A DNA stretch of 64,000 nucleotides from contig REDR01000043.1 of assembly GCA_007693385.1 (NCBI GenBank), forward strand, positions 124,001 through 188,000, given 5' to 3'. Every line of letters starts with the position of its first letter. Within the stretch, counting starts at the first letter, position 1. Origin of the DNA: Anaerolineaceae bacterium. Its GTDB lineage: Bacteria; Chloroflexota; Anaerolineae; Aggregatilineales; Phototrophicaceae. Position numbers and translations under genes: made by a program. Positions 1 to 64,000 of this stretch are shown piece by piece. The notes below the pieces were generated by a model that saw only the letters and a list, made by a program, of their open reading frames with translations, was not told the origin of the DNA and made no database searches.

Positions 1-1
1 T

Positions 2-232
2 GTGTCGCTGGGCTTCGGTGCGGTTGAGGGCGTGACGGTGGTGCAGGTCGAAGATGTGGCGGCGACCCGTCAGAATGTGGCGCTGGGATTGTATCCGCTA
101 CGTTCGACGCTGTATATCGCCGGTCTGCGTGAACCGGAGGGCGGCGTCCGCGCTTTCATCGGCTGGGTGCAGTCACCGCCCGGCCAGCAGGCGGTTAACC
201 GGCGGTACGTATCGCTGATGGGTGAGCGCTGA
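2..232 (+). CDS. PstS-like phosphate ABC transporter substrate-binding protein, C-terminal fragment
   Basis: This reading frame is open at the left edge, so only the last 76 or so residues of a longer protein are present. The tail has the pattern of periplasmic phosphate-type binding proteins: a Tyr-Pro-Leu segment followed by a strand, then a helix with FIGWVQSPPGQQAV and a closing Tyr-Val. PstS-family proteins end with a comparable YPL...FL..SPEGQ..V...Y pattern. The GTG at base 2 is only the first possible codon, not the real start. In that family the protein captures phosphate or a related oxyanion outside the membrane for an ABC importer. The importer would lie to the left of the window. 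Another extracellular solute-binding protein of the same fold is possible. Confidence 0.6.
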   Translation: MSLGFGAVEGVTVVQVEDVAATRQNVALGLYPLRSTLYIAGLREPEGGVRAFIGWVQSPPGQQAVNRRYVSLMGER

Positions 233-241
233 CCGGATTCA

Positions 242-643
242 TCAAGCGCCCATCACCGACGCCGGATGAAATAATAGCATGGTCATCCACATGGCATTGA
301 GCAAGAACACCACCATCAACCACATTAACCCCAGCGCGACATTGCGACGGGCGCGGAGGCGTTCGCGCCGGAATTCCATCAGGATTTCCTTCTCGCGCAG
401 ACGGTAGAGTGCGCCCGCCGCCTGTACATTATTGGGATTGACACGCAATACATTATCCAGACACACCGCGCTTTGATCTAATGTATCCACGACAACCGCC
501 ATCCACAGCCACGCTTCTTCAAAGTCGTTGTCGATGCGGATGATCTCCCGCAAGACTGCGCGTGCCGCTTCGCGCTGGTTGATCTTGACTAGCTCAATCG
601 CATCAATCAGGCGGTCAATTTTGGCCTGTGGATCGCCATTCAT
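242..643 (-). CDS. TPR-like protein with C-terminal membrane anchor
   Basis: A 133-residue protein. Residues 1-85 look like a pair of degenerate tetratricopeptide helices (the AWLWMA motif, then CLDNVLRVNPNNVQAAGAL). A basic stretch (FRRERLRARR) precedes one hydrophobic segment at about residues 103-126, giving a tail-anchored topology with the TPR part in the cytoplasm. The start codon overlaps the stop of the upstream deacetylase gene in an ATGA overlap, so the two are co-transcribed and probably translationally coupled. TPR modules bind proteins; the partner cannot be read from the sequence. Short TPR-plus-TM proteins with this AWLWLA signature are frequent in Chloroflexota (my recollection). 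Confidence 0.6.
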   Translation of the reverse strand: MNGDPQAKIDRLIDAIELVKINQREAARAVLREIIRIDNDFEEAWLWMAVVVDTLDQSAVCLDNVLRVNPNNVQAAGALYRLREKEILMEFRRERLRARRNVALGLMWLMVVFLLNAMWMTMLLFHPASVMGA

Positions 644-1506
644 GCTAGCGTCACCCCGTCGAACAGATCATCTTCGTCGATGCGGTTGTGATTCGGCGCG
701 GGATGCACGCGGCGGAATCCTTGCCTTGCTCCGATTAATCGCCGCAACCACGCCGGGCCGAATCCGCCACCGCCGCCCTGACTGGCGTGACAGGCGTTGG
801 CCTCCTGCCAGATGTCCATATAGTCGGTCACGTTGACGCGCACGTTGGGCGGCTCGGCATGGTCTAGTATGGCGATCATGTCGATGTCTTTGTTGATGCC
901 CACCTTGCGCGGATTCTTGAAGCGCAACCGTGTGCGCCAGATGCCGAAGCGGATTAGCCCGATAGGGATGTTGGTGTAATACAGTTTTTGCGGCTGGTAC
1001 TCGCCGTCCGCCGCGCCTTCGCGGACACGGTTGAACGCGGCGACAGTGGCCGCCTGTACCGCGATATGGTCGGGATGACCGTAACCGCCGTATTCGTTGA
1101 ACGTGACCACTACTTGCGGCTGTACTTGTCGGATGATTTCTTCGATCTGCGCGATCAGGCGCTCCGGTTCATTCTGCCACACATACCATGAACACGCCGG
1201 ATCATTGGTCGATTCCGCACCCATCATGCCGCTATCTTTGTAACCCAGCTTGAACACCTCTTTGAAGCCTAATTTCGCGCTGGCACAATCCAATTCGGCC
1301 AGACGTAACGCGGCGATACTCTCATATTGATCGCGCAATGCCTGCGGGATCGTGCCGGCGTCGCCGTTGGTGGTGCAGATCAGCGAAACGTCCACCCCTT
1401 CCGCTACATATTTAGCAATCGCCCCGCCCATGCCGAAGCTCTCGTCGTCGGGGTGAGCGAAAGTTAATAACATCCGGCGTTCAGCCGCCCGGCTCTCAGC
1501 CGCCAT
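640..1506 (-). CDS. PIG-L/LmbE family N-acetylglucosaminyl deacetylase-like protein
   Basis: A 288-residue protein of the zinc-dependent PIG-L (LmbE) deacetylase family. The AHPDDE metal-binding motif is at residues 17-22 and the second motif, HPDH, at 144-147. Members remove an acetyl group from N-acetylglucosamine-type substrates: MshB and Mca in mycothiol metabolism, BshB in bacillithiol synthesis, and others in antibiotic or glycolipid pathways. Nothing nearby (no glycosyltransferase or cysteine ligase) fixes the substrate, so a thiol-cofactor role is only one option. A strong GAGGAG Shine-Dalgarno sequence lies 6 bases before the ATG. The gene is followed by the TPR gene with a 4-base overlap. 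Confidence 0.8.
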   Translation of the reverse strand: MAAESRAAERRMLLTFAHPDDESFGMGGAIAKYVAEGVDVSLICTTNGDAGTIPQALRDQYESIAALRLAELDCASAKLGFKEVFKLGYKDSGMMGAESTNDPACSWYVWQNEPERLIAQIEEIIRQVQPQVVVTFNEYGGYGHPDHIAVQAATVAAFNRVREGAADGEYQPQKLYYTNIPIGLIRFGIWRTRLRFKNPRKVGINKDIDMIAILDHAEPPNVRVNVTDYMDIWQEANACHASQGGGGGFGPAWLRRLIGARQGFRRVHPAPNHNRIDEDDLFDGVTLA

Positions 1507-1662
1507 ATCGTTCTCCTCATTGCGTTCGTCGTCACACGATGAAATGCTACACTACGGATAGTAAACGGTTATGCGATGCTTGTCAAAATCCCCTGTGCAA
1601 TCATCATCATTGGCCTTATACTCGTCGCTTGTTTGTTCCGTTGAGATTTTAATGAGGCTTTT

Positions 1663-2976
1663 ATGCGCCGTCTGAGTGCTATCCTGTTTGTATCGCTGGT
1701 TTTATCGCTCGCTCTTTTGCTCCTGCGTCCGGAAGCTCCGGCGCTGAGTCAGGGATTCGCCACTAATACCCCGCGAGCAAATCCGCCGGGATTCGCCACC
1801 AACACACCACGCGGCCCTAGCGCCACACCTACCGATACATCAACGCCGACGCTTACATCAACGCCGACACTGACGCCTACCGAGACGCCGACCATCACGC
1901 CATCATCCACGCCGACACCGACGGCCACGCCCACCGAGACACCCACCGTCACGCCCAGCCCGACGCCGACTCCGGTGGGGCCGTTCAGCTATCCGGACGG
2001 TGTGAACTCGTTGACTGGCTTGCCGTATCCTGACGAAGAAGCGATGAATCGCCGTAATTTGATCGTGAAGATCAGCAATTTTCCGGAAGTTGTGCGCCCG
2101 CAGACATCGCTGAATCTGGCGGATGTGGTGTTCGAGATGGAAGCTGAGGGCGGCGTGACGCGCTTCGCCGCGATCTTCCGCACGCACGCGCCGGAAGCTA
2201 TCGGCTCGGTGCGTAGTGCGCGGCTGGCTGATCTGTATTTGATCGTCATGTACAATGCACTGCTGGCTTACTCCGGCACCAGCGAGCCGATTCAGAACTT
2301 GATCCTTGAATCGGATTACGTCTTTCAGTTTCTATCGCCTTTGAAGGGCGACAACGAAGAAGCCGGATTCTATCGTATCGAGCGCACCGAAGGGCTTGAT
2401 CTGGAACATACGATGTTTTTGAACGCGCAGACGTTGTATGAACTGGCCGAACGGCGCAACATCAACCGGCCATTCCGTGCGCGGGGCTTCGCCTTCCGCG
2501 AAGAGGCAGACCCCGACGGCGAGCCGATCCGCGATGTGTACATTGAATGGTTCGGGCAGACCGATGTGCGCTGGCAGTACGACGAAGAAGAAGGTATTTA
2601 CCGGCGCTGGACGGACGGCGAGCCGCATTTTGACGCCAACGACGGCGAGCAACTATGGGCGGATAATCTGGTCGTGATCGAAGTGCCGCACGAGCGCCGC
2701 CCCGATCTGTTCGCGCCCGGCGTGGATTACGAATCGATTGATATTCAGCTTTACGATCAGGGGCGGGCGATGGTGTTCCGCGATGGCAAGATGTACTTCG
2801 GATTCTGGCGGCGGCAGGACGAGCAACCGGGCAACGCGCTACAGTTGATCTATCCCGGCGCACCACAGCCGATCCACCTCAAGCCGGGGCGGACGTGGAT
2901 TTCCGTCGTGCGCGGGCTGGGCTTCGTGCTACCCAGCGAAGACATTCAGCCGATCACCACCAAAGTTAATCGTTAA
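1663..2976 (+). CDS. DUF3048 (YerB-type) surface protein with Thr-Pro-rich stalk
   Basis: A 437-residue exported protein. Residues 1-30 form a signal peptide or anchor (hydrophobic core about 5-22). Residues 48-107 are almost entirely Thr, Pro and Ser, a flexible stalk. From about residue 112 the sequence matches the two-part DUF3048 fold: NSLTGLPYP, then [38 protein letters not shown] and [15 protein letters not shown], with a C-terminal half ending in the [17 protein letters not shown] region. YerB of Bacillus is the named member; its function is unknown. The gene stands alone between a minus-strand pair and a terminator, with GAGG 5 bases before the ATG. A cell-wall or envelope role is inference from the signal peptide and stalk. 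Confidence 0.8.
1819..1974 (+). repeat. Degenerate ACGCCGAC-type tandem repeat coding the Thr-Pro stalk
   Basis: Imperfect short repeats of the ACGCCGAC / ACGCCTACCGAG type fill this stretch inside the DUF3048 gene and encode alternating Thr-Pro-Thr-Pro/Ser. A very similar tract occurs in the same orientation in the Ser/Thr kinase gene at about 27434-27656. The two share runs such as CACGCCGACACCGACGG. Confidence 0.75.
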
Positions 2977-2983
2977 AAGCGGC

Positions 2984-3000
2984 GGACGCGCATCGCGTCC
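2984..3000. repeat. Small palindromic repeat, copy 1
   Basis: GGACGCG and CGCGTCC form a perfect 7-bp stem around a CAT loop, followed by AATCTAC. Similar intergenic hairpins with the core G-G-[AG]-CGC...GCG-[TC]-CC occur at 22821-22840 and 33838-33860, suggesting a dispersed REP-like element. Confidence 0.5.
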
Positions 3001-3024
3001 AATCTACATCGCCTACTAAACCGA

Positions 3025-3062
3025 TAATCCCGTGTCTCTCATGTCACGGGATTACGTTTTTA
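3025..3062 (+). terminator. Rho-independent terminator after the DUF3048 gene
   Basis: TAATCCCGTG (3025-3034) pairs perfectly with CACGGGATTA (3045-3054) as a 10-bp stem with a 10-base loop, followed by CG and a run of T. Confidence 0.85.
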
Positions 3063-3113
3063 CTGTTGTGGGGCTTGCGCCGCTACATACAACCAACTGC
3101 GTAACTTTTACCG

Positions 3114-3141
3114 TTGTTTTAAGCGCTCAATGCGCTATACT
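3114..3141 (+). promoter_or_regulatory. Probable sigma70-type promoter of uvrA
   Basis: TTGTTT (3114-3119) and TATACT (3136-3141) are separated by 16 bases and sit 34 bases upstream of the uvrA ATG. No LexA-like box of a kind I recognise is visible here. Confidence 0.5.
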
Positions 3142-3175
3142 AGAACAAACTATCTAGCGATCAAAAGGCGGCATC

Positions 3176-6094
3176 ATGCAAGATAAAATTGTCGTTCGTG
3201 GCGCACGCGAACACAATCTGAAAAATATTGACGTGGAAATACCGCGCAATAAGCTGGTGGTCATCAGTGGCTTGTCCGGTTCGGGCAAGTCGTCGCTGGC
3301 GTTTGATACTATCTTCGCGGAGGGGCAACGCCGCTATGTCGAGAGCCTGAGCGCTTATGCCCGTCAATTTCTGGGACAGATGGAAAAACCGGACGTTGAC
3401 CAGATCGAAGGGTTGAGTCCGGCGGTATCCATTGACCAGAAGGGCGTCAGCCAGAATCCGCGCTCGACGGTGGGTACTGTGACGGAGATATACGACTATA
3501 TGCGCCTGTTGTATGCGCGTATCGGCATCCCGCATTGTCCGGTATGCGGTGAACGAGTGGTTGCACAGAGCGCCCAGCAGATCGTTGATGAAGTGAAAGC
3601 GCTCCCGGATGGTACACGGGTAAATATCCTCGCGCCGATCATTAAGGGCAAGAAGGGCAACCACATCAAAGCGCTGGACGATCTACGCAAGGCGGGGTTT
3701 GTGCGCGTGCGGGTGAATGGCGAAATCCGTGAATTAGACGGGCAGATTCAGCTAGACCGCTACGTGATTCATCATATTGAAGTGGTGATTGACCGCTTGA
3801 TCGTCCGTCACTTCGATGACCCCGAATCCGAAGAAGCGCGGAGCGCGGAGAGCCGCCTGACCGACTCCGTCGAGACGGCGTTAGAACTGGGCGAAGGTGT
3901 GGTCACCATCAACGACGTGACCGAGCGCGACAACCCGAAAGATATTTTATTCAGCGAGCATCTATCGTGCGTTAACGGACATGGCAGTATCCCCGAGATT
4001 GAGCCGCGCACGTTCAGCTTCAATACGCCTGTCGGCGCGTGTCCGGATTGTCAGGGGTTGGGCTTCCGTCTGGAATTCGATCCGGCGATGATCGTACCCG
4101 ACCCCGCGCTGAGCATCGGCGGCGGCGCGATTGATGCCAACGGCTGGAGTCTGGAAGAGGGGAGCTGGTCGCGCAATGTGGTTGAGGCGGTGTGTGATGC
4201 GTACAAGGTGCCGTTTGATGTATCGTGGCGCGATCTGACGCGCCAACAGCGCGACATCATCCTGTACGGCATCGGCAACAAAAAAGTCACCATCCGCTAC
4301 ACCAACCGCTACGGCCATTCGCGCCAGTACGAGACTTCGTTTGAAGGGGTCGTGAATAATTTGCATCGCCGCTATCAGGAGACGACATCGGAATCTATCC
4401 GTGAACGTCTGGAAGAATACATGACGCAGACGCCATGCAAGACCTGTAGCGGTAATCGTCTGCGTCCGGAAGCGCTGGCGGTCACGGTGGCCGGACGCCC
4501 GATTCACGATGTCACCGCGTTGCCGGTGGCCGAGTTAAAGCGGTGGGTGGATATTCTGCGCGGCGAGGCCGCCGAGTCTAATGGTACGGTGCTGGCGCTG
4601 ACCAACCGCGACCAGCAGATCGCGTATCAAATCCTGAAAGAGATCGAGGCGCGGGTGCGCTTCTTGAACGATGTCGGACTGGGCTATCTGACGTTATCGC
4701 GCACGGCGGGCACGCTGAGCGGTGGCGAAGCCCAGCGCATCCGGCTAGCGACGCAGATCGGTAGCCGCTTGACCGGCGTGCTGTACGTGCTGGATGAACC
4801 GTCCATCGGCCTGCACCAGCGCGATAACGCCCGCTTGATTAACACCCTGCTTGATCTGCGCGATCTGGGGAATACCGTTCTAGTTGTCGAACACGACGAG
4901 GAGACGATGCGCTCGGCGGATTGGTTGCTCGATCTGGGGCCGGGCGCGGGCGAGAACGGCGGGCGCGTGGTCGCACAGGGCACGCCCGAACAGGTGATGC
5001 AATCCACCGAAAGCCCGACAGGTAACTATCTGGCCGGACGCTTTAGCATCGACACACCATCGACGCGCCGCGCGGGTAATGGCGGCCACATCACGATACA
5101 CGGGGCGCGGGAGAACAATCTGCGCGATATTGATGTCGCCTTCCCACTGGGTAAGCTGACCTGCGTGACCGGCGTTAGCGGTAGCGGCAAAAGCACATTG
5201 ATCGTCGATATTTTGTATCGACGTCTGGCGCAGATCATCAATGGAAGCCGCGAGCGTCCGGGCGCTCATGCCGGTATCGAGGGCGTGGAGCAGGTCGATA
5301 AGATCATCAACATCGACCAGAGTCCTATCGGACGCACGCCGCGCAGTAATCCGGGTACATATACCAAGATGTTCGACGCTATCCGCACGCTATTCGCTGA
5401 TCTGCCGGAGAGCAAGATACGCGGTTACAGCGCCGGACGCTTCAGCTTTAACGTCAAGGGCGGGCGCTGTGAACACTGTCAGGGGCAGGGCGTCATCAAA
5501 ATTGAGATGCAATTCCTGCCGGATATTTACATCGATTGCGAAGTGTGCAAAGGAGCGCGATACAACCGCGAGACGCTACAGGTACGCTACAAGGGCAAGA
5601 GCATCGCCGATGTGTTGGATATGACGGTCAGCGAGGGGTTAGCCTTCTTCGAGAACATCCCGACCATCGTCAACAAATTGCAGACGTTAGAAGCCGTCGG
5701 GCTGGGCTATATCCGCATCGGCCAATCGGCCACCACGTTAAGCGGCGGCGAAGCCCAGCGCATCAAATTGAGCCGGGAGCTTTCCAAGCGGGCGACCGGC
5801 CAGACGGTCTATATTCTCGATGAGCCATCAACCGGCCTGCACGCGGTTGATGTCAAACGCTTGATCGACGTGATCCAGCAATTAGTCGATCAGGGCAATA
5901 CCGTTGTCGTCATCGAGCATAATCTGGACATCATCAAAGTAGCCGACCACATCATTGATCTGGGGCCGGAGGGCGGTGACGGTGGCGGGTTGGTCATCGC
6001 GCAGGGCACGCCGGAGGAAATCGCGGATGTGGAAGGCAGTCACACCGGCGAGTATCTGCGCCCGTATCTGGATGTCGCCCAAAAAGCGCGTTAA
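3176..6094 (+). CDS. uvrA: Excinuclease ABC subunit A
   Basis: A 972-residue UvrA, the damage-sensing ATPase of nucleotide excision repair that loads UvrB on lesions. It has the normal length and two ABC modules. The first Walker A is [10 protein letters not shown] near residue 31, with the ABC signature [12 protein letters not shown] and a Walker [14 protein letters not shown]. The second Walker A is [10 protein letters not shown], with [11 protein letters not shown] and [13 protein letters not shown]. The C-terminal zinc module is intact (CEHCQGQG...CEVCKGARY). In the N-terminal zinc module the usual CxxC is replaced by SCVNGHG, with CPDC as the second half, so a Cys-His pair is likely used there. 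The gene has its own terminator upstream and a probable promoter. The mutase gene follows after 43 bases. Confidence 0.97.
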
Positions 6095-6100
6095 ATGCGT

Positions 6101-6106
6101 TATAAT
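6101..6106 (+). promoter_or_regulatory. Perfect -10 hexamer between uvrA and the mutase gene
   Basis: TATAAT lies 7 bases after the uvrA stop and 32 bases before the next ATG. No good -35 is seen because that region falls in the uvrA coding end, so a weak internal promoter is the most that can be said. Confidence 0.35.
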
Positions 6107-6137
6107 GGGCGAAAAATAGGATGTGGAGCGATAGAAA

Positions 6138-7823
<1,686 letters not shown>

Positions 7824-7857
7824 GGCACTATATATACACACGAGGGGATGAGGTTAC

Positions 7858-8259
7858 ATGGGCGAATGGGAATATCTGCCGACGTTCATCGAGGCGAACG
7901 CGAGAGACAAAGAGACGAAAGAATTCTTGAGAGAGGCGATGCCCGGTCTGAAGCGTCCGCCGCGCTATATGCCGGAGTCGATGATGCCGCGTCTGGATGA
8001 ACTGGGCGGGCAGGGCTGGGAACTCGTCCACATGCAACCGGTGCGGGCAGTCGGCAAAAAGCGTGATGTGCTTTTCGAGAGCTTCGGCAGGCGTTGGAGC
8101 AACGTGTATTTCTGTGTATTCAAACGCCGCAAAGCGTCATCGGAGGCGTTATCGGCGCAATCTGCGCCGGTGGTCGCGTCTGTGCCCTACGAGCCGATTC
8201 CCTACGAATGGCTACAGGATGAATCTGCCGCCGCCCCTTTGCCGCCATCATCCGGCTGA
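7858..8259 (+). CDS. Hypothetical protein, DUF4177-like
   Basis: A 133-residue soluble protein. Residues 2-8 (EWEYLPT) and 49-58 (LGGQGWELVH), followed by a YFCVFKRR end, resemble the small DUF4177 fold (aromatic-rich strand, LN.LG..GWELV helix-turn, closing strand with F.R). The last 40 residues are low-complexity Ala/Ser/Pro and probably disordered. It starts 34 bases after the mutase gene with a GAGG Shine-Dalgarno and is likely co-transcribed with it. No function is known for this family, and a role with the mutase is only suggested by position. Confidence 0.55.
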   Translation: MGEWEYLPTFIEANARDKETKEFLREAMPGLKRPPRYMPESMMPRLDELGGQGWELVHMQPVRAVGKKRDVLFESFGRRWSNVYFCVFKRRKASSEALSAQSAPVVASVPYEPIPYEWLQDESAAAPLPPSSG

Positions 8260-8266
8260 CATTAGA

Positions 8267-8291
8267 ACGGGGCGCTATACCCGCGCCCCGT
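8267..8291. terminator. Hairpin between converging genes
   Basis: ACGGGGCGC (8267-8275) and GCGCCCCGT (8283-8291) form a perfect 9-bp stem with a 7-base loop in the 43-base gap between the DUF4177-like gene and mce. There is no T-run on either side, so it may stop transcription in both directions only weakly. Confidence 0.5.
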
Positions 8292-8302
8292 CACCTGATG
8301 AT

Positions 8303-8713
8303 CTATTCCGGCTTTTGATACAACTCGACCATCACGCCGCCGGTGCTTTTGGGATGCGTGAAGGCGTACAGCGTGCCGTCATGCCGACGGCGCGGCGCTT
8401 CGTTGATTAGCTCGAAGCCCTGCGCGGTCAGTCGCGCCATGACCGCCTCAATGTCGTCAACTTCGATACATACGTGATGCTGGCCTTGCCCCTTCTTGTT
8501 CAGATACTTGGCGATGCCGCTATCTTCGGTGGTCGGCGCGATCAACTCGATGGTGCGATCTCCACCGGCATCAATGAACACAATATCGACGGCTTCTTCG
8601 TCGTTGCGCTCCTCCATCTTGACGCCCATTTCCAGCCCATCACGCCAAAAACGAACCGCCGTGCTGATGTCGGCGGTCACAATACCAACATGGTCTAATA
8701 ATCTTTTTGCCAT
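8303..8713 (-). CDS. mce: Methylmalonyl-CoA epimerase
   Basis: A VOC-superfamily protein of 136 residues that interconverts (S)- and (R)-methylmalonyl-CoA, linking propionyl-CoA carboxylase to methylmalonyl-CoA mutase. Family features are LDHVGIVTAD (first metal His), the central HHVCIEVDDI (second His), EAPRRRHDGT, and HPKSTGGVMVELYQ with the catalytic/metal Glu. An upstream in-frame ATG at 8732-8734 exists, but GAAGGA at 8725-8730 sits 11 bases before the ATG at 8711-8713, and the family normally starts just before the LDHVGI strand, so I chose the inner start. It is on the opposite strand from the acyl-CoA operon on both sides, yet belongs to the same pathway. Confidence 0.88.
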   Translation of the reverse strand: MAKRLLDHVGIVTADISTAVRFWRDGLEMGVKMEERNDEEAVDIVFIDAGGDRTIELIAPTTEDSGIAKYLNKKGQGQHHVCIEVDDIEAVMARLTAQGFELINEAPRRRHDGTLYAFTHPKSTGGVMVELYQKPE

Positions 8714-8758
8714 TTGCTTTATTTTCCTTCGCATCTATGTAAAAGTCATACTCTGAAA

Positions 8759-8767
8759 TGGTATAAT
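8759..8767 (+). promoter_or_regulatory. Extended -10 promoter of the acyl-CoA dehydrogenase operon
   Basis: TGGTATAAT is a perfect extended -10 element 41 bases upstream of the ATG at 8808. A -35 is weak, as is usual for extended -10 promoters. GGAG at 8793-8796 is the ribosome binding site. Confidence 0.65.
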
Positions 8768-8807
8768 ATGTCCGTCAGTCCGTAAATAGTTTGGAGTTCT
8801 TAAAAAC

Positions 8808-10001
8808 ATGGTTATTGCAGATCAAACAGGTACGCCTTTAACACTTAATATGACCGATGAACACGAAGCGCTTGTGCAGGCCGTCCGCAACTTCGCGCAG
8901 AAAGAAATCATCCCGATTGCTGAAGCATACGACGAAAGCGGCGAATTCCCGCTAGATACCGTCAAGAAGATGGGCGAAATGGGCTTGATGGGAATTGAAG
9001 TGCCGGAAGAATACGGCGGCGCGGGTATGGATACGCTGGCTTATGTGTTGACGATGGTCGAAATCGCAAAAGCCGATGTCAGCCACAGCACGATATTGAG
9101 CGTCAACAATTCACTTTATTGTCACGGCCTGATGAAATTCGGCACGGAAGAACAGAAGCAGAAATACATCACGCCGATTGCTACCGGCGAGAAGATCGGC
9201 GCGTACAGCCTGACCGAGCCGATGTCGGGCAGTGATGCGGCGACGATGGCGAGCCGCGCCGTGCTTAACGAAGCGGGCACGCACTACATCATCAACGGCA
9301 CCAAGAGCTGGGTGACAAGCGGCCCGGTAGCCGATCATCTGGTGCTGTTCACCATGACCGACCCGGACAAGGGCAATCGCGGCATTACCGCCTTCTTGAT
9401 CGACGCCGATCAGCCGGGCTTTGTGCGCGGCAAAAAAGAGCCGAAGCTGGGAATCCGCGCCAGCGCGACCAGCGAAATCCGCTTTGAAGATTACGCCTGT
9501 CCGGTGGAGAATGTGCTGGGCAAGGTGGGCGACGGCTTCAAGATCGCCATGACGGTGCTGGACGCCGGACGTATCGGCATCGCGGCGCAGGCGTTGGGCG
9601 TGGCGGAAGCCGCTTATGCGGCGTCGCTGGATTATGCGCGTACCCGTCAGGCATTCGGCGGGCCAATCGGCCAATTTCAGATGATCCAGCAGAAGATCGC
9701 TGATATGAAAACTCAGCTAGAAGCCGCCCGCCTGATGGTCTACAACGCGGTGATGGCGAAGGGACGCGCCGCACAGACCGGCGGACGCTACACCACAGAG
9801 GCGAGCATGGCGAAACTGTTCGCTAGCGAGGCCGCCATGTACATCACCGATGAGGCGGTGCAGATTCACGGCGGCATGGGTTACAGCAAGGAGATGCCCG
9901 TCGAGCGCTATTATCGTGACGCCCGCATCACGCGCATCTATGAAGGTACCAGCGAAGTACAGCGTATGGTCATCGCCCGCAACGAATTAGGGCTACGCTG
10001 A
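8808..10001 (+). CDS. Short-chain acyl-CoA dehydrogenase
   Basis: A 397-residue flavoprotein that introduces the alpha-beta double bond into an acyl-CoA and passes electrons to ETF. It has the full three-domain layout: N-terminal helical domain with VPEEYGGAGMD, FAD-contact motif YSLTEPMSGSDAATM, middle beta domain LGIRASATSEIRFED, and C-terminal helices with ARTRQAFGGPIGQFQ, QIHGGMGYSKE and RDARITRIYEGTSEVQR. The catalytic base is Glu379 in YEGTSE, the position used by short- and medium-chain enzymes rather than isovaleryl-CoA dehydrogenase. Butyryl-, isobutyryl- or 2-methylbutyryl-CoA are the likely substrates. It is the first gene of a rightward operon with its own extended -10 promoter. 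Confidence 0.92.
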   Translation: MVIADQTGTPLTLNMTDEHEALVQAVRNFAQKEIIPIAEAYDESGEFPLDTVKKMGEMGLMGIEVPEEYGGAGMDTLAYVLTMVEIAKADVSHSTILSVNNSLYCHGLMKFGTEEQKQKYITPIATGEKIGAYSLTEPMSGSDAATMASRAVLNEAGTHYIINGTKSWVTSGPVADHLVLFTMTDPDKGNRGITAFLIDADQPGFVRGKKEPKLGIRASATSEIRFEDYACPVENVLGKVGDGFKIAMTVLDAGRIGIAAQALGVAEAAYAASLDYARTRQAFGGPIGQFQMIQQKIADMKTQLEAARLMVYNAVMAKGRAAQTGGRYTTEASMAKLFASEAAMYITDEAVQIHGGMGYSKEMPVERYYRDARITRIYEGTSEVQRMVIARNELGLR

Positions 10002-10002
10002 G

Positions 10003-11049
10003 ATGCGCGGGGCAGTTTTCACAGCACACGGCGACTTAGAAAATCTCAAGGTGGTTGATGATCTGCCGGTGCCGCAACCGAAACGCGGCGAAGTGCGCTT
10101 GCAGATGAAAGCGGCGGCGCTGAACCGGCTTGATTTGTGGGTGCGTTGGGGCTGGCCGGGCTTGAATTTGCAGATGCCGCATGTGGTCTGTGCGGACGGC
10201 GCGGGCGTGGTCGATGCGCTGGGCGAAGGCGTGAGCGATTATGCGGTTGGCGATGCGGTCAGCATCAACCCGAGCATCATTCGGGCGGATAGTCCGGCAT
10301 GGTTCACCGGCGTCGAGAATCAATCGCGTGATTTGCACATACTGGGCGAGAGCGTGCCCGGCGTGGCCGCCGAATATGTGGTTGTGCCCGCCCGCAACCT
10401 GCACCGGATGCCGGAAGGCTTCAGCTTTGAGGGCGCGGCGGCGGCGGGGCTGGTGTATGTGACCGCGTGGCATTCGCTGATTACGCGCGGCGGCTTACGT
10501 CCGGGAGAGACGGTTCTGGTCGTCGGCGCGGGCGGCGGCGTCAATAGCGCTAGCATCCAGATCGCAAAATTCGCCGGTGCGACGGTGTTCGTCGTCGGCA
10601 GTAATGCCGAAAAATGCGCTCAAGCGGAAGCGCTGGGCGCAGATGTGACCATCAACCGCGAAGAAGAGCCGAACTGGTCAAAGGCGATGTACAAGATGAC
10701 GAATAAGCGCGGCGTCGATGTGGTGGTCGATAATGTCGGCCATGCGACGCTGGCCGATAGCGTGCGTTCGGCGCGAATCGGCGGGCGTATTTTGATCGTC
10801 GGCGGTACCAGCGGCCCGTTCGTTGAACTGGATGTGCGGCAAATCTTCGCCCGTCAGGTCAGCATCATCGGTAGTACGATGGGGCCGCATCAGGACTATA
10901 TGCGCGTGATGGATCTGGTATTCGCCGGACATCTCAAGCCGGTGATCGGCGCAATGTTGCCACTTGACGAAGTGCGCGAAGCCCAGCGCAGGCTGGAGCA
11001 ATTCGACGTTTTCGGCAAGGTCGTCTTGCGTATCGACGAAGCGGGCTGA
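10003..11049 (+). CDS. MDR-family (zinc-type alcohol dehydrogenase-like) oxidoreductase
   Basis: A 348-residue medium-chain dehydrogenase/reductase. Residues 1-130 are the GroES-like fold (AALNRLDLWVRWGWPG, ADGAGVVDALGEG). Residues 170-200 are the Rossmann NAD(P)-binding part with VLVVGAGGGVNSASIQIAKFAGATVFVVGS. In close relatives the segment after NP carries the four cysteines of the structural zinc lobe. Here it reads SIIRADSPAWFTGVENQS and has none, so the enzyme binds no structural zinc and is probably quinone-reductase- or enoyl-reductase-like. It begins one base after the acyl-CoA dehydrogenase stop, so the two are certainly co-translated. Acting on an enoyl- or acryloyl-CoA is a reasonable guess but unproven. 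Confidence 0.8.
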   Translation: MRGAVFTAHGDLENLKVVDDLPVPQPKRGEVRLQMKAAALNRLDLWVRWGWPGLNLQMPHVVCADGAGVVDALGEGVSDYAVGDAVSINPSIIRADSPAWFTGVENQSRDLHILGESVPGVAAEYVVVPARNLHRMPEGFSFEGAAAAGLVYVTAWHSLITRGGLRPGETVLVVGAGGGVNSASIQIAKFAGATVFVVGSNAEKCAQAEALGADVTINREEEPNWSKAMYKMTNKRGVDVVVDNVGHATLADSVRSARIGGRILIVGGTSGPFVELDVRQIFARQVSIIGSTMGPHQDYMRVMDLVFAGHLKPVIGAMLPLDEVREAQRRLEQFDVFGKVVLRIDEAG

Positions 11050-11056
11050 GTGCATT

Positions 11057-11656
11057 ATGCCCGCACAGATTGAGAACGAAGTCAAGCTATATGTGCCCGA
11101 TCTAGGCGTGGTGGAGGCCGCTCTGTTGCGTCTGGGCGCGGAGTTGGCCGCGCCGCGTGTTTTGGAGCGCAATCAGCGTTTTGAGGATAACACGCGCTCG
11201 CTGAACGTGCGCGGGGTGGTGTTGCGTCTGCGGCAAGATAGCCGCGCCCGCCTGACATACAAAGAGCCGTGTACATGGACGCATGACGGCATCGGCGCAC
11301 AGTTCGAGGCCGAGATCGAAGTGGATGACTTCGGCACGACGGAGTTAATCCTCAAGCGGCTGGGCTTCGTGCCGTCCGTGCTGTACGAGAAATACCGCAC
11401 GACTTATCACTACAACGGCGCGGAAATCATGCTGGACGAAATGCCGTATGGTCATTTTGTCGAGATCGAAGGTGAATCCGACGTGATCCGGCAGATCATC
11501 GCCGAGTTAGGTCTGGATGATGCGCCGCGCCTGACGGTGAACTACATCACGCTGTTTCAGCGCGTGAAGGCGGCGCTCAATCTGCCTTTCGATGAACTAA
11601 CGTTTGACGCCTTCAAGCGGATCACCGTCCCGCCGGACGCCATCACGGGGGGCTGA
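11057..11656 (+). CDS. CYTH domain protein (CyaB-like adenylyl cyclase / thiamine triphosphatase fold)
   Basis: A 199-residue member of the CYTH superfamily, beta-tunnel enzymes that bind triphosphate compounds with Mg or Mn. The hallmark ExExK is ENEVK near the N-terminus. Basic and acidic residues that line the tunnel follow: RFEDN, VLRLRQDSRARLTYKEP, AEIEVDD, LDEMPYGHFVEIEGESDVI. The GFVPSVLYEKYRTTY segment is typical of the CyaB/class IV cyclase subgroup. The open frame extends upstream to 10964, but the ATG at 11057, eight bases after the previous stop, fits both operon spacing and family length. Activity (cyclase, triphosphatase or polyphosphatase) cannot be told from the sequence. Its place inside an acyl-CoA operon is odd. 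Confidence 0.82.
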   Translation: MPAQIENEVKLYVPDLGVVEAALLRLGAELAAPRVLERNQRFEDNTRSLNVRGVVLRLRQDSRARLTYKEPCTWTHDGIGAQFEAEIEVDDFGTTELILKRLGFVPSVLYEKYRTTYHYNGAEIMLDEMPYGHFVEIEGESDVIRQIIAELGLDDAPRLTVNYITLFQRVKAALNLPFDELTFDAFKRITVPPDAITGG

Positions 11657-12030
11657 TGCGTCCGGTATTGGTCGGCTTACTGCTTTTACAACTGGGCGGC
11701 GTGGTGCAATTGGTCAACACGCCGTCACAGATCAACCCTGTTTTCCCGATTCCATTACAATTGACCATCACATTTGGATGGATAGCATTATTCATGCTGG
11801 CCGTCTTGCGTTATGGTGAATATAAATCCCGTGCCCAATGGCTGGTGTGCGGGTTTATATTGTATAGCACCCTCCGCCTGTTGTTTTTTGCGCAGGCTGA
11901 TTATGATCGGGTGCGTGCGCCGTTTCTAATACTGGTGAGCGCGATCATCGTCGGCCTAATGTTTTTTACGGTTCTCTATAAAATGCGGAAAGTGCATCAA
12001 AATAAGGAGATTTTTGAGAATGACGGATAA
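11656..12030 (+). CDS. Small integral membrane protein, four predicted helices
   Basis: A 124-residue hydrophobic protein with helices at about residues 4-22, 34-52, 62-80 and 88-108 and a charged cytoplasmic-looking tail ([16 protein letters not shown]). Its ATG overlaps the TGA of the CYTH gene (TGATG), and its 3' end overlaps the start of the carboxyltransferase gene by 11 bases, so it is locked inside the operon. I do not recognise a family. Loop residues show no cofactor-binding motif. Confidence 0.65.
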
Positions 12031-13570
12031 TGCAAAAATAACCGAACTGCGTGAACGTCGCGCCGAAAGCCACGCTGGTGGCGGGGCGGCGCGTGTGCAA
12101 GCTCAGAGGGATAAAGGTCGCAATACCGCTTACGAGCGGCTGGACATCCTGCTTGATCCGGGTAGCTTCCGGGAGGTTGATGCTTTTGTCGAGCATCGCT
12201 CCACGAATTTTGGACTGGATAAAAAGAAGTTTCCCGGCGATAGCATTGTCACCGGCTGGGGGACGATTGATGGCCGGTTGGTGTATGTTTATTCGCAAGA
12301 TTTCACCGTGCTAGGCGGTAGCTTGAGCGAAGCCCACGCCCAGAAGATCATCAAGATCATGGATATGGCGATGAAGGTCGGTGCGCCGGTCATCGGCTTG
12401 AACGATAGCGGCGGCGCACGGATTCAAGAAGGTGTGGAGAGTCTGGCCGGTTACGCGGAAATCTTCCTCAAGAATACGCTGGCGAGTGGTGTTGTGCCGC
12501 AAATCAGCGTGATTATGGGGCCGTGTGCGGGTGGCGCGGTCTACAGTCCGGCGCTGACCGACTTCACCGTGATGGTGCAAAATACCAGCTATATGTTCAT
12601 CACCGGGCCGAATGTGGTCAAGCAAGTGTTGAACGAAGATGTCACTTTTGAAGATTTAGGCGGTGCGAACGTCCACGCGAGCAAGAGCGGCGTGGCGCAT
12701 TTCGCCGCCGAGGACGAAGCACAAGCCCTGTTGATGGTGCGCGAGTTGCTGGGCTATCTGCCACAGAACAACATGGAAGATGCGCCCTTCATCGCCACCA
12801 CTGACGACACCCTCCGCGCTGATCCGGCGCTGGATACGATGGTGCCGGAAGACCCCAACAAGCCGTATGACATCAAAGATGTTGTCGAGAAGATCGTCGA
12901 TGATGGCATCTTCTTTGAAGTGCATGAGAACTTCGCGGCGAATATCGTGTGTGGTTATGCGCGTCTGGGTGGGCACAGCGTCGGCATCGTGGCGAACCAG
13001 CCGATGGTGTTGGCCGGTGTGCTGGATATTGACGCCAGCGCGAAGGCGGCACGTTTCATCCGTACCTGCGACTCCTTCAATATTCCGATCATCACGTTTG
13101 TTGATGTGCCCGGCTACCTGCCCGGCAAGGATCAAGAGCATAACGGCATCATCACATCCGGCGCTAAACTGCTGTATGCCTACTGCGAGGCGACTGTACC
13201 CAAGTTGACTGTCACCACGCGCAAATCATACGGCGGCGCGTACTGCGTGATGAGCAGTAAGCACATTCGCGGCGACCTCAATCTGGCGTGGCCGACTGCT
13301 GAAATCGCGGTGATGGGGCCGGAAGGCGCAGTAGAGATTATCTATCGCCGCGAGATCGAAAGCGCGGATGATCCCGTCGCCAGAAAGAAAGAACTGGCGG
13401 ACGAATACCGCGAGAAATTCGCAACGCCCTATATCGCCGCTTCGCGCGGGTTTGTAGACGACATCATCGAGCCGCGTGACACCCGTGCTCGCTTGATTAA
13501 CGCGCTGGAAGTGTTCCAGAACAAGCGCGATACCAACCCGCCGAAGAAACACGGCAACATTCCGCTTTAA
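12020..13570 (+). CDS. pccB: Acyl-CoA carboxylase carboxyltransferase (propionyl-CoA carboxylase beta type)
   Basis: A 516-residue carboxyltransferase that moves CO2 from carboxybiotin to an acyl-CoA. It contains both crotonase-like halves: the first with [14 protein letters not shown] and the oxyanion-hole glycines in [14 protein letters not shown], the second with [33 protein letters not shown] and [18 protein letters not shown]. Overall the pattern fits PCC/AccD5 enzymes, and mce nearby favours propionyl-CoA. At the position known to steer acetyl versus propionyl choice (Asp422 in Streptomyces PccB, Ile in its AccB) this protein has Cys409. The ATG at 12020 follows AAGGAGA by 9 bases and is preferred over a TTG six bases upstream. 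Biotin carboxylase and carrier genes follow directly. Confidence 0.92.
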
Positions 13571-13581
13571 AGGGGGGACAG

Positions 13582-15102
13582 ATGCCAGACACAGTTAGAA
13601 TCAATAAACTACTGATCGCCAATCGTGGCGAGATTGCGGTGCGTGTGTTGCGGGCTTGCCGCGATCTGGGTATCCCGACAGTTGCGGTATACTCCGACGC
13701 AGACCGCAAGGCGCTCCATGTGCGCTATGCCGACGAAGCCGTTTATATCGGCGGTTCACGTCCGGCGGAGAGCTATCTACGCAAAGACGTTATCATTCAG
13801 GCCGCCAAGCAGACCGGCGCGGATGCGATCCATCCGGGTTACGGCTTTTTGGCGGAAAATGCCGACTTTGCTCAGCAGGTTATCGACGAGGGGCTGGTGT
13901 GGGTTGGTCCGTCGCCGCGTGCGATTGCGGTGATGGGTGACAAACAGCAGGCGCGTACCGCCGTGACCGCGAACGGCGTGCCGTTGATCCCGGGCACGCC
14001 CGCCGGATTACTGGATGATGACCTGATCGCGGCGGCCTACGAAATCGGCTTTCCGGTACTCATCAAAGCGGTAGCCGGTGGCGGCGGTAAGGGGATGCGT
14101 GCGGTGCATGATCCGAAAGACTTCGCCGAGTCACTGGCGACGGCACGCCGCGAGGCGGAAAGCGCGTTCGGCAATGGCGATGTTTACGTCGAGAAGTTGC
14201 TGGTCGGGGCACGCCATATCGAGTTTCAGATATTGGCCGACATGCACGGCAACACCATTCATCTAGGCGAGCGTGAATGTAGCATTCAGCGCCGCCACCA
14301 GAAGCTAGTCGAAGAAGCGCCCAGCCCGTTCGTTGATGATGAACTGCGGCGCAAGATGGGCGAAATGGCGATTGCGGCGGCGCGTTCTGTCGATTACGTC
14401 AACGCCGGCACGATTGAGTGCATGGTCGATAAAGACAAGAATTACTACTTCCTCGAGATGAACACGCGCCTACAGGTCGAGCATCCGGTTACGGAACTTG
14501 TCACCGGCGTGGACATCGTGAAGGAGCAAATCCGCATTGCGCGTGGTCGTCCGATGACGCCGCAAGAGAACGTCATGAAGCCGCGTGGCTGGGCGATTGA
14601 GTGCCGCATCAATGCCGAAGACCCATATGCTAACTTCATGCCGTCTACCGGCAAGATCAACACCATGATTACCCCGTCGGGTCCCGGTGTGCGCGTCGAT
14701 AGTGGCGTGTATGCTGGCTCGGAGATCACGCCGTATTATGACAGCATGATCGCCAAGCTCATCACATGGGGCGAGACACGCTCGGAGGCGATGTTGCGGA
14801 TGCGGCGGGCGCTGGCCGAATATACCATCATGGGCTTGAAGCACAATATCCCATTCCACATCAACCTGATGAACAGCTTCAGCTTTATCGCTGGACAGGT
14901 GGACACCAACTTCGTCGAGACGCGCTTCAGCATGGACACCTACGAAGACCCGCCAACGTCGCAAGACCTTGAGACGGCGGTCATCGCCGCGACGCTGTAC
15001 GCGCACCGCAAGCGCCAACTGGCGTCGCAGGTGGTCGGGCCGCGTCAACGTGATGCCAGCAATTGGAAATGGATTAGCCGTTGGGAAAGGATGCGAAAAT
15101 GA
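13582..15102 (+). CDS. accC: Acyl-CoA carboxylase, biotin carboxylase subunit
   Basis: A 506-residue ATP-grasp enzyme that carboxylates biotin with bicarbonate and ATP. The N-terminal domain opens with LLIANRGEIAVRVLRACRDLG. The ATP-grasp glycine loop is AVAGGGGKGMRAV. The catalytic region shows GERECSIQRRHQKLVEEAPSP, FLEMNTRLQVEHPVTE (metal-binding Glu-Met-Asn and Arg) and GWAIECRINAEDP. The last 55 residues after the domain are specific to this subgroup. The carrier is a separate gene whose ATG overlaps this stop, so this is a split two-plus-one carboxylase rather than a fused alpha subunit. It begins 11 bases after the carboxyltransferase gene with a G-rich Shine-Dalgarno. Confidence 0.94.
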   Translation: MPDTVRINKLLIANRGEIAVRVLRACRDLGIPTVAVYSDADRKALHVRYADEAVYIGGSRPAESYLRKDVIIQAAKQTGADAIHPGYGFLAENADFAQQVIDEGLVWVGPSPRAIAVMGDKQQARTAVTANGVPLIPGTPAGLLDDDLIAAAYEIGFPVLIKAVAGGGGKGMRAVHDPKDFAESLATARREAESAFGNGDVYVEKLLVGARHIEFQILADMHGNTIHLGERECSIQRRHQKLVEEAPSPFVDDELRRKMGEMAIAAARSVDYVNAGTIECMVDKDKNYYFLEMNTRLQVEHPVTELVTGVDIVKEQIRIARGRPMTPQENVMKPRGWAIECRINAEDPYANFMPSTGKINTMITPSGPGVRVDSGVYAGSEITPYYDSMIAKLITWGETRSEAMLRMRRALAEYTIMGLKHNIPFHINLMNSFSFIAGQVDTNFVETRFSMDTYEDPPTSQDLETAVIAATLYAHRKRQLASQVVGPRQRDASNWKWISRWERMRK

Positions 15103-15599
15103 AATATGTGACGATACTCGACGGTGAAAGCTATGAAGTTGAAATCGACAAAGACGGTAAGATCACCGTCAACGGCGAAGGCCGCGATGTGGACTTTCTG
15201 GCGCTGAGTCCGTCGTTGTACTCTATCATCAGCGATAATCGCTCGGTGCAGTTGGTGATTGACGACGCCGACGGCACGGTTGAAGTGCTGATGAAAGGCC
15301 GCATGTACGAGACGCAAGTGCTGGATGAACGCGCCTTGATGATGGCGCAGAGGCGCGGCGGGCTGGGCAGTAGCTCCGGCGACGTGCAAGCGCCGATGCC
15401 CGGACTGGTGGTTGCCGTGCCGGTGAATGTCGGTGATGCTGTCGAGAAGGGGCAGACCGTCGTCGTGCTGGAATCGATGAAGATGCAGAACGAGCTAAAA
15501 TCGCCGATTGATGGCGTCGTGCAAACCGTGACGGCCAGCGCCGGTCAGAGTGTGAACAAGAATGACCTGCTGGTGACGGTGACGCCACCGGAAGAATAA
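15099..15599 (+). CDS. Biotin carboxyl carrier protein of acyl-CoA carboxylase
   Basis: A 166-residue biotin carrier. Residues 1-90 are an N-terminal beta-rich part (KYVTILDGESYEVEIDKDG) with a short linker. Residues 95-166 are a biotinyl domain: APMPGLVVAVPVNVGD, then ESMKM with Lys128 as the biotinylated residue, and SPIDGVVQTV. The N-terminal part resembles the BT-linker region of fused PCC alpha subunits, which holds the two enzymes together; that is inference. The start was moved from an upstream TTG to the ATG at 15099, which overlaps the biotin carboxylase stop (ATGA) and has AAGGA 7 bases upstream. It is the last gene of the operon and is followed by a strong terminator. Confidence 0.9.
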   Translation: MKYVTILDGESYEVEIDKDGKITVNGEGRDVDFLALSPSLYSIISDNRSVQLVIDDADGTVEVLMKGRMYETQVLDERALMMAQRRGGLGSSSGDVQAPMPGLVVAVPVNVGDAVEKGQTVVVLESMKMQNELKSPIDGVVQTVTASAGQSVNKNDLLVTVTPPEE

Positions 15600-15631
15600 C
15601 CGGCACCAGTAGCTTTTTACTACGCAAGCCG

Positions 15632-15679
15632 ACACCGCAGGGCAGTCGATGATGGCTGTACCCTGCGGTGTTTTGTTTT
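15632..15679 (+). terminator. Rho-independent terminator of the acyl-CoA carboxylase operon
   Basis: ACACCGCAGGG (15632-15642) and CCCTGCGGTGT (15661-15671) form a perfect 11-bp stem, followed by TTTGTTTT. Confidence 0.9.
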
Positions 15680-15715
15680 CTGGCCGGAACAAGAACTTAT
15701 ATTGTGAACTTTTGT

Positions 15716-15745
15716 TTGACAAAAGGCGCTCTTGTGCCCTAGAAT
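15716..15745 (+). promoter_or_regulatory. Sigma70-type promoter of gyrA
   Basis: A perfect TTGACA -35 (15716-15721) and TAGAAT -10 (15740-15745) are spaced by 18 bases. The -10 ends 46 bases before the gyrA ATG. Confidence 0.75.
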
Positions 15746-15791
15746 GTGCGCTATGTTGCCCGCATGGAAAGCGCTGAAGGAAAAATAACGT

Positions 15792-18260
15792 ATGACGGCT
15801 GACATTCAACAGGTCAATATTGAACGGGAAATGCGCGACGCCTATCTGGATTACGCGATGAGCGTTATCGTGAGCCGCGCTCTACCCGATGCCCGCGACG
15901 GACTCAAGCCGGTGCATCGTCGTATTCTGTACGCGATGTACGATATGGGCTTGCGTGCGGATACGCCGCACCGCAAAAGTGCGCGTATCGTCGGTGAGGT
16001 GCTGGGTAAATATCATCCGCATGGTGATATGGCGGTTTATGAGTCGATGGTTCGTATGGCGCAGGATTTTTCCATGCGTTATTTGCTGGTAGAGGGGCAG
16101 GGCAATTTCGGCAGTATTGACGGCGATAGCGCGGCGGCCATGCGTTACACCGAAGCCCGCATGGGCGATTTAGGCGAGGAATTGCTGGTAGACATCACCA
16201 AGCAGACCGTCGATTTTGCGGAGAACTTCGACGGTAGTCTGCAAGAGCCGACGGTGCTTCCGGCCAGCATCCCGAACCTGCTGGTTAACGGCGCGTCCGG
16301 TATCGCGGTGGGCATGTCTACCAATATCCCGCCGCACAACCTGACCGAAGTGGTCAACGCGCTGGGCTACATGCTGGAAAACTGGGATGACCATGCCGAC
16401 ATCACCGTACAGGATTTGATGACGTTCATCAAAGGGCCGGATTTCCCGACGGGCGGCATCGTCTACCGCCACAGCGACGGCGGCGAAGAAGAAGATACGC
16501 TCGTCACCGCTTACGCTACCGGACAGGGTAAGCTGGTCGTGCGGGCGAAAGCCCATGTCGAGAGCATGGGGCGCGGCAAATCAAGCATCATCGTCAGCGA
16601 ACTGCCGTATCAGGTCAACAAGACAACGCTGGTCGAGCGCATCGCCAAGCTGGTACATGACGGCAAGCTGGAAGGGCTGTCTGATCTGCGTGATGAGAGT
16701 GACCGCAACGGGATGCGATTGGTCATTGAACTTCAGCGCGGCGTCAATCCGGCGGACATCATGCCCAAGTTATTCAAGCTGACGCCGATGCAAGATACTT
16801 TCAGCATCCGGATGCTGGCGCTGGTCGATAATCAGCCGCGTTTGTTGTCGTTGAAGCAGGCGCTCAAGGTGTATCTCGATCACCGGCTAGAGATTGTGCG
16901 CCGCCGCAGTGAATACGATCTGCGCCGCGCTCAGGAACGCGCTCACATTCTGGCCGGTCTGCTGAAGGCGCTAGACGATCTCGACGCGGTAATTGAGATT
17001 ATCCGCCGTTCGCAGACGGTAGAGACCGCCCGCAATAACCTGATGAAAAAATTGAGCATCACCGAAATACAGGCACAGGCCATTCTCGATATGCAATTGC
17101 GCCGTCTGGCTTCGTTGGAGCGCCGCAAGATCAAAGATGAGCATGACGAAAAGGTGAAGCTCATCCGCTATCTGGAAGGCTTGCTCGGTAGTCCGGTGGA
17201 GATGCGCTCGGTGGTGGCTGAAGAATTGGACTCGGTGCGTTCCGCCTATGAGGATTCGCGGCGCACGATCATCGTCGATAGCATGGCGGGCAATGGCGAG
17301 GAGCAGAGCCTGTTATTGCCGGATGAAACCGCGTGGATCACCATGACGATCAACGGCAGGCTGTCGCGCTCCGAGCAAGAAGCGCCGCCCAAAGTGACCA
17401 CAGCCACCAAAGAGCCGCCGCGATTCATCATGCAGGGTTCAACGACGCAAACGGTCTATTTATTCACGTCTGACGGGCGCTGTGCCACGATCCCCGCGCA
17501 ACAATTGAGCCGCGTGGACGATTTCGAGCGCGGCACGCCGTTCAGTGATCTGTGCGGTCTGTCGTCGTCCGATGAGATCGTCGCTATGTTGAGTTTGCCG
17601 CCGGTGGAACACGGCTATCTGTTGTTCGCCACCGCCGCCGGACAGGTCAAGCGCATCCGTATGGAGGACTTGCCCGGCATGAGTTCGAGGCCGTTCGTGG
17701 TGATGAAAGTCAGCGATGATGACCAGATCATCAACGTGTTGACCACCGACGGCCAGCGCGACATCTTGCTGACCACCAACGAAGCGCAGAGTATCCGCTT
17801 CAAAGAGGACGACGTGCGCCCTACTGGATTAGCGGCGGGCGGGATACGCGGCGTCAAGCTGGGAAGCCAGCGCGGGCGCGTGGTCGGCGTGAACATCATT
17901 GATGCTAACGGCTACGTGTGGGCGATCACCGATGACGGCATCGCCAAAATTTCGCCCGTCGCGGATTATCCGGTGCAGGGTCGCGCCGGTGGGGGAGTCA
18001 TCGCCATGCGTCTGCCGACGACAAGCCGCGAAGTGGTGGCGACGGCGGTGGGGAAGTCAAGCGAGATGATTATCGTGCTATCCAACAAGGGCAAGCCGAA
18101 ATATATGAGCATCGGCCTCGCGGAAGAGATCAAGCGCGGGCGGGCGGGCGGTAAGGATGTTTTCGCCATGTCGCGCAAGGGCGAAGAGGTATCGGCGGTG
18201 GTCATGTATCAGCCACTCTATCAGCCGCCTGACGGATTGCCCGCCGACGACGCCGACTAG
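15792..18260 (+). CDS. gyrA: DNA gyrase subunit A (type IIA topoisomerase A subunit)
   Basis: An 822-residue type II topoisomerase A subunit. The breakage-reunion domain is clear: [19 protein letters not shown], the catalytic Tyr119 in [10 protein letters not shown], and the [25 protein letters not shown] segment. The C-terminal 300 residues form degenerate beta-pinwheel repeats. Two points are unusual. In the quinolone-contact helix the residue equal to E. coli Ser83 is Met80 ([10 protein letters not shown]) and Asp87 is Glu84. The canonical GyrA box QRRGGxG expected at the first blade is not visible; the nearest match is KRGRAGGKD in the last blade. The gene could therefore act as gyrase with a shifted box or more like topoisomerase IV. 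It ends tail-to-tail with queG. Confidence 0.9.
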
Positions 18261-19393
18261 ATGGTATCGAGCGCGGCGTATTCGTCCAGCACGCCCGCGT
18301 CTGTCTCGCCCTGAATGCGCGGGTCGATCAGTCCCCGCGCCCGTTCCGCGCCTGTGATGCGGCCAATCGCCCAGATCGCATGGCCGCGCACCAGATCGGA
18401 CGGGTCGCGTAGCAGATCAAGAAGCGCGGGGAGCGCGGCGGGATCGCCCCAGTTACCGGCGGCTACGCACGCATTACGCACCAGACGCGGGCGCTTGAGT
18501 CGCGCTAGCGGTGTGTCGCTGAAGCGAGCTTTGAATCCGGCATCGTCCATCCGTAATAGATCGAGCAGGCGCGGCGCGGCGCGATCTACATGCGGCGGAC
18601 GGAAGGCCGGTTCATCGCTGGTCACCGTGAAGCGCGTCCACGGGCATACATCCTGACAGACATCACAGCCGAAAATCCAATTGCCCATCAACCGGCGCAG
18701 GTCGCGCTGGATAACGCCTTTATTCTCGATGGTCAGGTAGCTGATGCACCGCCGCGCATCCAGCACATACGGACGTGGGAAGGCATCCGTCGGGCAGGCG
18801 ACCAGACAGCGCGTACACGTCCCGCACAGGCTGGGCTTCTCCGGTGTGTCGTAATCGTCGAATTCCAGATTGAGCAGAATCTCACCGAGAAAGAAATAAC
18901 TGCCGCGTCGCCGGTTAATCAACATAGTGTTCTTGCCGATGAACCCCATACCGGCCTGTTGCGCGTGGGCGCGTTCCAGTATCGCGCCGGTATCCACATA
19001 AACGCGGTGATGCAGTTCGCCCGCCTGCGCTTGAATCCAGTCGGCCAGCGCCTCCAACCGTTCGGCGATCACGTCATGATAATCCGCCCCCCACGCATAG
19101 CTGGCGATTCGCCCCCGCGCCGGATCGCTCAGTGTGGATTCGGGCACGGCATCCACGCGATAGTCACATCCGACGAGTAACATCGAGCGCACATCCGGCA
19201 TGATGACGCGCAGATCAGCCCGCCGCGCCTGCCGGTCTGGGCGTGCCATGTAACCCATCTTGCCGTGCATCTCCGCTTCGATCCACGCGAAATAATGCTG
19301 AAGGGTGGGGGCGGGTTCGGCGTGGATTAATCCGGCGATGTTGAAGCCGAGTTCGCGGGCTTTTTCTCGAATGGCCTGTCGATTTAATGTCAA
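18257..19393 (-). CDS. queG: Epoxyqueuosine reductase
   Basis: A 378-residue cobalamin- and iron-sulfur-dependent enzyme that reduces epoxyqueuosine to queuosine at tRNA position 34, the last step of queuosine synthesis. It has the N-terminal cobalamin-binding region ([36 protein letters not shown]), two 4Fe-4S motifs ([16 protein letters not shown] and [13 protein letters not shown]), and a C-terminal HEAT-like repeat ([23 protein letters not shown]). It starts with TTG; a G-rich Shine-Dalgarno (AGGGGGA) 6 bases upstream supports this. Its TAG and the TAG of gyrA share the same four bases CTAG. A homologue of the queuosine mannosyltransferase is encoded at 28640-29743. Confidence 0.95.
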
Positions 19394-19397
19394 GTTG

Positions 19398-19426
19398 TTG
19401 TCCCCCTAATGTTTGTTTGTTACAAT
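19398..19426 (+). promoter_or_regulatory. Probable promoter of the SCO1-like gene
   Basis: TTGTCC (19398-19403) and TACAAT (19421-19426) are 17 bases apart, 37 bases before the ATG at 19464. The -35 lies over the ribosome binding region of divergent queG. Confidence 0.55.
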
Positions 19427-19463
19427 CCTCACTAATGCAGTCATCACCCTAACGAGGTTAATC

Positions 19464-20183
19464 ATGGACGAAAAACGCAATCCTGCCATCATTGGCGCGG
19501 GCTTTTTCATCGCTTTTTTGGCACTTGCCTTCGGCATTTATACGATATTGGACGCGATTGACGACAGTCGCGCTACACAGCAGGCGGAAGATCAGGCCGA
19601 AGTCGTGACGGCTGATGACGATGACGCCGCCGATCCACCGGCGATTGATCCGCCGTCCGCCAGTCCGGGCCGCAACATCATTAACCCGCCGGAAGCGATC
19701 ACCGAATTCACGTTTGTCGCGCAGACCGGCGAGCCGCTCAGCCTCAGCGATCTAAGCGGGCGCTATGTTCTGCTGGCGTTCGGCTATACGCATTGCCCCG
19801 ACGTGTGTCCGGCGACCTTGCTGGAATTCCGGCAAATCAAGCGTCAACTCGGCGATCTGGCCGATGATGTGGCGTTCGTGTTCGTCAGCGTAGACCCGGA
19901 GCGCGACACGCCGGAGTTACTGGCGCGTTACATGGCACGCTACGACCCGGACTTCATCGGCTTGAGCGGTGATGAAGAAGGCTTGCAGACTATCGCGCCG
20001 CAGTTCGGCCTATTCTGGGACATCCGCGAAGACACCAGCAGTCGCGCCGGTTACATCGTCGATCACACCGCGTCGCGTTACCTGCTGGATACACAGGGAC
20101 AATTGATCCGTGTTTATTCGTTTACCACAGACCCGCGAGTGATCGAAGACGACATCCGCGATCTGATCACGCCTGCCATGTAA
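19464..20183 (+). CDS. SCO1/SenC family copper chaperone
   Basis: A 239-residue membrane-anchored thioredoxin-fold protein used to insert copper into cytochrome c oxidase (CuA site). A single N-terminal helix (residues 9-28) anchors it, with an acidic linker (residues 46-66). The fold begins at FTFVAQTGEPLSLSDLSGRYVLLAFGYTHCPDVCP. The copper ligands are Cys111 and Cys115 in CPDVC and His201 in VDHTAS, all present. The start was moved from an upstream codon to the ATG at 19464, which has GAGG 6 bases upstream. No oxidase genes are adjacent. Its presence implies aerobic respiration with a haem-copper oxidase. Confidence 0.92.
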   Translation: MDEKRNPAIIGAGFFIAFLALAFGIYTILDAIDDSRATQQAEDQAEVVTADDDDAADPPAIDPPSASPGRNIINPPEAITEFTFVAQTGEPLSLSDLSGRYVLLAFGYTHCPDVCPATLLEFRQIKRQLGDLADDVAFVFVSVDPERDTPELLARYMARYDPDFIGLSGDEEGLQTIAPQFGLFWDIREDTSSRAGYIVDHTASRYLLDTQGQLIRVYSFTTDPRVIEDDIRDLITPAM

Positions 20184-20197
20184 GCGCACGGATTGAT

Positions 20198-22759
20198 CTA
20201 ACGGCGCGGCAGGCGCGGTAGGGCGTTGCAGGTGATTTCATAGTTGATCGTGCCGATATTGGCCGCCACTTGCTCGGCGGTGATCTGCGCTGAGCCTTGC
20301 TTGCCGATCAAAACGACTTCATCGCCGACGGCGGCCTGCGGGATGTGTTCGATGCTGATGATGGTCTTTTCCATCGAGACACGTCCGCGAATCGGCGCAC
20401 GTTGCCCGCGCACCAGCACTTCGCCCGCGTTCTGCGGTCCGCGCCGGTAACCATCGCCATATCCGACGGGTAACAGCGCGACACGCTCCGGCTTTTCGGT
20501 GATGTAAGTGTTGCCGTAGCCGATCGGGTGTCCGGCGGGCAGTGTTTTGATCTGCGCGATCAGTGTTTTCCACGTCAGCGCAGGCTGGAAGCCTTCCGGC
20601 AAAGTCACGTCGTCGGATGGGTGCAGGCCATAGAGCGCGATGCCCGGCCTGACCAGATCAAAATGCGCGGCGGGATGGGCGACGGTGGCGGCGCTGTTGG
20701 CGGCGTGGACGTACTTGAACGTCCGTCCGGTGGCGGATTGTATATCGCGCAAGGCCGCCATGAAGCGCTCGGTCTGCTGTTCGGTGTAATCCGAGAGGCT
20801 ATCGGCCATTGAGAAATGCGTGAAAATGCCCTCAGCCTGTACATTTTGCAGGCTGGATAAATGGCGCACCAGCAAGACCACGCCATCCGGCAGAACGCCG
20901 ATGCGCCCCATGCCGCTATCTAGTTTGATGTGTACCGTCACTTTGTTGTTGATCTCGGCGGCGACGCGATCATAGGCGCTGGCCGTCTCGATGTCGAACA
21001 CGGTCAATGTGATGTCGTTGAGCATCGCGTGACGCGCCATGTAAGGCGGCGTGTAGTTCATCGCCAGAATCGGCGCGTTAATCCCTGCTTCGCGCAAGGC
21101 CAGCGCCTCATGCACCGACGACACGCCCAGCCACTCCGCGCCATTGTCTAACGCGGTGCGGGCGGTCATCTCCGCGCCGTGTCCGTAAGCATCCGCTTTG
21201 ACGACGGCCATCAATGCGACATCGGCGGACAGCATCGCTTTGAGCTGGCGCACGTTGTTAGCGATGGCGTCGTAGTTGATTTCCAGCCATGTCAGGCGCG
21301 TGGGATGCGATAAGATGCTATCCGCAGGCGGGGCGGGTAGTTGTGCGATGTCGGCTTCGCGTTCCAGCAGTGACCGCGTGAACTGTTGCATCCCGCACGC
21401 GATTCCCGCGTTAATCACCACCAGATCATCGGCGTCGAGTTGATAACCACGCTCGAAGCGTTTGATGGCGTCCTGCGGCGTGGCGGTCATCTGCACGCGA
21501 TCCGGCGGTAGCCCGTAATCCAGCGCGGCGCGTCCGGCGATGGCCGCGCCTGTGCCCTGCGTGAATAGCACATCGACCACTTTTGCCGCCCGTTGCCCGA
21601 TGGCGCGATAGACGGCGGCGTGATTTTTACCCGGATTGTCGATGTCGCCCAGCATGAAAAAGACGCGCCGTTCGGCGGTTTTGCGCGTTTCTTCCAGCCA
21701 ATCCAGCATACCCATCGCGGAGAGCACGCCGCCGCCATACGTGCCGTCGATCAAGCGTGAACCGCCGCGCCCGTCTAGCGGGCGTAAGCGTCCCGGCAAC
21801 GGCGATAGTTCGCCCAGTGCCCGCAAACCGTCAGCCAGTGGGATGTCGTGATGCAAGCCGACCTGAAGCGCGGCCAGCAAGCAGTTAATGTGATGCTTGC
21901 TGAGGAACGACACTTTGATGCCGTTGTGCCGTTCGTTACCCATCCGTAGATCAAACACCGTGCCATCGTCCCCGGCCTGAATGTTGTAGGCCATCATGTC
22001 CGCGCCGAAGCTGGTGCCATACGTGCTGACATCGGCGCGGGTGGTGGTGGCTAGCCCGCGCACACGGTCATCGTCATGGTTTATGACCGCCACGCCGCCC
22101 GGCGGCAACAGATCGACCAGTACGCGCATCTCTTCCGCCATCTGATCCGGTGAGGCGAATCCGCCCATGTGGTAATTGCTGATATTGGTGATGACCGCCG
22201 TCTGTGGCTGGGCGGCTTCGGCCAATGCGCCCATCTCGCCGACTTCGCTCATGGATAATTTCAACACGGTGAATTGATCGCTGGGCTTGAGGCTGGCGAG
22301 CGCGAATGGCACGCTCAGGCGTCCGTCGGCGGCGTCCGGCTTGCTATGTACCGCGTAGCGCGTGCTGAGTACGCGCCCGATGGCGTCGGCGGTGATGGAT
22401 TTCCCCGCGACTCCGGCCACGCCGATGACCTGTGTACCGTAACGCCCCAGCATGTATTGTGCCCACTGCATCAACGCGCCGACCACATCGCGCACCATGA
22501 CCACCGAGACGCCGTCGGTATCGCATTGCGGCGGATTCTTGCAGATCAGCCCGCGTGCGCCGTTCTGGATCGCTTGCCGGATGTTGGCCTGAATGTCGCC
22601 TTCCGGCGTGGCGATGGCGACAAACATCTGCCCCTGTTTGATCTGTGCGGCATCGGCGGAGAAGGCATCGAATAATTGCGCGGCGGGTTCGCCGAGTATT
22701 TGCCCGTTCGTCGCTGTGACGAATTCGTATAAATTAATCATCTCGCTGATGTCATCCAA
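20198..22759 (-). CDS. alr: MurF-like Mur-ligase domain fused to alanine racemase
   Basis: An 853-residue fusion. Residues 1-475 have the Mur ligase layout, closest to MurF (D-Ala-D-Ala adding enzyme). Residues 485-853 are a complete PLP alanine racemase: VKADAYGHG with the PLP Lys521, HIKLDSGMGRIGV, YGDGYRR with the catalytic Tyr, and GRVSME. The racemase part is surely active. The ligase part is altered: the P-loop GVAGVAGKS is kept, but the LEMG motif reads LKLS (Glu to Lys167), the DDSYNANP motif reads IDGTYGGGV, and the HN motif reads HHINC. Known MurF-Alr fusions in Bacteroidota keep these motifs. It may be a non-catalytic or changed-substrate domain; a separate MurF should exist. An alternative start at Met7 is possible. 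Confidence 0.85.
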   Translation of the reverse strand: MDDISEMINLYEFVTATNGQILGEPAAQLFDAFSADAAQIKQGQMFVAIATPEGDIQANIRQAIQNGARGLICKNPPQCDTDGVSVVMVRDVVGALMQWAQYMLGRYGTQVIGVAGVAGKSITADAIGRVLSTRYAVHSKPDAADGRLSVPFALASLKPSDQFTVLKLSMSEVGEMGALAEAAQPQTAVITNISNYHMGGFASPDQMAEEMRVLVDLLPPGGVAVINHDDDRVRGLATTTRADVSTYGTSFGADMMAYNIQAGDDGTVFDLRMGNERHNGIKVSFLSKHHINCLLAALQVGLHHDIPLADGLRALGELSPLPGRLRPLDGRGGSRLIDGTYGGGVLSAMGMLDWLEETRKTAERRVFFMLGDIDNPGKNHAAVYRAIGQRAAKVVDVLFTQGTGAAIAGRAALDYGLPPDRVQMTATPQDAIKRFERGYQLDADDLVVINAGIACGMQQFTRSLLEREADIAQLPAPPADSILSHPTRLTWLEINYDAIANNVRQLKAMLSADVALMAVVKADAYGHGAEMTARTALDNGAEWLGVSSVHEALALREAGINAPILAMNYTPPYMARHAMLNDITLTVFDIETASAYDRVAAEINNKVTVHIKLDSGMGRIGVLPDGVVLLVRHLSSLQNVQAEGIFTHFSMADSLSDYTEQQTERFMAALRDIQSATGRTFKYVHAANSAATVAHPAAHFDLVRPGIALYGLHPSDDVTLPEGFQPALTWKTLIAQIKTLPAGHPIGYGNTYITEKPERVALLPVGYGDGYRRGPQNAGEVLVRGQRAPIRGRVSMEKTIISIEHIPQAAVGDEVVLIGKQGSAQITAEQVAANIGTINYEITCNALPRLPRR

Positions 22760-22787
22760 TAACTTTTATCATGACGATGTATCCGGC

Positions 22788-22796
22788 ATTCTATCA
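22788..22796 (-). promoter_or_regulatory. Extended -10 promoter of the MurF-like/alr gene
   Basis: On the minus strand this reads TGATAGAAT, an extended -10 (TGn plus TAGAAT), 28 bases before the start codon at 22759. Confidence 0.45.
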
Positions 22797-22820
22797 CAAT
22801 AACCACAGACCAGAAAATGC

Positions 22821-22840
22821 GGGCGCGATGCGTTGCGTCC
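22821..22840. repeat. Small palindromic repeat, copy 2
   Basis: GGGCGCGA and TTGCGTCC pair over 8 bp (two G-T pairs) around TGCG, followed by CTAC. It resembles the elements at 2984-3000 and 33838-33860. Confidence 0.45.
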
Positions 22841-22921
22841 CTACAAACAGACGAGAGTCCCGCCACATCTACGCCGGTTACATCGGGCAATGAGATGATC
22901 GCCAATAACCTGAAATGCGCT

Positions 22922-23893
22922 TCAGGGTGTGCGGACGGTCTGCGATGCCGCGCTCTCGATGGTTATGGGTGGCGTCTTTCGCGCTTCGCTACGTCCGAGA
23001 GTCGCCAGTATGACGCCGCTCAATATCACCAGCCCGCCGATAACTTGCGCCCACGCGGGCATCTCGTTGAAGATGATGAACGCGGCCAGCGCACTCAAAA
23101 GCGGCTCGGTCTGTGTCGATAGGCTGATGTATGTGGCGGGCAGATAGCCCAGCGCGTAATTCAGCGCGGAATGGCCGAGTAGTTGCGGCACCAATCCGCA
23201 GGCCAGCACCCACAGGTAGCCGTCTACTGTGTAGCCGGTGACCGGCGTCCGGCTGATGATGAGGATGATCCCGATTATGAGCGCGGCGATGCTATACACC
23301 GACCAGATATAAGGCGTCACCGATACGCTACCGCGCAGGCGTCGCCCGATGATGAGATATGCGGCGACGGTGATCGCGCCGGTGGTCGCTAGTAATGCCC
23401 CGCGCACCGAGTCCGCGCCTTCAAACAACGCCCCGCCACCGGAAAGCCCGATGATTAGGCCGCCGGTCATCGCCAATATCAGACCGGCTATCACCATGCG
23501 CGACAGACGCGCCCGCAGGATGAAAACCTCCATTAGCGCCACCCAGATCGGCGAAGTCGTCACCAGTACGCCGGAGATCAGCACCGATGTATACTCCAAT
23601 GATGTCACCCATGCCATGAAGTGCATCGCCAGAAAGAAGCCGGAGAGCGTGACGAGCAGAAGGTCGAAACGTCCCAGCCCGCGCAACTGCATCATGTATT
23701 CCGGTTTGCGTAGTACCGCCGGGGTCAGGATCAGCGCCGCGATGAATAAGCGCCCACCCGCGATGATCGACGAGGGCACGCCTTCGGCCTGTGCCAGCCG
23801 GATGAAAATAGCCGCCATCGAGATCGCGGCGATGCCGAATAAAAGCACGCCATAGGCGCGTGATTGGGTGGGTTGTGTGCGTGTGTCGTTCAT
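22922..23893 (-). CDS. EamA/DMT family transporter
   Basis: A 323-residue integral membrane protein with ten hydrophobic helices arranged as two EamA halves (about residues 15-150 and 165-300). Recognisable family elements are ARLFIAALILTP-like AGGRLFIAALILTPAVL in the first half and GHSALNYALGYLPATYISLSTQTEPLLSAL in the second. DMT exporters move small metabolites such as amino acids, nucleobases or drugs. The substrate cannot be predicted. It stands alone between the alr fusion and sodA. GAGGA is placed just upstream of its ATG. Confidence 0.88.
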   Translation of the reverse strand: MNDTRTQPTQSRAYGVLLFGIAAISMAAIFIRLAQAEGVPSSIIAGGRLFIAALILTPAVLRKPEYMMQLRGLGRFDLLLVTLSGFFLAMHFMAWVTSLEYTSVLISGVLVTTSPIWVALMEVFILRARLSRMVIAGLILAMTGGLIIGLSGGGALFEGADSVRGALLATTGAITVAAYLIIGRRLRGSVSVTPYIWSVYSIAALIIGIILIISRTPVTGYTVDGYLWVLACGLVPQLLGHSALNYALGYLPATYISLSTQTEPLLSALAAFIIFNEMPAWAQVIGGLVILSGVILATLGRSEARKTPPITIESAASQTVRTP

Positions 23894-24063
23894 CCTGTCC
23901 TCAGTCGTTTATCTCGCTGACGCTATCGTAACAGACCGGCGTCGGCCGTCGTAGCGCGATATTTTAATGGTATTCTCACGTCTGCGTTGAAGAAATTCTA
24001 ACGTCCCGCATGTTACCATAGACTTGCACTATTGATTGGATGAAACACACAGGAGAAGCTCAA

Positions 24064-24669
24064 ATGGCTTTTGAATTGCCCGCACTCCCTTACGCTTTTG
24101 ATGCGCTAGAGCCGCATATCGACGCCCGCACGATGGAAATTCATCACGGCAAACATCACGGCGGATACACCACAAAACTGAACGCCGCCCTTGAGGGTAC
24201 GGAATTCGCCGGTAAATCTATCGAGGAAGTTCTGGCGAATCTGGATAAATTGCCCGCCGATAAGCAGACCGCAGTCCGCAATAATGGCGGCGGCTACGCC
24301 AACCATAACCTGTTCTGGCAGGTGATGGCGCCCAACGCGGGCGGCGAGCCGACTGGCGAACTAGCGGAAGCGATTAACGCCGCTTTCGGTAGCTTTGCCG
24401 ATTTCAAAGAGCAGTTCAGTCAGGCGGCGGCGGGGCGCTTCGGCTCCGGCTGGGCATGGCTGATCGTCGATGGTGGCGGTCTGGCGATCACCAGTACGCC
24501 GAATCAGGATACGCCCTTAATGGAGGGCAAGACGCCGATTCTGGGGCTGGACGTGTGGGAACACGCCTATTACCTGAACTACCAGAACCGCCGCCCGGAT
24601 TATGTCGCCGCGTTCTTTAACGTGGTCAACTGGGCGAAGGTGGCCGAGCTGTACGCGGCGGCCAAGTAG
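24064..24669 (+). CDS. sodA: Superoxide dismutase, Mn type
   Basis: A 201-residue iron/manganese superoxide dismutase that disproportionates superoxide. Metal ligands are His in [12 protein letters not shown], His in [11 protein letters not shown], and Asp plus His in [18 protein letters not shown]. The [10 protein letters not shown] and TPNQDTPL patterns and the absence of the Fe-type active-site Gln near the second ligand favour Mn over Fe. An upstream ATG at 24040 lies in frame, but the ATG at 24064 has AGGAGA 7 bases before it and matches the family N-terminus ([17 protein letters not shown]). It is monocistronic, with a hairpin behind it. The protein is cytoplasmic (no signal peptide). 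Confidence 0.95.
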
Positions 24670-24737
24670 TTGACGCTGACCGCATAGGCCGCATGTCATG
24701 GGTTTTATCTGACGTGTGACAATACAAAGTTTTGCCG

Positions 24738-24770
24738 ACGGGCGTTACAATGGTGACGCCCGTTTTAAGT
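24738..24770 (+). terminator. Terminator-like hairpin after sodA
   Basis: ACGGGCGT (24738-24745) and ACGCCCGT (24756-24763) form an 8-bp stem, followed by TTTAAGTTTT. Confidence 0.55.
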
Positions 24771-24809
24771 TTTGCGTATACCTTCTTATGTTGTTTTAGG
24801 GAGATAAAG

Positions 24810-26210
24810 ATGACAGAATATCGCATTGAGAAAGACTCTCTGGGAGAAGTCAAAGTTCCGAAGAACGCCTACTACGCCGCACAGACTCAGCGTGCGGTGG
24901 AGAACTTTCCGGTATCCGGATTGAAGCCGTGGCCGGCCTTCGTCTGGAGCATGGCGGTTATCAAGCGTGCCGCCGCCGAAGTACACAAAGATTTAGGCAT
25001 GTTAGAGCCGAATCTGGCCGATGCCATCATACAGGCTGGCGATGAGGTCATCGCAGGCCAGCACATGGAGCATTTCGTCGTTGATCCGTTTCAGGCGGGT
25101 GCAGGCACTAGCCACAACATGAACGTCAACGAAGTGCTGGCGAACCGCGCCAGCGAAATACTGGGCTTCTCGCTGGAAGATACCGATAAGCCACTGAACC
25201 CCAATGACCATGTGAACATGGCGCAAAGCACCAACGACACCATCCCGACGGCGATCCGTCTCGGCGTGTTGTGGCGGCTGGATGAACTGGTCGCCGCGCT
25301 GGAACACTTCATCGAAGAGAACCAGAAGAACGCTGATGCGTGGGATCACATCGTCAAAACTGGCCGCACGCATCTACAGGATGCTGTTCCGGTGCGGTTG
25401 GGGCAGGAAGTCGGCGCGTGGAGCAAAGCGATCAGCCGTCAGATTGACAAGCTGAAATTCGCGGCGGACGGCCTGCGCCGTCTGGGTATCGGCGGCACGG
25501 CGGCAGGCACCGGCCTGAACGCGCACCCTGAATATCACGCGCTGATCGTCAAGAAGATGAGCGAATTGACCGGAATCGAATTGCACGAGTCCGACGATCT
25601 GTTCGAGTCCATGCAGTCGATGCAGGACGCGGTGTTCTTCTCGGCGGCGTTGCGTAATATCGCCATGGAATTCACGCGCATCGCTAACGACGTGCGTCTG
25701 CTTTCCGCCGGGCCGACAACCGGTATCGCTGAATTGACCTGTCCGACGGTACAGCCCGGCTCCTCGATTATGCCCGGCAAGGTCAATCCGGTACTGGCCG
25801 AGATGCTGAATCAGGCGATGTATCATGTGATGGGCTGTGATGCGACGGTCAATATGTGCGGTGCGGCGGGGCAGTTTGAGCTAAACGTGATGATGCCGAT
25901 TATCGCGCACAACCTCAACGAGATGATGCAGGTGATGATCGGCTCGATCAACGCTTTCACCGATAAGTGCATCGTCGGCTTGCAGGTCAACACCGAAAAT
26001 GCGGAGAGCTGGCTGGCGCGTAATCCGATTCTCGTCACCGCGCTCAATCCGATCATCGGCTACAACAAGGGCGCGGAAGTCGCCAAGAAATCGCTGGAAG
26101 AGCGCAAGAGCGTGCGCGATGTCGTGCTGGAGATGGGTTTGATGAGCGAGGAAGACCTTGATCGCGCATTGGACGCCCGCAAGATGACTGAAGGCGGTAT
26201 CAGCAAATAA
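24810..26210 (+). CDS. fumC: Class II fumarate hydratase
   Basis: A 466-residue member of the fumarase/aspartase superfamily. The three conserved regions are present: GAGTSHNMNVNEVLANRA and VNMAQSTNDTIPTA, then GRTHLQDAVPVRLGQE, and the SS loop GSSIMPGKVNP. The His in THLQDA is typical of fumarases, whereas aspartases have Gln there, so I favour fumarase (fumarate to malate, TCA cycle). The wording around VNMAQSTND and the AGQFELNV end is somewhat aspartase-like, so aspartate ammonia-lyase is the alternative. The ATG at 24810 after AGGGAG is chosen over an upstream ATG in the terminator region. A strong terminator follows. Confidence 0.83.
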   Translation: MTEYRIEKDSLGEVKVPKNAYYAAQTQRAVENFPVSGLKPWPAFVWSMAVIKRAAAEVHKDLGMLEPNLADAIIQAGDEVIAGQHMEHFVVDPFQAGAGTSHNMNVNEVLANRASEILGFSLEDTDKPLNPNDHVNMAQSTNDTIPTAIRLGVLWRLDELVAALEHFIEENQKNADAWDHIVKTGRTHLQDAVPVRLGQEVGAWSKAISRQIDKLKFAADGLRRLGIGGTAAGTGLNAHPEYHALIVKKMSELTGIELHESDDLFESMQSMQDAVFFSAALRNIAMEFTRIANDVRLLSAGPTTGIAELTCPTVQPGSSIMPGKVNPVLAEMLNQAMYHVMGCDATVNMCGAAGQFELNVMMPIIAHNLNEMMQVMIGSINAFTDKCIVGLQVNTENAESWLARNPILVTALNPIIGYNKGAEVAKKSLEERKSVRDVVLEMGLMSEEDLDRALDARKMTEGGISK

Positions 26211-26241
26211 TCCGATTGAGGGTTAGGTCGATATGAGCTAT

Positions 26242-26276
26242 ACTAGCCGGATAATCATTTCCGGCTAGTTTTTTTA
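26242..26276 (+). terminator. Rho-independent terminator after fumC
   Basis: ACTAGCCGGA (26242-26251) pairs perfectly with TCCGGCTAGT (26260-26269), with an 8-base loop and a run of seven T. Confidence 0.92.
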
Positions 26277-26298
26277 TGTCTGAGTACAAGGCAACCGT

Positions 26299-28065
26299 GT
26301 GACTATCAAGAAGCTAGGAAAATATGAAGTCATCGAACGGCTAGGGCGTGGCGGCATGGCGGAGGTCTATAAGGCTTATCATGCCAGCCTGAACCGTCAC
26401 GTAGCCATCAAGATTCTCCACTCTTTTCTGGCTGAGGACCAAGAGTTCGCCGCACGCTTCGAGCGTGAAGCGCAGAACATCGCCCGCTTAAAACATCCTC
26501 ATATCGTTCAGGTCTACGATTACGAATTCGATGAGGCCAGTGAAAGCTATTACATGGTGATGGAACTCATCGCCGAAAAGACGTTGAAAGATCGCCTGCT
26601 GGAGCTAGAGGCTTCCCGCCAGAAGATGCCGCTAGAAGAGGCGTTACGCATCACCCGCGAGTCGGCCAGTGCGCTAGCTTACGCGCATCGCGCCGGTATG
26701 ATTCACCGTGATGTGAAACCGGCTAATTTGCTACTGGATAGCGACGATAACGAGCGCGTCGTACTGACCGATTTCGGCATCGCCAAGATCGTGAAAGGCT
26801 CACAGTTCACCGTATCTGGCGGGCTGGTCGGTACGCCCGCTTATATGGCGCCGGAGCAGGGTATGGGTGAGACCGGCGACGAGCGCTCTGATCTGTATTC
26901 GCTAGGAGTCATCCTGTATCAGATGGTGACCGGACGGCTACCCTACGACGCGGAGACGCCGTTGGCGTTGATCCTGTGTCACATGAACGACCCGATCCCG
27001 TCCGCCCGCGAATTGAACCCGCGTCTGCCGAAGGCTATCGACCACGTTATCCGTAAATTGCTGGCTAAAGAGCCGGATACGCGCTATGCCAGCGCCGACG
27101 CGCTGATCGCCGATATTCGCCGCATCGAAGAAAAGCTGTACCAGCCGGACACCAACGAGACGCCGGTGCAACTGACGCCCGTCCCGCGTGAAAAAGCTAG
27201 AGGCAGTCTAGGCGATAGCCCGACCATTCCGTTTAAGCAACTGGGCACGCGCCGCACCGAAGAGACGCAACGCCTACCGCCCATCGTGGCCTCATCCGGC
27301 GGGCGCTCATCCGGTGGCGATGGCGGGGGGATTATCTGGCTGTTGGGACTGCTGATTTTGCTGTCGTTGGCCGGTGGCGGATATGTGCTGGGCGCACAGT
27401 CCGGCATGTTTCCGGCGGTGGCGTTCTTAGCCAGCCCGACTCCGAGCGCTACGCCTGAACCGACGGATACCCCGATACCGACGGATACCAGCACGCCGAC
27501 ACCGCCACCGACGGACACGCCGACAGCGACAATCACGCCGACACTGACCGAGACTGTCATCGCCAGTCCGACGCCAACGGAGACGGGGACCGCCACGCCA
27601 ACGATCACGCCGACACCGACGGATACGCCGACGCCGACACTCACGCCGAACGCCACACAGACGCGCATCGCGGAGCGTACCGCTACGTTTGCGGCGTGTA
27701 CGTTCGATTATGCGATCATCGACCAGACGCCGCGTGATGGCATTGAGGGCGGCTTCTACACGGTGAATAGTGCTTATACACGGCGCATCACGCTATTGAA
27801 TACCGGTACATGCGATTGGGAGCGCAACACGTCGATGTCGTTTGTCGAAGGCGAGGACTTCAACGCCGGGCCGCGTGTCTTCATCCGCGAGGAAGTCGGC
27901 GTCGGTGAAGAAGTCGAAGTGTTGTTTGAGGGCACGTTGCCGTCTTCGGGTAGCGTGCAACCGTTCGCTGGACGCTGGCAACTACGCACGCCGGGTCAGA
28001 TACCGATAGGCGAATCGTTCGTCATCAGCGTGCAGGTTTTCGATCCGGGCACGGACGGGCCGTAA
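26299..28065 (+). CDS. Transmembrane Ser/Thr protein kinase with extracellular NBR1-like Ig domain
   Basis: A 588-residue receptor-like kinase. Residues 8-275 form a Hanks-type kinase: glycine loop RLGRGGMAEVYKAY, Lys38 in VAIK, catalytic HRD at 136-138, DFG at 158-160, APE at 184-186. A juxtamembrane linker (280-343) leads to one membrane helix (about 345-366). Outside, a Thr-Pro-rich stalk (379-457) carries a C-terminal domain from about 469. That domain has the pattern of the NBR1 Ig-like fold (RITLLNTGTCDWERNTSM, GVGEEVEVLFEGTLPSSGSVQPFAGRWQL, GESFVISVQV). PASTA repeats, the usual sensor of bacterial kinases, are absent. The start is GTG. An HD-domain gene follows 26 bases later. The ligand is unknown. 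Confidence 0.9.
   Translation: MTIKKLGKYEVIERLGRGGMAEVYKAYHASLNRHVAIKILHSFLAEDQEFAARFEREAQNIARLKHPHIVQVYDYEFDEASESYYMVMELIAEKTLKDRLLELEASRQKMPLEEALRITRESASALAYAHRAGMIHRDVKPANLLLDSDDNERVVLTDFGIAKIVKGSQFTVSGGLVGTPAYMAPEQGMGETGDERSDLYSLGVILYQMVTGRLPYDAETPLALILCHMNDPIPSARELNPRLPKAIDHVIRKLLAKEPDTRYASADALIADIRRIEEKLYQPDTNETPVQLTPVPREKARGSLGDSPTIPFKQLGTRRTEETQRLPPIVASSGGRSSGGDGGGIIWLLGLLILLSLAGGGYVLGAQSGMFPAVAFLASPTPSATPEPTDTPIPTDTSTPTPPPTDTPTATITPTLTETVIASPTPTETGTATPTITPTPTDTPTPTLTPNATQTRIAERTATFAACTFDYAIIDQTPRDGIEGGFYTVNSAYTRRITLLNTGTCDWERNTSMSFVEGEDFNAGPRVFIREEVGVGEEVEVLFEGTLPSSGSVQPFAGRWQLRTPGQIPIGESFVISVQVFDPGTDGP
27434..27656 (+). repeat. Degenerate tandem repeat coding the Thr-Pro stalk of the kinase
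   Basis: Short repeats of the ACGCCGACA / CCGACGGATAC type encode alternating Thr-Pro. The tract shares runs with the one at 1819-1974 in the DUF3048 gene and has the same orientation. Confidence 0.75.
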
Positions 28066-28091
28066 TACGTTAATCTTGGAGGAGAGAGCGC

Positions 28092-28664
28092 ATGTTAGAT
28101 CGTGATACCGCATGGGGCATCGTGCAGGAATACACGCAGAGCGACACGCTACGGCGTCACATGCTGGCCGTCGAAGCGGCGATGCGGGCGTATGCGCCGC
28201 GCTTTGATGGCGACGCGGAATTATGGGGCGTCGTCGGCCTGTTGCACGACTTCGACTATGAAAAGTATCCTGATGTATCGGCGGGTGGTCATCCGGTGAT
28301 GGGATCGAAAATACTGAAGGAGCGCGGCGCAACCGACGAGATGATCCGCGCTATCCTGTCACACGCGGAATCAGTGACCGGCGTCACGCCGCAGAGCGAC
28401 ATGGAGAAGGCGCTGGTCGCGGTGGATGAGTTGACCGGCTTCATCGTGGCGGTGGCGCTGGTGCGGCCTTCTAAGAGCGTGATGGATGTCAAGCTCAGAT
28501 CCATCAAGAAGAAGTGGAAAGACAAATCATTCGCCGCGCCGGTTGACCGCGCCGAGATTGAACATGCCGCCGCCGATTTAGGTATTCCACTGGATGAACA
28601 CATCCAGACCGTATTGAGCGCGATGCAGGCGAACGCCGATCAATTAGGGCTGGCGGGCGCGTAG
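28092..28664 (+). CDS. HD-domain (HDIG) phosphohydrolase-like protein
   Basis: A 190-residue metal-dependent HD-superfamily protein. The motif order is His in DTLRRHMLAVE, HD in VVGLLHDFDYEKYPD, His in GGHPVMGSKIL and LSHAES, and Asp in VDELTGFIVAVAL, so the metal site looks complete. Such small HDIG proteins hydrolyse nucleotides or related phosphomonoesters; the substrate is unknown. A good GGAGGAGA-like Shine-Dalgarno precedes the ATG. It follows the kinase closely and may share its transcript. Its 3' end overlaps the converging mannosyltransferase-like gene by 25 bases. Confidence 0.82.
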   Translation: MLDRDTAWGIVQEYTQSDTLRRHMLAVEAAMRAYAPRFDGDAELWGVVGLLHDFDYEKYPDVSAGGHPVMGSKILKERGATDEMIRAILSHAESVTGVTPQSDMEKALVAVDELTGFIVAVALVRPSKSVMDVKLRSIKKKWKDKSFAAPVDRAEIEHAAADLGIPLDEHIQTVLSAMQANADQLGLAGA

Positions 28665-29743
28665 GCGGCGAATGTCGCGTCGTATTGCGGCGCGATGGCC
28701 TGCCAGTCATAACGGCTGATGTGGGCGCGTAGTGCGTCGCTGTCAACGTCATGTTCGCCGCGTAGATGCGCCATCAGGCAATAGCGCGGGTTATCACCAC
28801 GATACAAACAGGCGTCGCGCTGATCGGGCGGCAATAGCGCCGGATAGTTCAGGCGATCCGGCAGGATGGGCACGCAACCGCAATACAACGCTTCCGCGAT
28901 AGCGCCGCCGAAGAACTCCTGATGCGCGGTGCTGACCACATAATCCGCCCGCCACAGTAAATCGGCGTAGCTGGCGAAATCCGGCAGATAACCGAAGTGG
29001 CGGATGCGATGCGCCAGCCGCACGCGACATTCATCGAATTCGGTGCGGCTTTGCCGGACGTTCTGCCCGATGATGGCGACCTCAAAATCAAGCCCATCCT
29101 CATCTAGCCGGTACAGCGCCTCTACGAAGGCCGTCGGATTTTTATCCGCTTCCCAGCGATGATTCCACACGATTAACGGGCGTTCGTTCCGCGATGGATG
29201 GGCGGGGCGGTGCGCGTCGAATCGCTTTAGCGCCAATCCTAGCGGCAGGACGGTGGATTTCTCGCGGATGATTTCTACTGTTTGCAGTTCGTTGTAATCG
29301 CCGAAGTGCTTGAGCATATTGGGCAACGTCTTGAAGAACACATCATGATGATATTGGCTGTTGAAATAGACGGCATCGGCAGACAGCGCGCTGATATAGT
29401 TGATGAAGCCGTAGCGCCAGCCGTGACTCTGGCGGGCGTTTTGCGGATAGGTCAGTTGTGTCTCGTGGAAATACAGCGCGGTGGGGGTGCGGGCGGTGCT
29501 GTGCGCGGTCAGGGCGCGTAGCGTGCTAAGATCGACCATATCCGACACCAGCAAAAAATCAGGCTGTAGGGCGCGTTCGTCAATCATGCGGGCGATGCTG
29601 ACCGCGCCACCCTGTAACCGCCATTTCCAGAACTGCGCGGGCATGGTCAATGTCTCGATGTGGTGCTGACTATGTTCGCAGTAGCCATCAACCCATGCGC
29701 GATGACTCCCGCCGTAATACGGTTCGATCAATAGTATCTGCAT
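28640..29743 (-). CDS. DUF3524 glycosyltransferase, homologue of tRNA-queuosine alpha-mannosyltransferase
   Basis: A 367-residue GT4-like glycosyltransferase with the DUF3524 N-terminal domain. The start MQILLIEPYYGGSHRAW, then LTMPAQFWKWRLQGGA, LYFHETQLTYP, INYISALSADAVYFNSQYH, and the C-terminal IVWNHRWEADKNP and STAHQEFFGGAIAEALYCGCVPILP, follow the pattern of animal GTDC1/QTMAN. That enzyme attaches mannose to queuosine in tRNA-Asp. The genome also encodes queG (18257-19393), so the acceptor base should be present. Bacterial function for this family is, to my knowledge, not settled. It lies 6 bases downstream of the RelA/SpoT gene on the same strand, hence in one operon with the stringent-response enzyme. 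Confidence 0.85.
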   Translation of the reverse strand: MQILLIEPYYGGSHRAWVDGYCEHSQHHIETLTMPAQFWKWRLQGGAVSIARMIDERALQPDFLLVSDMVDLSTLRALTAHSTARTPTALYFHETQLTYPQNARQSHGWRYGFINYISALSADAVYFNSQYHHDVFFKTLPNMLKHFGDYNELQTVEIIREKSTVLPLGLALKRFDAHRPAHPSRNERPLIVWNHRWEADKNPTAFVEALYRLDEDGLDFEVAIIGQNVRQSRTEFDECRVRLAHRIRHFGYLPDFASYADLLWRADYVVSTAHQEFFGGAIAEALYCGCVPILPDRLNYPALLPPDQRDACLYRGDNPRYCLMAHLRGEHDVDSDALRAHISRYDWQAIAPQYDATFAAYAPASPN

Positions 29744-29749
29744 CGCGCT

Positions 29750-31954
29750 TTATTGGCTGTGCTTGCGGTATGTCTCGACCACATTATTCAGTTGTTCGAT
29801 CTTGTTCAGGATGCGTGTTAACTGGCTGTTGTGGCAAATCTCCATGATGATGTGGAACGTGGCGATTTCTGCTCGGGTGGATACTTTGACCTCCGCGATA
29901 TTGACCCGTTCATCAGCGATGATGGTGCTGATGTCGCGGATGAGTCCGGCGCGGTCATAGGCGATGATCTCGACGGGGACGGCGTAGCGCTGTTCGTCGC
30001 CGCTATCATCCCACGAGACATCCAGCAGGCGTTCGCGCTCGGTGCTGGCGATGATGTTGGGACAATCGCGCCGGTGTACGGTGACGCCGCGCCCGCGTGT
30101 CACATAGCCGACGATGTTATCGCCGGGCATCGGGCTACAACATTGCGCGATGTTGACCAGTAGGCCGCCGGTGCCGGTGATGTTAATGCCTTTGCCGTTC
30201 TCCCGCCCGACCAGCCGCGACGGGCGCACGAGATCGGTCATATCCTTCATGGTGCGCTCACTGCGCTCGGCATCCAGCACGCGATTGCTGATCTGCGCGG
30301 CGTTGATGTCGCCCGCGCCCACCGCCGCCATGAAATCTTCGATCTCTTCGTAATCGAATAGCCTGCTGACACTATCGAATGACATGCTATCAATAACGCC
30401 GACGCGCTTCAGTTCGCGTTCCACGACTTCGCGGCCTAGTGCGATGTGCTTGTCGCGGTTGAGCTTGCGGAACCAGTAGCGGATTTTGCCGCGTGCGCGG
30501 CTGGTATGCACATAACCCAGATCATGATTCAGCCAATCCATGCTCGGCCCGCCGCGCTTAGATGTGAAGATTTCGACTTGATCGCCCGATTTCAGCGTGT
30601 GATTCAAGCTGACCAGCCGCCCGTTGACTTTCGCCCCGCGACAACGATGACCGATTTCGGTGTGGATATGATACGCGAAGTCAATCGGCGTGGAGCCGAC
30701 GGGCAGATCAATGATGTCGCCTTTGGGCGTGTAGGCGTATACGCGATCTTGAAAGACTTCCGTCCGCATGGTGTCCATGAACGCTTTCGGGTCGTCGCCG
30801 ATGTCCTTGCCGAATTCCATCAGGTGGCGCAGGTAGTTCAGCCGCCTCTCGAAGCGCTCGTCATGGCGGTGGCCTTCTTTGTAGCGCCAATGGGCGGCCA
30901 CACCGTACTCAGCATGTTCGTGCATCTCCCATGTGCGGATTTGCACTTCTAGCGTTTTGCCGTTGTTGTCGATTACGGTGGTGTGCAAGCTCTGGTAGAA
31001 GTTGTCTTTGGGCGCGGCGATGTAGTCGTCAAATTCGTGCGTGACTGGCCGCCACAGCGTATGCACCAGCCCTAGCGCTAGATAGCACTCCGGCACGGTA
31101 TCGACCAGAATTCGCAGGGCGCGGACGTCGAATATCTCGTTGAACGGCAGTTGTTTCTTCTTCATCTTGCGATAGATGCTGTAGATGTGTTTCGGCCTGC
31201 CGGATACCAGCGCTTTGTGTAGATTATGCTTATCTAGCTCTTTGCGGATGATTTCGATTACGTTGTTGATGTAAGATTCGCGGTCGGCGCGGCGCTCGTC
31301 GATGCTCCCCGCGATGGAGCGATAAGAGTCGGGGTCGATGTAACGGAAGCACAGGTCTTCTAGCTCCCATTTGATCTGCCAGATACCCAGACGGCTCGCC
31401 AATGGCGCGTAAATGTCCATCGTTTCGCGGGCGATGCGTAGTTGCTTGTGCGCGGGCATGTAGCCGAGCGTTCGCATGTTGTGCAGGCGGTCAGCCAGCT
31501 TAATCAACACCACGCGCACATCGTCGCCGATGGTCAACAGCATCTTGCGGATGTATTCAAGCTCGCGGTCAGAATCGCGTGGGCGTTTGCCGTTCGGCTC
31601 TTTCTCAAGATTAATCGGCAGTTTGGTCAACTTCGTGACGCCCTGCACCAGATCAGCGACGGTGTGGCCGAATTCTGCGGCGATGTCTTCATAGGTGATG
31701 TCGGTATCTTCGATGATGTCGTGCATCAGCGCCGCCGCTATCGCTTCGGCATCCAGCTTCATTTCTGCGAGGATGTTGGCGACGGCGACGCAATGCGTGA
31801 AGTATGGCTCGCCGGATTTGCGTGTCTGTCCGGCGTGCGCCGCTTCCGCGCGTTCGTATGCGCGGGCGATCCTGCTACGATCATGCGGCGTGATGTCGTT
31901 GAGATGCTCGAATAGCGAGTCTAAATTGAGAAATTGTGCGGTGGGTGCGGACAT
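29750..31954 (-). CDS. Bifunctional (p)ppGpp synthetase/hydrolase (RelA/SpoT homologue)
   Basis: A 734-residue long RSH enzyme that makes and degrades the alarmone (p)ppGpp. The N-terminal hydrolase HD domain has HCVAVANILAEM, ALMHDIIEDTD and DRLHNMRTL, all metal-site residues intact. The synthetase domain follows with GRPKHIYSIYRKMKKKQLPF, DVRALRILVD and DNFYQSLHTTVID, and LEVQIRTWEMHEHAEYGVAAHWRYKEG. Then come the TGS domain (VYAYTPKGDIIDLPVGSTPIDFAYHIHTEIG), a zinc-finger/conserved-Cys part (NIAQCCSPMPGDNIVGYVTRGRG) and a C-terminal ACT domain. Both activities should therefore exist. AGGTG precedes the ATG. The queuosine glycosyltransferase homologue follows after 6 bases. Confidence 0.96.
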   Translation of the reverse strand: MSAPTAQFLNLDSLFEHLNDITPHDRSRIARAYERAEAAHAGQTRKSGEPYFTHCVAVANILAEMKLDAEAIAAALMHDIIEDTDITYEDIAAEFGHTVADLVQGVTKLTKLPINLEKEPNGKRPRDSDRELEYIRKMLLTIGDDVRVVLIKLADRLHNMRTLGYMPAHKQLRIARETMDIYAPLASRLGIWQIKWELEDLCFRYIDPDSYRSIAGSIDERRADRESYINNVIEIIRKELDKHNLHKALVSGRPKHIYSIYRKMKKKQLPFNEIFDVRALRILVDTVPECYLALGLVHTLWRPVTHEFDDYIAAPKDNFYQSLHTTVIDNNGKTLEVQIRTWEMHEHAEYGVAAHWRYKEGHRHDERFERRLNYLRHLMEFGKDIGDDPKAFMDTMRTEVFQDRVYAYTPKGDIIDLPVGSTPIDFAYHIHTEIGHRCRGAKVNGRLVSLNHTLKSGDQVEIFTSKRGGPSMDWLNHDLGYVHTSRARGKIRYWFRKLNRDKHIALGREVVERELKRVGVIDSMSFDSVSRLFDYEEIEDFMAAVGAGDINAAQISNRVLDAERSERTMKDMTDLVRPSRLVGRENGKGINITGTGGLLVNIAQCCSPMPGDNIVGYVTRGRGVTVHRRDCPNIIASTERERLLDVSWDDSGDEQRYAVPVEIIAYDRAGLIRDISTIIADERVNIAEVKVSTRAEIATFHIIMEICHNSQLTRILNKIEQLNNVVETYRKHSQ

Positions 31955-32083
31955 ATATCACCTGCTTGATCCCTTTTGACTCCCTATTGTACAACATAAT
32001 GGGGCTTTTCAAGCAATCCATTCCGTGCAAGATTCATCAGAAGATGATGATAATTCGTGTTCTACGCGAGGGAGCTAGGCGAG

Positions 32084-33322
32084 ATGAGCGATTTGATGAA
32101 TGTGGACGTGGCGCTAGGGCGCATACTGAATGAAATCACACGGCTGAACACGGAGACGATCCCGCTAGATACCGCGCTGGGGCGTGTGTTGGCGGCGGAC
32201 ATCATCGCCAGTGAGGACTCGCCGCCGTTTCCGACATCAGCGATGGATGGTTTCGGCGTGATTGTGGAAGATGTGGCGGGTGCGAGCCGCGATAATCCGG
32301 CGGTGCTGGATGTGGTGGCCGATGTACAGGCGGGCGATTCGCCGATGGTGAAACTCTCACGCGGGCAGGCTGTCCGCATCATGACCGGCGCGCTGGTGCC
32401 GGATAGCGTGACGGCGGTCATCCCGATTGAGCAAACCGACGGCGACTGGCAGAATCCACGCCCGCAGGTGCGGATTTACACCGACGCGGCCAGCAACGCC
32501 AACATTCGACCAGCCGGTGAGAACATCAGCGCCGGATGGGTCATCGCGCATCGTGGCGCGACCTTGCGCCCGCAGGATATCGGTATTCTAGCGGTGGCGG
32601 GACAGTCGCGGGTGCCGGTACTGCGGCAGTCGCGGGTGGTGATTATGTCCACTGGCGATGAACTGGTGCGGGTGGATCAACCGTTGAAGCCGGGCAAAAT
32701 CCGCGATTGTAACTGCATTACGCTAGCCAGCATGGTGACGGCGGCGGGTGGCATCCCGTACCGACTGCCCATCGTGGCCGACACCCGTGAGGCCGTCCGC
32801 GCCGCGTTTGAGTACGCGCTCGATCATCAGCCGGACATGATTATATCGTCTGGCGGGGTGTCGATGGGCGCGGTAGACTTTGTGCGCGAAATCATCGAGG
32901 AGATTGGCGCGGTTGATTTCTGGCGCATCAACCTCAAGCCGGGCAAGCCGCTAGCGTTCGGCAAGTTGAGAGATGTGCCCTTCTTCGGATTGCCGGGCAA
33001 TCCGGTTTCGGTGATGGTGACGTTTGATGTACTGGTCAAACCGGCTTTGCTCAAGCAGATGAATCGTGGCGACCATCTGCTCACGCGGACGGCCATCTTA
33101 CAAAAAAGTGTAAAATCTGATGGACGGCGTACCTATCTACGGGTTAAACTAAAGAAAGAGGGCGCAAACCTATATGCCGACCCCGTGCCGGTACAAAGTT
33201 CCGGCGCGTTGTGGTCTATGGTGATCGCCGATGGCCTGCTGATTATACCGGAGGGCATCGAACAGGCGCAGGCCGGCGAGTTGTATTCGGTGCGCGTCTT
33301 ACGGGCTGGTTTTGAGGAGTAG
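32084..33322 (+). CDS. moeA: Molybdopterin molybdenumtransferase
   Basis: A 412-residue MoeA that inserts molybdate into adenylylated molybdopterin to form the molybdenum cofactor. Family signatures include PPFPTSAMDGFGV, GDSPMVKLSRGQAVRIMTGALVP, RPAGENISAGWVIAHRG, VVIMSTGDELV, SSGGVSMGAVDFVREI and LPGNPVSVMVTFDV, with the C-terminal domain IV complete. The open frame begins with a GTG at 32057. I chose the ATG at 32084, which has GGAG 9 bases upstream, though an ATG at 32096 is also possible. VKOR follows 9 bases downstream. No other cofactor genes or molybdoenzymes are in the window. Confidence 0.93.
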   Translation: MSDLMNVDVALGRILNEITRLNTETIPLDTALGRVLAADIIASEDSPPFPTSAMDGFGVIVEDVAGASRDNPAVLDVVADVQAGDSPMVKLSRGQAVRIMTGALVPDSVTAVIPIEQTDGDWQNPRPQVRIYTDAASNANIRPAGENISAGWVIAHRGATLRPQDIGILAVAGQSRVPVLRQSRVVIMSTGDELVRVDQPLKPGKIRDCNCITLASMVTAAGGIPYRLPIVADTREAVRAAFEYALDHQPDMIISSGGVSMGAVDFVREIIEEIGAVDFWRINLKPGKPLAFGKLRDVPFFGLPGNPVSVMVTFDVLVKPALLKQMNRGDHLLTRTAILQKSVKSDGRRTYLRVKLKKEGANLYADPVPVQSSGALWSMVIADGLLIIPEGIEQAQAGELYSVRVLRAGFEE

Positions 33323-33331
33323 TGTATTTTC

Positions 33332-33826
33332 ATGGCGACAAAACAGAATGCGATGGGTGGCCGCCGTCCGTCCGGCTTGCGGCTGGATGCTCGGCTGATT
33401 AGTCTGGTACTGGTGGCCGCTGGCTTGCTGGTCAGTGGCTATTTGAGTTACGTTAAGGCGACGGGCGTGCCGATGGCGTGTACCGGCGAGATGTTCAATT
33501 GTGGTACGGTGCAGAACAGCGACTATTCCGAATTATTCGGCGTGCCGATTGCCTATCTGGGCTTTATGACTTACGTCGTGATCGGCGGGCTGATCTTATT
33601 GCAGGATCGTTGGGCGTTTCTGCGGGAGAATGGCATCGTGCTACTGTTCGGCGTGGTGCTGTTTGCGTGGCTGTATTCGATGTATTTGATCTATGTGCAA
33701 GGCGTCATTTTACAGGCGTGGTGCCAGTGGTGTTTGACGCACGAAGCGATCATCACCGTGTTATTCGGCGCGACGATCTGGCGGCTCAACCGCTTTTTAG
33801 CTGACGAAGAGGCGGAGTCGGTCTGA
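33332..33826 (+). CDS. Vitamin K epoxide reductase (VKOR) family thiol oxidase
   Basis: A 164-residue four-helix membrane protein. Bacterial VKORs reoxidise a DsbA-like partner and pass electrons to quinone, so they drive disulfide formation outside the membrane. The loop cysteine pair is Cys50 and Cys57 (PMACTGEMFNC), with the conserved Ser in QNSDYSELFGVPIAYLG. The active CxxC is Cys131-Cys134 (AWCQWCLTHE). The thioredoxin domain fused in many bacterial VKORs is missing, so a separate partner must exist. It is in a likely operon with moeA. Confidence 0.92.
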   Translation: MATKQNAMGGRRPSGLRLDARLISLVLVAAGLLVSGYLSYVKATGVPMACTGEMFNCGTVQNSDYSELFGVPIAYLGFMTYVVIGGLILLQDRWAFLRENGIVLLFGVVLFAWLYSMYLIYVQGVILQAWCQWCLTHEAIITVLFGATIWRLNRFLADEEAESV

Positions 33827-33837
33827 GGGCAATCTAC

Positions 33838-33860
33838 GGGGCGCAATGACGTTGCGCCCC
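33838..33860. repeat. Palindromic hairpin (copy 3), possible bidirectional terminator
   Basis: GGGGCGCAA (33838-33846) and TTGCGCCCC (33852-33860) form a perfect 9-bp stem with a TGACG loop between the converging VKOR and S1 genes. A run of six T lies 10 bases further on the plus strand, not adjacent. It resembles the repeats at 2984-3000 and 22821-22840. Confidence 0.6.
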
Positions 33861-33883
33861 TGGTTCTGCGTTTTTTAGTCGGC

Positions 33884-34591
33884 TTAGTCGCCGCGCATCA
33901 TGCGGGCGATGATCTCCGCTTGCTCTTGCCGCCGCTTCTTGCTGGCTTTGGCGCGTTTACTGCGGCTATCTTCGTTGGCGCCGTCGTCGTCAGCGTTGGC
34001 ACGGCGGAATGCCATCTCCATCGCTGTCGGCAGGTTCTCGTCGTCTTCGTCAATGATATTGGCGATTTCTTCGGCCTGCTCGCGCATACTCAGGTCGATC
34101 TTGCGCTGGCCGCGATTGACCTTCAACACACGCACGGTCACTTCCTGACCTTCGCTCACGATGTCCGACGGGTCTTTGACGAAGCCATCGGCTAGTTCGG
34201 AGACATGCACCATGCCGGGACGCTCCGCGCCGATGTCGACGAAAACGCCGAACTTTTCCATGCGGATGACTTTACCCTGATAGGTTTGTCCTTGCGAGAT
34301 GGCCTCCCACGGCAGATCGGGCGGCTTGATGGTCGTCAGTGCGATGCGTCCGGCTTTGGCGTCCACCTTGAGGACAAACGCCTGAATGGTCTCGCCGACC
34401 TTGAGGACATCTTCCAGATTGCGGACTTTGGTCTTGCCTAGCTGGGAGATGTGCAAAAGGCCATCTTGCCCGATGCCGATGTCGACGAACGCGCCGTATA
34501 GTTCCAGACGTTTGACGGTACCACTGACCGCCATGCCCGGCTTCAAGTCCTCGATTTTGCTGGGGGCATTGGTTGTTACGTCTTCGGTCAT
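33884..34591 (-). CDS. S1 RNA-binding domain protein (two S1 domains)
   Basis: A 235-residue cytoplasmic protein with two S1 OB-folds: residues about 14-88 (PGMAVSGTVKRLELYGAFVDIGIGQDGLLHISQL) and about 100-172 (QGKVIRMEKFGVFVDIGAERPGMVHVSELADGFVKDPSDIVSEG). A charged tail rich in Arg, Lys, Asp and Glu (residues 175-235) follows. It is much shorter than ribosomal protein S1 (four to six domains) and lacks nuclease or helicase parts, so it is a general S1-type RNA-binding protein that may act on ribosomes or mRNA. Similar two-domain proteins are common in Chloroflexota and Cyanobacteria (recollection). GGAG lies 6 bases upstream of the ATG. Confidence 0.85.
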   Translation of the reverse strand: MTEDVTTNAPSKIEDLKPGMAVSGTVKRLELYGAFVDIGIGQDGLLHISQLGKTKVRNLEDVLKVGETIQAFVLKVDAKAGRIALTTIKPPDLPWEAISQGQTYQGKVIRMEKFGVFVDIGAERPGMVHVSELADGFVKDPSDIVSEGQEVTVRVLKVNRGQRKIDLSMREQAEEIANIIDEDDENLPTAMEMAFRRANADDDGANEDSRSKRAKASKKRRQEQAEIIARMMRGD

Positions 34592-34675
34592 GCCCGGCTC
34601 CTTTTCCTATATGTCGATTAACGATTTGATCTATACCGGACTCGCGCCGAACGGCTTCCGGCAGTTTTTATGCAT

Positions 34676-35344
34676 CTAGTTGATCGGCGTCAGCGTAATG
34701 CTCGGTGTCAGGTCGAATTCGCCATCGGTGAACGCGCTGAAATCGCCGAAACCGCGCCACAGATACAGGTTGCTGGTATCAATGACCAGTTCCATTAAAT
34801 CTGGCGTGGTATAAGCGAAGCCAACCACCGGATTCGACTCCGCGATTTGCCCGTTCTGTCCCTCTACGAATAAGTAGATTAGCATAGGGACGTCGGTATA
34901 GTACACGCTCAACAACGCTTGATCGGACGAGACGACCTCGCCGAGCAGGTAATCCGGCTCGCCGAACTTCTCGACCACCTGACCGAACGTGACTTCTGGC
35001 GTCGTCTGCGTCACCAGAAGCGACACGGTTTCGCCGTCCTGCGTGAACATCTGACAGCAGTTATCGCCGTCAACTTGTGCCCACGCCGCACCGATCTGGC
35101 CGGTATCGGCGTCACTGCGGGTCTGCAAGCTGGTCAGTGTCTCGTCGTTTTCTACGATTTCCAGTGCGTCATTCCAGCGCGTTTCGCCGGGCGTGATGCC
35201 ACGCCAGCACGGAGCGCCGCACGGTTCATCGCTAATCAAGCTGGTATCACGCAGAAAGTCGTCGCTCACGATGCGAACTTCTGGCGCACAGGCGACGACG
35301 AGCAAGGTTAAGAGGCTTGTAAGCAAAATGAAGCGAATTTTCAT
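34676..35344 (-). CDS. Hypothetical lipoprotein
   Basis: A 222-residue protein with a clear lipoprotein signal: MKIRF basic start, hydrophobic core, and lipobox LVVAC with the modified Cys at residue 19. The mature part contains PCGAPCWRGITPGETRW and a repeating GEPD/LSVYYTD beta pattern. Four more cysteines (two pairs) could form disulfides, in line with the VKOR gene nearby. I do not recognise a family, although PCWRGI.PG.T lipoproteins recur in Chloroflexota (recollection). It is anchored to the outer face of the cytoplasmic membrane. A palindrome lies 47 bases upstream of its ATG. Confidence 0.75.
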   Translation of the reverse strand: MKIRFILLTSLLTLLVVACAPEVRIVSDDFLRDTSLISDEPCGAPCWRGITPGETRWNDALEIVENDETLTSLQTRSDADTGQIGAAWAQVDGDNCCQMFTQDGETVSLLVTQTTPEVTFGQVVEKFGEPDYLLGEVVSSDQALLSVYYTDVPMLIYLFVEGQNGQIAESNPVVGFAYTTPDLMELVIDTSNLYLWRGFGDFSAFTDGEFDLTPSITLTPIN

Positions 35345-35390
35345 TCGGGTCTGCTTTCGTTATCAATTCAAAATCCTGTTGCGGGAAGAA

Positions 35391-35408
35391 CAACAGACCT
35401 GTCTGTTG
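35391..35408. promoter_or_regulatory. Operator-like palindrome upstream of the lipoprotein gene
   Basis: CAACAGACCTGTCTGTTG is an 8+2+8 palindrome. On the minus strand a TATACT hexamer (plus 35425-35430) lies just upstream of it, so a bound repressor would block transcription of the lipoprotein gene. The ACAGACC-GTCTGT form resembles TetR-family operators; no TetR gene is in the window. Confidence 0.4.
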
Positions 35409-35502
35409 CTATAACGCGATGGGTAGTATATCGTAATCATCAGGCTTATGCTAGACCGATGTCGCCACCTTGCGACCTGTGTCATCAAACGGATTTCTGC
35501 TG

Positions 35503-36813
35503 TCACGGCGCGTCGTCAGACTGTGCCTGTGGTGTGACGGGTTGCGGCGTGGCGATAGTCACGGGCGATAGCTCCACGAGCGATGTCATACCCTCGAAGA
35601 TGTCTACCGTTTCCGATAGTCGCACGCCTTCATGCTCTACAGATACCACATAACGCCCCTGCGGTAAATCCCCGATGACAAAATTTTCGTCCCATAGCGG
35701 ATCATTGCTGATCTGGTTGATCGTCCCGTCGAATGTATAGGTGCTGGTGGTATAGGTGCGTCCGGTGGCGAGACTGCGGACTGTGACCGGCTGGGCGTCG
35801 ATGAAATTGCCGCGCTCACTGACGAATCGTCCGGCTAGCGTGCCGTGCCCGTAGTACGGTGCCATCCACAGCACCGGATTTTGTGTGTCGCCATAGCCTA
35901 GCGGTAATTCGCGCCCCATACGAACCTCAAAATGCAGATGCGGCCCGCTACTGCGTCCGGTGTTGCCGCTCAGCGCGATCACCTGTCCCATCTCAACCCG
36001 TTCGCCCGGACGCACCAGCGTTTGATCGAGATGGGCGTATAGCGTCCATAGATATTGTCCGTTCCACGTAAAATCATGCTCAATGACGATGACAATGCCA
36101 TAGCCTGCCGAGCCGGGATATAGGTCTTGTTCATCGACGGATGAGAACAGCACCGTGCCCGAACCGGCGGCGCGGACGGGCGTCCCGATGGGGTTGGACA
36201 TATCTATGCCATGATGCACCCGTGACAATCCCGCTAGCGGCAACTCACCCGTGCCGTAAGGATAGTAAAACAGGCCGAAATCCGTCGCATTGGAGTCGAT
36301 AGGGCGGGCGAAGATATAATGATCGCGCCCGAGTGGATCGCGGCTTTGTGGGACGGGCATCGACGGCGGACGCCAGTTGTCCGCCGGACGTTCGTCCTGC
36401 ACGTTGACCATCGCAATCTCGACGCCATCATCGCCTACCGCAATTGTCGGCGTTGGCGGGATGCGCGTCGGCGTGGCCGGTAAGCTGATGGGCGCTCCGG
36501 CGGTGGGTGGTTGCCCGCCGGTGATCTGCTCCGCGCTGATCGGCTCGGAGTCTGTCTCCGGCGCGGGCGGGATGGTCGGGGCGACGAACTGCGCCGCCGG
36601 AATCGCCACCGTCGGCAAGGGGGTTGTGTTGCTCCCGAAGCCGGAACTGAAAATCTCGGCGAGCGCGTCGGGGTTTTGCGTGGGCGGCGCTTGCGTCGGG
36701 ATCACGACGCGCACCGGCTCGGCGGGTTGGGCGTTTTGATATAGCAGAAAACCAAAGCCACCCAGAACCAGCAAGACGATCAAACCTGTGATGAATCCGC
36801 TAGAGTCGCCCAT
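35503..36813 (-). CDS. Membrane-anchored M23 (LytM) metallopeptidase
   Basis: A 436-residue protein of the zinc endopeptidase family that cleaves peptidoglycan cross-bridges, or activates amidases when degenerate. Residues 9-26 form one membrane helix with a short cytoplasmic start. A Pro/Thr-rich stretch (residues 35-130) spans the wall. The peptidase domain (about 190-330) has all zinc and catalytic motifs: HHGIDMSNPIGTPVRA (HxxxD), LWTLYAHLD and GPHLHFEVRMG (HxH). The remaining 100 residues form a beta-rich extension of unknown role. Its start shares one base with the stop of the upstream PD40 protein (ATTAATG read on the minus strand), so the two are translationally coupled. Confidence 0.9.
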   Translation of the reverse strand: MGDSSGFITGLIVLLVLGGFGFLLYQNAQPAEPVRVVIPTQAPPTQNPDALAEIFSSGFGSNTTPLPTVAIPAAQFVAPTIPPAPETDSEPISAEQITGGQPPTAGAPISLPATPTRIPPTPTIAVGDDGVEIAMVNVQDERPADNWRPPSMPVPQSRDPLGRDHYIFARPIDSNATDFGLFYYPYGTGELPLAGLSRVHHGIDMSNPIGTPVRAAGSGTVLFSSVDEQDLYPGSAGYGIVIVIEHDFTWNGQYLWTLYAHLDQTLVRPGERVEMGQVIALSGNTGRSSGPHLHFEVRMGRELPLGYGDTQNPVLWMAPYYGHGTLAGRFVSERGNFIDAQPVTVRSLATGRTYTTSTYTFDGTINQISNDPLWDENFVIGDLPQGRYVVSVEHEGVRLSETVDIFEGMTSLVELSPVTIATPQPVTPQAQSDDAP

Positions 36814-39056
36814 TAGTTGTCGCCCCCGATACTGACAAGACCGGGTAGAGCTTCGGCCAGTTGCGTCTCGCTGTAGATTTCGCGCATGGCCTGTGCCCAG
36901 CTTAGCCCTTCGTGCTTATGCAATGCCCAGTAGTTGCGGACGTTGAAGTTACTGCGCCAGTCGCTCCCCGCCGGGATGCGATGCCAGCCATACGACTCGG
37001 CCAGCGCGGTCAGATCAACGTAGTAGCCTTCCGGCATATCAATCCGTAACCGGCCGCCTTGCCGGTAGGCTTCCAGATCGCCGCGTGTCGCGGCTGAAAA
37101 ATCCCACGGCATTTCGCGCAGAGGTTCGCCGAGTTGCCCATTTTGCGCGTCTTCCGCGACGCGCACGAAAACGCGCCAGTAAGTATCGAGGCCGCGATCT
37201 TCCTTGACCACCTCATAGTTAGCGGGGAAGCCGCCTTGATTGCGGGTGAAGGCCACCGCCCGCCCCGCTTTGTGCCAGCTTCGCTCCGGCTCGCCTGCTT
37301 GCGGACGACGATCCAGCACCCAGAAGGTGTCGGTCAACTCACCGAGAAAGTCCCAGCCGATGATCTGATTTGCCCGCAGGCGCAACGCATTGAATGAGTC
37401 GTTGACGCGCTCGCTGAGAACTGCGTTTTCCTGTCCGGTGATGTTGACGACGGTATCCAGACGATAGGGCGGATCACCGGCGGGTGGCGATACCTGCTCG
37501 ATATATAGCGGCTCGGTATCGGCCGGGGGCAATCCGCCGGAATTGACCAGCGCGGGCGCGGCGGGTTGCGCCGTCCACGATAGATCGGACGCGCCGCGTG
37601 GTACCCGGATTAATTCGGTGGCGACGCCGCCTTCGATAAAGGGGGCGACGACCAAAAATGTGCCGTCTGATGTATCCACCGCGAATAGCACGCTTGTGCC
37701 GTCCGGCGACCAAACCGGCTCGCGTCCCTGCCGGAACGGTTGCGCGGGTTCATCAGGGTTCTGCATATCGTGGATGAATACCGTCTCGATGCCGGATTGC
37801 ATCGCGCTGTAGGCTAAATAGCGGCCATCCGGCGACCACGCCGGAAAATCTTCATGTCGATCCGGGGAATTGGTGATGTTGCGTGTCGTGCCGCTATCCA
37901 GATCGAAGATGAAAATGTCTTTGCTACCATCGCGCCACGATACAAAGGCGATTTGCCGCCCGTCACCGGGCGACCATGCCGGCGCGAAATCCGCCGTATC
38001 CGACGATCCCGGCAGGCGTTGTGGCGGCTCTTGCCCGTCGGCACGCATCACGAAGATGTCGAGATGTGTATCGCGCTGGTAGGCTTCGTAAGCGATGAAC
38101 TGCCCATCCGGACTCCATGACGGCCCGGCCTCAAACGCCAGATTGAACGTCATGCGTACCGGCTCTAGCGCGGCGGAGGTCATATCCAGCAGGTAAATGT
38201 CCCAGTTGCTATCTTCGCGCCGTGACGCATACGCTAGCCGATCACCGTTCGGCGACCATGCGGCATCGCGGTCATCTTCGGGCGCGTTGGTCACGCGCAA
38301 AGGCTGGCGTGAACCGACGGGGATAATCCATAAATCGCTGTGTGCGCTGTCCGGTTCGCGGGCGGTGAAGGCGATCGTGCCGCCCGCCTGCAATACGGCG
38401 GGGACTTCCGTCGCGGTGGGTAATGGTGTGGGCTGGCGCAACGGCTCATTCAGCGCTTCGCTTGCCGGTGTTGGCTGATTTTCGTCACGCGGGTTGAAGT
38501 CCAGCACGGCGGGCGTGAACGCCGGAGTCTGTTCCGGTTGGCGCGAAGTCGCCCAGATGATGACGCCGATCAGCACCGCCAGAAAGACCACGACCAGCGT
38601 ACTCAACACGCGATTCTGTACGCGCAAGGGGTCTTGCGCGACTTTGCTGATGCCATCGGTCATCTCGGCCCGCGCCGTCTGACGTTCGGAGCGCCGCGCC
38701 ATCGCGGAAGTCGTCACGCGGGAGGCCGCTTGACGGTTACGTTTGGCGGCTTGCTTGCCGACACGCCCGACGCTCGCCCCAACCGCCGCCCCCGTGCTCA
38801 GCGTGCCGATCAGTAGCTTAGCGCCACCGCGCAAGATATACGCCAACAATTGCCAGATGTTGACGGCCAATCCCCATATCAAGCTGAGGAGGGCGGCTAG
38901 AGCGCCCGCGATCAGGCGCGATAAGCCTTTGATGAACCAACCTGCCGCGCCGGTGAGCGATGACGCCCGTCCCAGCACGATCTCACTGAAACCCGCGCCC
39001 AATTTTAGAATCGCGACGCCGAATTTGTCGGTTAGACGATATGCACGTACCAGCAT
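36813..39056 (-). CDS. Membrane protein with TolB/PD40 beta-propeller repeats and M15-like C-terminal domain
   Basis: A 747-residue protein. The N-terminal 90 residues hold two or three hydrophobic stretches. A basic region (110-145) precedes a clear membrane helix (about 149-170, LSTLVVVFLAVLIGVIIWA). Outside, residues 225-500 carry five or six PD40/WD-like repeats (AAWSPNGDRLAYAS, PSWSPDGQFIAYEA, PAWSPGDGRQIAFVS, PAWSPDGRYLAYSA, PVWSPDGTSVLFAV). The last 210 residues contain SWHKAGRAVAF and SYGWHRIP. These recall the SxHxxGxAxD and WH zinc motifs of M15 D,D-carboxypeptidases, but the Asp is replaced by Ala. A scaffold that senses or presents peptidoglycan is inference from this and from the coupled M23 gene. 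Confidence 0.78.
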   Translation of the reverse strand: MLVRAYRLTDKFGVAILKLGAGFSEIVLGRASSLTGAAGWFIKGLSRLIAGALAALLSLIWGLAVNIWQLLAYILRGGAKLLIGTLSTGAAVGASVGRVGKQAAKRNRQAASRVTTSAMARRSERQTARAEMTDGISKVAQDPLRVQNRVLSTLVVVFLAVLIGVIIWATSRQPEQTPAFTPAVLDFNPRDENQPTPASEALNEPLRQPTPLPTATEVPAVLQAGGTIAFTAREPDSAHSDLWIIPVGSRQPLRVTNAPEDDRDAAWSPNGDRLAYASRREDSNWDIYLLDMTSAALEPVRMTFNLAFEAGPSWSPDGQFIAYEAYQRDTHLDIFVMRADGQEPPQRLPGSSDTADFAPAWSPGDGRQIAFVSWRDGSKDIFIFDLDSGTTRNITNSPDRHEDFPAWSPDGRYLAYSAMQSGIETVFIHDMQNPDEPAQPFRQGREPVWSPDGTSVLFAVDTSDGTFLVVAPFIEGGVATELIRVPRGASDLSWTAQPAAPALVNSGGLPPADTEPLYIEQVSPPAGDPPYRLDTVVNITGQENAVLSERVNDSFNALRLRANQIIGWDFLGELTDTFWVLDRRPQAGEPERSWHKAGRAVAFTRNQGGFPANYEVVKEDRGLDTYWRVFVRVAEDAQNGQLGEPLREMPWDFSAATRGDLEAYRQGGRLRIDMPEGYYVDLTALAESYGWHRIPAGSDWRSNFNVRNYWALHKHEGLSWAQAMREIYSETQLAEALPGLVSIGGDN

Positions 39057-39216
39057 ACGATCACTTTACAAACTAACCCTATTTCGTTCACATTCTACAG
39101 GGAAAAGCGCGGGGCGGCAATTGCGACGCGCACCGGACGGTTAGAACATGGTTGCGTTGCGGGGAATTCGCTTGCCGATAAACGCATTTTGGTTCATAGT
39201 TATATTGAGGCGGCGC

Positions 39217-39244
39217 TTGGGGCGCTAGCCGGTGTCACTATAAT
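39217..39244 (+). promoter_or_regulatory. Probable promoter of the LysM/L,D-transpeptidase gene
   Basis: TTGGGG (39217-39222) and a perfect TATAAT (39239-39244) are 16 bases apart. GGGAG follows at 39246-39250, before the ATG at 39263. Confidence 0.55.
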
Positions 39245-39262
39245 TGGGAGAAAACGATCATC

Positions 39263-40342
39263 ATGAAACTGTTTTTGCGTACACTCATGCTGTTACTAAT
39301 ACTCATTCCGGCATCTATGACATACGGACAGGACTCCGACGACAGCCTGACGCATGTCGTCCAGCCCGGCGATACGCTGTTTCGCATCGCTGTGCGCTAT
39401 GGCGTGCCGATGGAGCAAATCGCGCAGGCCAACAACATCGCCAATTTGAGCCGCATCTATCGCGGGCAGGTGCTAGTCATCCCCGGCTTGAGCGTGCCGG
39501 ATGGCAGTCCGCAGGTCGATAACCCGCTTGTGGCCGGTAGTCCGGCGGTGCATGTCGTCCAGCGTGGCGAGTCATTGTCGATGATTGCGCGGCGTTACGG
39601 CATGACGACGGGGCAGATTTTACAGGCTAACAATATTGCCAACGCCAATCTGATTTATCCCGGCCAGTCGCTCAATATCTGGACGGAGCAGAGCGCCGAC
39701 GCGCCCCTGCGCGACGAGCCACCCGCCGAGCAAATGCCGCCGGTGCAACACGACCCGTCACAGGTCAACACGACCTATACTATTCAGCGCGGCGAGACAC
39801 TGGCGGTCATCGCCAACCGTTTCGGCGTGGATTGGCGCGTGGTGGCACAGATGAACGGCATCTACAATCCGGATAATGTGCAGGCCGGTCAGCAGATCGT
39901 CATTCCGGCGCTGAACGAATCCGGCGGCGCGGTGGATATGGGCATCGTTACCCAGCCGTTTTATGTGCCAACGCCGACCATCACGCAGGGACGGCAAATC
40001 ATCATCAGCGTGAGCGCGTCGCGCATTTATGCCTTTGAAGACGGACAACTGGTGCATAGCGTACTGGTATCCACCGGACGGGCACACACCCCGACGATCA
40101 CCGGCGATTTTGCGATTTATCGCCGTGTGCGGACGCAAACGATGTCCGGGCCGGGTTACTCGATCCCCAATGTCGAATGGGTGCTGTACTATCATCAGGC
40201 GTATGCCATTCACGGCGCGTACTGGCATAGCAACTGGGGCACACCGATGAGCGCCGGATGCGTGAATCTGCCGAACGAAGAAGCACGCTGGTTCTGGGAG
40301 AACTTCGGCGAGATCGGCACGCCGGTTCGTGTGATCGCCTGA
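39263..40342 (+). CDS. LysM-repeat L,D-transpeptidase (YkuD)
   Basis: A 359-residue secreted cell-wall enzyme. The signal peptide spans residues 1-22. Three LysM peptidoglycan-binding repeats lie at about 30-74, 96-140 and 171-215, each with the HVVQPGDTLFRIA type of start. A YkuD catalytic domain occupies 245-359, with the motif HGAYWHSNWGTPMSAGCVN: His317, and the nucleophile Cys333 in SAGCVNL. Such enzymes form 3-3 cross-links in peptidoglycan or attach proteins to it. The next gene (SDR) starts in a TGATG overlap, so both share a transcript although their functions look unrelated. Confidence 0.94.
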   Translation: MKLFLRTLMLLLILIPASMTYGQDSDDSLTHVVQPGDTLFRIAVRYGVPMEQIAQANNIANLSRIYRGQVLVIPGLSVPDGSPQVDNPLVAGSPAVHVVQRGESLSMIARRYGMTTGQILQANNIANANLIYPGQSLNIWTEQSADAPLRDEPPAEQMPPVQHDPSQVNTTYTIQRGETLAVIANRFGVDWRVVAQMNGIYNPDNVQAGQQIVIPALNESGGAVDMGIVTQPFYVPTPTITQGRQIIISVSASRIYAFEDGQLVHSVLVSTGRAHTPTITGDFAIYRRVRTQTMSGPGYSIPNVEWVLYYHQAYAIHGAYWHSNWGTPMSAGCVNLPNEEARWFWENFGEIGTPVRVIA

Positions 40343-41127
40343 TGTCGCAAGCGGCCAAAAATCGCGTTGTTATCATCACCGGCGCATCAAGCGGCATCGG
40401 TCACGCTACCGCGTTGCAATGTGTGGCGCGGGGCGATAATGTGATCGGTACCGCCCGCCGTGCTGATAAGCTAGACGTGCTGGCGCGGGCGGCAGAAGGC
40501 CATGACGGGACGTTTGTGCCCGTCGTCGCCGATGTGCGCTCGGAGGAATCGATGCAGGCCGTCGTCGCGGAGGCGATGGCGCATTTCGGGCGGGTGGATG
40601 TGCTGGTGGCGAACGCTGGTATCGGGCATCGCGGCAGTTTGATTGATGCTGGCTGGGATGATCTGGAAGCGTTATTGCGCACCAACATAGACGGCGTTCT
40701 GCACAGCGTCCGCGCTGTCGTTCCGGCGATGCGTGCCGGTGGCGGCGGACAGATCGTGATTATCTCGTCGGTTGTGTATAATCTGGTCGCGCCATATACT
40801 GCCATTTACGCCGCTAGCAAAGCGTTCGTCAGCAGTCTGGCGCAGTCGCTACGGCTAGAACTTGAGGCGGACGGCGTGCATGTGGTGGATGTGCTGGTCG
40901 GGCGCGTGGAAACAGAATTCAACGCGAAGCGGCTGGGGAAGGGCGGGCGCACCGCGTCTAGCTTCCCGTCGGCGATGCCGGTTGAACGGGCGGCAGAGGC
41001 GGTGATGCGGGCGACGTATACGCGCCGCCGTTCACTGGCGATTCGCTGGATTGACCGCCTTATCATGCTCGGCAACCGTATCGTGCCGGATTTCATCGGC
41101 AGGAAAGCCCGAAAACAATACAGGTGA
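40342..41127 (+). CDS. SDR-family short-chain dehydrogenase/reductase
   Basis: A 261-residue classical SDR. The NAD(P)-binding motif is TGASSGIG at residues 14-21, with GTARRADKLD downstream; the basic Arg-Arg favours NADPH. NAG is in LVANAGIGHRG, and the catalytic Ser and YxxxK lie in IISSVVYNLVAPYTAIYAASK. The C-terminus is hydrophobic and basic (RRSLAIRWIDRLIMLGNRIVPDFIGRKARK), so membrane contact is possible. The substrate is not predictable from sequence. The correct start is the ATG that overlaps the transpeptidase stop; a longer open frame to 40258 is a shadow of that gene. Confidence 0.88.
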   Translation: MSQAAKNRVVIITGASSGIGHATALQCVARGDNVIGTARRADKLDVLARAAEGHDGTFVPVVADVRSEESMQAVVAEAMAHFGRVDVLVANAGIGHRGSLIDAGWDDLEALLRTNIDGVLHSVRAVVPAMRAGGGGQIVIISSVVYNLVAPYTAIYAASKAFVSSLAQSLRLELEADGVHVVDVLVGRVETEFNAKRLGKGGRTASSFPSAMPVERAAEAVMRATYTRRRSLAIRWIDRLIMLGNRIVPDFIGRKARKQYR

Positions 41128-41135
41128 TTTTGAAT

Positions 41136-41630
41136 ATGTCCAAACCGGTAAAACTGAACTCGATGCGCGTATTGGAGCAGAACGACGTTTCATACGAAGT
41201 GCTACAGTACCCTGACGACATCACCGACGCGGAAGAAGTCGCGGAGGCGCTCGGCCTGCCGTATTTCACCGTGTACAAGACGCTGATCGTGCAGGCGGTG
41301 GATCGTCCCGACATCAGCAAGCCGTACATCGCGCTGATCGCTTCTGAAGATCAACTCGACATGAAGAAGATGGCGGGCGCGGCGGGCGTCAAGAAGGTGA
41401 AACTGGCGGCGCACAAAGACGCCGAAGCGTTGACCGGCCTGAAAGTGGGCGGCATCAGCGCGTTAGCTCTGCGTGATAAGCAATGGCCGCTTTATCTTGA
41501 TCTTCCGGCGGCGGATAACCAGCATATCGTCATGAGCGCTGGATTGCGCGGTTATCAGGTGCGCGTGCCGGTTATCCCGTTCATCAATCTGTTTCGCGTT
41601 CGTCTGGCTGATCTACGCGCCGATTCCTAG
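41136..41630 (+). CDS. ybaK: YbaK/EbsC-type aminoacyl-tRNA deacylase
   Basis: A 164-residue single-domain trans-editing protein. Homologues hydrolyse mischarged Cys-tRNA(Pro) made by prolyl-tRNA synthetase. The fold is recognisable from the N-terminal NSMRVLEQNDVSYEVLQYP, the conserved Lys in VYKTLIV, KKMAGAAGVKKVKLA, VGGISALALRDKQWPLYLD (the GG-S-P region) and the final GLRGYQVRV. AGGTG precedes the ATG at 41136 by 9 bases, so it is preferred over a GTG four codons upstream. The stop shares the bases CTAG with the stop of converging pfkA. Confidence 0.9.
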   Translation: MSKPVKLNSMRVLEQNDVSYEVLQYPDDITDAEEVAEALGLPYFTVYKTLIVQAVDRPDISKPYIALIASEDQLDMKKMAGAAGVKKVKLAAHKDAEALTGLKVGGISALALRDKQWPLYLDLPAADNQHIVMSAGLRGYQVRVPVIPFINLFRVRLADLRADS

Positions 41631-42592
41631 CGCGATAGCATCCACGCCATATCGTAGTAGTGATTGCTCATGCTCCGGTTTTGCTTGGTGACTTCCTCAA
41701 GCGGTTGCGTGATGAGGTCGCGGCCATCCAGCGCGATCATGACGTTGTGTTCACCGGCTAGCAGGCGCTCTATCGCGTTGACGCCCATGCGCGTCGCCAG
41801 AAGCCTATCGAACGCGCTGGGACTGCCGCCGCGCTGGATATGGCCGAGAATGGACAGGCGTATCTCAAAGCCGGTTTCCTGCTCGTTGAGGAAATCGACC
41901 AGTTGCGTTGATTTGTAGGGCGCACCCTCCGCCATGACGACGATTGCGTGTGACTTGCCGCGCACGTAAGAATCTTCGATCTGCTGGGCGACTTCTTCCA
42001 TCGGCATATCGATCTCCGGCGTGATGATGATCTCCGCGCCGCCTAGAATGCCGCCCATCAGCGCCAGATAGCCGGAATTTCGCCCCATCACTTCGATGAC
42101 GAAGGCGCGGTTATGTGACGAAGCGGTATCGCGGAGGCGGTCTAGCGCGTCCAGAATGATGTTGAGCGTGGTATCGACGCCGATGCTCATGTTCGTGCCC
42201 CAGATGTCGTTGTCGATGCTAGCCGGAATGCCCATCACTTTAATGCCCAGTGCATTGAGCGCTGACGCGCCGCGCAAACTGCCATCGCCGCCAATGACGA
42301 CCATGCCTTCGATGCCGCGCTCATTGAGGCGACGTAGGGCGCGGCGCTGGCCTTCCACCGTCTTGAATTCTTCGTTGCGGGCGGTCTGTAGGATGGTGCC
42401 GCCGCGCTGGAGGATGCCGCTAACTTCCCTGCTAGTCATCAAGCTCATGTCGCCTGCTAATAGGCCGGTGTAGGCTTGCCGGATGCCGTAAACTTCGATG
42501 CCGTGTTCGATGCCGGTACGTACCACTGCACGGATCGCGGCATTCATCCCCGGCGCATCGCCGCCACTGGTCATGATAGCGATTCGCTTCAT
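41627..42592 (-). CDS. pfkA: ATP-dependent 6-phosphofructokinase
   Basis: A 321-residue PfkA that phosphorylates fructose 6-phosphate in glycolysis. Key parts are TSGGDAPGMNAAIRAVVR, the nucleotide site VIGGDGSLRGA, the catalytic PASIDND, and EVMGRNSGYLAL and ILGHIQRGGSPSAFDR for substrate and effector binding. The Gly in GGDGS and the absence of Lys before TIDND mark the ATP-using rather than pyrophosphate-using type. It is transcribed leftwards after dnaE from its own extended -10 promoter and ends in a shared CTAG with ybaK. AAGGA lies 5 bases before the ATG. Confidence 0.95.
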   Translation of the reverse strand: MKRIAIMTSGGDAPGMNAAIRAVVRTGIEHGIEVYGIRQAYTGLLAGDMSLMTSREVSGILQRGGTILQTARNEEFKTVEGQRRALRRLNERGIEGMVVIGGDGSLRGASALNALGIKVMGIPASIDNDIWGTNMSIGVDTTLNIILDALDRLRDTASSHNRAFVIEVMGRNSGYLALMGGILGGAEIIITPEIDMPMEEVAQQIEDSYVRGKSHAIVVMAEGAPYKSTQLVDFLNEQETGFEIRLSILGHIQRGGSPSAFDRLLATRMGVNAIERLLAGEHNVMIALDGRDLITQPLEEVTKQNRSMSNHYYDMAWMLSR

Positions 42593-42635
42593 AATCGTCC
42601 TTGCTCCTGTTGAGGTTTTTTCGATACATCCGGCT

Positions 42636-42644
42636 ACTATACCA
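42636..42644 (-). promoter_or_regulatory. Extended -10 promoter of pfkA
   Basis: On the minus strand this reads TGGTATAGT, an extended -10 element in the 80-base gap after dnaE, 44 bases before the pfkA ATG. Confidence 0.5.
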
Positions 42645-42672
42645 CTCGATAGTTAAGCCGATATTATATCTT

Positions 42673-45600
42673 TTAACGGGATTTGGCCGCGTTCATTCGG
42701 GTAACTTCAATAGCGCTTTCGTCACCTATCGCGCTGATTAACTCCTCGTGCAAGCGCTGGCAGTATCCGGTGGTGTGATTCGGGAATGCCAGCCGTCCGA
42801 TGCCGTCTATTGCGATCTCAAAACGATCATGGCCGGGATATGAGATGAACAACCCATAGATGCGATGAAGCAAGCGCCGATCTTGATTGTCGTCGTCGGT
42901 GCGCGGGAAGTTTATGACGACGTGTAGCGGGTCTTGCTTGTCGGCTTCCAGACGTTCGGGATCGGGCATGTCCTCCGCGCCGATTGGCTCGGCGCTGATT
43001 TGCGGCTCGACGGATGGTGTCTCGAAAGCGGTTGTTCCGGCAGAAAGCGAAGCCACCATCGGCGGCGTCTGCGGCGATTCATCGTCTTGCGGCTGTATTA
43101 CTTCGCCGGTTTCCTCGTCGTACAGGTCGTCATCGTCGGCGTTATCGACCATCCATGGCGGGCGGCCGTTCTCATAGGCAGGCGCGGGTTCCGGCACCAG
43201 ATTAGATTGCATGTGTTCCGGTAAATCCTGCCCGCCGTTGAGCGCGGGGGGCGGTGCGCCGTCTTCGTCCAGCCATTCGGGAGCGTTCATTTCGACGATC
43301 TGCTGATAATCGTCCGCCGCTTGCATCAGCTCGAATGATTGCGTGACGCGGTTCGCCATGATCTGCGGTTCGCCGCGTGATAGATCGAATTGGCCGACGA
43401 CCTGCACCACCTCACCGACATCGAATTGCGTGATGTCGCCTTGCTCGACCATGCGCTGGATGGCGTGCCATAGATCGCTGAAGATCACGACTTCGATGAT
43501 CGCGGCGGAGTCGTGCCAGTCTTCGATCTGGGCGAACGCCATAGTCTGGCCTTTTCTGTTCAGCACCTTGCGGAAGCCGACGATCTCCCCGGCGATGGCG
43601 ACCTGCCGGTTGTTGAAACTCTCCGCGAGTTGTTTGAGTTGTTGCACTTCGGCGGTGCGCGTAGCGCGGAGTTGCTCGCGGAATTTATCCACCGGACGCC
43701 CGGAGACGTACAGCCCGAGCAGTTCTTTTTCCCAGATGAGAATCTGCCGTTCTGTATAGTCGGCATTGCTTGGCAAATTGGCTAACGGATCGTCCATCAT
43801 GCTATCGTCGCCGCCGTCAAACATCGACATCTGACCGACGGCTTTATCGCGGAAGTGCCGCGCACTACTGCTCATCATCTGCTCTACTGCGTCGATGAGC
43901 TGGCGGCGATGACCGAGCGATTCCATCGCGCCCGCTTTGACGAGGCACTCCAGCGCTCGCTTGCCGACCTGCTTGAGGTCAACGCGGCGGCAGAAGTCGG
44001 ACAAATCGGCGAATTGACCGTCCGCTTCCCGCGCTTCGATGATCGGCTGTAATGCGCCTTCACCCGCGCCTTTGATGGCGGCGAGTCCGAAGCGGATGCA
44101 CCGCACCCCGCCATTGGCGGCGCTATCGGCGGCGGTTTCGATGTCGAAGTCGATCTGGCTGTGATTCACGTCCGGCGGCAAGACTGGAATCTTGAGGCGG
44201 CGGCATTCTTCGAGGAAGACGGCCACTTTCGCGGAGTCGTTGCGCTGGACACTGAGCAGGGCGGTCATGAATTCTTCGGTGTAGTGGCATTTGAGGTGCG
44301 CGGTCTGCACGGTCAACACCGCATAATCGGTGGCGTGGGCGCGGTTGAATCCGTAGTTGGCAAAATCGCGGATTTGATCGAATATCTTGTCGGCTGTGTC
44401 GGCATCGACGCCGTTTTCCGGGCCACGCTCCACGAAGATGGCGCGGTGCTTATTCAGCGCTTCGTCCAGCTTTTTGGATACCGCCTTACGCATCAAGTCC
44501 GCTTCGCCTAGCTTGTAGCCGAATAGCTCACCGGCAATCTGCATGATCTGTTCTTGATAGACGATGATGCCATACGTCTCATCGAGGATCAGCTTTAGTT
44601 TGTCGTGTAGATAGGTCGGCTCTTCTTCACCGTGCAAGCGGCGGTTGTATTGCGGGATGAACTGCATCGGGCCGGGACGATACAGCGAAATACCGGCGAC
44701 GATGTTATCAAATCCTTTCGGGCGCATATCGCGGAGCATCTGTTGCATCCCGCTACTTTCTACCTGAAAGACGCCGGTTGTCTCGCCACGTCCGAGCATG
44801 GCGAAAGTGTCATCGAGCATGGCGCGTTGCTGATCGTCGATGTCGGGCGAATCGTGGCGATATGGCGTGGTGTCCATCGTGTACTTGATTCCGTGATGAC
44901 GCTCGATCAGATCGGCGGCCTTACGGAACACGGTCAGCGTCGATAGCCCTAGAAAGTCCACTTTCAACAGGCCGATAGACTCGGCGGTTTCCATCGGAAA
45001 TTGCGTGACCGCCTTCAAGCTCCCACCACTAGAATCCTTGCCGGTCAGACGATGTAGCGGCGTGTATTCGACTAGCGGCTTATCGCCAATGATGACGCCG
45101 GCGGCGTGCTGGCTGGCGTGACGGCGGACGCCCTGCAAACGTTTCGCGGTGTCGATGATGTCGCGTATCTGTTTATCTTTCTGGTACAGTGCCTTGAGTT
45201 CGGGGATTTCTTCGACGTAATCCATCAACTTCTTCGGCTTGGCTTCCTGCGGGATCAACATGGCGGCGCGGTTGACTTCCTCAAGCGGCACGTCCAGCGC
45301 CCGCCCTACGTCACGTACGGCGGCTTTTGGCCCCATCGTCCCGAATGTGATGATCGCCGCGACTTTCTCTTCGCCGTATTTCTGCACTGTATAGGCGATC
45401 ATCTCGCCGCGCCGGTTGTCGGGGTAATCGAGGTCGATGTCGGGCATACTGACGCGCCCGGGGTTCAAGAAGCGCTCGAATAGCAGGCTATTTTGTATCG
45501 GGTCGATGTTGGTGATGCCCAGCGTATAGGCCACCAGACTGCCCGCGCCACTACCGCGCACATTCCACCATATATCGGCGTGGCGGGCGAATTCGCACAA

Positions 45601-46647
45601 ATCCCACACGATCAGGAAGTACGTATCGAAGCCCATATCGTGGATGATGCCCAGCTCTTTTTCCAGCCGTTCGCGCAATATCGCGTCGTTTTTGCGCTCG
45701 CCGTAGCGCCAATCCATGCCGATCTCGCACAGATGGCGCAGATAGCTGGCCGCGTCGTAGCCTTGCGGCACCGGAAAGACCGGCAGGTGATAGCCGTCTT
45801 CGCGCAGATTAACGTCGCACATCTCCGCGATTTTCAGCGAATTGGTCAGCGCGTCGGGTGTCTCGCGGTAAATATCCCACATCTGCTCGGCGCTGTAGAC
45901 GTAGAAGGTGTTATCGCTGAATGAGAGCCGGTTGGTATCCGCTTTGCGGGCTGATGTTTGAATGCAAAGCTGTGTGTCGTGAATGTCGTAATCGTCTTCG
46001 TGGACGTAATGCACATCCGTTGTCGCCAGCAGGCCGACGTTGGTGTGCTGACTGCGGTTGTATTCCACCAGCCATTTATTCAGCGCCCGTTGTTGCGCGA
46101 TGTCGTGTTCTTGTAATTCCAGATAGAAATGATCTTCGCCGAAAACGTCGGCAAATTGGCCGATAACGTCGCGGGCTTCATCGTCGCGCCCTTGCTCGAT
46201 CAGGCGTGGTATCCGCGCCGCCAGACAGCCGCTAGTGGCGATTAATCCTTCGGCGTGTGCCGCCAGATACTCCCAATCGACGCGAGGGCGGTAGTAATAG
46301 CCTTCGAGTTGGGCGGCGGAACTGATTTTCATCAGGTTGCGATAGCCGGTCATATTCTTGGCGATCAGCAACAGGTGAGAGGCGTTGCGGTCAATAGCCG
46401 GATCGCGGTCTTGCATGGTGCGCGGCGCGAGATAGGCTTCCACGCCGATGATCGGCTTGATACCGGCTTTCTTGCAGGCGTCGAAGAAGTCAATCACGCC
46501 GAACATCGTGCCGTGATCGGTGATGGCGATGGCCGGCATGTTGAGATCGACAGCGCGTTTTACCAGCTCATCAATCCGGCTCAGGCCATCTAACAGAGAA
46601 TATTCAGTGTGGACGTGTAGATGTACAAATTGGTTTTGATCGCTCAT
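42673..46647 (-). CDS. dnaE: DNA polymerase III subunit alpha
   Basis: A 1324-residue replicative polymerase. The PHP domain opens with FVHLHVHTEYSLLDG and ITDHGTMFGVIDF, metal-site histidines present. The polymerase core has the catalytic PDIDLDYPDNRRGEM, the GVFQVESSGM and SLYRPGPMQFIPQYNRR elements and FNRAHATDYAVLTVQTAHLKCHY. Helix-hairpin-helix and OB-fold parts follow (VAIAGEIVGFRKVLNRKGQTMAFAQIED). An acidic, probably disordered linker of about 120 residues separates the OB fold from a last conserved domain (LHRIYGLFISYPGHDRFEIAI). The open frame runs 77 codons further upstream, across the crcB promoter, but the ATG at 46647 matches the family start and is used here. Confidence 0.96.
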   Translation of the reverse strand: MSDQNQFVHLHVHTEYSLLDGLSRIDELVKRAVDLNMPAIAITDHGTMFGVIDFFDACKKAGIKPIIGVEAYLAPRTMQDRDPAIDRNASHLLLIAKNMTGYRNLMKISSAAQLEGYYYRPRVDWEYLAAHAEGLIATSGCLAARIPRLIEQGRDDEARDVIGQFADVFGEDHFYLELQEHDIAQQRALNKWLVEYNRSQHTNVGLLATTDVHYVHEDDYDIHDTQLCIQTSARKADTNRLSFSDNTFYVYSAEQMWDIYRETPDALTNSLKIAEMCDVNLREDGYHLPVFPVPQGYDAASYLRHLCEIGMDWRYGERKNDAILRERLEKELGIIHDMGFDTYFLIVWDLCEFARHADIWWNVRGSGAGSLVAYTLGITNIDPIQNSLLFERFLNPGRVSMPDIDLDYPDNRRGEMIAYTVQKYGEEKVAAIITFGTMGPKAAVRDVGRALDVPLEEVNRAAMLIPQEAKPKKLMDYVEEIPELKALYQKDKQIRDIIDTAKRLQGVRRHASQHAAGVIIGDKPLVEYTPLHRLTGKDSSGGSLKAVTQFPMETAESIGLLKVDFLGLSTLTVFRKAADLIERHHGIKYTMDTTPYRHDSPDIDDQQRAMLDDTFAMLGRGETTGVFQVESSGMQQMLRDMRPKGFDNIVAGISLYRPGPMQFIPQYNRRLHGEEEPTYLHDKLKLILDETYGIIVYQEQIMQIAGELFGYKLGEADLMRKAVSKKLDEALNKHRAIFVERGPENGVDADTADKIFDQIRDFANYGFNRAHATDYAVLTVQTAHLKCHYTEEFMTALLSVQRNDSAKVAVFLEECRRLKIPVLPPDVNHSQIDFDIETAADSAANGGVRCIRFGLAAIKGAGEGALQPIIEAREADGQFADLSDFCRRVDLKQVGKRALECLVKAGAMESLGHRRQLIDAVEQMMSSSARHFRDKAVGQMSMFDGGDDSMMDDPLANLPSNADYTERQILIWEKELLGLYVSGRPVDKFREQLRATRTAEVQQLKQLAESFNNRQVAIAGEIVGFRKVLNRKGQTMAFAQIEDWHDSAAIIEVVIFSDLWHAIQRMVEQGDITQFDVGEVVQVVGQFDLSRGEPQIMANRVTQSFELMQAADDYQQIVEMNAPEWLDEDGAPPPALNGGQDLPEHMQSNLVPEPAPAYENGRPPWMVDNADDDDLYDEETGEVIQPQDDESPQTPPMVASLSAGTTAFETPSVEPQISAEPIGAEDMPDPERLEADKQDPLHVVINFPRTDDDNQDRRLLHRIYGLFISYPGHDRFEIAIDGIGRLAFPNHTTGYCQRLHEELISAIGDESAIEVTRMNAAKSR

Positions 46648-46664
46648 CGGGTTCTCAAATCGCG

Positions 46665-46694
46665 TTGCACAGTGTAGAACAATTGGAGTATAAA
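46665..46694 (+). promoter_or_regulatory. Promoter of the crcB-uppP transcript
   Basis: TTGCAC (46665-46670) and TATAAA (46689-46694) are 18 bases apart. The -10 ends 44 bases before the crcB ATG. The short leader shows no fluoride riboswitch pattern. Confidence 0.6.
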
Positions 46695-46738
46695 CCACAT
46701 CACGCTGACTTGCGAAGCGCGAAAGGACTTGATCAGAG

Positions 46739-47140
46739 ATGTTACCCTTCAAAGAGATGTTATTGGTAGGAACCGGCGGCTTTCTCGGCGCGAATGCGCG
46801 ATATGTTTTGGGCACGTTATTCGCAATATATGCGGAGCGCGTGCTGGATGATGCCAGCATCCCGTATGGTACGCTCATCGTGAACGTGACCGGCTCGTTC
46901 GCGCTGGCGTTCTTCGCCGCCTACATCGCCACACAGGGGCGTTGGTCGCCGGATTTGCGTTTGCTGATTTCGGTGGGCTTCTTCGGCGCGTATACGACAT
47001 TCTCAACATTCTCTAACGAAAGTCTGGCGTTTCTGCGGCTAGGGCAGTGGTCAAATGCGCTGATCTATATGGCTGTGACGCATATTCTGTGCTTGTTGGC
47101 CGCCTTTTTAGGGTTATGGCTCTCCTCGCGCTTTTGGTAA
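46739..47140 (+). CDS. crcB: CrcB/Fluc fluoride ion channel
   Basis: A 133-residue, four-helix membrane protein that lets fluoride leave the cell; it works as an antiparallel dimer. Family motifs are GTGGFLGANARYVLG, the PYGTLIVNVTGSFALAF segment with the pore Asn, and GFFGAYTTFSTFSNE with the phenylalanine track. Length is normal for the family. It is transcribed divergently from dnaE and followed by uppP 78 bases downstream, probably on one transcript. Confidence 0.93.
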   Translation: MLPFKEMLLVGTGGFLGANARYVLGTLFAIYAERVLDDASIPYGTLIVNVTGSFALAFFAAYIATQGRWSPDLRLLISVGFFGAYTTFSTFSNESLAFLRLGQWSNALIYMAVTHILCLLAAFLGLWLSSRFW

Positions 47141-47218
47141 AATGGCTGATTTGCTGTTTTCTTGGGCTTACTGGCCCGCTTGTTGTTGCTTGCTACACGG
47201 TGAAGGGGATAACTGATC

Positions 47219-48049
47219 TTGGACGAGATGATAAAGGTTTTCATTCTGGGCGTTGTGCAGGGCATTACGGAATTTCTGCCGGTGTCGTCCACCGGTCATC
47301 TGCTGGTGACTTCCGCCCTGTTGCGCTCCGAAGTGGCTGAACGTCTGGGCGGTACATTGGAGATATTCATACAACTCGGTTCGATGTTAGCGGTGATCGG
47401 CTTCTATCGCGCTGATCTGTGGCGGCAGGTGACGACGGTGCGCCATGACCGCGATGTGCAGTGGTTGTGGGTGTGCATCGTCATCGCGTCGATACCGGCG
47501 GCCATCGCTGGCTTTCTATTGCGAGATTTCATCAAAGACAACATTTTTCCGGCGGATACTGCGCCTTTCGTGGTGGCGACGATGCTGATTACCGTTGGTT
47601 TAATCTTTATCATGGTCGAAAATCGCCGCAACGTGGACGAGAGCCAACTCACCGCGCAATTAGGGGCGATCTCCTTTCGGCAGGCGGTGCTGGTCGGGCT
47701 GGCGCAGGCGTGCGCGTTGGTGCCGGGCGTTTCGCGCTCTGGCGCGTCCATCGTCGGCGCGTTGTTGAGTGGCATGAACCGGCAGGTGGCGACGACATTC
47801 TCGTTTTATCTGGCGATTCCGGTGCTAGGCGGTGCGACGGTGCTGGACTTCCTGCTCAGTATGGACGACATCGAAAGCGGTGATCTGTTATACTTGGCAG
47901 TGGGCACTATCGTGACGGCTATTGTGTCATGGGTTGCGATTGGCTGGCTGTTGCGGTATATATCTAGCAATGACTTTACAATATTCGGTTACTATCGTAT
48001 TTTTGCCGGTATCACCATATTTGTTTTGTTAGCGATTAGTGTGTTGTAG
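47219..48049 (+). CDS. uppP: Undecaprenyl-diphosphatase
   Basis: A 276-residue membrane phosphatase (BacA) that recycles undecaprenyl pyrophosphate to the lipid carrier used for peptidoglycan and other wall polymers. The two catalytic motifs are GVVQGITEFLPVSSTGHL near the N-terminus and ALVPGVSRSGASIVGALLSGM in the middle, with about eight hydrophobic helices. The start is TTG at 47219, supported by AAGGGG 10 bases upstream; an ATG three codons later is the alternative. It belongs with the other wall genes of the window (alr, M23, L,D-transpeptidase) by function. Confidence 0.95.
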   Translation: MDEMIKVFILGVVQGITEFLPVSSTGHLLVTSALLRSEVAERLGGTLEIFIQLGSMLAVIGFYRADLWRQVTTVRHDRDVQWLWVCIVIASIPAAIAGFLLRDFIKDNIFPADTAPFVVATMLITVGLIFIMVENRRNVDESQLTAQLGAISFRQAVLVGLAQACALVPGVSRSGASIVGALLSGMNRQVATTFSFYLAIPVLGGATVLDFLLSMDDIESGDLLYLAVGTIVTAIVSWVAIGWLLRYISSNDFTIFGYYRIFAGITIFVLLAISVL

Positions 48050-48073
48050 TGGTTATGAGGATGGATAGTTCTG

Positions 48074-49177
48074 TTGGTCATCAAGATTTTAGTGATTGAA
48101 GACGCCGATGCGCTACGTCAGGACATCGCGGAGATGTTGCGTTTTGAAGGCTTTGACGTGCGTCATGTCGGTGACGGTGCGGGCGGGGTTGAACTGGCGA
48201 AACATTACCTGCCGGATTTGATCGTCTGTGACATTATGATGCCCCGCATGGATGGTTATGCTGTTCTGAAAACTCTGCGCGAAGAAGAATCAACAACCGC
48301 TATTCCCTTGATATTCCTGACTGCCAAGACAGACCGTTCTGACGTGCGCTTTGGTATGGGCATGGGCGCGGATGATTATTTGACTAAGCCTTTTGTTGCT
48401 TCGGAGTTGTTGGACGCGATCCGTGCCCGACTGGGAAAACAGCGCACCATTGATGCGGTAATGCAGAAAAAGATGGAAGCGTTACGCGAAAGCATCATGA
48501 CCGCGTTGCCCCATGAATTACGGACGCCGCTCAATACCATCATCGGCTTCTCGGATATGATCGTCACCGGAGCGCATGATGTTGAGCGCGAGCAAATCGC
48601 GGAGTGGGCGAGTCATATCAGCGCCGATGCCCAGCGGCTTTATCGGTTGATTGAGAATTATCTGTTATACGTGCGGGCGGAATTGCTGGCACGCGACGGG
48701 CGCGAATCCGCTAAGGCGCGTCAGAATGTGCTGTCACATCCGACGACCATCATCGCGTTTCAGGTGGCACACCGCTTCAGCGCCGCCGGACGGCAGGACG
48801 ATCTACACATGGATTTATGCGATGATGTGCCGGTGCATATCGTCGATCATGATCTAGCGAAGATCGTTGATGAATTGATCGACAACGCGCTGAAGTTTTC
48901 TGAGGCGGGGCACGCGGTTAAGGTCGAAGCATACGTCGAGCGCGATCATCTGGTGTTGGCTGTCGCCGATAAAGGGCGCGGGATGTCCGCCGAGCAGATC
49001 GCCGCCATTGGCGCTTACGTGCAATTTGAGCGCTGGCTTTATGAACAGCAGGGTAGCGGGTTAGGGTTGGCTATTTGCGGGCGCTTGCTGGAAATTTACG
49101 GCGGCGAGATGGACATTGAGAGTGAGCCGAAGGCGTGGACGCGGGTGAGTGTGCGGTTGCGTCGCGCCGCAGGATAG
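48074..49177 (+). CDS. Soluble hybrid: response-regulator receiver fused to histidine kinase
   Basis: A 367-residue cytoplasmic protein with a reversed order compared with standard kinases. Residues 1-122 form a receiver with acidic pair Glu9-Asp10, phospho-acceptor Asp53 (VCDIMMPRMDGY), LTAKTD and the Lys of LTKPF. Residues 138-205 form the HisKA helix pair with His147 in PHELRTPLNTIIGFSDM. Residues 255-367 are the HATPase: DELIDNALKFSEAG, VADKGRGM, GSGLGLAICGRLLEIYGG. There is no membrane segment or sensor domain, so input must come through phosphorylation of the receiver. The start is TTG. It follows uppP by 24 bases. Confidence 0.9.
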   Translation: MVIKILVIEDADALRQDIAEMLRFEGFDVRHVGDGAGGVELAKHYLPDLIVCDIMMPRMDGYAVLKTLREEESTTAIPLIFLTAKTDRSDVRFGMGMGADDYLTKPFVASELLDAIRARLGKQRTIDAVMQKKMEALRESIMTALPHELRTPLNTIIGFSDMIVTGAHDVEREQIAEWASHISADAQRLYRLIENYLLYVRAELLARDGRESAKARQNVLSHPTTIIAFQVAHRFSAAGRQDDLHMDLCDDVPVHIVDHDLAKIVDELIDNALKFSEAGHAVKVEAYVERDHLVLAVADKGRGMSAEQIAAIGAYVQFERWLYEQQGSGLGLAICGRLLEIYGGEMDIESEPKAWTRVSVRLRRAAG

Positions 49178-49187
49178 CCGCAGGATA
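49166..49187. repeat. 11-bp tandem duplication across a stop codon
   Basis: GCCGCAGGATA occurs twice head-to-tail and contains the TAG stop of the REC-histidine kinase gene. With one copy the gene would still stop at the same codon (TAA), so the duplication is neutral. Confidence 0.8.
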
Positions 49188-49276
49188 ATTGAATAGACGA
49201 ATGCGTGGTGGCCTGTTATCTGGCGTGGGCTTACCGTTCCCTAACTATCTGAAACATAGCTGTAATGACGCTTAAC

Positions 49277-49306
49277 TTGTGCTGGATACCGCGCATCTTT
49301 TATAAT
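49277..49306 (+). promoter_or_regulatory. Promoter of the AAA ATPase operon
   Basis: TTGTGC (49277-49282) and a perfect TATAAT (49301-49306) are spaced by 18 bases, 34 bases before the ATG at 49341. Confidence 0.7.
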
Positions 49307-49340
49307 CGAATTAAACGTCAGCTTTCAATAAGGATTGACC

Positions 49341-50726
49341 ATGAGTGATCGTTCCGCAAGCAAGCCGCGTAAATTGCAAAGCCTCAGTTCAGACAAACGT
49401 AAGCAAACCGGGACGCCTGCGGGCGATGATGCCAATGATTTGCAGGATGACCTATGGCATCCTCCATCGCTTTCTAGCATAGACGACACCGGCCTGACCA
49501 AGCTCAACGTGTCCGACCTCATCCTGAAGGTGCTTTATAATGGCGGCGACATGACCGGCAATCAGGTTTCTGATGTGCTGAAGTTGCCCTATAATACCGT
49601 GCTGGATGGCGTGGTCGAGTTCCTCAAGCGCGAAAAGCTGGTAGATTTTCGCGGCGGCTCTAGCGGGCTGGGAGAGGCGAGTTATCGCTATACACTGACC
49701 GATAGAGGCTTGCTCAAGGCGCGGGAAGCGCTGGAGCGTTCACAGTATGCCGGTGCCGCGCCGGTGGATTTCAACCAGTATATCGCCGCGCTGAAGGCGC
49801 AGAACATGAACCGTCCGCCGATCCAGCAACGCCAGCTTCGCGGCGTGATGAATAATCTGGTCATCGCGGAGGAAATGCTACACAAGGTCGGCCCGGCGGT
49901 GAATTCCGGTCAGGCGATCTTCTTGTATGGCCCGCCCGGTAACGGTAAAACCACGATGGCCGAGCGCGTTGGCGAGATGGTGCTGGGCAGTGATATGTGG
50001 ATTCCGTATGCGATTGATGTCGATGGGCAGGTTATCATGCTCTATGACGAGATCAACCATGTGCGCTCGAATCGCGCCGCGCCGGATAATCTCGGTACCG
50101 GCATGGTGCGCGATCCGCGCTGGGTTCGTATCAAACGCCCGATGATTATGGTCGGTGGTGAGTTGACGATGGACGGTCTGGATTTGCTGTATGATGACAA
50201 CAACAAATTCTATGAAGCGCCGTACCAGATGAAAGCTAATGGCGGCATGTTCTTGATCGACGACTTCGGACGCCAGCGCGTCAGTCCGGTGGAATTGCTC
50301 AATCGCTGGATCGTGCCGTTAGAAACGAAAGTAGACTTCCTGACGCTGAACAACGGGCGCAAGATCGGCGTGCCGTTCTTCGTGATGACCATTTTCTCGA
50401 CCAACCTCGACCCCAAAGACCTCGTTGACGAAGCGTTCCTGCGCCGTATCCGCCACAAGATCGAAGTCGGCAACCCTGATCTTGACCAATTCAAGAAGAT
50501 TTTCCAGATTATGTGTCGCATCAAGCAGGTACCGTGGAGTGATCGCGGGTTTGATTATTTAATTGCGGAGTGGTACGAAAAGACAGACCGTGATTTACGC
50601 ATGGTACATCCGCGAGACATTCTGGCGCAGATCATCGACATCGCCGGTTATCTAGGCGTCGGCCCGAATATGGAGGACCCGGAACTGATTGATCGGGCGG
50701 CGGCATCTTATTTCGTGGAATTATGA
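49341..50726 (+). CDS. AAA-type ATPase with N-terminal winged-helix region
   Basis: A 461-residue soluble protein. After a disordered, charged N-terminus (1-48), residues 52-130 look like a winged helix-turn-helix (VSDLILKVLYNGGDMTGNQVSDVLKLPYNTVLDGVVEFLKREKLVDF is the core pattern). The ATPase follows: Walker A GPPGNGKT at 197-204, Walker B MFLIDD at 303-308, polar sensor-1 Asn in IFSTNLDP, and Arg-Arg in EAFLRRIRHKIE as candidate finger. The C-terminal helices close with YFVEL. I do not know a function for this family. AAGGA lies 6 bases before the ATG. The next gene (receiver-like) overlaps by ATGA, so they form an operon. Confidence 0.8.
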   Translation: MSDRSASKPRKLQSLSSDKRKQTGTPAGDDANDLQDDLWHPPSLSSIDDTGLTKLNVSDLILKVLYNGGDMTGNQVSDVLKLPYNTVLDGVVEFLKREKLVDFRGGSSGLGEASYRYTLTDRGLLKAREALERSQYAGAAPVDFNQYIAALKAQNMNRPPIQQRQLRGVMNNLVIAEEMLHKVGPAVNSGQAIFLYGPPGNGKTTMAERVGEMVLGSDMWIPYAIDVDGQVIMLYDEINHVRSNRAAPDNLGTGMVRDPRWVRIKRPMIMVGGELTMDGLDLLYDDNNKFYEAPYQMKANGGMFLIDDFGRQRVSPVELLNRWIVPLETKVDFLTLNNGRKIGVPFFVMTIFSTNLDPKDLVDEAFLRRIRHKIEVGNPDLDQFKKIFQIMCRIKQVPWSDRGFDYLIAEWYEKTDRDLRMVHPRDILAQIIDIAGYLGVGPNMEDPELIDRAAASYFVEL

Positions 50727-51118
50727 TGGCTGATTGTGGGGGGCACACGGCGCAAAAAACCGTTCTGCTGGTGGTTAATCAGGCCGATGATCGTGATATG
50801 TTTAGCGACCTGATGCACGAGCTGGATTTGGCGGTGGTTTCCGCTGAATCCGGCGCGGAAGCCATTCGCGCGCTGGAGGATTATCCGGTGGATTTACTGG
50901 TAATGGACATTCGCCCGTCGGACATGCACGGCTGGCAATTGCTATCAAAGGTGCGCGAGATTGACCGCTTGCGCCAATTGCCGGTTATCGTCATCACCGA
51001 GCAAAACGCGGCGGCGGTCATTGCTGGGAAGCCGGTTATCTATATCTTACGTCCGGTCAGCATTGCCCGTCTGCGTAAGAGTATCGCTAGCATGTTGGGC
51101 TTGGGTTCAACCGTCTGA
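50723..51118 (+). CDS. Stand-alone receiver-like domain protein
   Basis: A 131-residue single-domain protein with the receiver fold. The phospho-acceptor Asp is kept (LLVMDIRPSDMHGW), and so is the Thr of VIVITEQ. The N-terminal acidic pair reads NQADD, shifted from the usual DD, and the conserved Lys-Pro is Arg-Pro (YILRPVS). It may be phosphorylated poorly or serve as a constitutive docking partner. Its ATG overlaps the ATPase stop, implying a stoichiometric partner of the ATPase; this is inference. No output domain is present. Confidence 0.72.
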   Translation: MMADCGGHTAQKTVLLVVNQADDRDMFSDLMHELDLAVVSAESGAEAIRALEDYPVDLLVMDIRPSDMHGWQLLSKVREIDRLRQLPVIVITEQNAAAVIAGKPVIYILRPVSIARLRKSIASMLGLGSTV

Positions 51119-51145
51119 TGGCTTTTATAGTGAGAGTCCCCCGGT

Positions 51146-51775
51146 ATGACATGGATGATTGTTTTCGTATTCGCTTTAGCGCTGGTCGCCTTGACCATGA
51201 GTAGCAGTCGTCAGGTTTCGTGGATTGGCGCTATGCGACGGGTGAATGCTGGTACCGTCGATAAAGCGGAATGGATGGCGCCTGATGAAGTCGTGGAGCA
51301 GGCGCGGGCGCATTATCTAGAGGCGATGGATTGGTTGTTGCATAGCCAGACACACGCGCTATCCGAGCGCATGGCAAAGACGCCGCACTATTTCTCCGGT
51401 GAACAGCGACGCTATCATCTGGAACTGCTCAATTACTATCGCCATTTCGAGAAGATGCAATATGTCGGCGTGATGCGGTGTGTGCATAACGTCTCTGTGA
51501 GGCACTTTTCACAGGATGGCGAGCGCTGTCTGGTGATTGACGATCAAACCGGATGCCGTATGGCGACCTATCACATCGCATCCGGCGAGCGCTGTAACAC
51601 GCAGGACTTAGGCGAGGCGACGCTGGTCTATCAGATGGCGTATGACAAGACGGCGGAACGCTGGAAGGTTGATCGCTACATTCAGCAGTTACCGGCGGGC
51701 TGGCGTTCACGGCGCAAATCGTCGCGGGTGCGGCTACACACCATGCTCTCTCCATTTCCCGGACGCGACAATTAA
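51146..51775 (+). CDS. Hypothetical protein with N-terminal membrane anchor
   Basis: A 209-residue protein with one N-terminal hydrophobic segment (MIVFVFALALVALTM) and an otherwise soluble part rich in Arg, His, Tyr and Met. Residues 48-110 look helical (DEVVEQARAHYLEAMDWLLHSQ, RYHLELLNYYRHFEKMQYVGVM). The second half is beta-rich (ERCLVIDDQTGCRMATYHI, LVYQMAYDKTAERWKVDRYIQQL) and recalls an NTF2-like or SnoaL-like fold, but I cannot assign it. It is 27 bases downstream of the receiver-like gene, and its stop directly touches the ATG of the epimerase gene, so it belongs to the same operon. Confidence 0.6.
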   Translation: MTWMIVFVFALALVALTMSSSRQVSWIGAMRRVNAGTVDKAEWMAPDEVVEQARAHYLEAMDWLLHSQTHALSERMAKTPHYFSGEQRRYHLELLNYYRHFEKMQYVGVMRCVHNVSVRHFSQDGERCLVIDDQTGCRMATYHIASGERCNTQDLGEATLVYQMAYDKTAERWKVDRYIQQLPAGWRSRRKSSRVRLHTMLSPFPGRDN

Positions 51776-52774
51776 ATGATCTTCGTCACCGGTGGTACTG
51801 GATTTCTAGGCCGTCATCTGATCCCCGCGCTGTGTCGTGAAGGGCACCAGATGCGCGTGCTGACGCGCTATCCGGCGGCGCATAGCTGGCTGAACGCTTA
51901 TGATGGCGTGGAAGTTGTCGCCGGCGACCTGAGCGATCCCGCCGTCTTACGGGCGGGGCTGGCCGGATGCTCTGCGGTGATTCACGCGGGCGGCATGTTC
52001 CGTTTCTGGGGCGACGAGGCCGCCTTCATGCGGACGAACGCCGAAGGCACGCGCAACATGCTAGACGCGGCGACACAGGCGGGGGTATCGCGCTTTGTGC
52101 ATATTTCCAGCATCGCGGTCATCGGCCAGCCTGACCCCACTGGCATCATCGACGAAACGCACCCCGCCGCACCGGTTGACGCCTACCAGAAGAGCAAATT
52201 TGAAGGCGAACAGCAGGCGCTAGTCGCCTTCCGTGATGCTGGCCTGCCGGTTGTGGTCTTGCGTCCGGGCGCGTTTTACGGGCCGTTGGGTGAATATGGC
52301 TTTAACCGGCTGTTCTTCCGCGATCCGATGCGCGGGATCATCATGCAGGTAGACGGCGGGCGCTATATCATATTTCCGGCATATATCGCTGACGTGGTGC
52401 AGGGCGTGACGCTGGCTTTGACACGCGGGCACGCTGGCGAAGTGTATAACATTTGCGGCGACTGGATTTCGCATCGAGAAGCGTTTGACATCGTATGCGA
52501 GGAGGCGCGATTGCGTTGGCCGCGCCCGCCGATCCCGGGTTGGCTGGGCATTGGTGCGTCGCGCCTGCTGGAATTAATCGCTAAGGTCACGCGGCGCGAA
52601 CCGTTTTGGCCTATCAACTTACGTTCCTACGTCTATAATAACTGGCGTGTTTCCAACCAGAAAGCGCGGGATGAGTTGGGCTTCGCCCCGACGGACTTCC
52701 GCGAAGGAGCGCGGCGCACAATTGCGTGGTACCGCGCCGGAAAACCTGACCAGATACCGGAATTAGAGTGCTGA
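51776..52774 (+). CDS. NAD(P)-dependent epimerase/dehydratase (extended SDR)
   Basis: A 332-residue extended SDR. The N-terminal GGTGFLGRHL is the dinucleotide motif. The catalytic triad is Ser in VHISSIAVIG and YQKSK. The substrate part contains RPGAFYGPLGEYGFNRLFF. The overall pattern is of the dihydroflavonol-reductase/3-beta-hydroxysteroid-dehydrogenase group, which also includes hopanoid-associated HpnA, rather than sugar epimerases proper. The substrate is not predictable. It begins directly after the TAA of the membrane-anchored protein gene and is followed one base later by obgE. Confidence 0.85.
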   Translation: MIFVTGGTGFLGRHLIPALCREGHQMRVLTRYPAAHSWLNAYDGVEVVAGDLSDPAVLRAGLAGCSAVIHAGGMFRFWGDEAAFMRTNAEGTRNMLDAATQAGVSRFVHISSIAVIGQPDPTGIIDETHPAAPVDAYQKSKFEGEQQALVAFRDAGLPVVVLRPGAFYGPLGEYGFNRLFFRDPMRGIIMQVDGGRYIIFPAYIADVVQGVTLALTRGHAGEVYNICGDWISHREAFDIVCEEARLRWPRPPIPGWLGIGASRLLELIAKVTRREPFWPINLRSYVYNNWRVSNQKARDELGFAPTDFREGARRTIAWYRAGKPDQIPELEC

Positions 52775-52775
52775 C

Positions 52776-54041
52776 ATGGCTTTTGATGAAGCAAAAATTT
52801 ACATCCGTAGCGGTGATGGTGGCGAAGGTCTCGTCAGCTTTCGCCGCGAGAAATACGTGCCGCGTGGCGGCCCGTCCGGTGGTGATGGCGGGCGTGGTGG
52901 CTCGGTCATCATGCGCGTGAATCCCAAGATGAACACGCTGAATGTCTTCCGCAGGCGCGTTCACTTCAAAGCGCCGACGGGCGGGCGTGGTGGCAGTAGT
53001 AACAAGACCGGACGCGACGGCAAAGATGTTTATATCGATGTGCCGCCGGGCACGGTTATCCGCGACGCGGAGACCGATCAAGTGCTGGGCGATCTCGTCC
53101 ATGACGATCAACAGATCGTTCTGGCGAAGGGCGGGCGCGGCGGACGGGGCAATGCCCGCTTCGCTACCGCGTCCAATCAAGCGCCACGCATCGCGGAGAA
53201 GGGCGAGCCGGGCTTAGAGCGCTGGGTTAAACTGGAATTGAAGCTGATCGCCGATGTCGGCATCGTCGGCGTGCCCAACGCCGGAAAATCGACATTGCTT
53301 TCGGTTATCAGCAACGCCAAGCCGAAGATCGCCAACTATCCATTCACCACGCTTGAACCGAATCTCGGCGTGGTGATCTATGACGATCAGGACGTGGTAT
53401 TCGCCGACATCCCCGGATTGGTCGAAGGCGCTCACATGGGCGTCGGGCTGGGGCATAGCTTCCTGCGTCACGTTCAGCGCACGCGCCTGCTGATTCATGT
53501 GCTGGATGGCGAGAGCGAGAACGTGCTGGCCGATTACAGTCAGATTCAAAGCGAGCTGGCGCTGTACGACGAGCATCTGGCCGAGCGTCCGCAGATATTG
53601 GTCTTTAACAAAATTGATTTGCCGGATGCGCCCGCCCGTTATGAGGCGTTGCAGTCGCTTCTAGCGGAGCAGGGCGTGGAGTTGATGGCGATTTCCGCCA
53701 TGACACAGCACAATATCAAGCCGTTGATACAACGGGCGTTTGCGGTGCTGGCCGAATTGCCGCAGACGACAGCGACCACCCCAGAAGAAGATATGCGCGT
53801 TTATGAGCTAGAAGAAGATGACGTGACGTTCGAGATCGTCCGCGAGGACGGCGGCTACCGCGTTAGCGGCAAGCGTATTGAACGGGCGGCGGCCATGACG
53901 CAATGGGACTATGAACAGGCGGTCATGCGCTTTCAAAATATTCTGGAGACGCTGGGCATCACCCGCGCTCTTGAGAAAGCCGGTGTGCAGGTTGGCGATA
54001 CCGTTTATATCGGCGATCATGAGCTGGAATGGTCGGACTAA
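52776..54041 (+). CDS. obgE: GTPase ObgE/CgtA
   Basis: A 421-residue essential ribosome-assembly GTPase. Residues 1-157 are the glycine-rich Obg fold (IYIRSGDGGEGLVSFRREKYVPRGGP, GRGGRGNARFATASNQAP). The G domain has G1 GVPNAGKSTLL, G2 YPFTTLEPNLG, G3 ADIPGLVEGAHMG and G4 FNKIDL. The C-terminal OCT domain, present in only part of the family, spans about 340-421 (DVTFEIVREDGGYRVSGKRIERAAAMTQWD). ObgE also binds ppGpp in other bacteria, which links it to the RSH enzyme of this window. The gene is translationally close to the epimerase gene; nadD follows. Confidence 0.96.
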   Translation: MAFDEAKIYIRSGDGGEGLVSFRREKYVPRGGPSGGDGGRGGSVIMRVNPKMNTLNVFRRRVHFKAPTGGRGGSSNKTGRDGKDVYIDVPPGTVIRDAETDQVLGDLVHDDQQIVLAKGGRGGRGNARFATASNQAPRIAEKGEPGLERWVKLELKLIADVGIVGVPNAGKSTLLSVISNAKPKIANYPFTTLEPNLGVVIYDDQDVVFADIPGLVEGAHMGVGLGHSFLRHVQRTRLLIHVLDGESENVLADYSQIQSELALYDEHLAERPQILVFNKIDLPDAPARYEALQSLLAEQGVELMAISAMTQHNIKPLIQRAFAVLAELPQTTATTPEEDMRVYELEEDDVTFEIVREDGGYRVSGKRIERAAAMTQWDYEQAVMRFQNILETLGITRALEKAGVQVGDTVYIGDHELEWSD

Positions 54042-54131
54042 ACGACCATCCGGCGGCCTTGCCTGATGACTTTCTCGATTGTGAATAGTTCCATTGACGA
54101 CTACATTGGACATGATAGAGGTTAATCCGAC

Positions 54132-54749
54132 ATGCCTGAACGCATCGGTATTCTAGGCGGCACGTTTGATCCGCCGCATTACGCGCATCTGATACTCGCC
54201 CAGCACGCTTACGAAGAATTACGTCTGGATCATGTGTTGTTTGTGCCTGCCGGTCAACCGGTACATAAAGGTGAACGCACCGCGATTGTGCATCGCGTCA
54301 ATATGCTGTTGTTGGCGCTGGGCGATGATACGCCGCATTTCGTGCTATCCCGCGTGGAGATTGACCGCCCGGGCCCGCATTACACGGTGGACACAATCCA
54401 GATCATCCGCCATCAAAACCCTGATGCGGAATTATTCTTCCTGATGGGCGGCGATGTCTACCGTGATTTGCCGAATTGGGAGCGCCCGCGCCAGATGTTT
54501 CAATCGGCGAAGCTGGCTGTTGCCGTCACCCGCCGCCCGGGTTATGGTGATCTGGATGTGAGTTTGGATATGCACCATGAGGCCGTGCCGGAACTGGAAT
54601 CACACGCGCTGATGCTCTCCTCTCCGCTGGTTGAGTTTTCGTCAACCGACATCGTTGATCGCCTGCGGGCGGGGCGTAGTGTGCGTTATATGTTGCCGGA
54701 TGTGGTTCTGGAATATATCCGCGAACATAAGCTATATGAGGTGAACTGA
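54132..54749 (+). CDS. nadD: Nicotinate-nucleotide adenylyltransferase
   Basis: A 205-residue enzyme that joins ATP and nicotinate mononucleotide to deamido-NAD in NAD synthesis. The nucleotidyltransferase motifs are GGTFDPPHYAHL at the N-terminus (HxxH-type, written H-Y-A-H) and SSTDIVDRLRAG near the C-terminus (the ISSTxxR motif). PAGQPVHKGERT and FFLMGGDVYRDLPNW are also typical. Length is normal. obgE-nadD is a common pairing in bacteria. Its stop overlaps the ATG of the next gene (TGATG). Confidence 0.95.
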   Translation: MPERIGILGGTFDPPHYAHLILAQHAYEELRLDHVLFVPAGQPVHKGERTAIVHRVNMLLLALGDDTPHFVLSRVEIDRPGPHYTVDTIQIIRHQNPDAELFFLMGGDVYRDLPNWERPRQMFQSAKLAVAVTRRPGYGDLDVSLDMHHEAVPELESHALMLSSPLVEFSSTDIVDRLRAGRSVRYMLPDVVLEYIREHKLYEVN

Positions 54750-56533
54750 TGAAGTACGCGATCTCGTTGATCTTATTTCTGCTGGTTGTCGTCGTCACCG
54801 GACAGACCATCGCCACGCCGCAAGCAGAACAATCTGCTGTGCCGACGCTAACCCCGCCAACTCCGGTGCATGAACAACAACCGCCCGCCGAAGCCGAATT
54901 GCCGGATGTGTCGGCGGTAGCGCGGATTGCTGAAGAAGGCGTGGTGCGCGTCGGCATCCTGTACAACGAACCGCCTTTCAGTGAGTTGAATATACGTGGC
55001 TTTGTCTCCGGCTTTGATGCCGACATCGCCAATAGCATCGCCAATACATGGGAAGTTGATACCCAGTTTGTACAGGTGATGCGTGATCCGCAACGCACCG
55101 CCGCCATGTTGCGTGATGGTGAGATTGATATGGTCATCGCGGCACAGGTGCGCCACCGCGAAATTGACCGGTATATTGAGTACAGTCACACGTATTACAT
55201 CGCTAAAAAAGGCGTCATGCTGTTGGCCGATGATCCGGCGGAGTCGCTGGCCGATTTAGCGGATCGGCGATTGGGTGTGGTGGCCGCGACACCCGCGCAG
55301 GCGTCGCTAGAGACGTGGCTGGCGCGTTCCGGTGTGCCGGTGGAGATCGTCACGTATCCGACGCTAGACCGCGCCTATCGCGCTTTGATCGCCGGTGACG
55401 TGGGCGGCGTGGTGGATAGTGAACATCGTTTACAGCGCGTCGCCGGGCCGAACATCGACGGGATTCAAATTCTAAGCGAACCTATCGAGATCGAGTCCTA
55501 TGCTATCGGTTTTTTGCCGCAAGATGCCGCCATGCGTGACCTGATTAACCGCACCTTGCATCACCTGACGATGACTGGACGTATGGACGAAATCGTGCAG
55601 GTGCATTTCCCGGGTGATCGCTATGACGTGATCCGCGCATGGAACAATCTACCGGAAGACCCGCCCGTACCCGCCGATTATCCGTCAGCGCTGAACTACC
55701 CATCGGAGTATGTTCTGCCGCGTGTGCAACGCGGCGAGGTGATCCGGGTGGCGGGTATGTTTGATGTGCCGGTTGATCCCCAGCTTCCGCAAAGCGAACA
55801 GCGACTCAATTCACTGCATCAGATGATAATGGATGATATGGTCAGCCGGTGGGGGGCACAGGTCGAGTACATCAACGTGACCGGTGAGGATGCGTTGAAC
55901 ATGGTGGCGAATGGTGAAGCCGACATCGCGTTCGGTGTCGAGCCGGATTGGGAATGGGCGGACCGCGTCGATTTTACATCGCGTTATCTAAAGCATGGTG
56001 AGCGCTTGATGGTGCGTGTGGATGGCGGCGTCGTCGGTTTTACGTCGTTGCGCGGGCGTAATGTCATCGTGCCCAACAACGAGCCGGGCATCACCGCACG
56101 GCTGAACGCTATTGCTGATGATGTGAACGTCAATCTGCTGGCCTCACCAGAACGCGAACAAGACCTCGCTTTCGCGTTATTGACCGATGAAGACCTCAAC
56201 GCGGCGGCGGTATTCGCTAACAGCCTGCGCCTCATCTCGCATGTGCGCGATAACGCCAACCTGACGATGACCAATTTTCCGGAGACGACGACTTCGCGCT
56301 GGTATGGTCCCAGCAATCTGCACGGCGAAGATTACAGCCCGCGCATGATGGTGATGGCTGTGCCGCAAAATGATCTGGAATTTCGCTTGCTGGTGGAATA
56401 TACCTTGCAGGAGATAGCGCGGGAAGGTGTGCTGACTGAGTGGCTGTTGTCTCTGTCGTTATTGCAGGACATCCCGCAGTTTGAAATCTGGCCGGGTACG
56501 GGCACGCATCTCGGCTTTAACCTGTCACGCTAG
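54749..56533 (+). CDS. Tandem family-3 solute-binding protein
   Basis: A 594-residue exported protein. Residues 1-19 form a signal peptide, followed by a short Pro/Thr linker. Two copies of the bacterial extracellular solute-binding domain of amino-acid type follow. The first is about 52-290 (GVVRVGILYNEPPFSELNIRG-, GFDADIANSIA, LRDGEIDMVIAAQVRHREIDRYIEYSHTYY). The second is about 325-575 (EVIRVAGMFDVP, MVANGEADIAFGVEPDWEWADRVDFTSRYL). No permease or ATPase gene is adjacent, so it may feed a distant transporter or serve as a sensor. It overlaps nadD by TGATG and ends in a strong terminator. Confidence 0.88.
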   Translation: MKYAISLILFLLVVVVTGQTIATPQAEQSAVPTLTPPTPVHEQQPPAEAELPDVSAVARIAEEGVVRVGILYNEPPFSELNIRGFVSGFDADIANSIANTWEVDTQFVQVMRDPQRTAAMLRDGEIDMVIAAQVRHREIDRYIEYSHTYYIAKKGVMLLADDPAESLADLADRRLGVVAATPAQASLETWLARSGVPVEIVTYPTLDRAYRALIAGDVGGVVDSEHRLQRVAGPNIDGIQILSEPIEIESYAIGFLPQDAAMRDLINRTLHHLTMTGRMDEIVQVHFPGDRYDVIRAWNNLPEDPPVPADYPSALNYPSEYVLPRVQRGEVIRVAGMFDVPVDPQLPQSEQRLNSLHQMIMDDMVSRWGAQVEYINVTGEDALNMVANGEADIAFGVEPDWEWADRVDFTSRYLKHGERLMVRVDGGVVGFTSLRGRNVIVPNNEPGITARLNAIADDVNVNLLASPEREQDLAFALLTDEDLNAAAVFANSLRLISHVRDNANLTMTNFPETTTSRWYGPSNLHGEDYSPRMMVMAVPQNDLEFRLLVEYTLQEIAREGVLTEWLLSLSLLQDIPQFEIWPGTGTHLGFNLSR

Positions 56534-56542
56534 GCCGCAACA

Positions 56543-56581
56543 CGGGGAGATTACACTAAGGCGACAATCTCCCCGCGTTTT
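56543..56581 (+). terminator. Rho-independent terminator after the solute-binding protein gene
   Basis: CGGGGAGATT (56543-56552) pairs perfectly with AATCTCCCCG (56566-56575), followed by CGTTTTG. It lies between converging genes and may serve both. Confidence 0.85.
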
Positions 56582-56585
56582 GTCG

Positions 56586-59500
56586 TTAATTCGGCGTGAT
56601 GACCGCCGCGACCTGTTCCATCATCCAGACCTGATAGCCGTCTACAATCGGCTCGAATATAGCGCGGATGGTTTCGATGTCTTCCGCATAGCCGTTCTCG
56701 GTGCGGATCATCGGTAGCTGGAACCACACTGCGAAGGTCTTGCCGTGCGGCATCGCGGCGGTGTATACCCGTCCGCTTAATCGCTGGTCATCGACGAAGG
56801 CGGTATAACTGACCGCCTCCCACGTCATGAACTGGCCGAAAAGCGTGTTGGTGTTGGTCAGCGTCAATTGGTTGACATCCGGTAGCGCATAGCCGAGTAG
56901 TACGTTGCTCAACACGCCGGTTGCCCCCTCGATGTTGGCGCTGAGATTGAAGACTCCCGTCTTGATGAATGTATCGCTACCGGCTGATGGTTGCAGGCTG
57001 AACGGCCAGTCGGACGAATCATCGAGCGTCAAATCCCATTCCAGAAATAGCGGGAAGTCATATTCATATTCGGTAGTGCTGAAACTGTAGAAATCCCAGC
57101 GCGCGTTTTGATCGCGGTTGGCGTTGATGGCCGCTTCATCGACAAACGTCAGATTTTCTTTGACGAAATCGAAATGTTCACGATAATCCGTCGTGCCTTC
57201 TCTTGCTTCCGCCGCGACCACCAGACTCAAGTAGTCCAGATCGCGCACCGGCACCGCGAACGCCCGCCCGATGAATACCTCGCCGTCCGGATCGGTGATC
57301 CGCATATCGAACGCCTGCGCCGCTTCACCGTCTACTGTGGTATCGCTGATGTCGCCGATGATCTGTATACCGGCTTCGGCCTGCGCCCAGTCCAGAATTT
57401 GCTCGATGCTCTTCTCGCCGTCAAAGTGGAAATGAACATAGATGTTGGTTCGCAGATTCCCGTCAGGGCTGGCGGTGAAGTCGATCAAGCCGCTATCACC
57501 GATGAACGTCAGGTCTTGAATATCCGGCAGGGGGGCTTCCCACGATTCGGGGTACGGCTGATAGAAGCCGGTGCCCGGGCGGTTGTAAGTCCGCAGTTCC
57601 GGCGGTAGCTCCGCATTACCGGCGATGGTGATGTCGGCGGTGGCGAATCCGGTTGTGCCACCGAACGCGGTCAGCTCGTAGCCGACCTGATATTCGCCGT
57701 CCGGCGCTGGTTGCCATGACCAGCGCAAACCTTCTTCCGGCCATGTGTACAGGTTGCCCGGCTCTGGCCTGATCTGCCCGTCTTCGTTGACGACATTGCG
57801 GAACGTCTCGACCAATGAACCGGCGGGAATCTCGATGATGCCCGCGCCGTTGGTGGTCTGCGATAGGCTGATGACGCGCTGAGTGAAGCCTTCCTCACGG
57901 CTGAAAGTGATGATGACCGATTCCCAATCGCTGTCAGCTTCGCAGGCGTTGTTAGGCGGACAATAACGCGCATCGAGCGATGTCGTTTGATCGTCCACGA
58001 ACAGCATTTCAAAGTGTGATTGCTCGCCGTCAGTCACCTGCGGCAATGTCGCGTCCCATGTGATATTGGCCGGTTGATAGCCGGATTGCCACCGGTTGAC
58101 CAGTTCGACACGGCCATCGGGCATCACTTCGCGCCAGAACAGGCGCTCCTCAGCGTAGCGGACGACGATGCCATCTGCTTCTACGCGGTCAAATACCGCG
58201 ATGCCGGATGTGATGTTGCGCCCGTTGATTTCGACTTCGACCAGAGCCGATTTTTGCAGGTTAGCCGCGCCGAACGGGTAGCGGTTGATGACGTTGATGC
58301 TCGGGGCGATAGGCGTATGGAACACGGAGTCGCCCTGCCATGGGGCAGGGGTGACGACGTTATAGTAATTGCGTAACATCCGCCCCCATTCGCTGAGCGG
58401 CGATTGATCGAAATAGCCGGTATCGAAATTGACGCTACGTTCCGGGAAGTAGATGTTGTAATAGCCGATGCGTCCGGCGACGCGCTCGCCGCCGCTAGCG
58501 TACAGTCGCACGCTATTCAGCGCTTGAATGACGTTTTGTGCGGCTGAGACGACTTCTTCATCGGCGTTGCGATTTTCGGTGACGCGCCGCATCAGGTCGG
58601 CCAGATCAACCATGCTATTGGCGGTCTTGCTGTTGTTACTCCGCATGAAGTGTTGATAGGTGTAGGTGTTGGAACGCGCCGAACCGAGCAGGTTGGCGAC
58701 CAGAACTGGATTGCGCCGGTTGACGATAGCGGCGAACGTTTCCACCGCTTCCACGACGGGATCAAATTCGTTGAGATCGGTCAGGGCGCTGGTCAGGAAG
58801 AAGACATCGGTGCCCGGACGCGCCAGAATATCCACGTCGATATACTGGTTGATGAGCTGTGTGCTGATGTCGCTGAAGTCCGGTTCAAGTACCTGTTCGC
58901 GTAATAAGCTGGTGAAAAGCGTCATGTCGTGGCCGGGATTAACCACGATTTCCGGCGAGGCCAGCGCATAGTCGAAATACGGTGATATTGCGTCGAAATA
59001 CTCCACACTGCTCATGAAGCAGGCGTCATTGATGAGGAACGCGAACTTGTCGAGGTCGGTCTGTGCCAGCGCCAGATTCAGCGCCTGTTGCATCTCTGGC
59101 AGGCTGATGATGTCGCTGTGGGTGTCATCAGTGACCACGCCGTACCAGCCCGCGCCATGACTGCCGATGGAAATCGCGTAATTGTCCGACGGATAATTGC
59201 GGATGCCCCATACCAGAAACTGCGCGAATAATTCGCCGTCCGCGCTATTGACCACGCCGAGATCGGTGATAGCCGGTGTGGTGAGCGTGGCGACTGATGG
59301 GCGCTCGGGATCATCGGGGTGCGGCTGGTCGCCATCGTCGGGCGGCGGGCCAATCTCGAACAGGCGTGCGCCGTACCAATCGTCGTTGGACGTATCGTGT
59401 CCGGGACTGCGGTCAAGCAGGGCGACGATACGCACACTTTGATCGCTACCAGCTAACTCGAATTCGTTCAGATCGTTAATCAGGGCGCCTTCCAGATTGT

Positions 59501-60371
59501 TGTCGCCGCCATAGTACGCGAAGATCGTCCATGTGGTCTGTTCGCGTGGCTCGAACTGTGGCGCGATGGGGAAACCGCTATTGAGCAGGTCGCCGTCACG
59601 GATGCCATACGTGCTGACACCGCTTGTCTGTGCGGCGGGCGGGATCAGGTTATAGAACAGCCGGAACTCGCCGCTTGTGCGTCCGTCGGCGTCGCCGTAG
59701 CGCGTGGCGATGATGCGATAACTGCCGCGTGCCGCCTGCGGGAAGAACAGATAAGAGCTTTTGTCGCCGTTGATGCGGTCACGGTCATTGTTGGATGCGA
59801 TGATGATGTTGTTCTGGTCTTCCACCAGATATAACATCGTGTCCAGCCCTTCGTTCGTCGTCTCGCGCAGGTCAATCTCGATGGCGGTGCCGGTCTGGGC
59901 GACCTCTATCGGGATGGTGTGGAAGGGCGTCGCATCGTCGATCACGGCGACCAGATTGGCCTCGATGACTTCTTCAACCGTCTGCACGACGATCTCGAAT
60001 TCGCCTGTCGCGGCGTCTTCGGCGCTGACGCGCAAGGTGTAATCGCCGTAGCTGGCGAAGCGATAATCGAAGTCAGATGTCCGGCTGAGGATGACTGTGC
60101 CATCAGGGGCGCGGCGCGTTGGTGGGCTGACTAGCTCGACGGTTAGCGCGAGATCATCGTCCGTCGGATTGATGGTGAATGTCGCGCTGGTTTCGGAACG
60201 GCGGATCGTCAGGGGGAGTTCAACAAGCGGCTCGTCGGCGGTGATCGCCCCCGTCAGGGTGAACGTCTCGACGCGCAAGCCGTCGCCGGAATCAGCGCGG
60301 ACGAATATCATGGGGATGCCCAATAGCAGGGCAAACAGACAGAACGTAACAGGGCGCAAACGCTTCACCAT
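56586..60371 (-). CDS. Large secreted clostripain-type (C11) cysteine peptidase
   Basis: A 1261-residue exported protein. Residues 1-26 form a signal peptide. Residues 30-275 are two beta-sandwich-like regions of the pre-peptidase type (GDYTLRVSAEDAATGEFEIVV, ARGSYRIIATRYGDADG). The C11 peptidase lies at about 278-680: WTIFAYYGGDNNLEGALINDLNEFE, catalytic His405 in SIGSHGAGW and Cys451 in INDACFMSSVEYF. A long beta-rich part (690-1261) follows. C11 enzymes cut after Arg or Lys and often self-activate. This one is much larger than clostripain itself. AAGGAAG stands directly before the ATG. The gene converges on the solute-binding gene. Confidence 0.9.
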   Translation of the reverse strand: MVKRLRPVTFCLFALLLGIPMIFVRADSGDGLRVETFTLTGAITADEPLVELPLTIRRSETSATFTINPTDDDLALTVELVSPPTRRAPDGTVILSRTSDFDYRFASYGDYTLRVSAEDAATGEFEIVVQTVEEVIEANLVAVIDDATPFHTIPIEVAQTGTAIEIDLRETTNEGLDTMLYLVEDQNNIIIASNNDRDRINGDKSSYLFFPQAARGSYRIIATRYGDADGRTSGEFRLFYNLIPPAAQTSGVSTYGIRDGDLLNSGFPIAPQFEPREQTTWTIFAYYGGDNNLEGALINDLNEFELAGSDQSVRIVALLDRSPGHDTSNDDWYGARLFEIGPPPDDGDQPHPDDPERPSVATLTTPAITDLGVVNSADGELFAQFLVWGIRNYPSDNYAISIGSHGAGWYGVVTDDTHSDIISLPEMQQALNLALAQTDLDKFAFLINDACFMSSVEYFDAISPYFDYALASPEIVVNPGHDMTLFTSLLREQVLEPDFSDISTQLINQYIDVDILARPGTDVFFLTSALTDLNEFDPVVEAVETFAAIVNRRNPVLVANLLGSARSNTYTYQHFMRSNNSKTANSMVDLADLMRRVTENRNADEEVVSAAQNVIQALNSVRLYASGGERVAGRIGYYNIYFPERSVNFDTGYFDQSPLSEWGRMLRNYYNVVTPAPWQGDSVFHTPIAPSINVINRYPFGAANLQKSALVEVEINGRNITSGIAVFDRVEADGIVVRYAEERLFWREVMPDGRVELVNRWQSGYQPANITWDATLPQVTDGEQSHFEMLFVDDQTTSLDARYCPPNNACEADSDWESVIITFSREEGFTQRVISLSQTTNGAGIIEIPAGSLVETFRNVVNEDGQIRPEPGNLYTWPEEGLRWSWQPAPDGEYQVGYELTAFGGTTGFATADITIAGNAELPPELRTYNRPGTGFYQPYPESWEAPLPDIQDLTFIGDSGLIDFTASPDGNLRTNIYVHFHFDGEKSIEQILDWAQAEAGIQIIGDISDTTVDGEAAQAFDMRITDPDGEVFIGRAFAVPVRDLDYLSLVVAAEAREGTTDYREHFDFVKENLTFVDEAAINANRDQNARWDFYSFSTTEYEYDFPLFLEWDLTLDDSSDWPFSLQPSAGSDTFIKTGVFNLSANIEGATGVLSNVLLGYALPDVNQLTLTNTNTLFGQFMTWEAVSYTAFVDDQRLSGRVYTAAMPHGKTFAVWFQLPMIRTENGYAEDIETIRAIFEPIVDGYQVWMMEQVAAVITPN

Positions 60372-60435
60372 GACTTCCTTTGACCGTTATTTTAGTCGAT
60401 GTGGCTATTATACCAATTTAGTCGAATTAGCACAC

Positions 60436-60463
60436 ATCAGGCGGGGGAAATCTCCCGCCTGAT
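60436..60463. terminator. Hairpin between the small secreted protein gene and the C11 peptidase gene
   Basis: ATCAGGCGGG (60436-60445) and CCCGCCTGAT (60454-60463) form a perfect 10-bp stem with an 8-base loop. On the minus strand no T-run follows, so attenuation or partial termination between the two genes is as likely as full termination. Confidence 0.6.
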
Positions 60464-60500
60464 AGGTTAATGTTTGTTGTGTCGATTTCTCCCAGCCGCT

Positions 60501-61091
60501 TTAGCAGTTGGGGAATGCACCGCGACACGGACGACTCATGCCTGAGCCGCGCATACTGGCTTCACGCGCTTCCATACCGGCCTGTAGGCCACCGGCGAAT
60601 TCTGGAAAAAGCGGGATGAAAAGCGTGGCGCTCTCGAACGACTCGGGGATGTCGGCGTTGTCGGCATCAATCGTCTCGTCGAAGGGCTGAATGCTGATGA
60701 TGGTGGCCGCGTAGCTGAATACACCGTCGAAGTAATCCGGCTCGGAGATCATCAAAGTGATGGTCTCGTTCTCGGTTAGCAGAACGGCCTCAGCAACCAG
60801 CAGTTCTTCCTGTGAGGCGAACGACCAATCACTGCTGAATTCGATGCTCAGGTATTGACCGGCGCTGACGGCATCCATGCTGATGAACCATTGCAGGCTT
60901 TCCGGCACGCCTTCCAGCGTCAACGTGAACAGGTCTTCAGTCGCTTCGACCAGCGTGCCGCTTTGCGCGGGCACGATGAATGTGCCATAGGCGACATCGC
61001 TCAACACCTCTTCGTCATCTTGCGCGTTTAGCACGGCGAGCGGTACAATAATCAGGGTGAGAATCAATAACATTCTGGCTATTTTACTCAT
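60501..61091 (-). CDS. Small secreted protein of unknown function
   Basis: A 196-residue exported protein with a signal peptide (residues 1-23, cleavage after VLNA). The mature part is acidic and beta-rich, with a YGTFIVPAQSGTLVEATEDLFTLTLEGVP pattern that resembles short extracellular beta-sandwich domains. The C-terminus has two cysteines (PCRGAFPNC) that could form a disulfide. AGGAG lies 8 bases before the ATG. It is followed on the same strand by the C11 peptidase gene, 130 bases downstream with a hairpin between. I recognise no family. Confidence 0.7.
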   Translation of the reverse strand: MSKIARMLLILTLIIVPLAVLNAQDDEEVLSDVAYGTFIVPAQSGTLVEATEDLFTLTLEGVPESLQWFISMDAVSAGQYLSIEFSSDWSFASQEELLVAEAVLLTENETITLMISEPDYFDGVFSYAATIISIQPFDETIDADNADIPESFESATLFIPLFPEFAGGLQAGMEAREASMRGSGMSRPCRGAFPNC

Positions 61092-61222
61092 GTTTCGTAC
61101 TCCTTAGTATGCGCTATGATCTGCGTCTTTATCATAACAAAAAAATGACAAACTCTCTCCCCATTATGAGCGAAAAACCACCAAAATTCATAAATGTAAA
61201 AGAGAATTTATAGTTCGATGGG

Positions 61223-61240
61223 CGTGATGCGCTCATCACG
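61223..61240 (-). terminator. Stem-loop after the LysR gene
   Basis: CGTGATG and CATCACG form a 7-bp stem with a CGCT loop, 20 bases beyond the LysR stop. An AT-rich stretch follows on the minus strand, but no clean T-run. Confidence 0.35.
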
Positions 61241-61259
61241 GGACGATGCAAACGGAACT

Positions 61260-62183
61260 CTAACCGATCAAGGCGCTGATCTGCGGAAAGCTCCGCGCCA
61301 GATGGCGCAAAAAGGCGACTGTGGTCGGCGTGAACAGATGGTCTTTGTTCCATGTCAGCTTGACATGACGCTTGAGAGAGAAACCGTCAACGGGTAGCGC
61401 CCGCAGAAGTTTCATCTGCACTTCGTTTTTGACCGCATAATCGGGCATGATGGTGATGCCCATGCCGCTACTGACCGCCTGCTTCATCGTCTCCTGATTA
61501 TCGAACTCAGCGACGATGCGCGGCTGAATGTTCATCTGTGCCAGCATCATGTCCGACCAGATGCGCGTTTGACTGCGCGATTGACGGGCGATGAATGGCT
61601 GATCGTTGAGCGCTTCCGCCGGAATGCTATCCAGTTTGCAGAAGGGGTGATCCCTGCCGACGATCACGTATAAATCGCTTTCGCGCAGGACGAGAACGCC
61701 CAGCCTCTCCGCCGGATGGTCTTCGACTTCGATTTCGCCTTCGACGATGCCGATGTCGAGCTGGCGATTGAGCAGTGAGGCGATGACTTCATCGGTGGTG
61801 CCGGTTTGCGCGGCGACGGTCAGGTTAGGGTAGCGGCTACTGAATGTCTTGAGCCATTCCGGAAGCAGGTAGACGTTAACACCGGGCGTCGCGCCGATGC
61901 TCACCTGTCCGTCTTTCAGGTTGTTGATATTGGTGACGGCGTTCTGTGCTTCGGCCACTAGACGCAGGATTTGCACGGTATAATCGCGCAGTTTCTCGCC
62001 GGATTCGGTCAGTTTGACGCCGCGCGGCCCGCGATCAAACAGCCGCGTTCCCAGACTGTTCTCCAGATCGCTGATGTGCTGGCTGATGGCGGATTGTGTC
62101 AGTAGCAGTCTTTCCGCCGCTTTACTGAAGCTACCTGTTTCGATGACGGCGGTGAAAATCTCCAGCTTGTAGAAATTGAGCAA
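61260..62183 (-). CDS. LysR-family transcriptional regulator
   Basis: A protein of about 307 residues. The N-terminal winged helix-turn-helix (FYKLEIFTAVIETGSFSKAAERLLLTQSAISQHISDLENSLGTRLFDR) is complete. The effector domain (about 90-300) has the two-lobe periplasmic-binding fold (GQVSIGATPGVNVYLLPEWLKTF, QLDIGIVEGEI, AVSSGMGITIMPDYAV). CysB/CbbR-like regulators are the closest in style. I put the start at a TTG (62181-62183) with GGAG 6 bases upstream; a second in-frame TTG at 62195 is possible. It is divergent from the RidA-like operon, so regulation of that operon is likely. The effector is unknown. Confidence 0.88.
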   Translation of the reverse strand: MLNFYKLEIFTAVIETGSFSKAAERLLLTQSAISQHISDLENSLGTRLFDRGPRGVKLTESGEKLRDYTVQILRLVAEAQNAVTNINNLKDGQVSIGATPGVNVYLLPEWLKTFSSRYPNLTVAAQTGTTDEVIASLLNRQLDIGIVEGEIEVEDHPAERLGVLVLRESDLYVIVGRDHPFCKLDSIPAEALNDQPFIARQSRSQTRIWSDMMLAQMNIQPRIVAEFDNQETMKQAVSSGMGITIMPDYAVKNEVQMKLLRALPVDGFSLKRHVKLTWNKDHLFTPTTVAFLRHLARSFPQISALIG

Positions 62184-62240
62184 CGGTATCTCCAAACGAT
62201 GAAATGCGGGTGGTGGTCATTTGCCACCCGACGATTGATG

Positions 62241-62255
62241 GGTATATTTATACCA
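62241..62255. promoter_or_regulatory. Palindrome and extended -10 in the LysR/RidA divergent region
   Basis: GGTATATTTATACC (62241-62254) is a perfect 6+2+6 palindrome between divergent genes, a plausible regulator site. On the minus strand the same bases read TGGTATAAA (62247-62255), an extended -10 for the LysR gene, so binding there would autoregulate it. Confidence 0.5.
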
Positions 62256-62337
62256 TGAGTCGCGCAATAATTTTAGCAATCGCCGCGATTTGCGGCGTAT
62301 AGCGTGGTTGATTGAGATAGATCAAAAGGGTGAAAAT

Positions 62338-62742
62338 ATGCGTCAAAATATATCTTCCGGAACGAAGTGGGAAAAAATAGCCGGTTATTCGCGGGCGGTG
62401 CGCGTCGGGCAGATGGTGTATGTGTCCGGCACGACGGCCATTGACGAAGACGGGCAGGTCGTCGGCCTTGATGATGTCTACGCGCAGAGCCATTTCATAC
62501 TCGGCAAAATCCAGCAGGCGCTAGAGGCGGCGGGCGCGTCGATGGCGGATGTCGTCCGGACGCGCATTTATCTGACGCAGATCGCACGCTGGGAGGAAGC
62601 CGCCCGCGCCCACGCGGAATATTTCGGCGATGTGTTGCCGACCAATACGTTGATCGGGATTGATGCGCTGGTCGGCGCCGGTTATCTGGTAGAAATCGAA
62701 GCGGAGGCCATTATCGGGGCGGGCGATGATGGGGCAATTTGA
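62338..62742 (+). CDS. RidA-family protein (YjgF/YER057c/UK114), atypical
   Basis: A 134-residue RidA-like trimer-forming protein. Canonical RidA hydrolyses reactive enamine/imine intermediates and uses an Arg in the VARLP motif. Here the equivalent region reads GIDALVGAGYLVEIEAEAI, with no Arg, so it belongs to one of the Rid subfamilies without the deaminase residue. The rest of the fold is regular (RAVRVGQMVYVSGTTAID, QSHFILGKIQQALEAAGASMADVVRTRIYLT). AAGGG lies 7 bases before the ATG at 62338; an earlier ATG at 62290 is less likely. It is the first gene of an operon with a TIGR04076 protein and an LLM oxidoreductase. Confidence 0.88.
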   Translation: MRQNISSGTKWEKIAGYSRAVRVGQMVYVSGTTAIDEDGQVVGLDDVYAQSHFILGKIQQALEAAGASMADVVRTRIYLTQIARWEEAARAHAEYFGDVLPTNTLIGIDALVGAGYLVEIEAEAIIGAGDDGAI

Positions 62743-63043
62743 TTTATACGACCTGCGCGTGACCGTCGTCGAGATTCGCGGGCGTTCGGTGTGCGGGCTG
62801 GCAGTTGGTGATTTCTTCGAGCTAATCAACAGCAGTCAGCTACGCATCCCATCCGGCAAGCATTTTTGTGTGTTCGCGCTGGCGTCGGTCTTGCCGTTGT
62901 TGGCGGCCAAACAGCGTCAGATGGCGGCGGCGGACTGGCTAGAGCGCGATTCACTGGTCGCCTGTCCTGATCCTGAAGAAGGTCTTATCATGAAGATTGA
63001 ACGCATTGCCCGACGAACGTTAGATAGCGACGAATTGACATGA
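62726..63043 (+). CDS. TIGR04076 family protein
   Basis: A 105-residue small protein. YDLRVTVVEIRGRSVCGLAVGDFFEL, then RIPSGKHFCVFALASVLPLLAAKQ and DWLERDSLVACPDPEEGLIMKIERI, match the TIGR04076 pattern as I remember it. Family function is unknown. Conserved cysteines at C-G-L, H-F-C and A-C-P-D-P could bind a metal. Its ATG overlaps the end of the RidA-like gene by 17 bases, and its stop overlaps the next start (ATGA), so the three genes are tightly coupled. Confidence 0.8.
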   Translation: MMGQFDLYDLRVTVVEIRGRSVCGLAVGDFFELINSSQLRIPSGKHFCVFALASVLPLLAAKQRQMAAADWLERDSLVACPDPEEGLIMKIERIARRTLDSDELT

Positions 63044-64000
63044 GCCGACAAGAAATCAGCATCGCTTTTCAGACTGACAAACGCGCCGCCGATTACATCG
63101 CGCTGGCGCAACTGGTCGATCAATACGACTTCGACGCAGTGAGCGTGTATTGTGACGCGCCCTATCATCCTAGCTTCCCGCCGTTGATGTTGATGGCGCC
63201 CCACATCCGGCGGGCGCGTATCGGCATGGCGGCTATTTCTCCGTCGCGCATCCACCCGCTAGACATCGCCGCGCAGACCGCGCTTCTGGCCGATATAGCG
63301 GCAGGGGGCGTGACTGTTGGCGTGGCGCGTGGCGCGTGGTTAGACGACCATGCCATGCCGGAGTTGAAGCCGCCGGTGCAGGCCATCCGCGAAGCGATCC
63401 ACCTCATACGTTATATGCTGAACGGGCAGACCGGCGGTTATGATGGCCGCGTATATCAGTTAGCGCCACATGTCCGCGCCCCGTATCCGTTGCCACAGGC
63501 CGACATCCCGATTCTGGTGGGTACATGGGGGGCGAAACTGGGCGCGGTGGCCGGTGAACTGGCCGACGAAGTCAAAGTCGGCGGCTCGGCCAATCCGGAT
63601 ATGGTGAGCATCATGCGCGATTATATCCGGGTTGGTGAGGAACGCGCCGGACGCGCTTCCGGTTCGGTTGGCGTGGTATTCGGCGCGGTGACGGTGGTTG
63701 ACGAAGATCGACAGGCGGCACGGGCGGCGGTGCGGCGGGCGGTGGCTTTGTATCTGCCGGTTGTCGCCCCCTTAGACCCGACTGTGCAGGTCGAGCCGGA
63801 ATTGATGGCACGCATCAAGACGCACGTCGAGCGCGGTGAAAGTGATGCGGCAGTGGGATTGATCTCTGACGATCTGCTGGAGCGCTTCGCGTTCGGCGGC
63901 AATGTCGATGACATCATCCGGCAGGCGGCGAGTTTGTTTGATGCGGGCGCGTCTCGTGTGGAGTTTGGCACGCCGCACGGTCTACACGATCCCGCCGATG
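63040..64000 (+). CDS. LLM-class (luciferase-like) flavin or F420-dependent oxidoreductase, 3' truncated
   Basis: The frame starts with ATG overlapping the previous stop and is still open at the right edge: 320 codons and no stop. The translation begins MSRQEISIAFQTDKRAADYIA and shows the TIM-barrel pattern of the luciferase-like family: QLVDQYDFDAVSVYCDAPYHP, ARIGMAAISPSRIHPLDIA, GGVTVGVARGAWLDD, PILVGTWGAKLGAVAGELADEVKVGG. That last strand pattern is typical of F420-dependent members close to methylene-tetrahydromethanopterin reductase, so F420 rather than FMN is likely; this is inference. The substrate is unknown. The operon with RidA-like and TIGR04076 genes suggests a small-molecule catabolic or detoxifying step. 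Confidence 0.85.
   Translation, partial: MSRQEISIAFQTDKRAADYIALAQLVDQYDFDAVSVYCDAPYHPSFPPLMLMAPHIRRARIGMAAISPSRIHPLDIAAQTALLADIAAGGVTVGVARGAWLDDHAMPELKPPVQAIREAIHLIRYMLNGQTGGYDGRVYQLAPHVRAPYPLPQADIPILVGTWGAKLGAVAGELADEVKVGGSANPDMVSIMRDYIRVGEERAGRASGSVGVVFGAVTVVDEDRQAARAAVRRAVALYLPVVAPLDPTVQVEPELMARIKTHVERGESDAAVGLISDDLLERFAFGGNVDDIIRQAASLFDAGASRVEFGTPHGLHDPAD

Follow-up and report, generated by a model that had tools for sequence, protein, structure and literature searches.

Architecture of the fusion gene

At this locus lies a single minus-strand open reading frame (ORF; 20198-22759 of the window, by which we mean the whole 64,000-nucleotide stretch analyzed) that encodes, in one frame, an N-terminal MurF-like ligase and a C-terminal alanine racemase (Alr). 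ORF inspection and domain searches bore out the frame, strand and coordinates given by an earlier, sequence-only reading of this DNA. The TTG start chosen there is probably wrong, because the methionine at residue 7 (MINLYEF; ATG at 22741) aligns with the M(I)SLYD start of nearly all relatives, and the protein would then have 847 aa. Residues are numbered from the TTG throughout, and catalytic assignments follow the established biochemistry of MurF and Alr, transferred by alignment. The features are as follows.

20198..22741, minus strand: MurF-Alr fusion gene, coding from the probable ATG for 847 aa and a stop codon; 6 codons longer if begun at the TTG (22759)
22436..22741, minus strand: Mur domain 1, residues ~7-108 (the UDP-binding domain in true MurF), DSR motif reading DAA
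21815..22435, minus strand: Mur middle (ATPase-fold) domain, residues ~109-315 (Pfam PF08245 at 114-300)
22397..22423, minus strand: P-loop GVAGVAGKS, residues 113-121, intact with T to S (alignment)
22259..22261, minus strand: Lys167, replacing the Mg-site Glu of LELG/LEMG (alignment)
22169..22171, minus strand: His197, equivalent of the Mg-site His, retained (alignment)
22127..22129, minus strand: Met211, replacing the carbamylated Lys of the KGE motif (alignment)
21881..21895, minus strand: HN motif reading H289-H290-I-N-C293, with neither adenine-side Asn left
21788..21790, minus strand: Arg324 of PGR, retained (alignment)
21725..21754, minus strand: LIDGTYGGGV where MurF has LLDDSYNANP, first Asp retained, second Asp changed to Gly
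21335..21814, minus strand: Mur C-terminal domain, residues ~316-475 (domain matches)
21293..21334, minus strand: linker, residues ~476-489 (gap between domain matches)
20201..21292, minus strand: alanine racemase half, residues 490-853, with K521, R619, H648, N688, R704, Y767, M796 and Y840 present
21197..21199, minus strand: Lys521, the PLP lysine of the racemase

Pfam recognized Mur_ligase_M (residues 114-300, E = 3.5e-24), Ala_racemase_N and Ala_racemase_C in the protein, together with a weak Mur_ligase_C match under the Pfam cut-off. With phmmer, residues 6-408 aligned to P. aeruginosa MurF (4CVK, E = 5.7e-26) and E. coli MurF was also matched. The racemase half is complete, as had been read from the letters alone: equivalents of K39, Y43, K129, R136, H166, N203, R219, Y265, M312 and Y354 are all present by alignment, and the alanine racemase model TIGR00492 scored 369.5 bits against a cut-off of 168, with the PLP Lys, the catalytic Tyr, R136/R219 and Y354 all in place. 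The fused Alr is the genome's sole Alr: beyond it, PF01168 matched just one 254-aa frame there.

Active site of the ligase half and a second MurF

We scored the ligase half at six core positions: the P-loop Lys, the Mg-site Glu, the Mg-site His, the carbamylated Lys, the PGR Arg and the second Asp of DDSYN. In the alignment, the window protein keeps three of these (P-loop Lys, His197 and Arg324) and has lost the other three, the Glu to Lys167, the carbamylated Lys to Met211 and the second Asp to Gly339. The stretch equivalent to DDSYNAN reads D338-G339-T-Y-G-G-G, with the first Asp (Asp338) retained and the Asn lost too; position 339 is Asp in 70 of 75 fusions from the same order, and the window protein is the sole Gly among the 75. 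The full set of six occurs in 31 of 33 separate MurFs; among fusions it occurs in 13 of 34 from across the phylum and 11 of 76 from the order. Every phylum-wide fusion (34/34) has both the P-loop Lys and the Glu; among the order fusions, the P-loop Lys is kept in 63 of 76, the Ser after it in 62 and the first Asp in all 76.

Alignment with E. coli and P. aeruginosa MurF upheld the intact P-loop, Lys167, DGTYG and HH described in the sequence-only reading, and Met211 is a loss additional to those. The possibility that the motifs are intact at shifted positions was ruled out by alignments with these two proteins and with relatives, and loss of HN was discarded as a mark of inactivity, Ser standing there in 12 of 19 free-standing MurFs examined. 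Set against MurF (TIGR01143; E. coli 1GG4, P. aeruginosa 4CVK), the window protein is alike by sequence across the three Mur domains and in the P-loop, the PGR Arg and the Mg-site His, but differs in the Mg-site Glu, the carbamylated Lys, both Asn of HNxxN and the second Asp and Asn of DDSYN, so that homology spans all three domains while the TIGR01143 catalytic set is kept at three of six positions. The model itself scored 201 bits over positions 2-413 of 418 against a cut-off of 288.6, weak evidence alone, as a membrane-type MurF itself scores 219. Structure prediction of the ligase half from a 2-row alignment gave a mean pLDDT of 38.5 and was unusable. The best reading of these residues is that the ligase half no longer ligates D-Ala-D-Ala.

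The sequence-only reading had proposed a search for a second complete murF, and the genome (137 contigs, 97% complete) does contain a second MurF with intact motifs. Five Mur ligases are encoded there: besides MurC, MurD, MurE and the fusion there is a 544-aa MurF-like protein on contig 73 (L002 922-2556; C73:21250 region). The last has 4-5 hydrophobic segments in place of Mur domain 1, lies ~7 kb from a Ddl homologue and retains the P-loop, Glu, His, carbamylated Lys, HN, Asp and NP intact. Among 41 genomes of the order, draft assemblies of which many are fragmented, we observed either a membrane-type or a free-standing MurF, never both, and one fragmented genome had neither. Family members without the fused ligase half (G001, G010, G016, G018, G022) have the membrane-type MurF only, mostly beside Ddl. 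We infer that the membrane-type protein, whose activity is predicted, is the working MurF of the genome. A MurF that lacks the UDP-binding domain may have a membrane-bound substrate.

Descent, stepwise decay and selection in the family

Of 154 genomes of the order, at least 79 encode the two halves as a single frame, and fusions are widespread in Chloroflexota. In the MurF tree, the fused MurF domains of Chloroflexota, 60 in all, group in a single clade (SH-aLRT 100) that excludes free-standing MurFs, membrane MurFs and three Bacteroidota fusions, and the Alr-half tree likewise parts the Bacteroidota fusions from the Chloroflexota ones; both trees are quick searches, and Bacteroidota are represented by three rows. 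The Chloroflexota fusion is thus one ancient clade, and because the two groups form separate clades in both half-trees, the Chloroflexota and Bacteroidota fusions are most likely independent. The ancestral Chloroflexota fusion was probably active as a ligase, since fusions with all six core positions survive both in the order and across the phylum.

The Bacteroidota bifunctional MurF/Alr (NF008897 / PRK11930; bifunctional is its NCBIfam name) shares with the window protein the order MurF then Alr and a length of about 820-850 aa. The window protein scored 402 bits with NF008897 (280.6 and 120 as two pieces), below the cut-off of 804, and it falls outside the clade of the three Bacteroidota rows in both half-trees. 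By these comparisons it is a variant of the same kind of fusion without membership in that family. In PLSDB, vanT of a vanG cluster is the label given, at 34-37% identity, to MurF/Alr fusions of Bacteroidota and to many ordinary Alr genes (L103, L104, L105), which is probably a loose resistance annotation.

A single-protein search for related loci returned Alr-only relatives in named genomes, the best named match being an Alr from a 'Chloroflexi bacterium', and several deletions within the family have removed the ligase half while the racemase survived (L037, L126, L128, L055/L127). In one genome (L170, G383) a frameshift or fission has divided the fusion into two neighboring ORFs, with the break close to where the ligase half ends. 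Elsewhere in the phylum, small near-complete genomes (families f24, f54, f56 and others) gave no Mur ligase match, which is consistent with wall-less Dehalococcoidia-like members. Gene neighborhoods of the fusions revealed no conserved functional context or partner, just a local gene island common to some relatives.

The tree of the 76 order fusions places at least 8 losses of the P-loop Lys. The PLP Lys of the racemase is lost in nine genomes (families f2, f4 and f6), where it is replaced by P, R, E, A or Q and other racemase active-site residues are gone as well; these losses number one to three, with three on the full-length tree and a single clade on the Alr-only tree, the latter possibly through long-branch attraction. 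A full-length ORF persists in seven of the nine, the copy at L163 being cut by a contig end and that at L036 broken by a stop. Loss of the PLP lysine is accompanied by a degraded MurF site at L030, L032, L035, L044, L158, L159, L160 and L163. At L036 (G035) both the P-loop and PLP sites are dead and the ORF is interrupted by TGA, which may reflect a pseudogene or an assembly error. A separate intact Alr is present in six of the nine genomes; in the complete 41-genome survey, with phylogeny ignored, a separate Alr accompanied 3 of 5 altered fused Alrs versus 0 of 22 intact ones, and a wider Fisher test drawn from an incomplete list of matches was set aside in favor of this set. In the dead racemases, catalytic columns were kept at 37% compared with 73% for other conserved columns (permutation P = 0.001), and Pfam still recognized the domains of dead forms. 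To judge by these columns, the dead racemases have kept the fold and lost the active site.

To measure constraint, Nei-Gojobori dN/dS was calculated between copies that share, and hence probably inherited, a dead site. For P-loop-dead ligase halves we obtained 0.075-0.133 (L027/L174/L175) and 0.126 (L178/L180). Among PLP-dead pairs, L035/L160 yielded 0.095 for the ligase half and 0.135 for the racemase half, and L030/L163 yielded 0.113 and 0.169; these are rough values, as synonymous sites are near saturation, with nonsynonymous divergence clearly lower. More distant dead pairs gave less reliable values of 0.2-0.6. Across live and dead forms, 115 columns are nearly invariant, many of them in the ligase half, whose best conserved part in the order is domain 1. 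The N-terminal half, whose conservation the sequence-only reading had singled out for checking, is therefore conserved in relatives and under purifying selection even after loss of the P-loop Lys. Low dN/dS after loss, changes concentrated at catalytic columns and domains still recognized by Pfam are signs that the order's dead copies are pseudoenzymes and not pseudogenes. The N-terminal half of the window protein is the sixth most divergent of 68 fusions with a live Alr (15% of conserved columns changed, median 5%), and constraint on it may be relaxing; among the relatives found, none was close enough for dN/dS on the window's own lineage.

Explanations for the retained ligase half

We lean, with some confidence, toward reading the N-terminal half as a non-catalytic pseudo-MurF module on the cell's sole alanine racemase, retained by selection while a membrane-anchored MurF carries out the MurF step. 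Under this explanation the fusion would supply the cell's alanine racemase activity and its MurF-derived N-terminus would make no D-Ala-D-Ala ligation; that step would fall to the separate membrane-anchored MurF with intact motifs near the Ddl homologue. The dead ligase domain would owe its retention to selection for a job other than catalysis. Most probably this would be a structural or docking/regulatory one, by which the racemase is held or tuned beside the cell-wall precursor machinery, and in the simplest mechanism the module would aid the racemase by structure, placement or allostery. Whether this job would be scaffolding, allostery or stability is conjectural, because purifying selection without catalytic residues shows constraint and not a job. 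Of the earlier proposals, that the ligase half may have lost activity has thus become the best reading, given the second MurF and the constraint on the N-terminal half in relatives, while a regulator or scaffold of D-Ala supply stays a suggestion. Counting against a non-catalytic role, the half has been deleted repeatedly with the racemase surviving, so it is not indispensable to the racemase, the window's N-terminal half is divergent, no conserved neighboring gene hints at a partner, and the P-loop Lys kept in most order fusions would fit retained nucleotide binding.

The deletions without replacement would also suit a half that has no job at all and is kept by its fusion to an essential racemase, having to fold harmlessly and not being easily deleted. 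Its position in frame with the sole Alr, the heterogeneous, lineage-specific decay and the unusual divergence of the window copy point the same way. We nevertheless consider such a passive relict unlikely, as hitchhiking on racemase activity fails in the PLP-dead genomes, seven of which preserve the ORF at full length despite the dead racemase and most of which have a separate intact Alr; dN/dS near 0.1 on both dead halves argues against it as well, and so do the columns, many from the ligase half, that hardly vary whether the forms are live or dead. Retention of the P-loop Lys and Ser, Arg324 and Asp338 in the window protein, of the Ser and first Asp in most or all order fusions, and of domain 1 as the best conserved part of the half could instead indicate that the half still binds ATP, serving as a nucleotide- or precursor-gated switch or in another ligation. 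This is improbable in our estimation: the half stays constrained through the repeated losses of the P-loop Lys, many members have a degenerate DSR motif in domain 1 (DAA here), which also weakens a substrate sensor acting through that domain, and no alternative residue set is conserved where the catalytic residues vanished. The proposal in the sequence-only reading that the half ligates something else loses ground on the same point, the losses differing by lineage with no single new residue set in place of the catalytic one. That the fusion is a still-active MurF, a second isozyme, seems very hard to credit in the face of Glu to Lys at the Mg site, carbamylated Lys to Met, second Asp to Gly and the low murF score, the last weak alone, even though some order and phylum fusions keep all six positions and HN loss occurs in free-standing MurFs as well.

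A broader proposal, possible though we hold it only tentatively, credits the MurF-Alr protein as a whole with a conserved non-catalytic role in this order that depends on neither activity; scaffolding or sensing the synthesis of cell-wall precursors would be examples. The ligase and then, with a separate Alr present, the racemase would have become dispensable, leading to a selected double pseudoenzyme, and the window protein would represent an intermediate stage.

For the preferred reading of a pseudo-MurF module there are partial analogies. PMC12681378 presents PAP11, from cryo-EM studies, as a Mur ligase homologue turned peripheral component of another machine. PAP11 is also among the PDB matches of the window protein, but it is MurE-derived, belongs to the plant plastid and is not fused to Alr, and so is an analogy only. 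The Ddl of the Chlamydia trachomatis MurC/Ddl fusion relies on the fusion structure for its activity (McCoy and Maurelli 2005, cited in PMC4803751). This protein likewise joins two cell-wall precursor enzymes and offers a precedent in which one half supports its partner; it differs in the enzymes concerned, and a dead half is not described in that text.

Mur-pathway pseudoenzymes are little described in bacteria, and in the open literature searched we found no publication on a bacterial Mur-ligase pseudoenzyme or on the Chloroflexota MurF-Alr fusion. The family forms a natural series within one order, from near-intact bifunctional through ligase-dead to double-dead proteins, with selection detectable after the losses. 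Such a series makes testable what job the protein has besides catalysis, and likewise whether cytoplasmic cell-wall enzymes also serve structurally in Chloroflexota.
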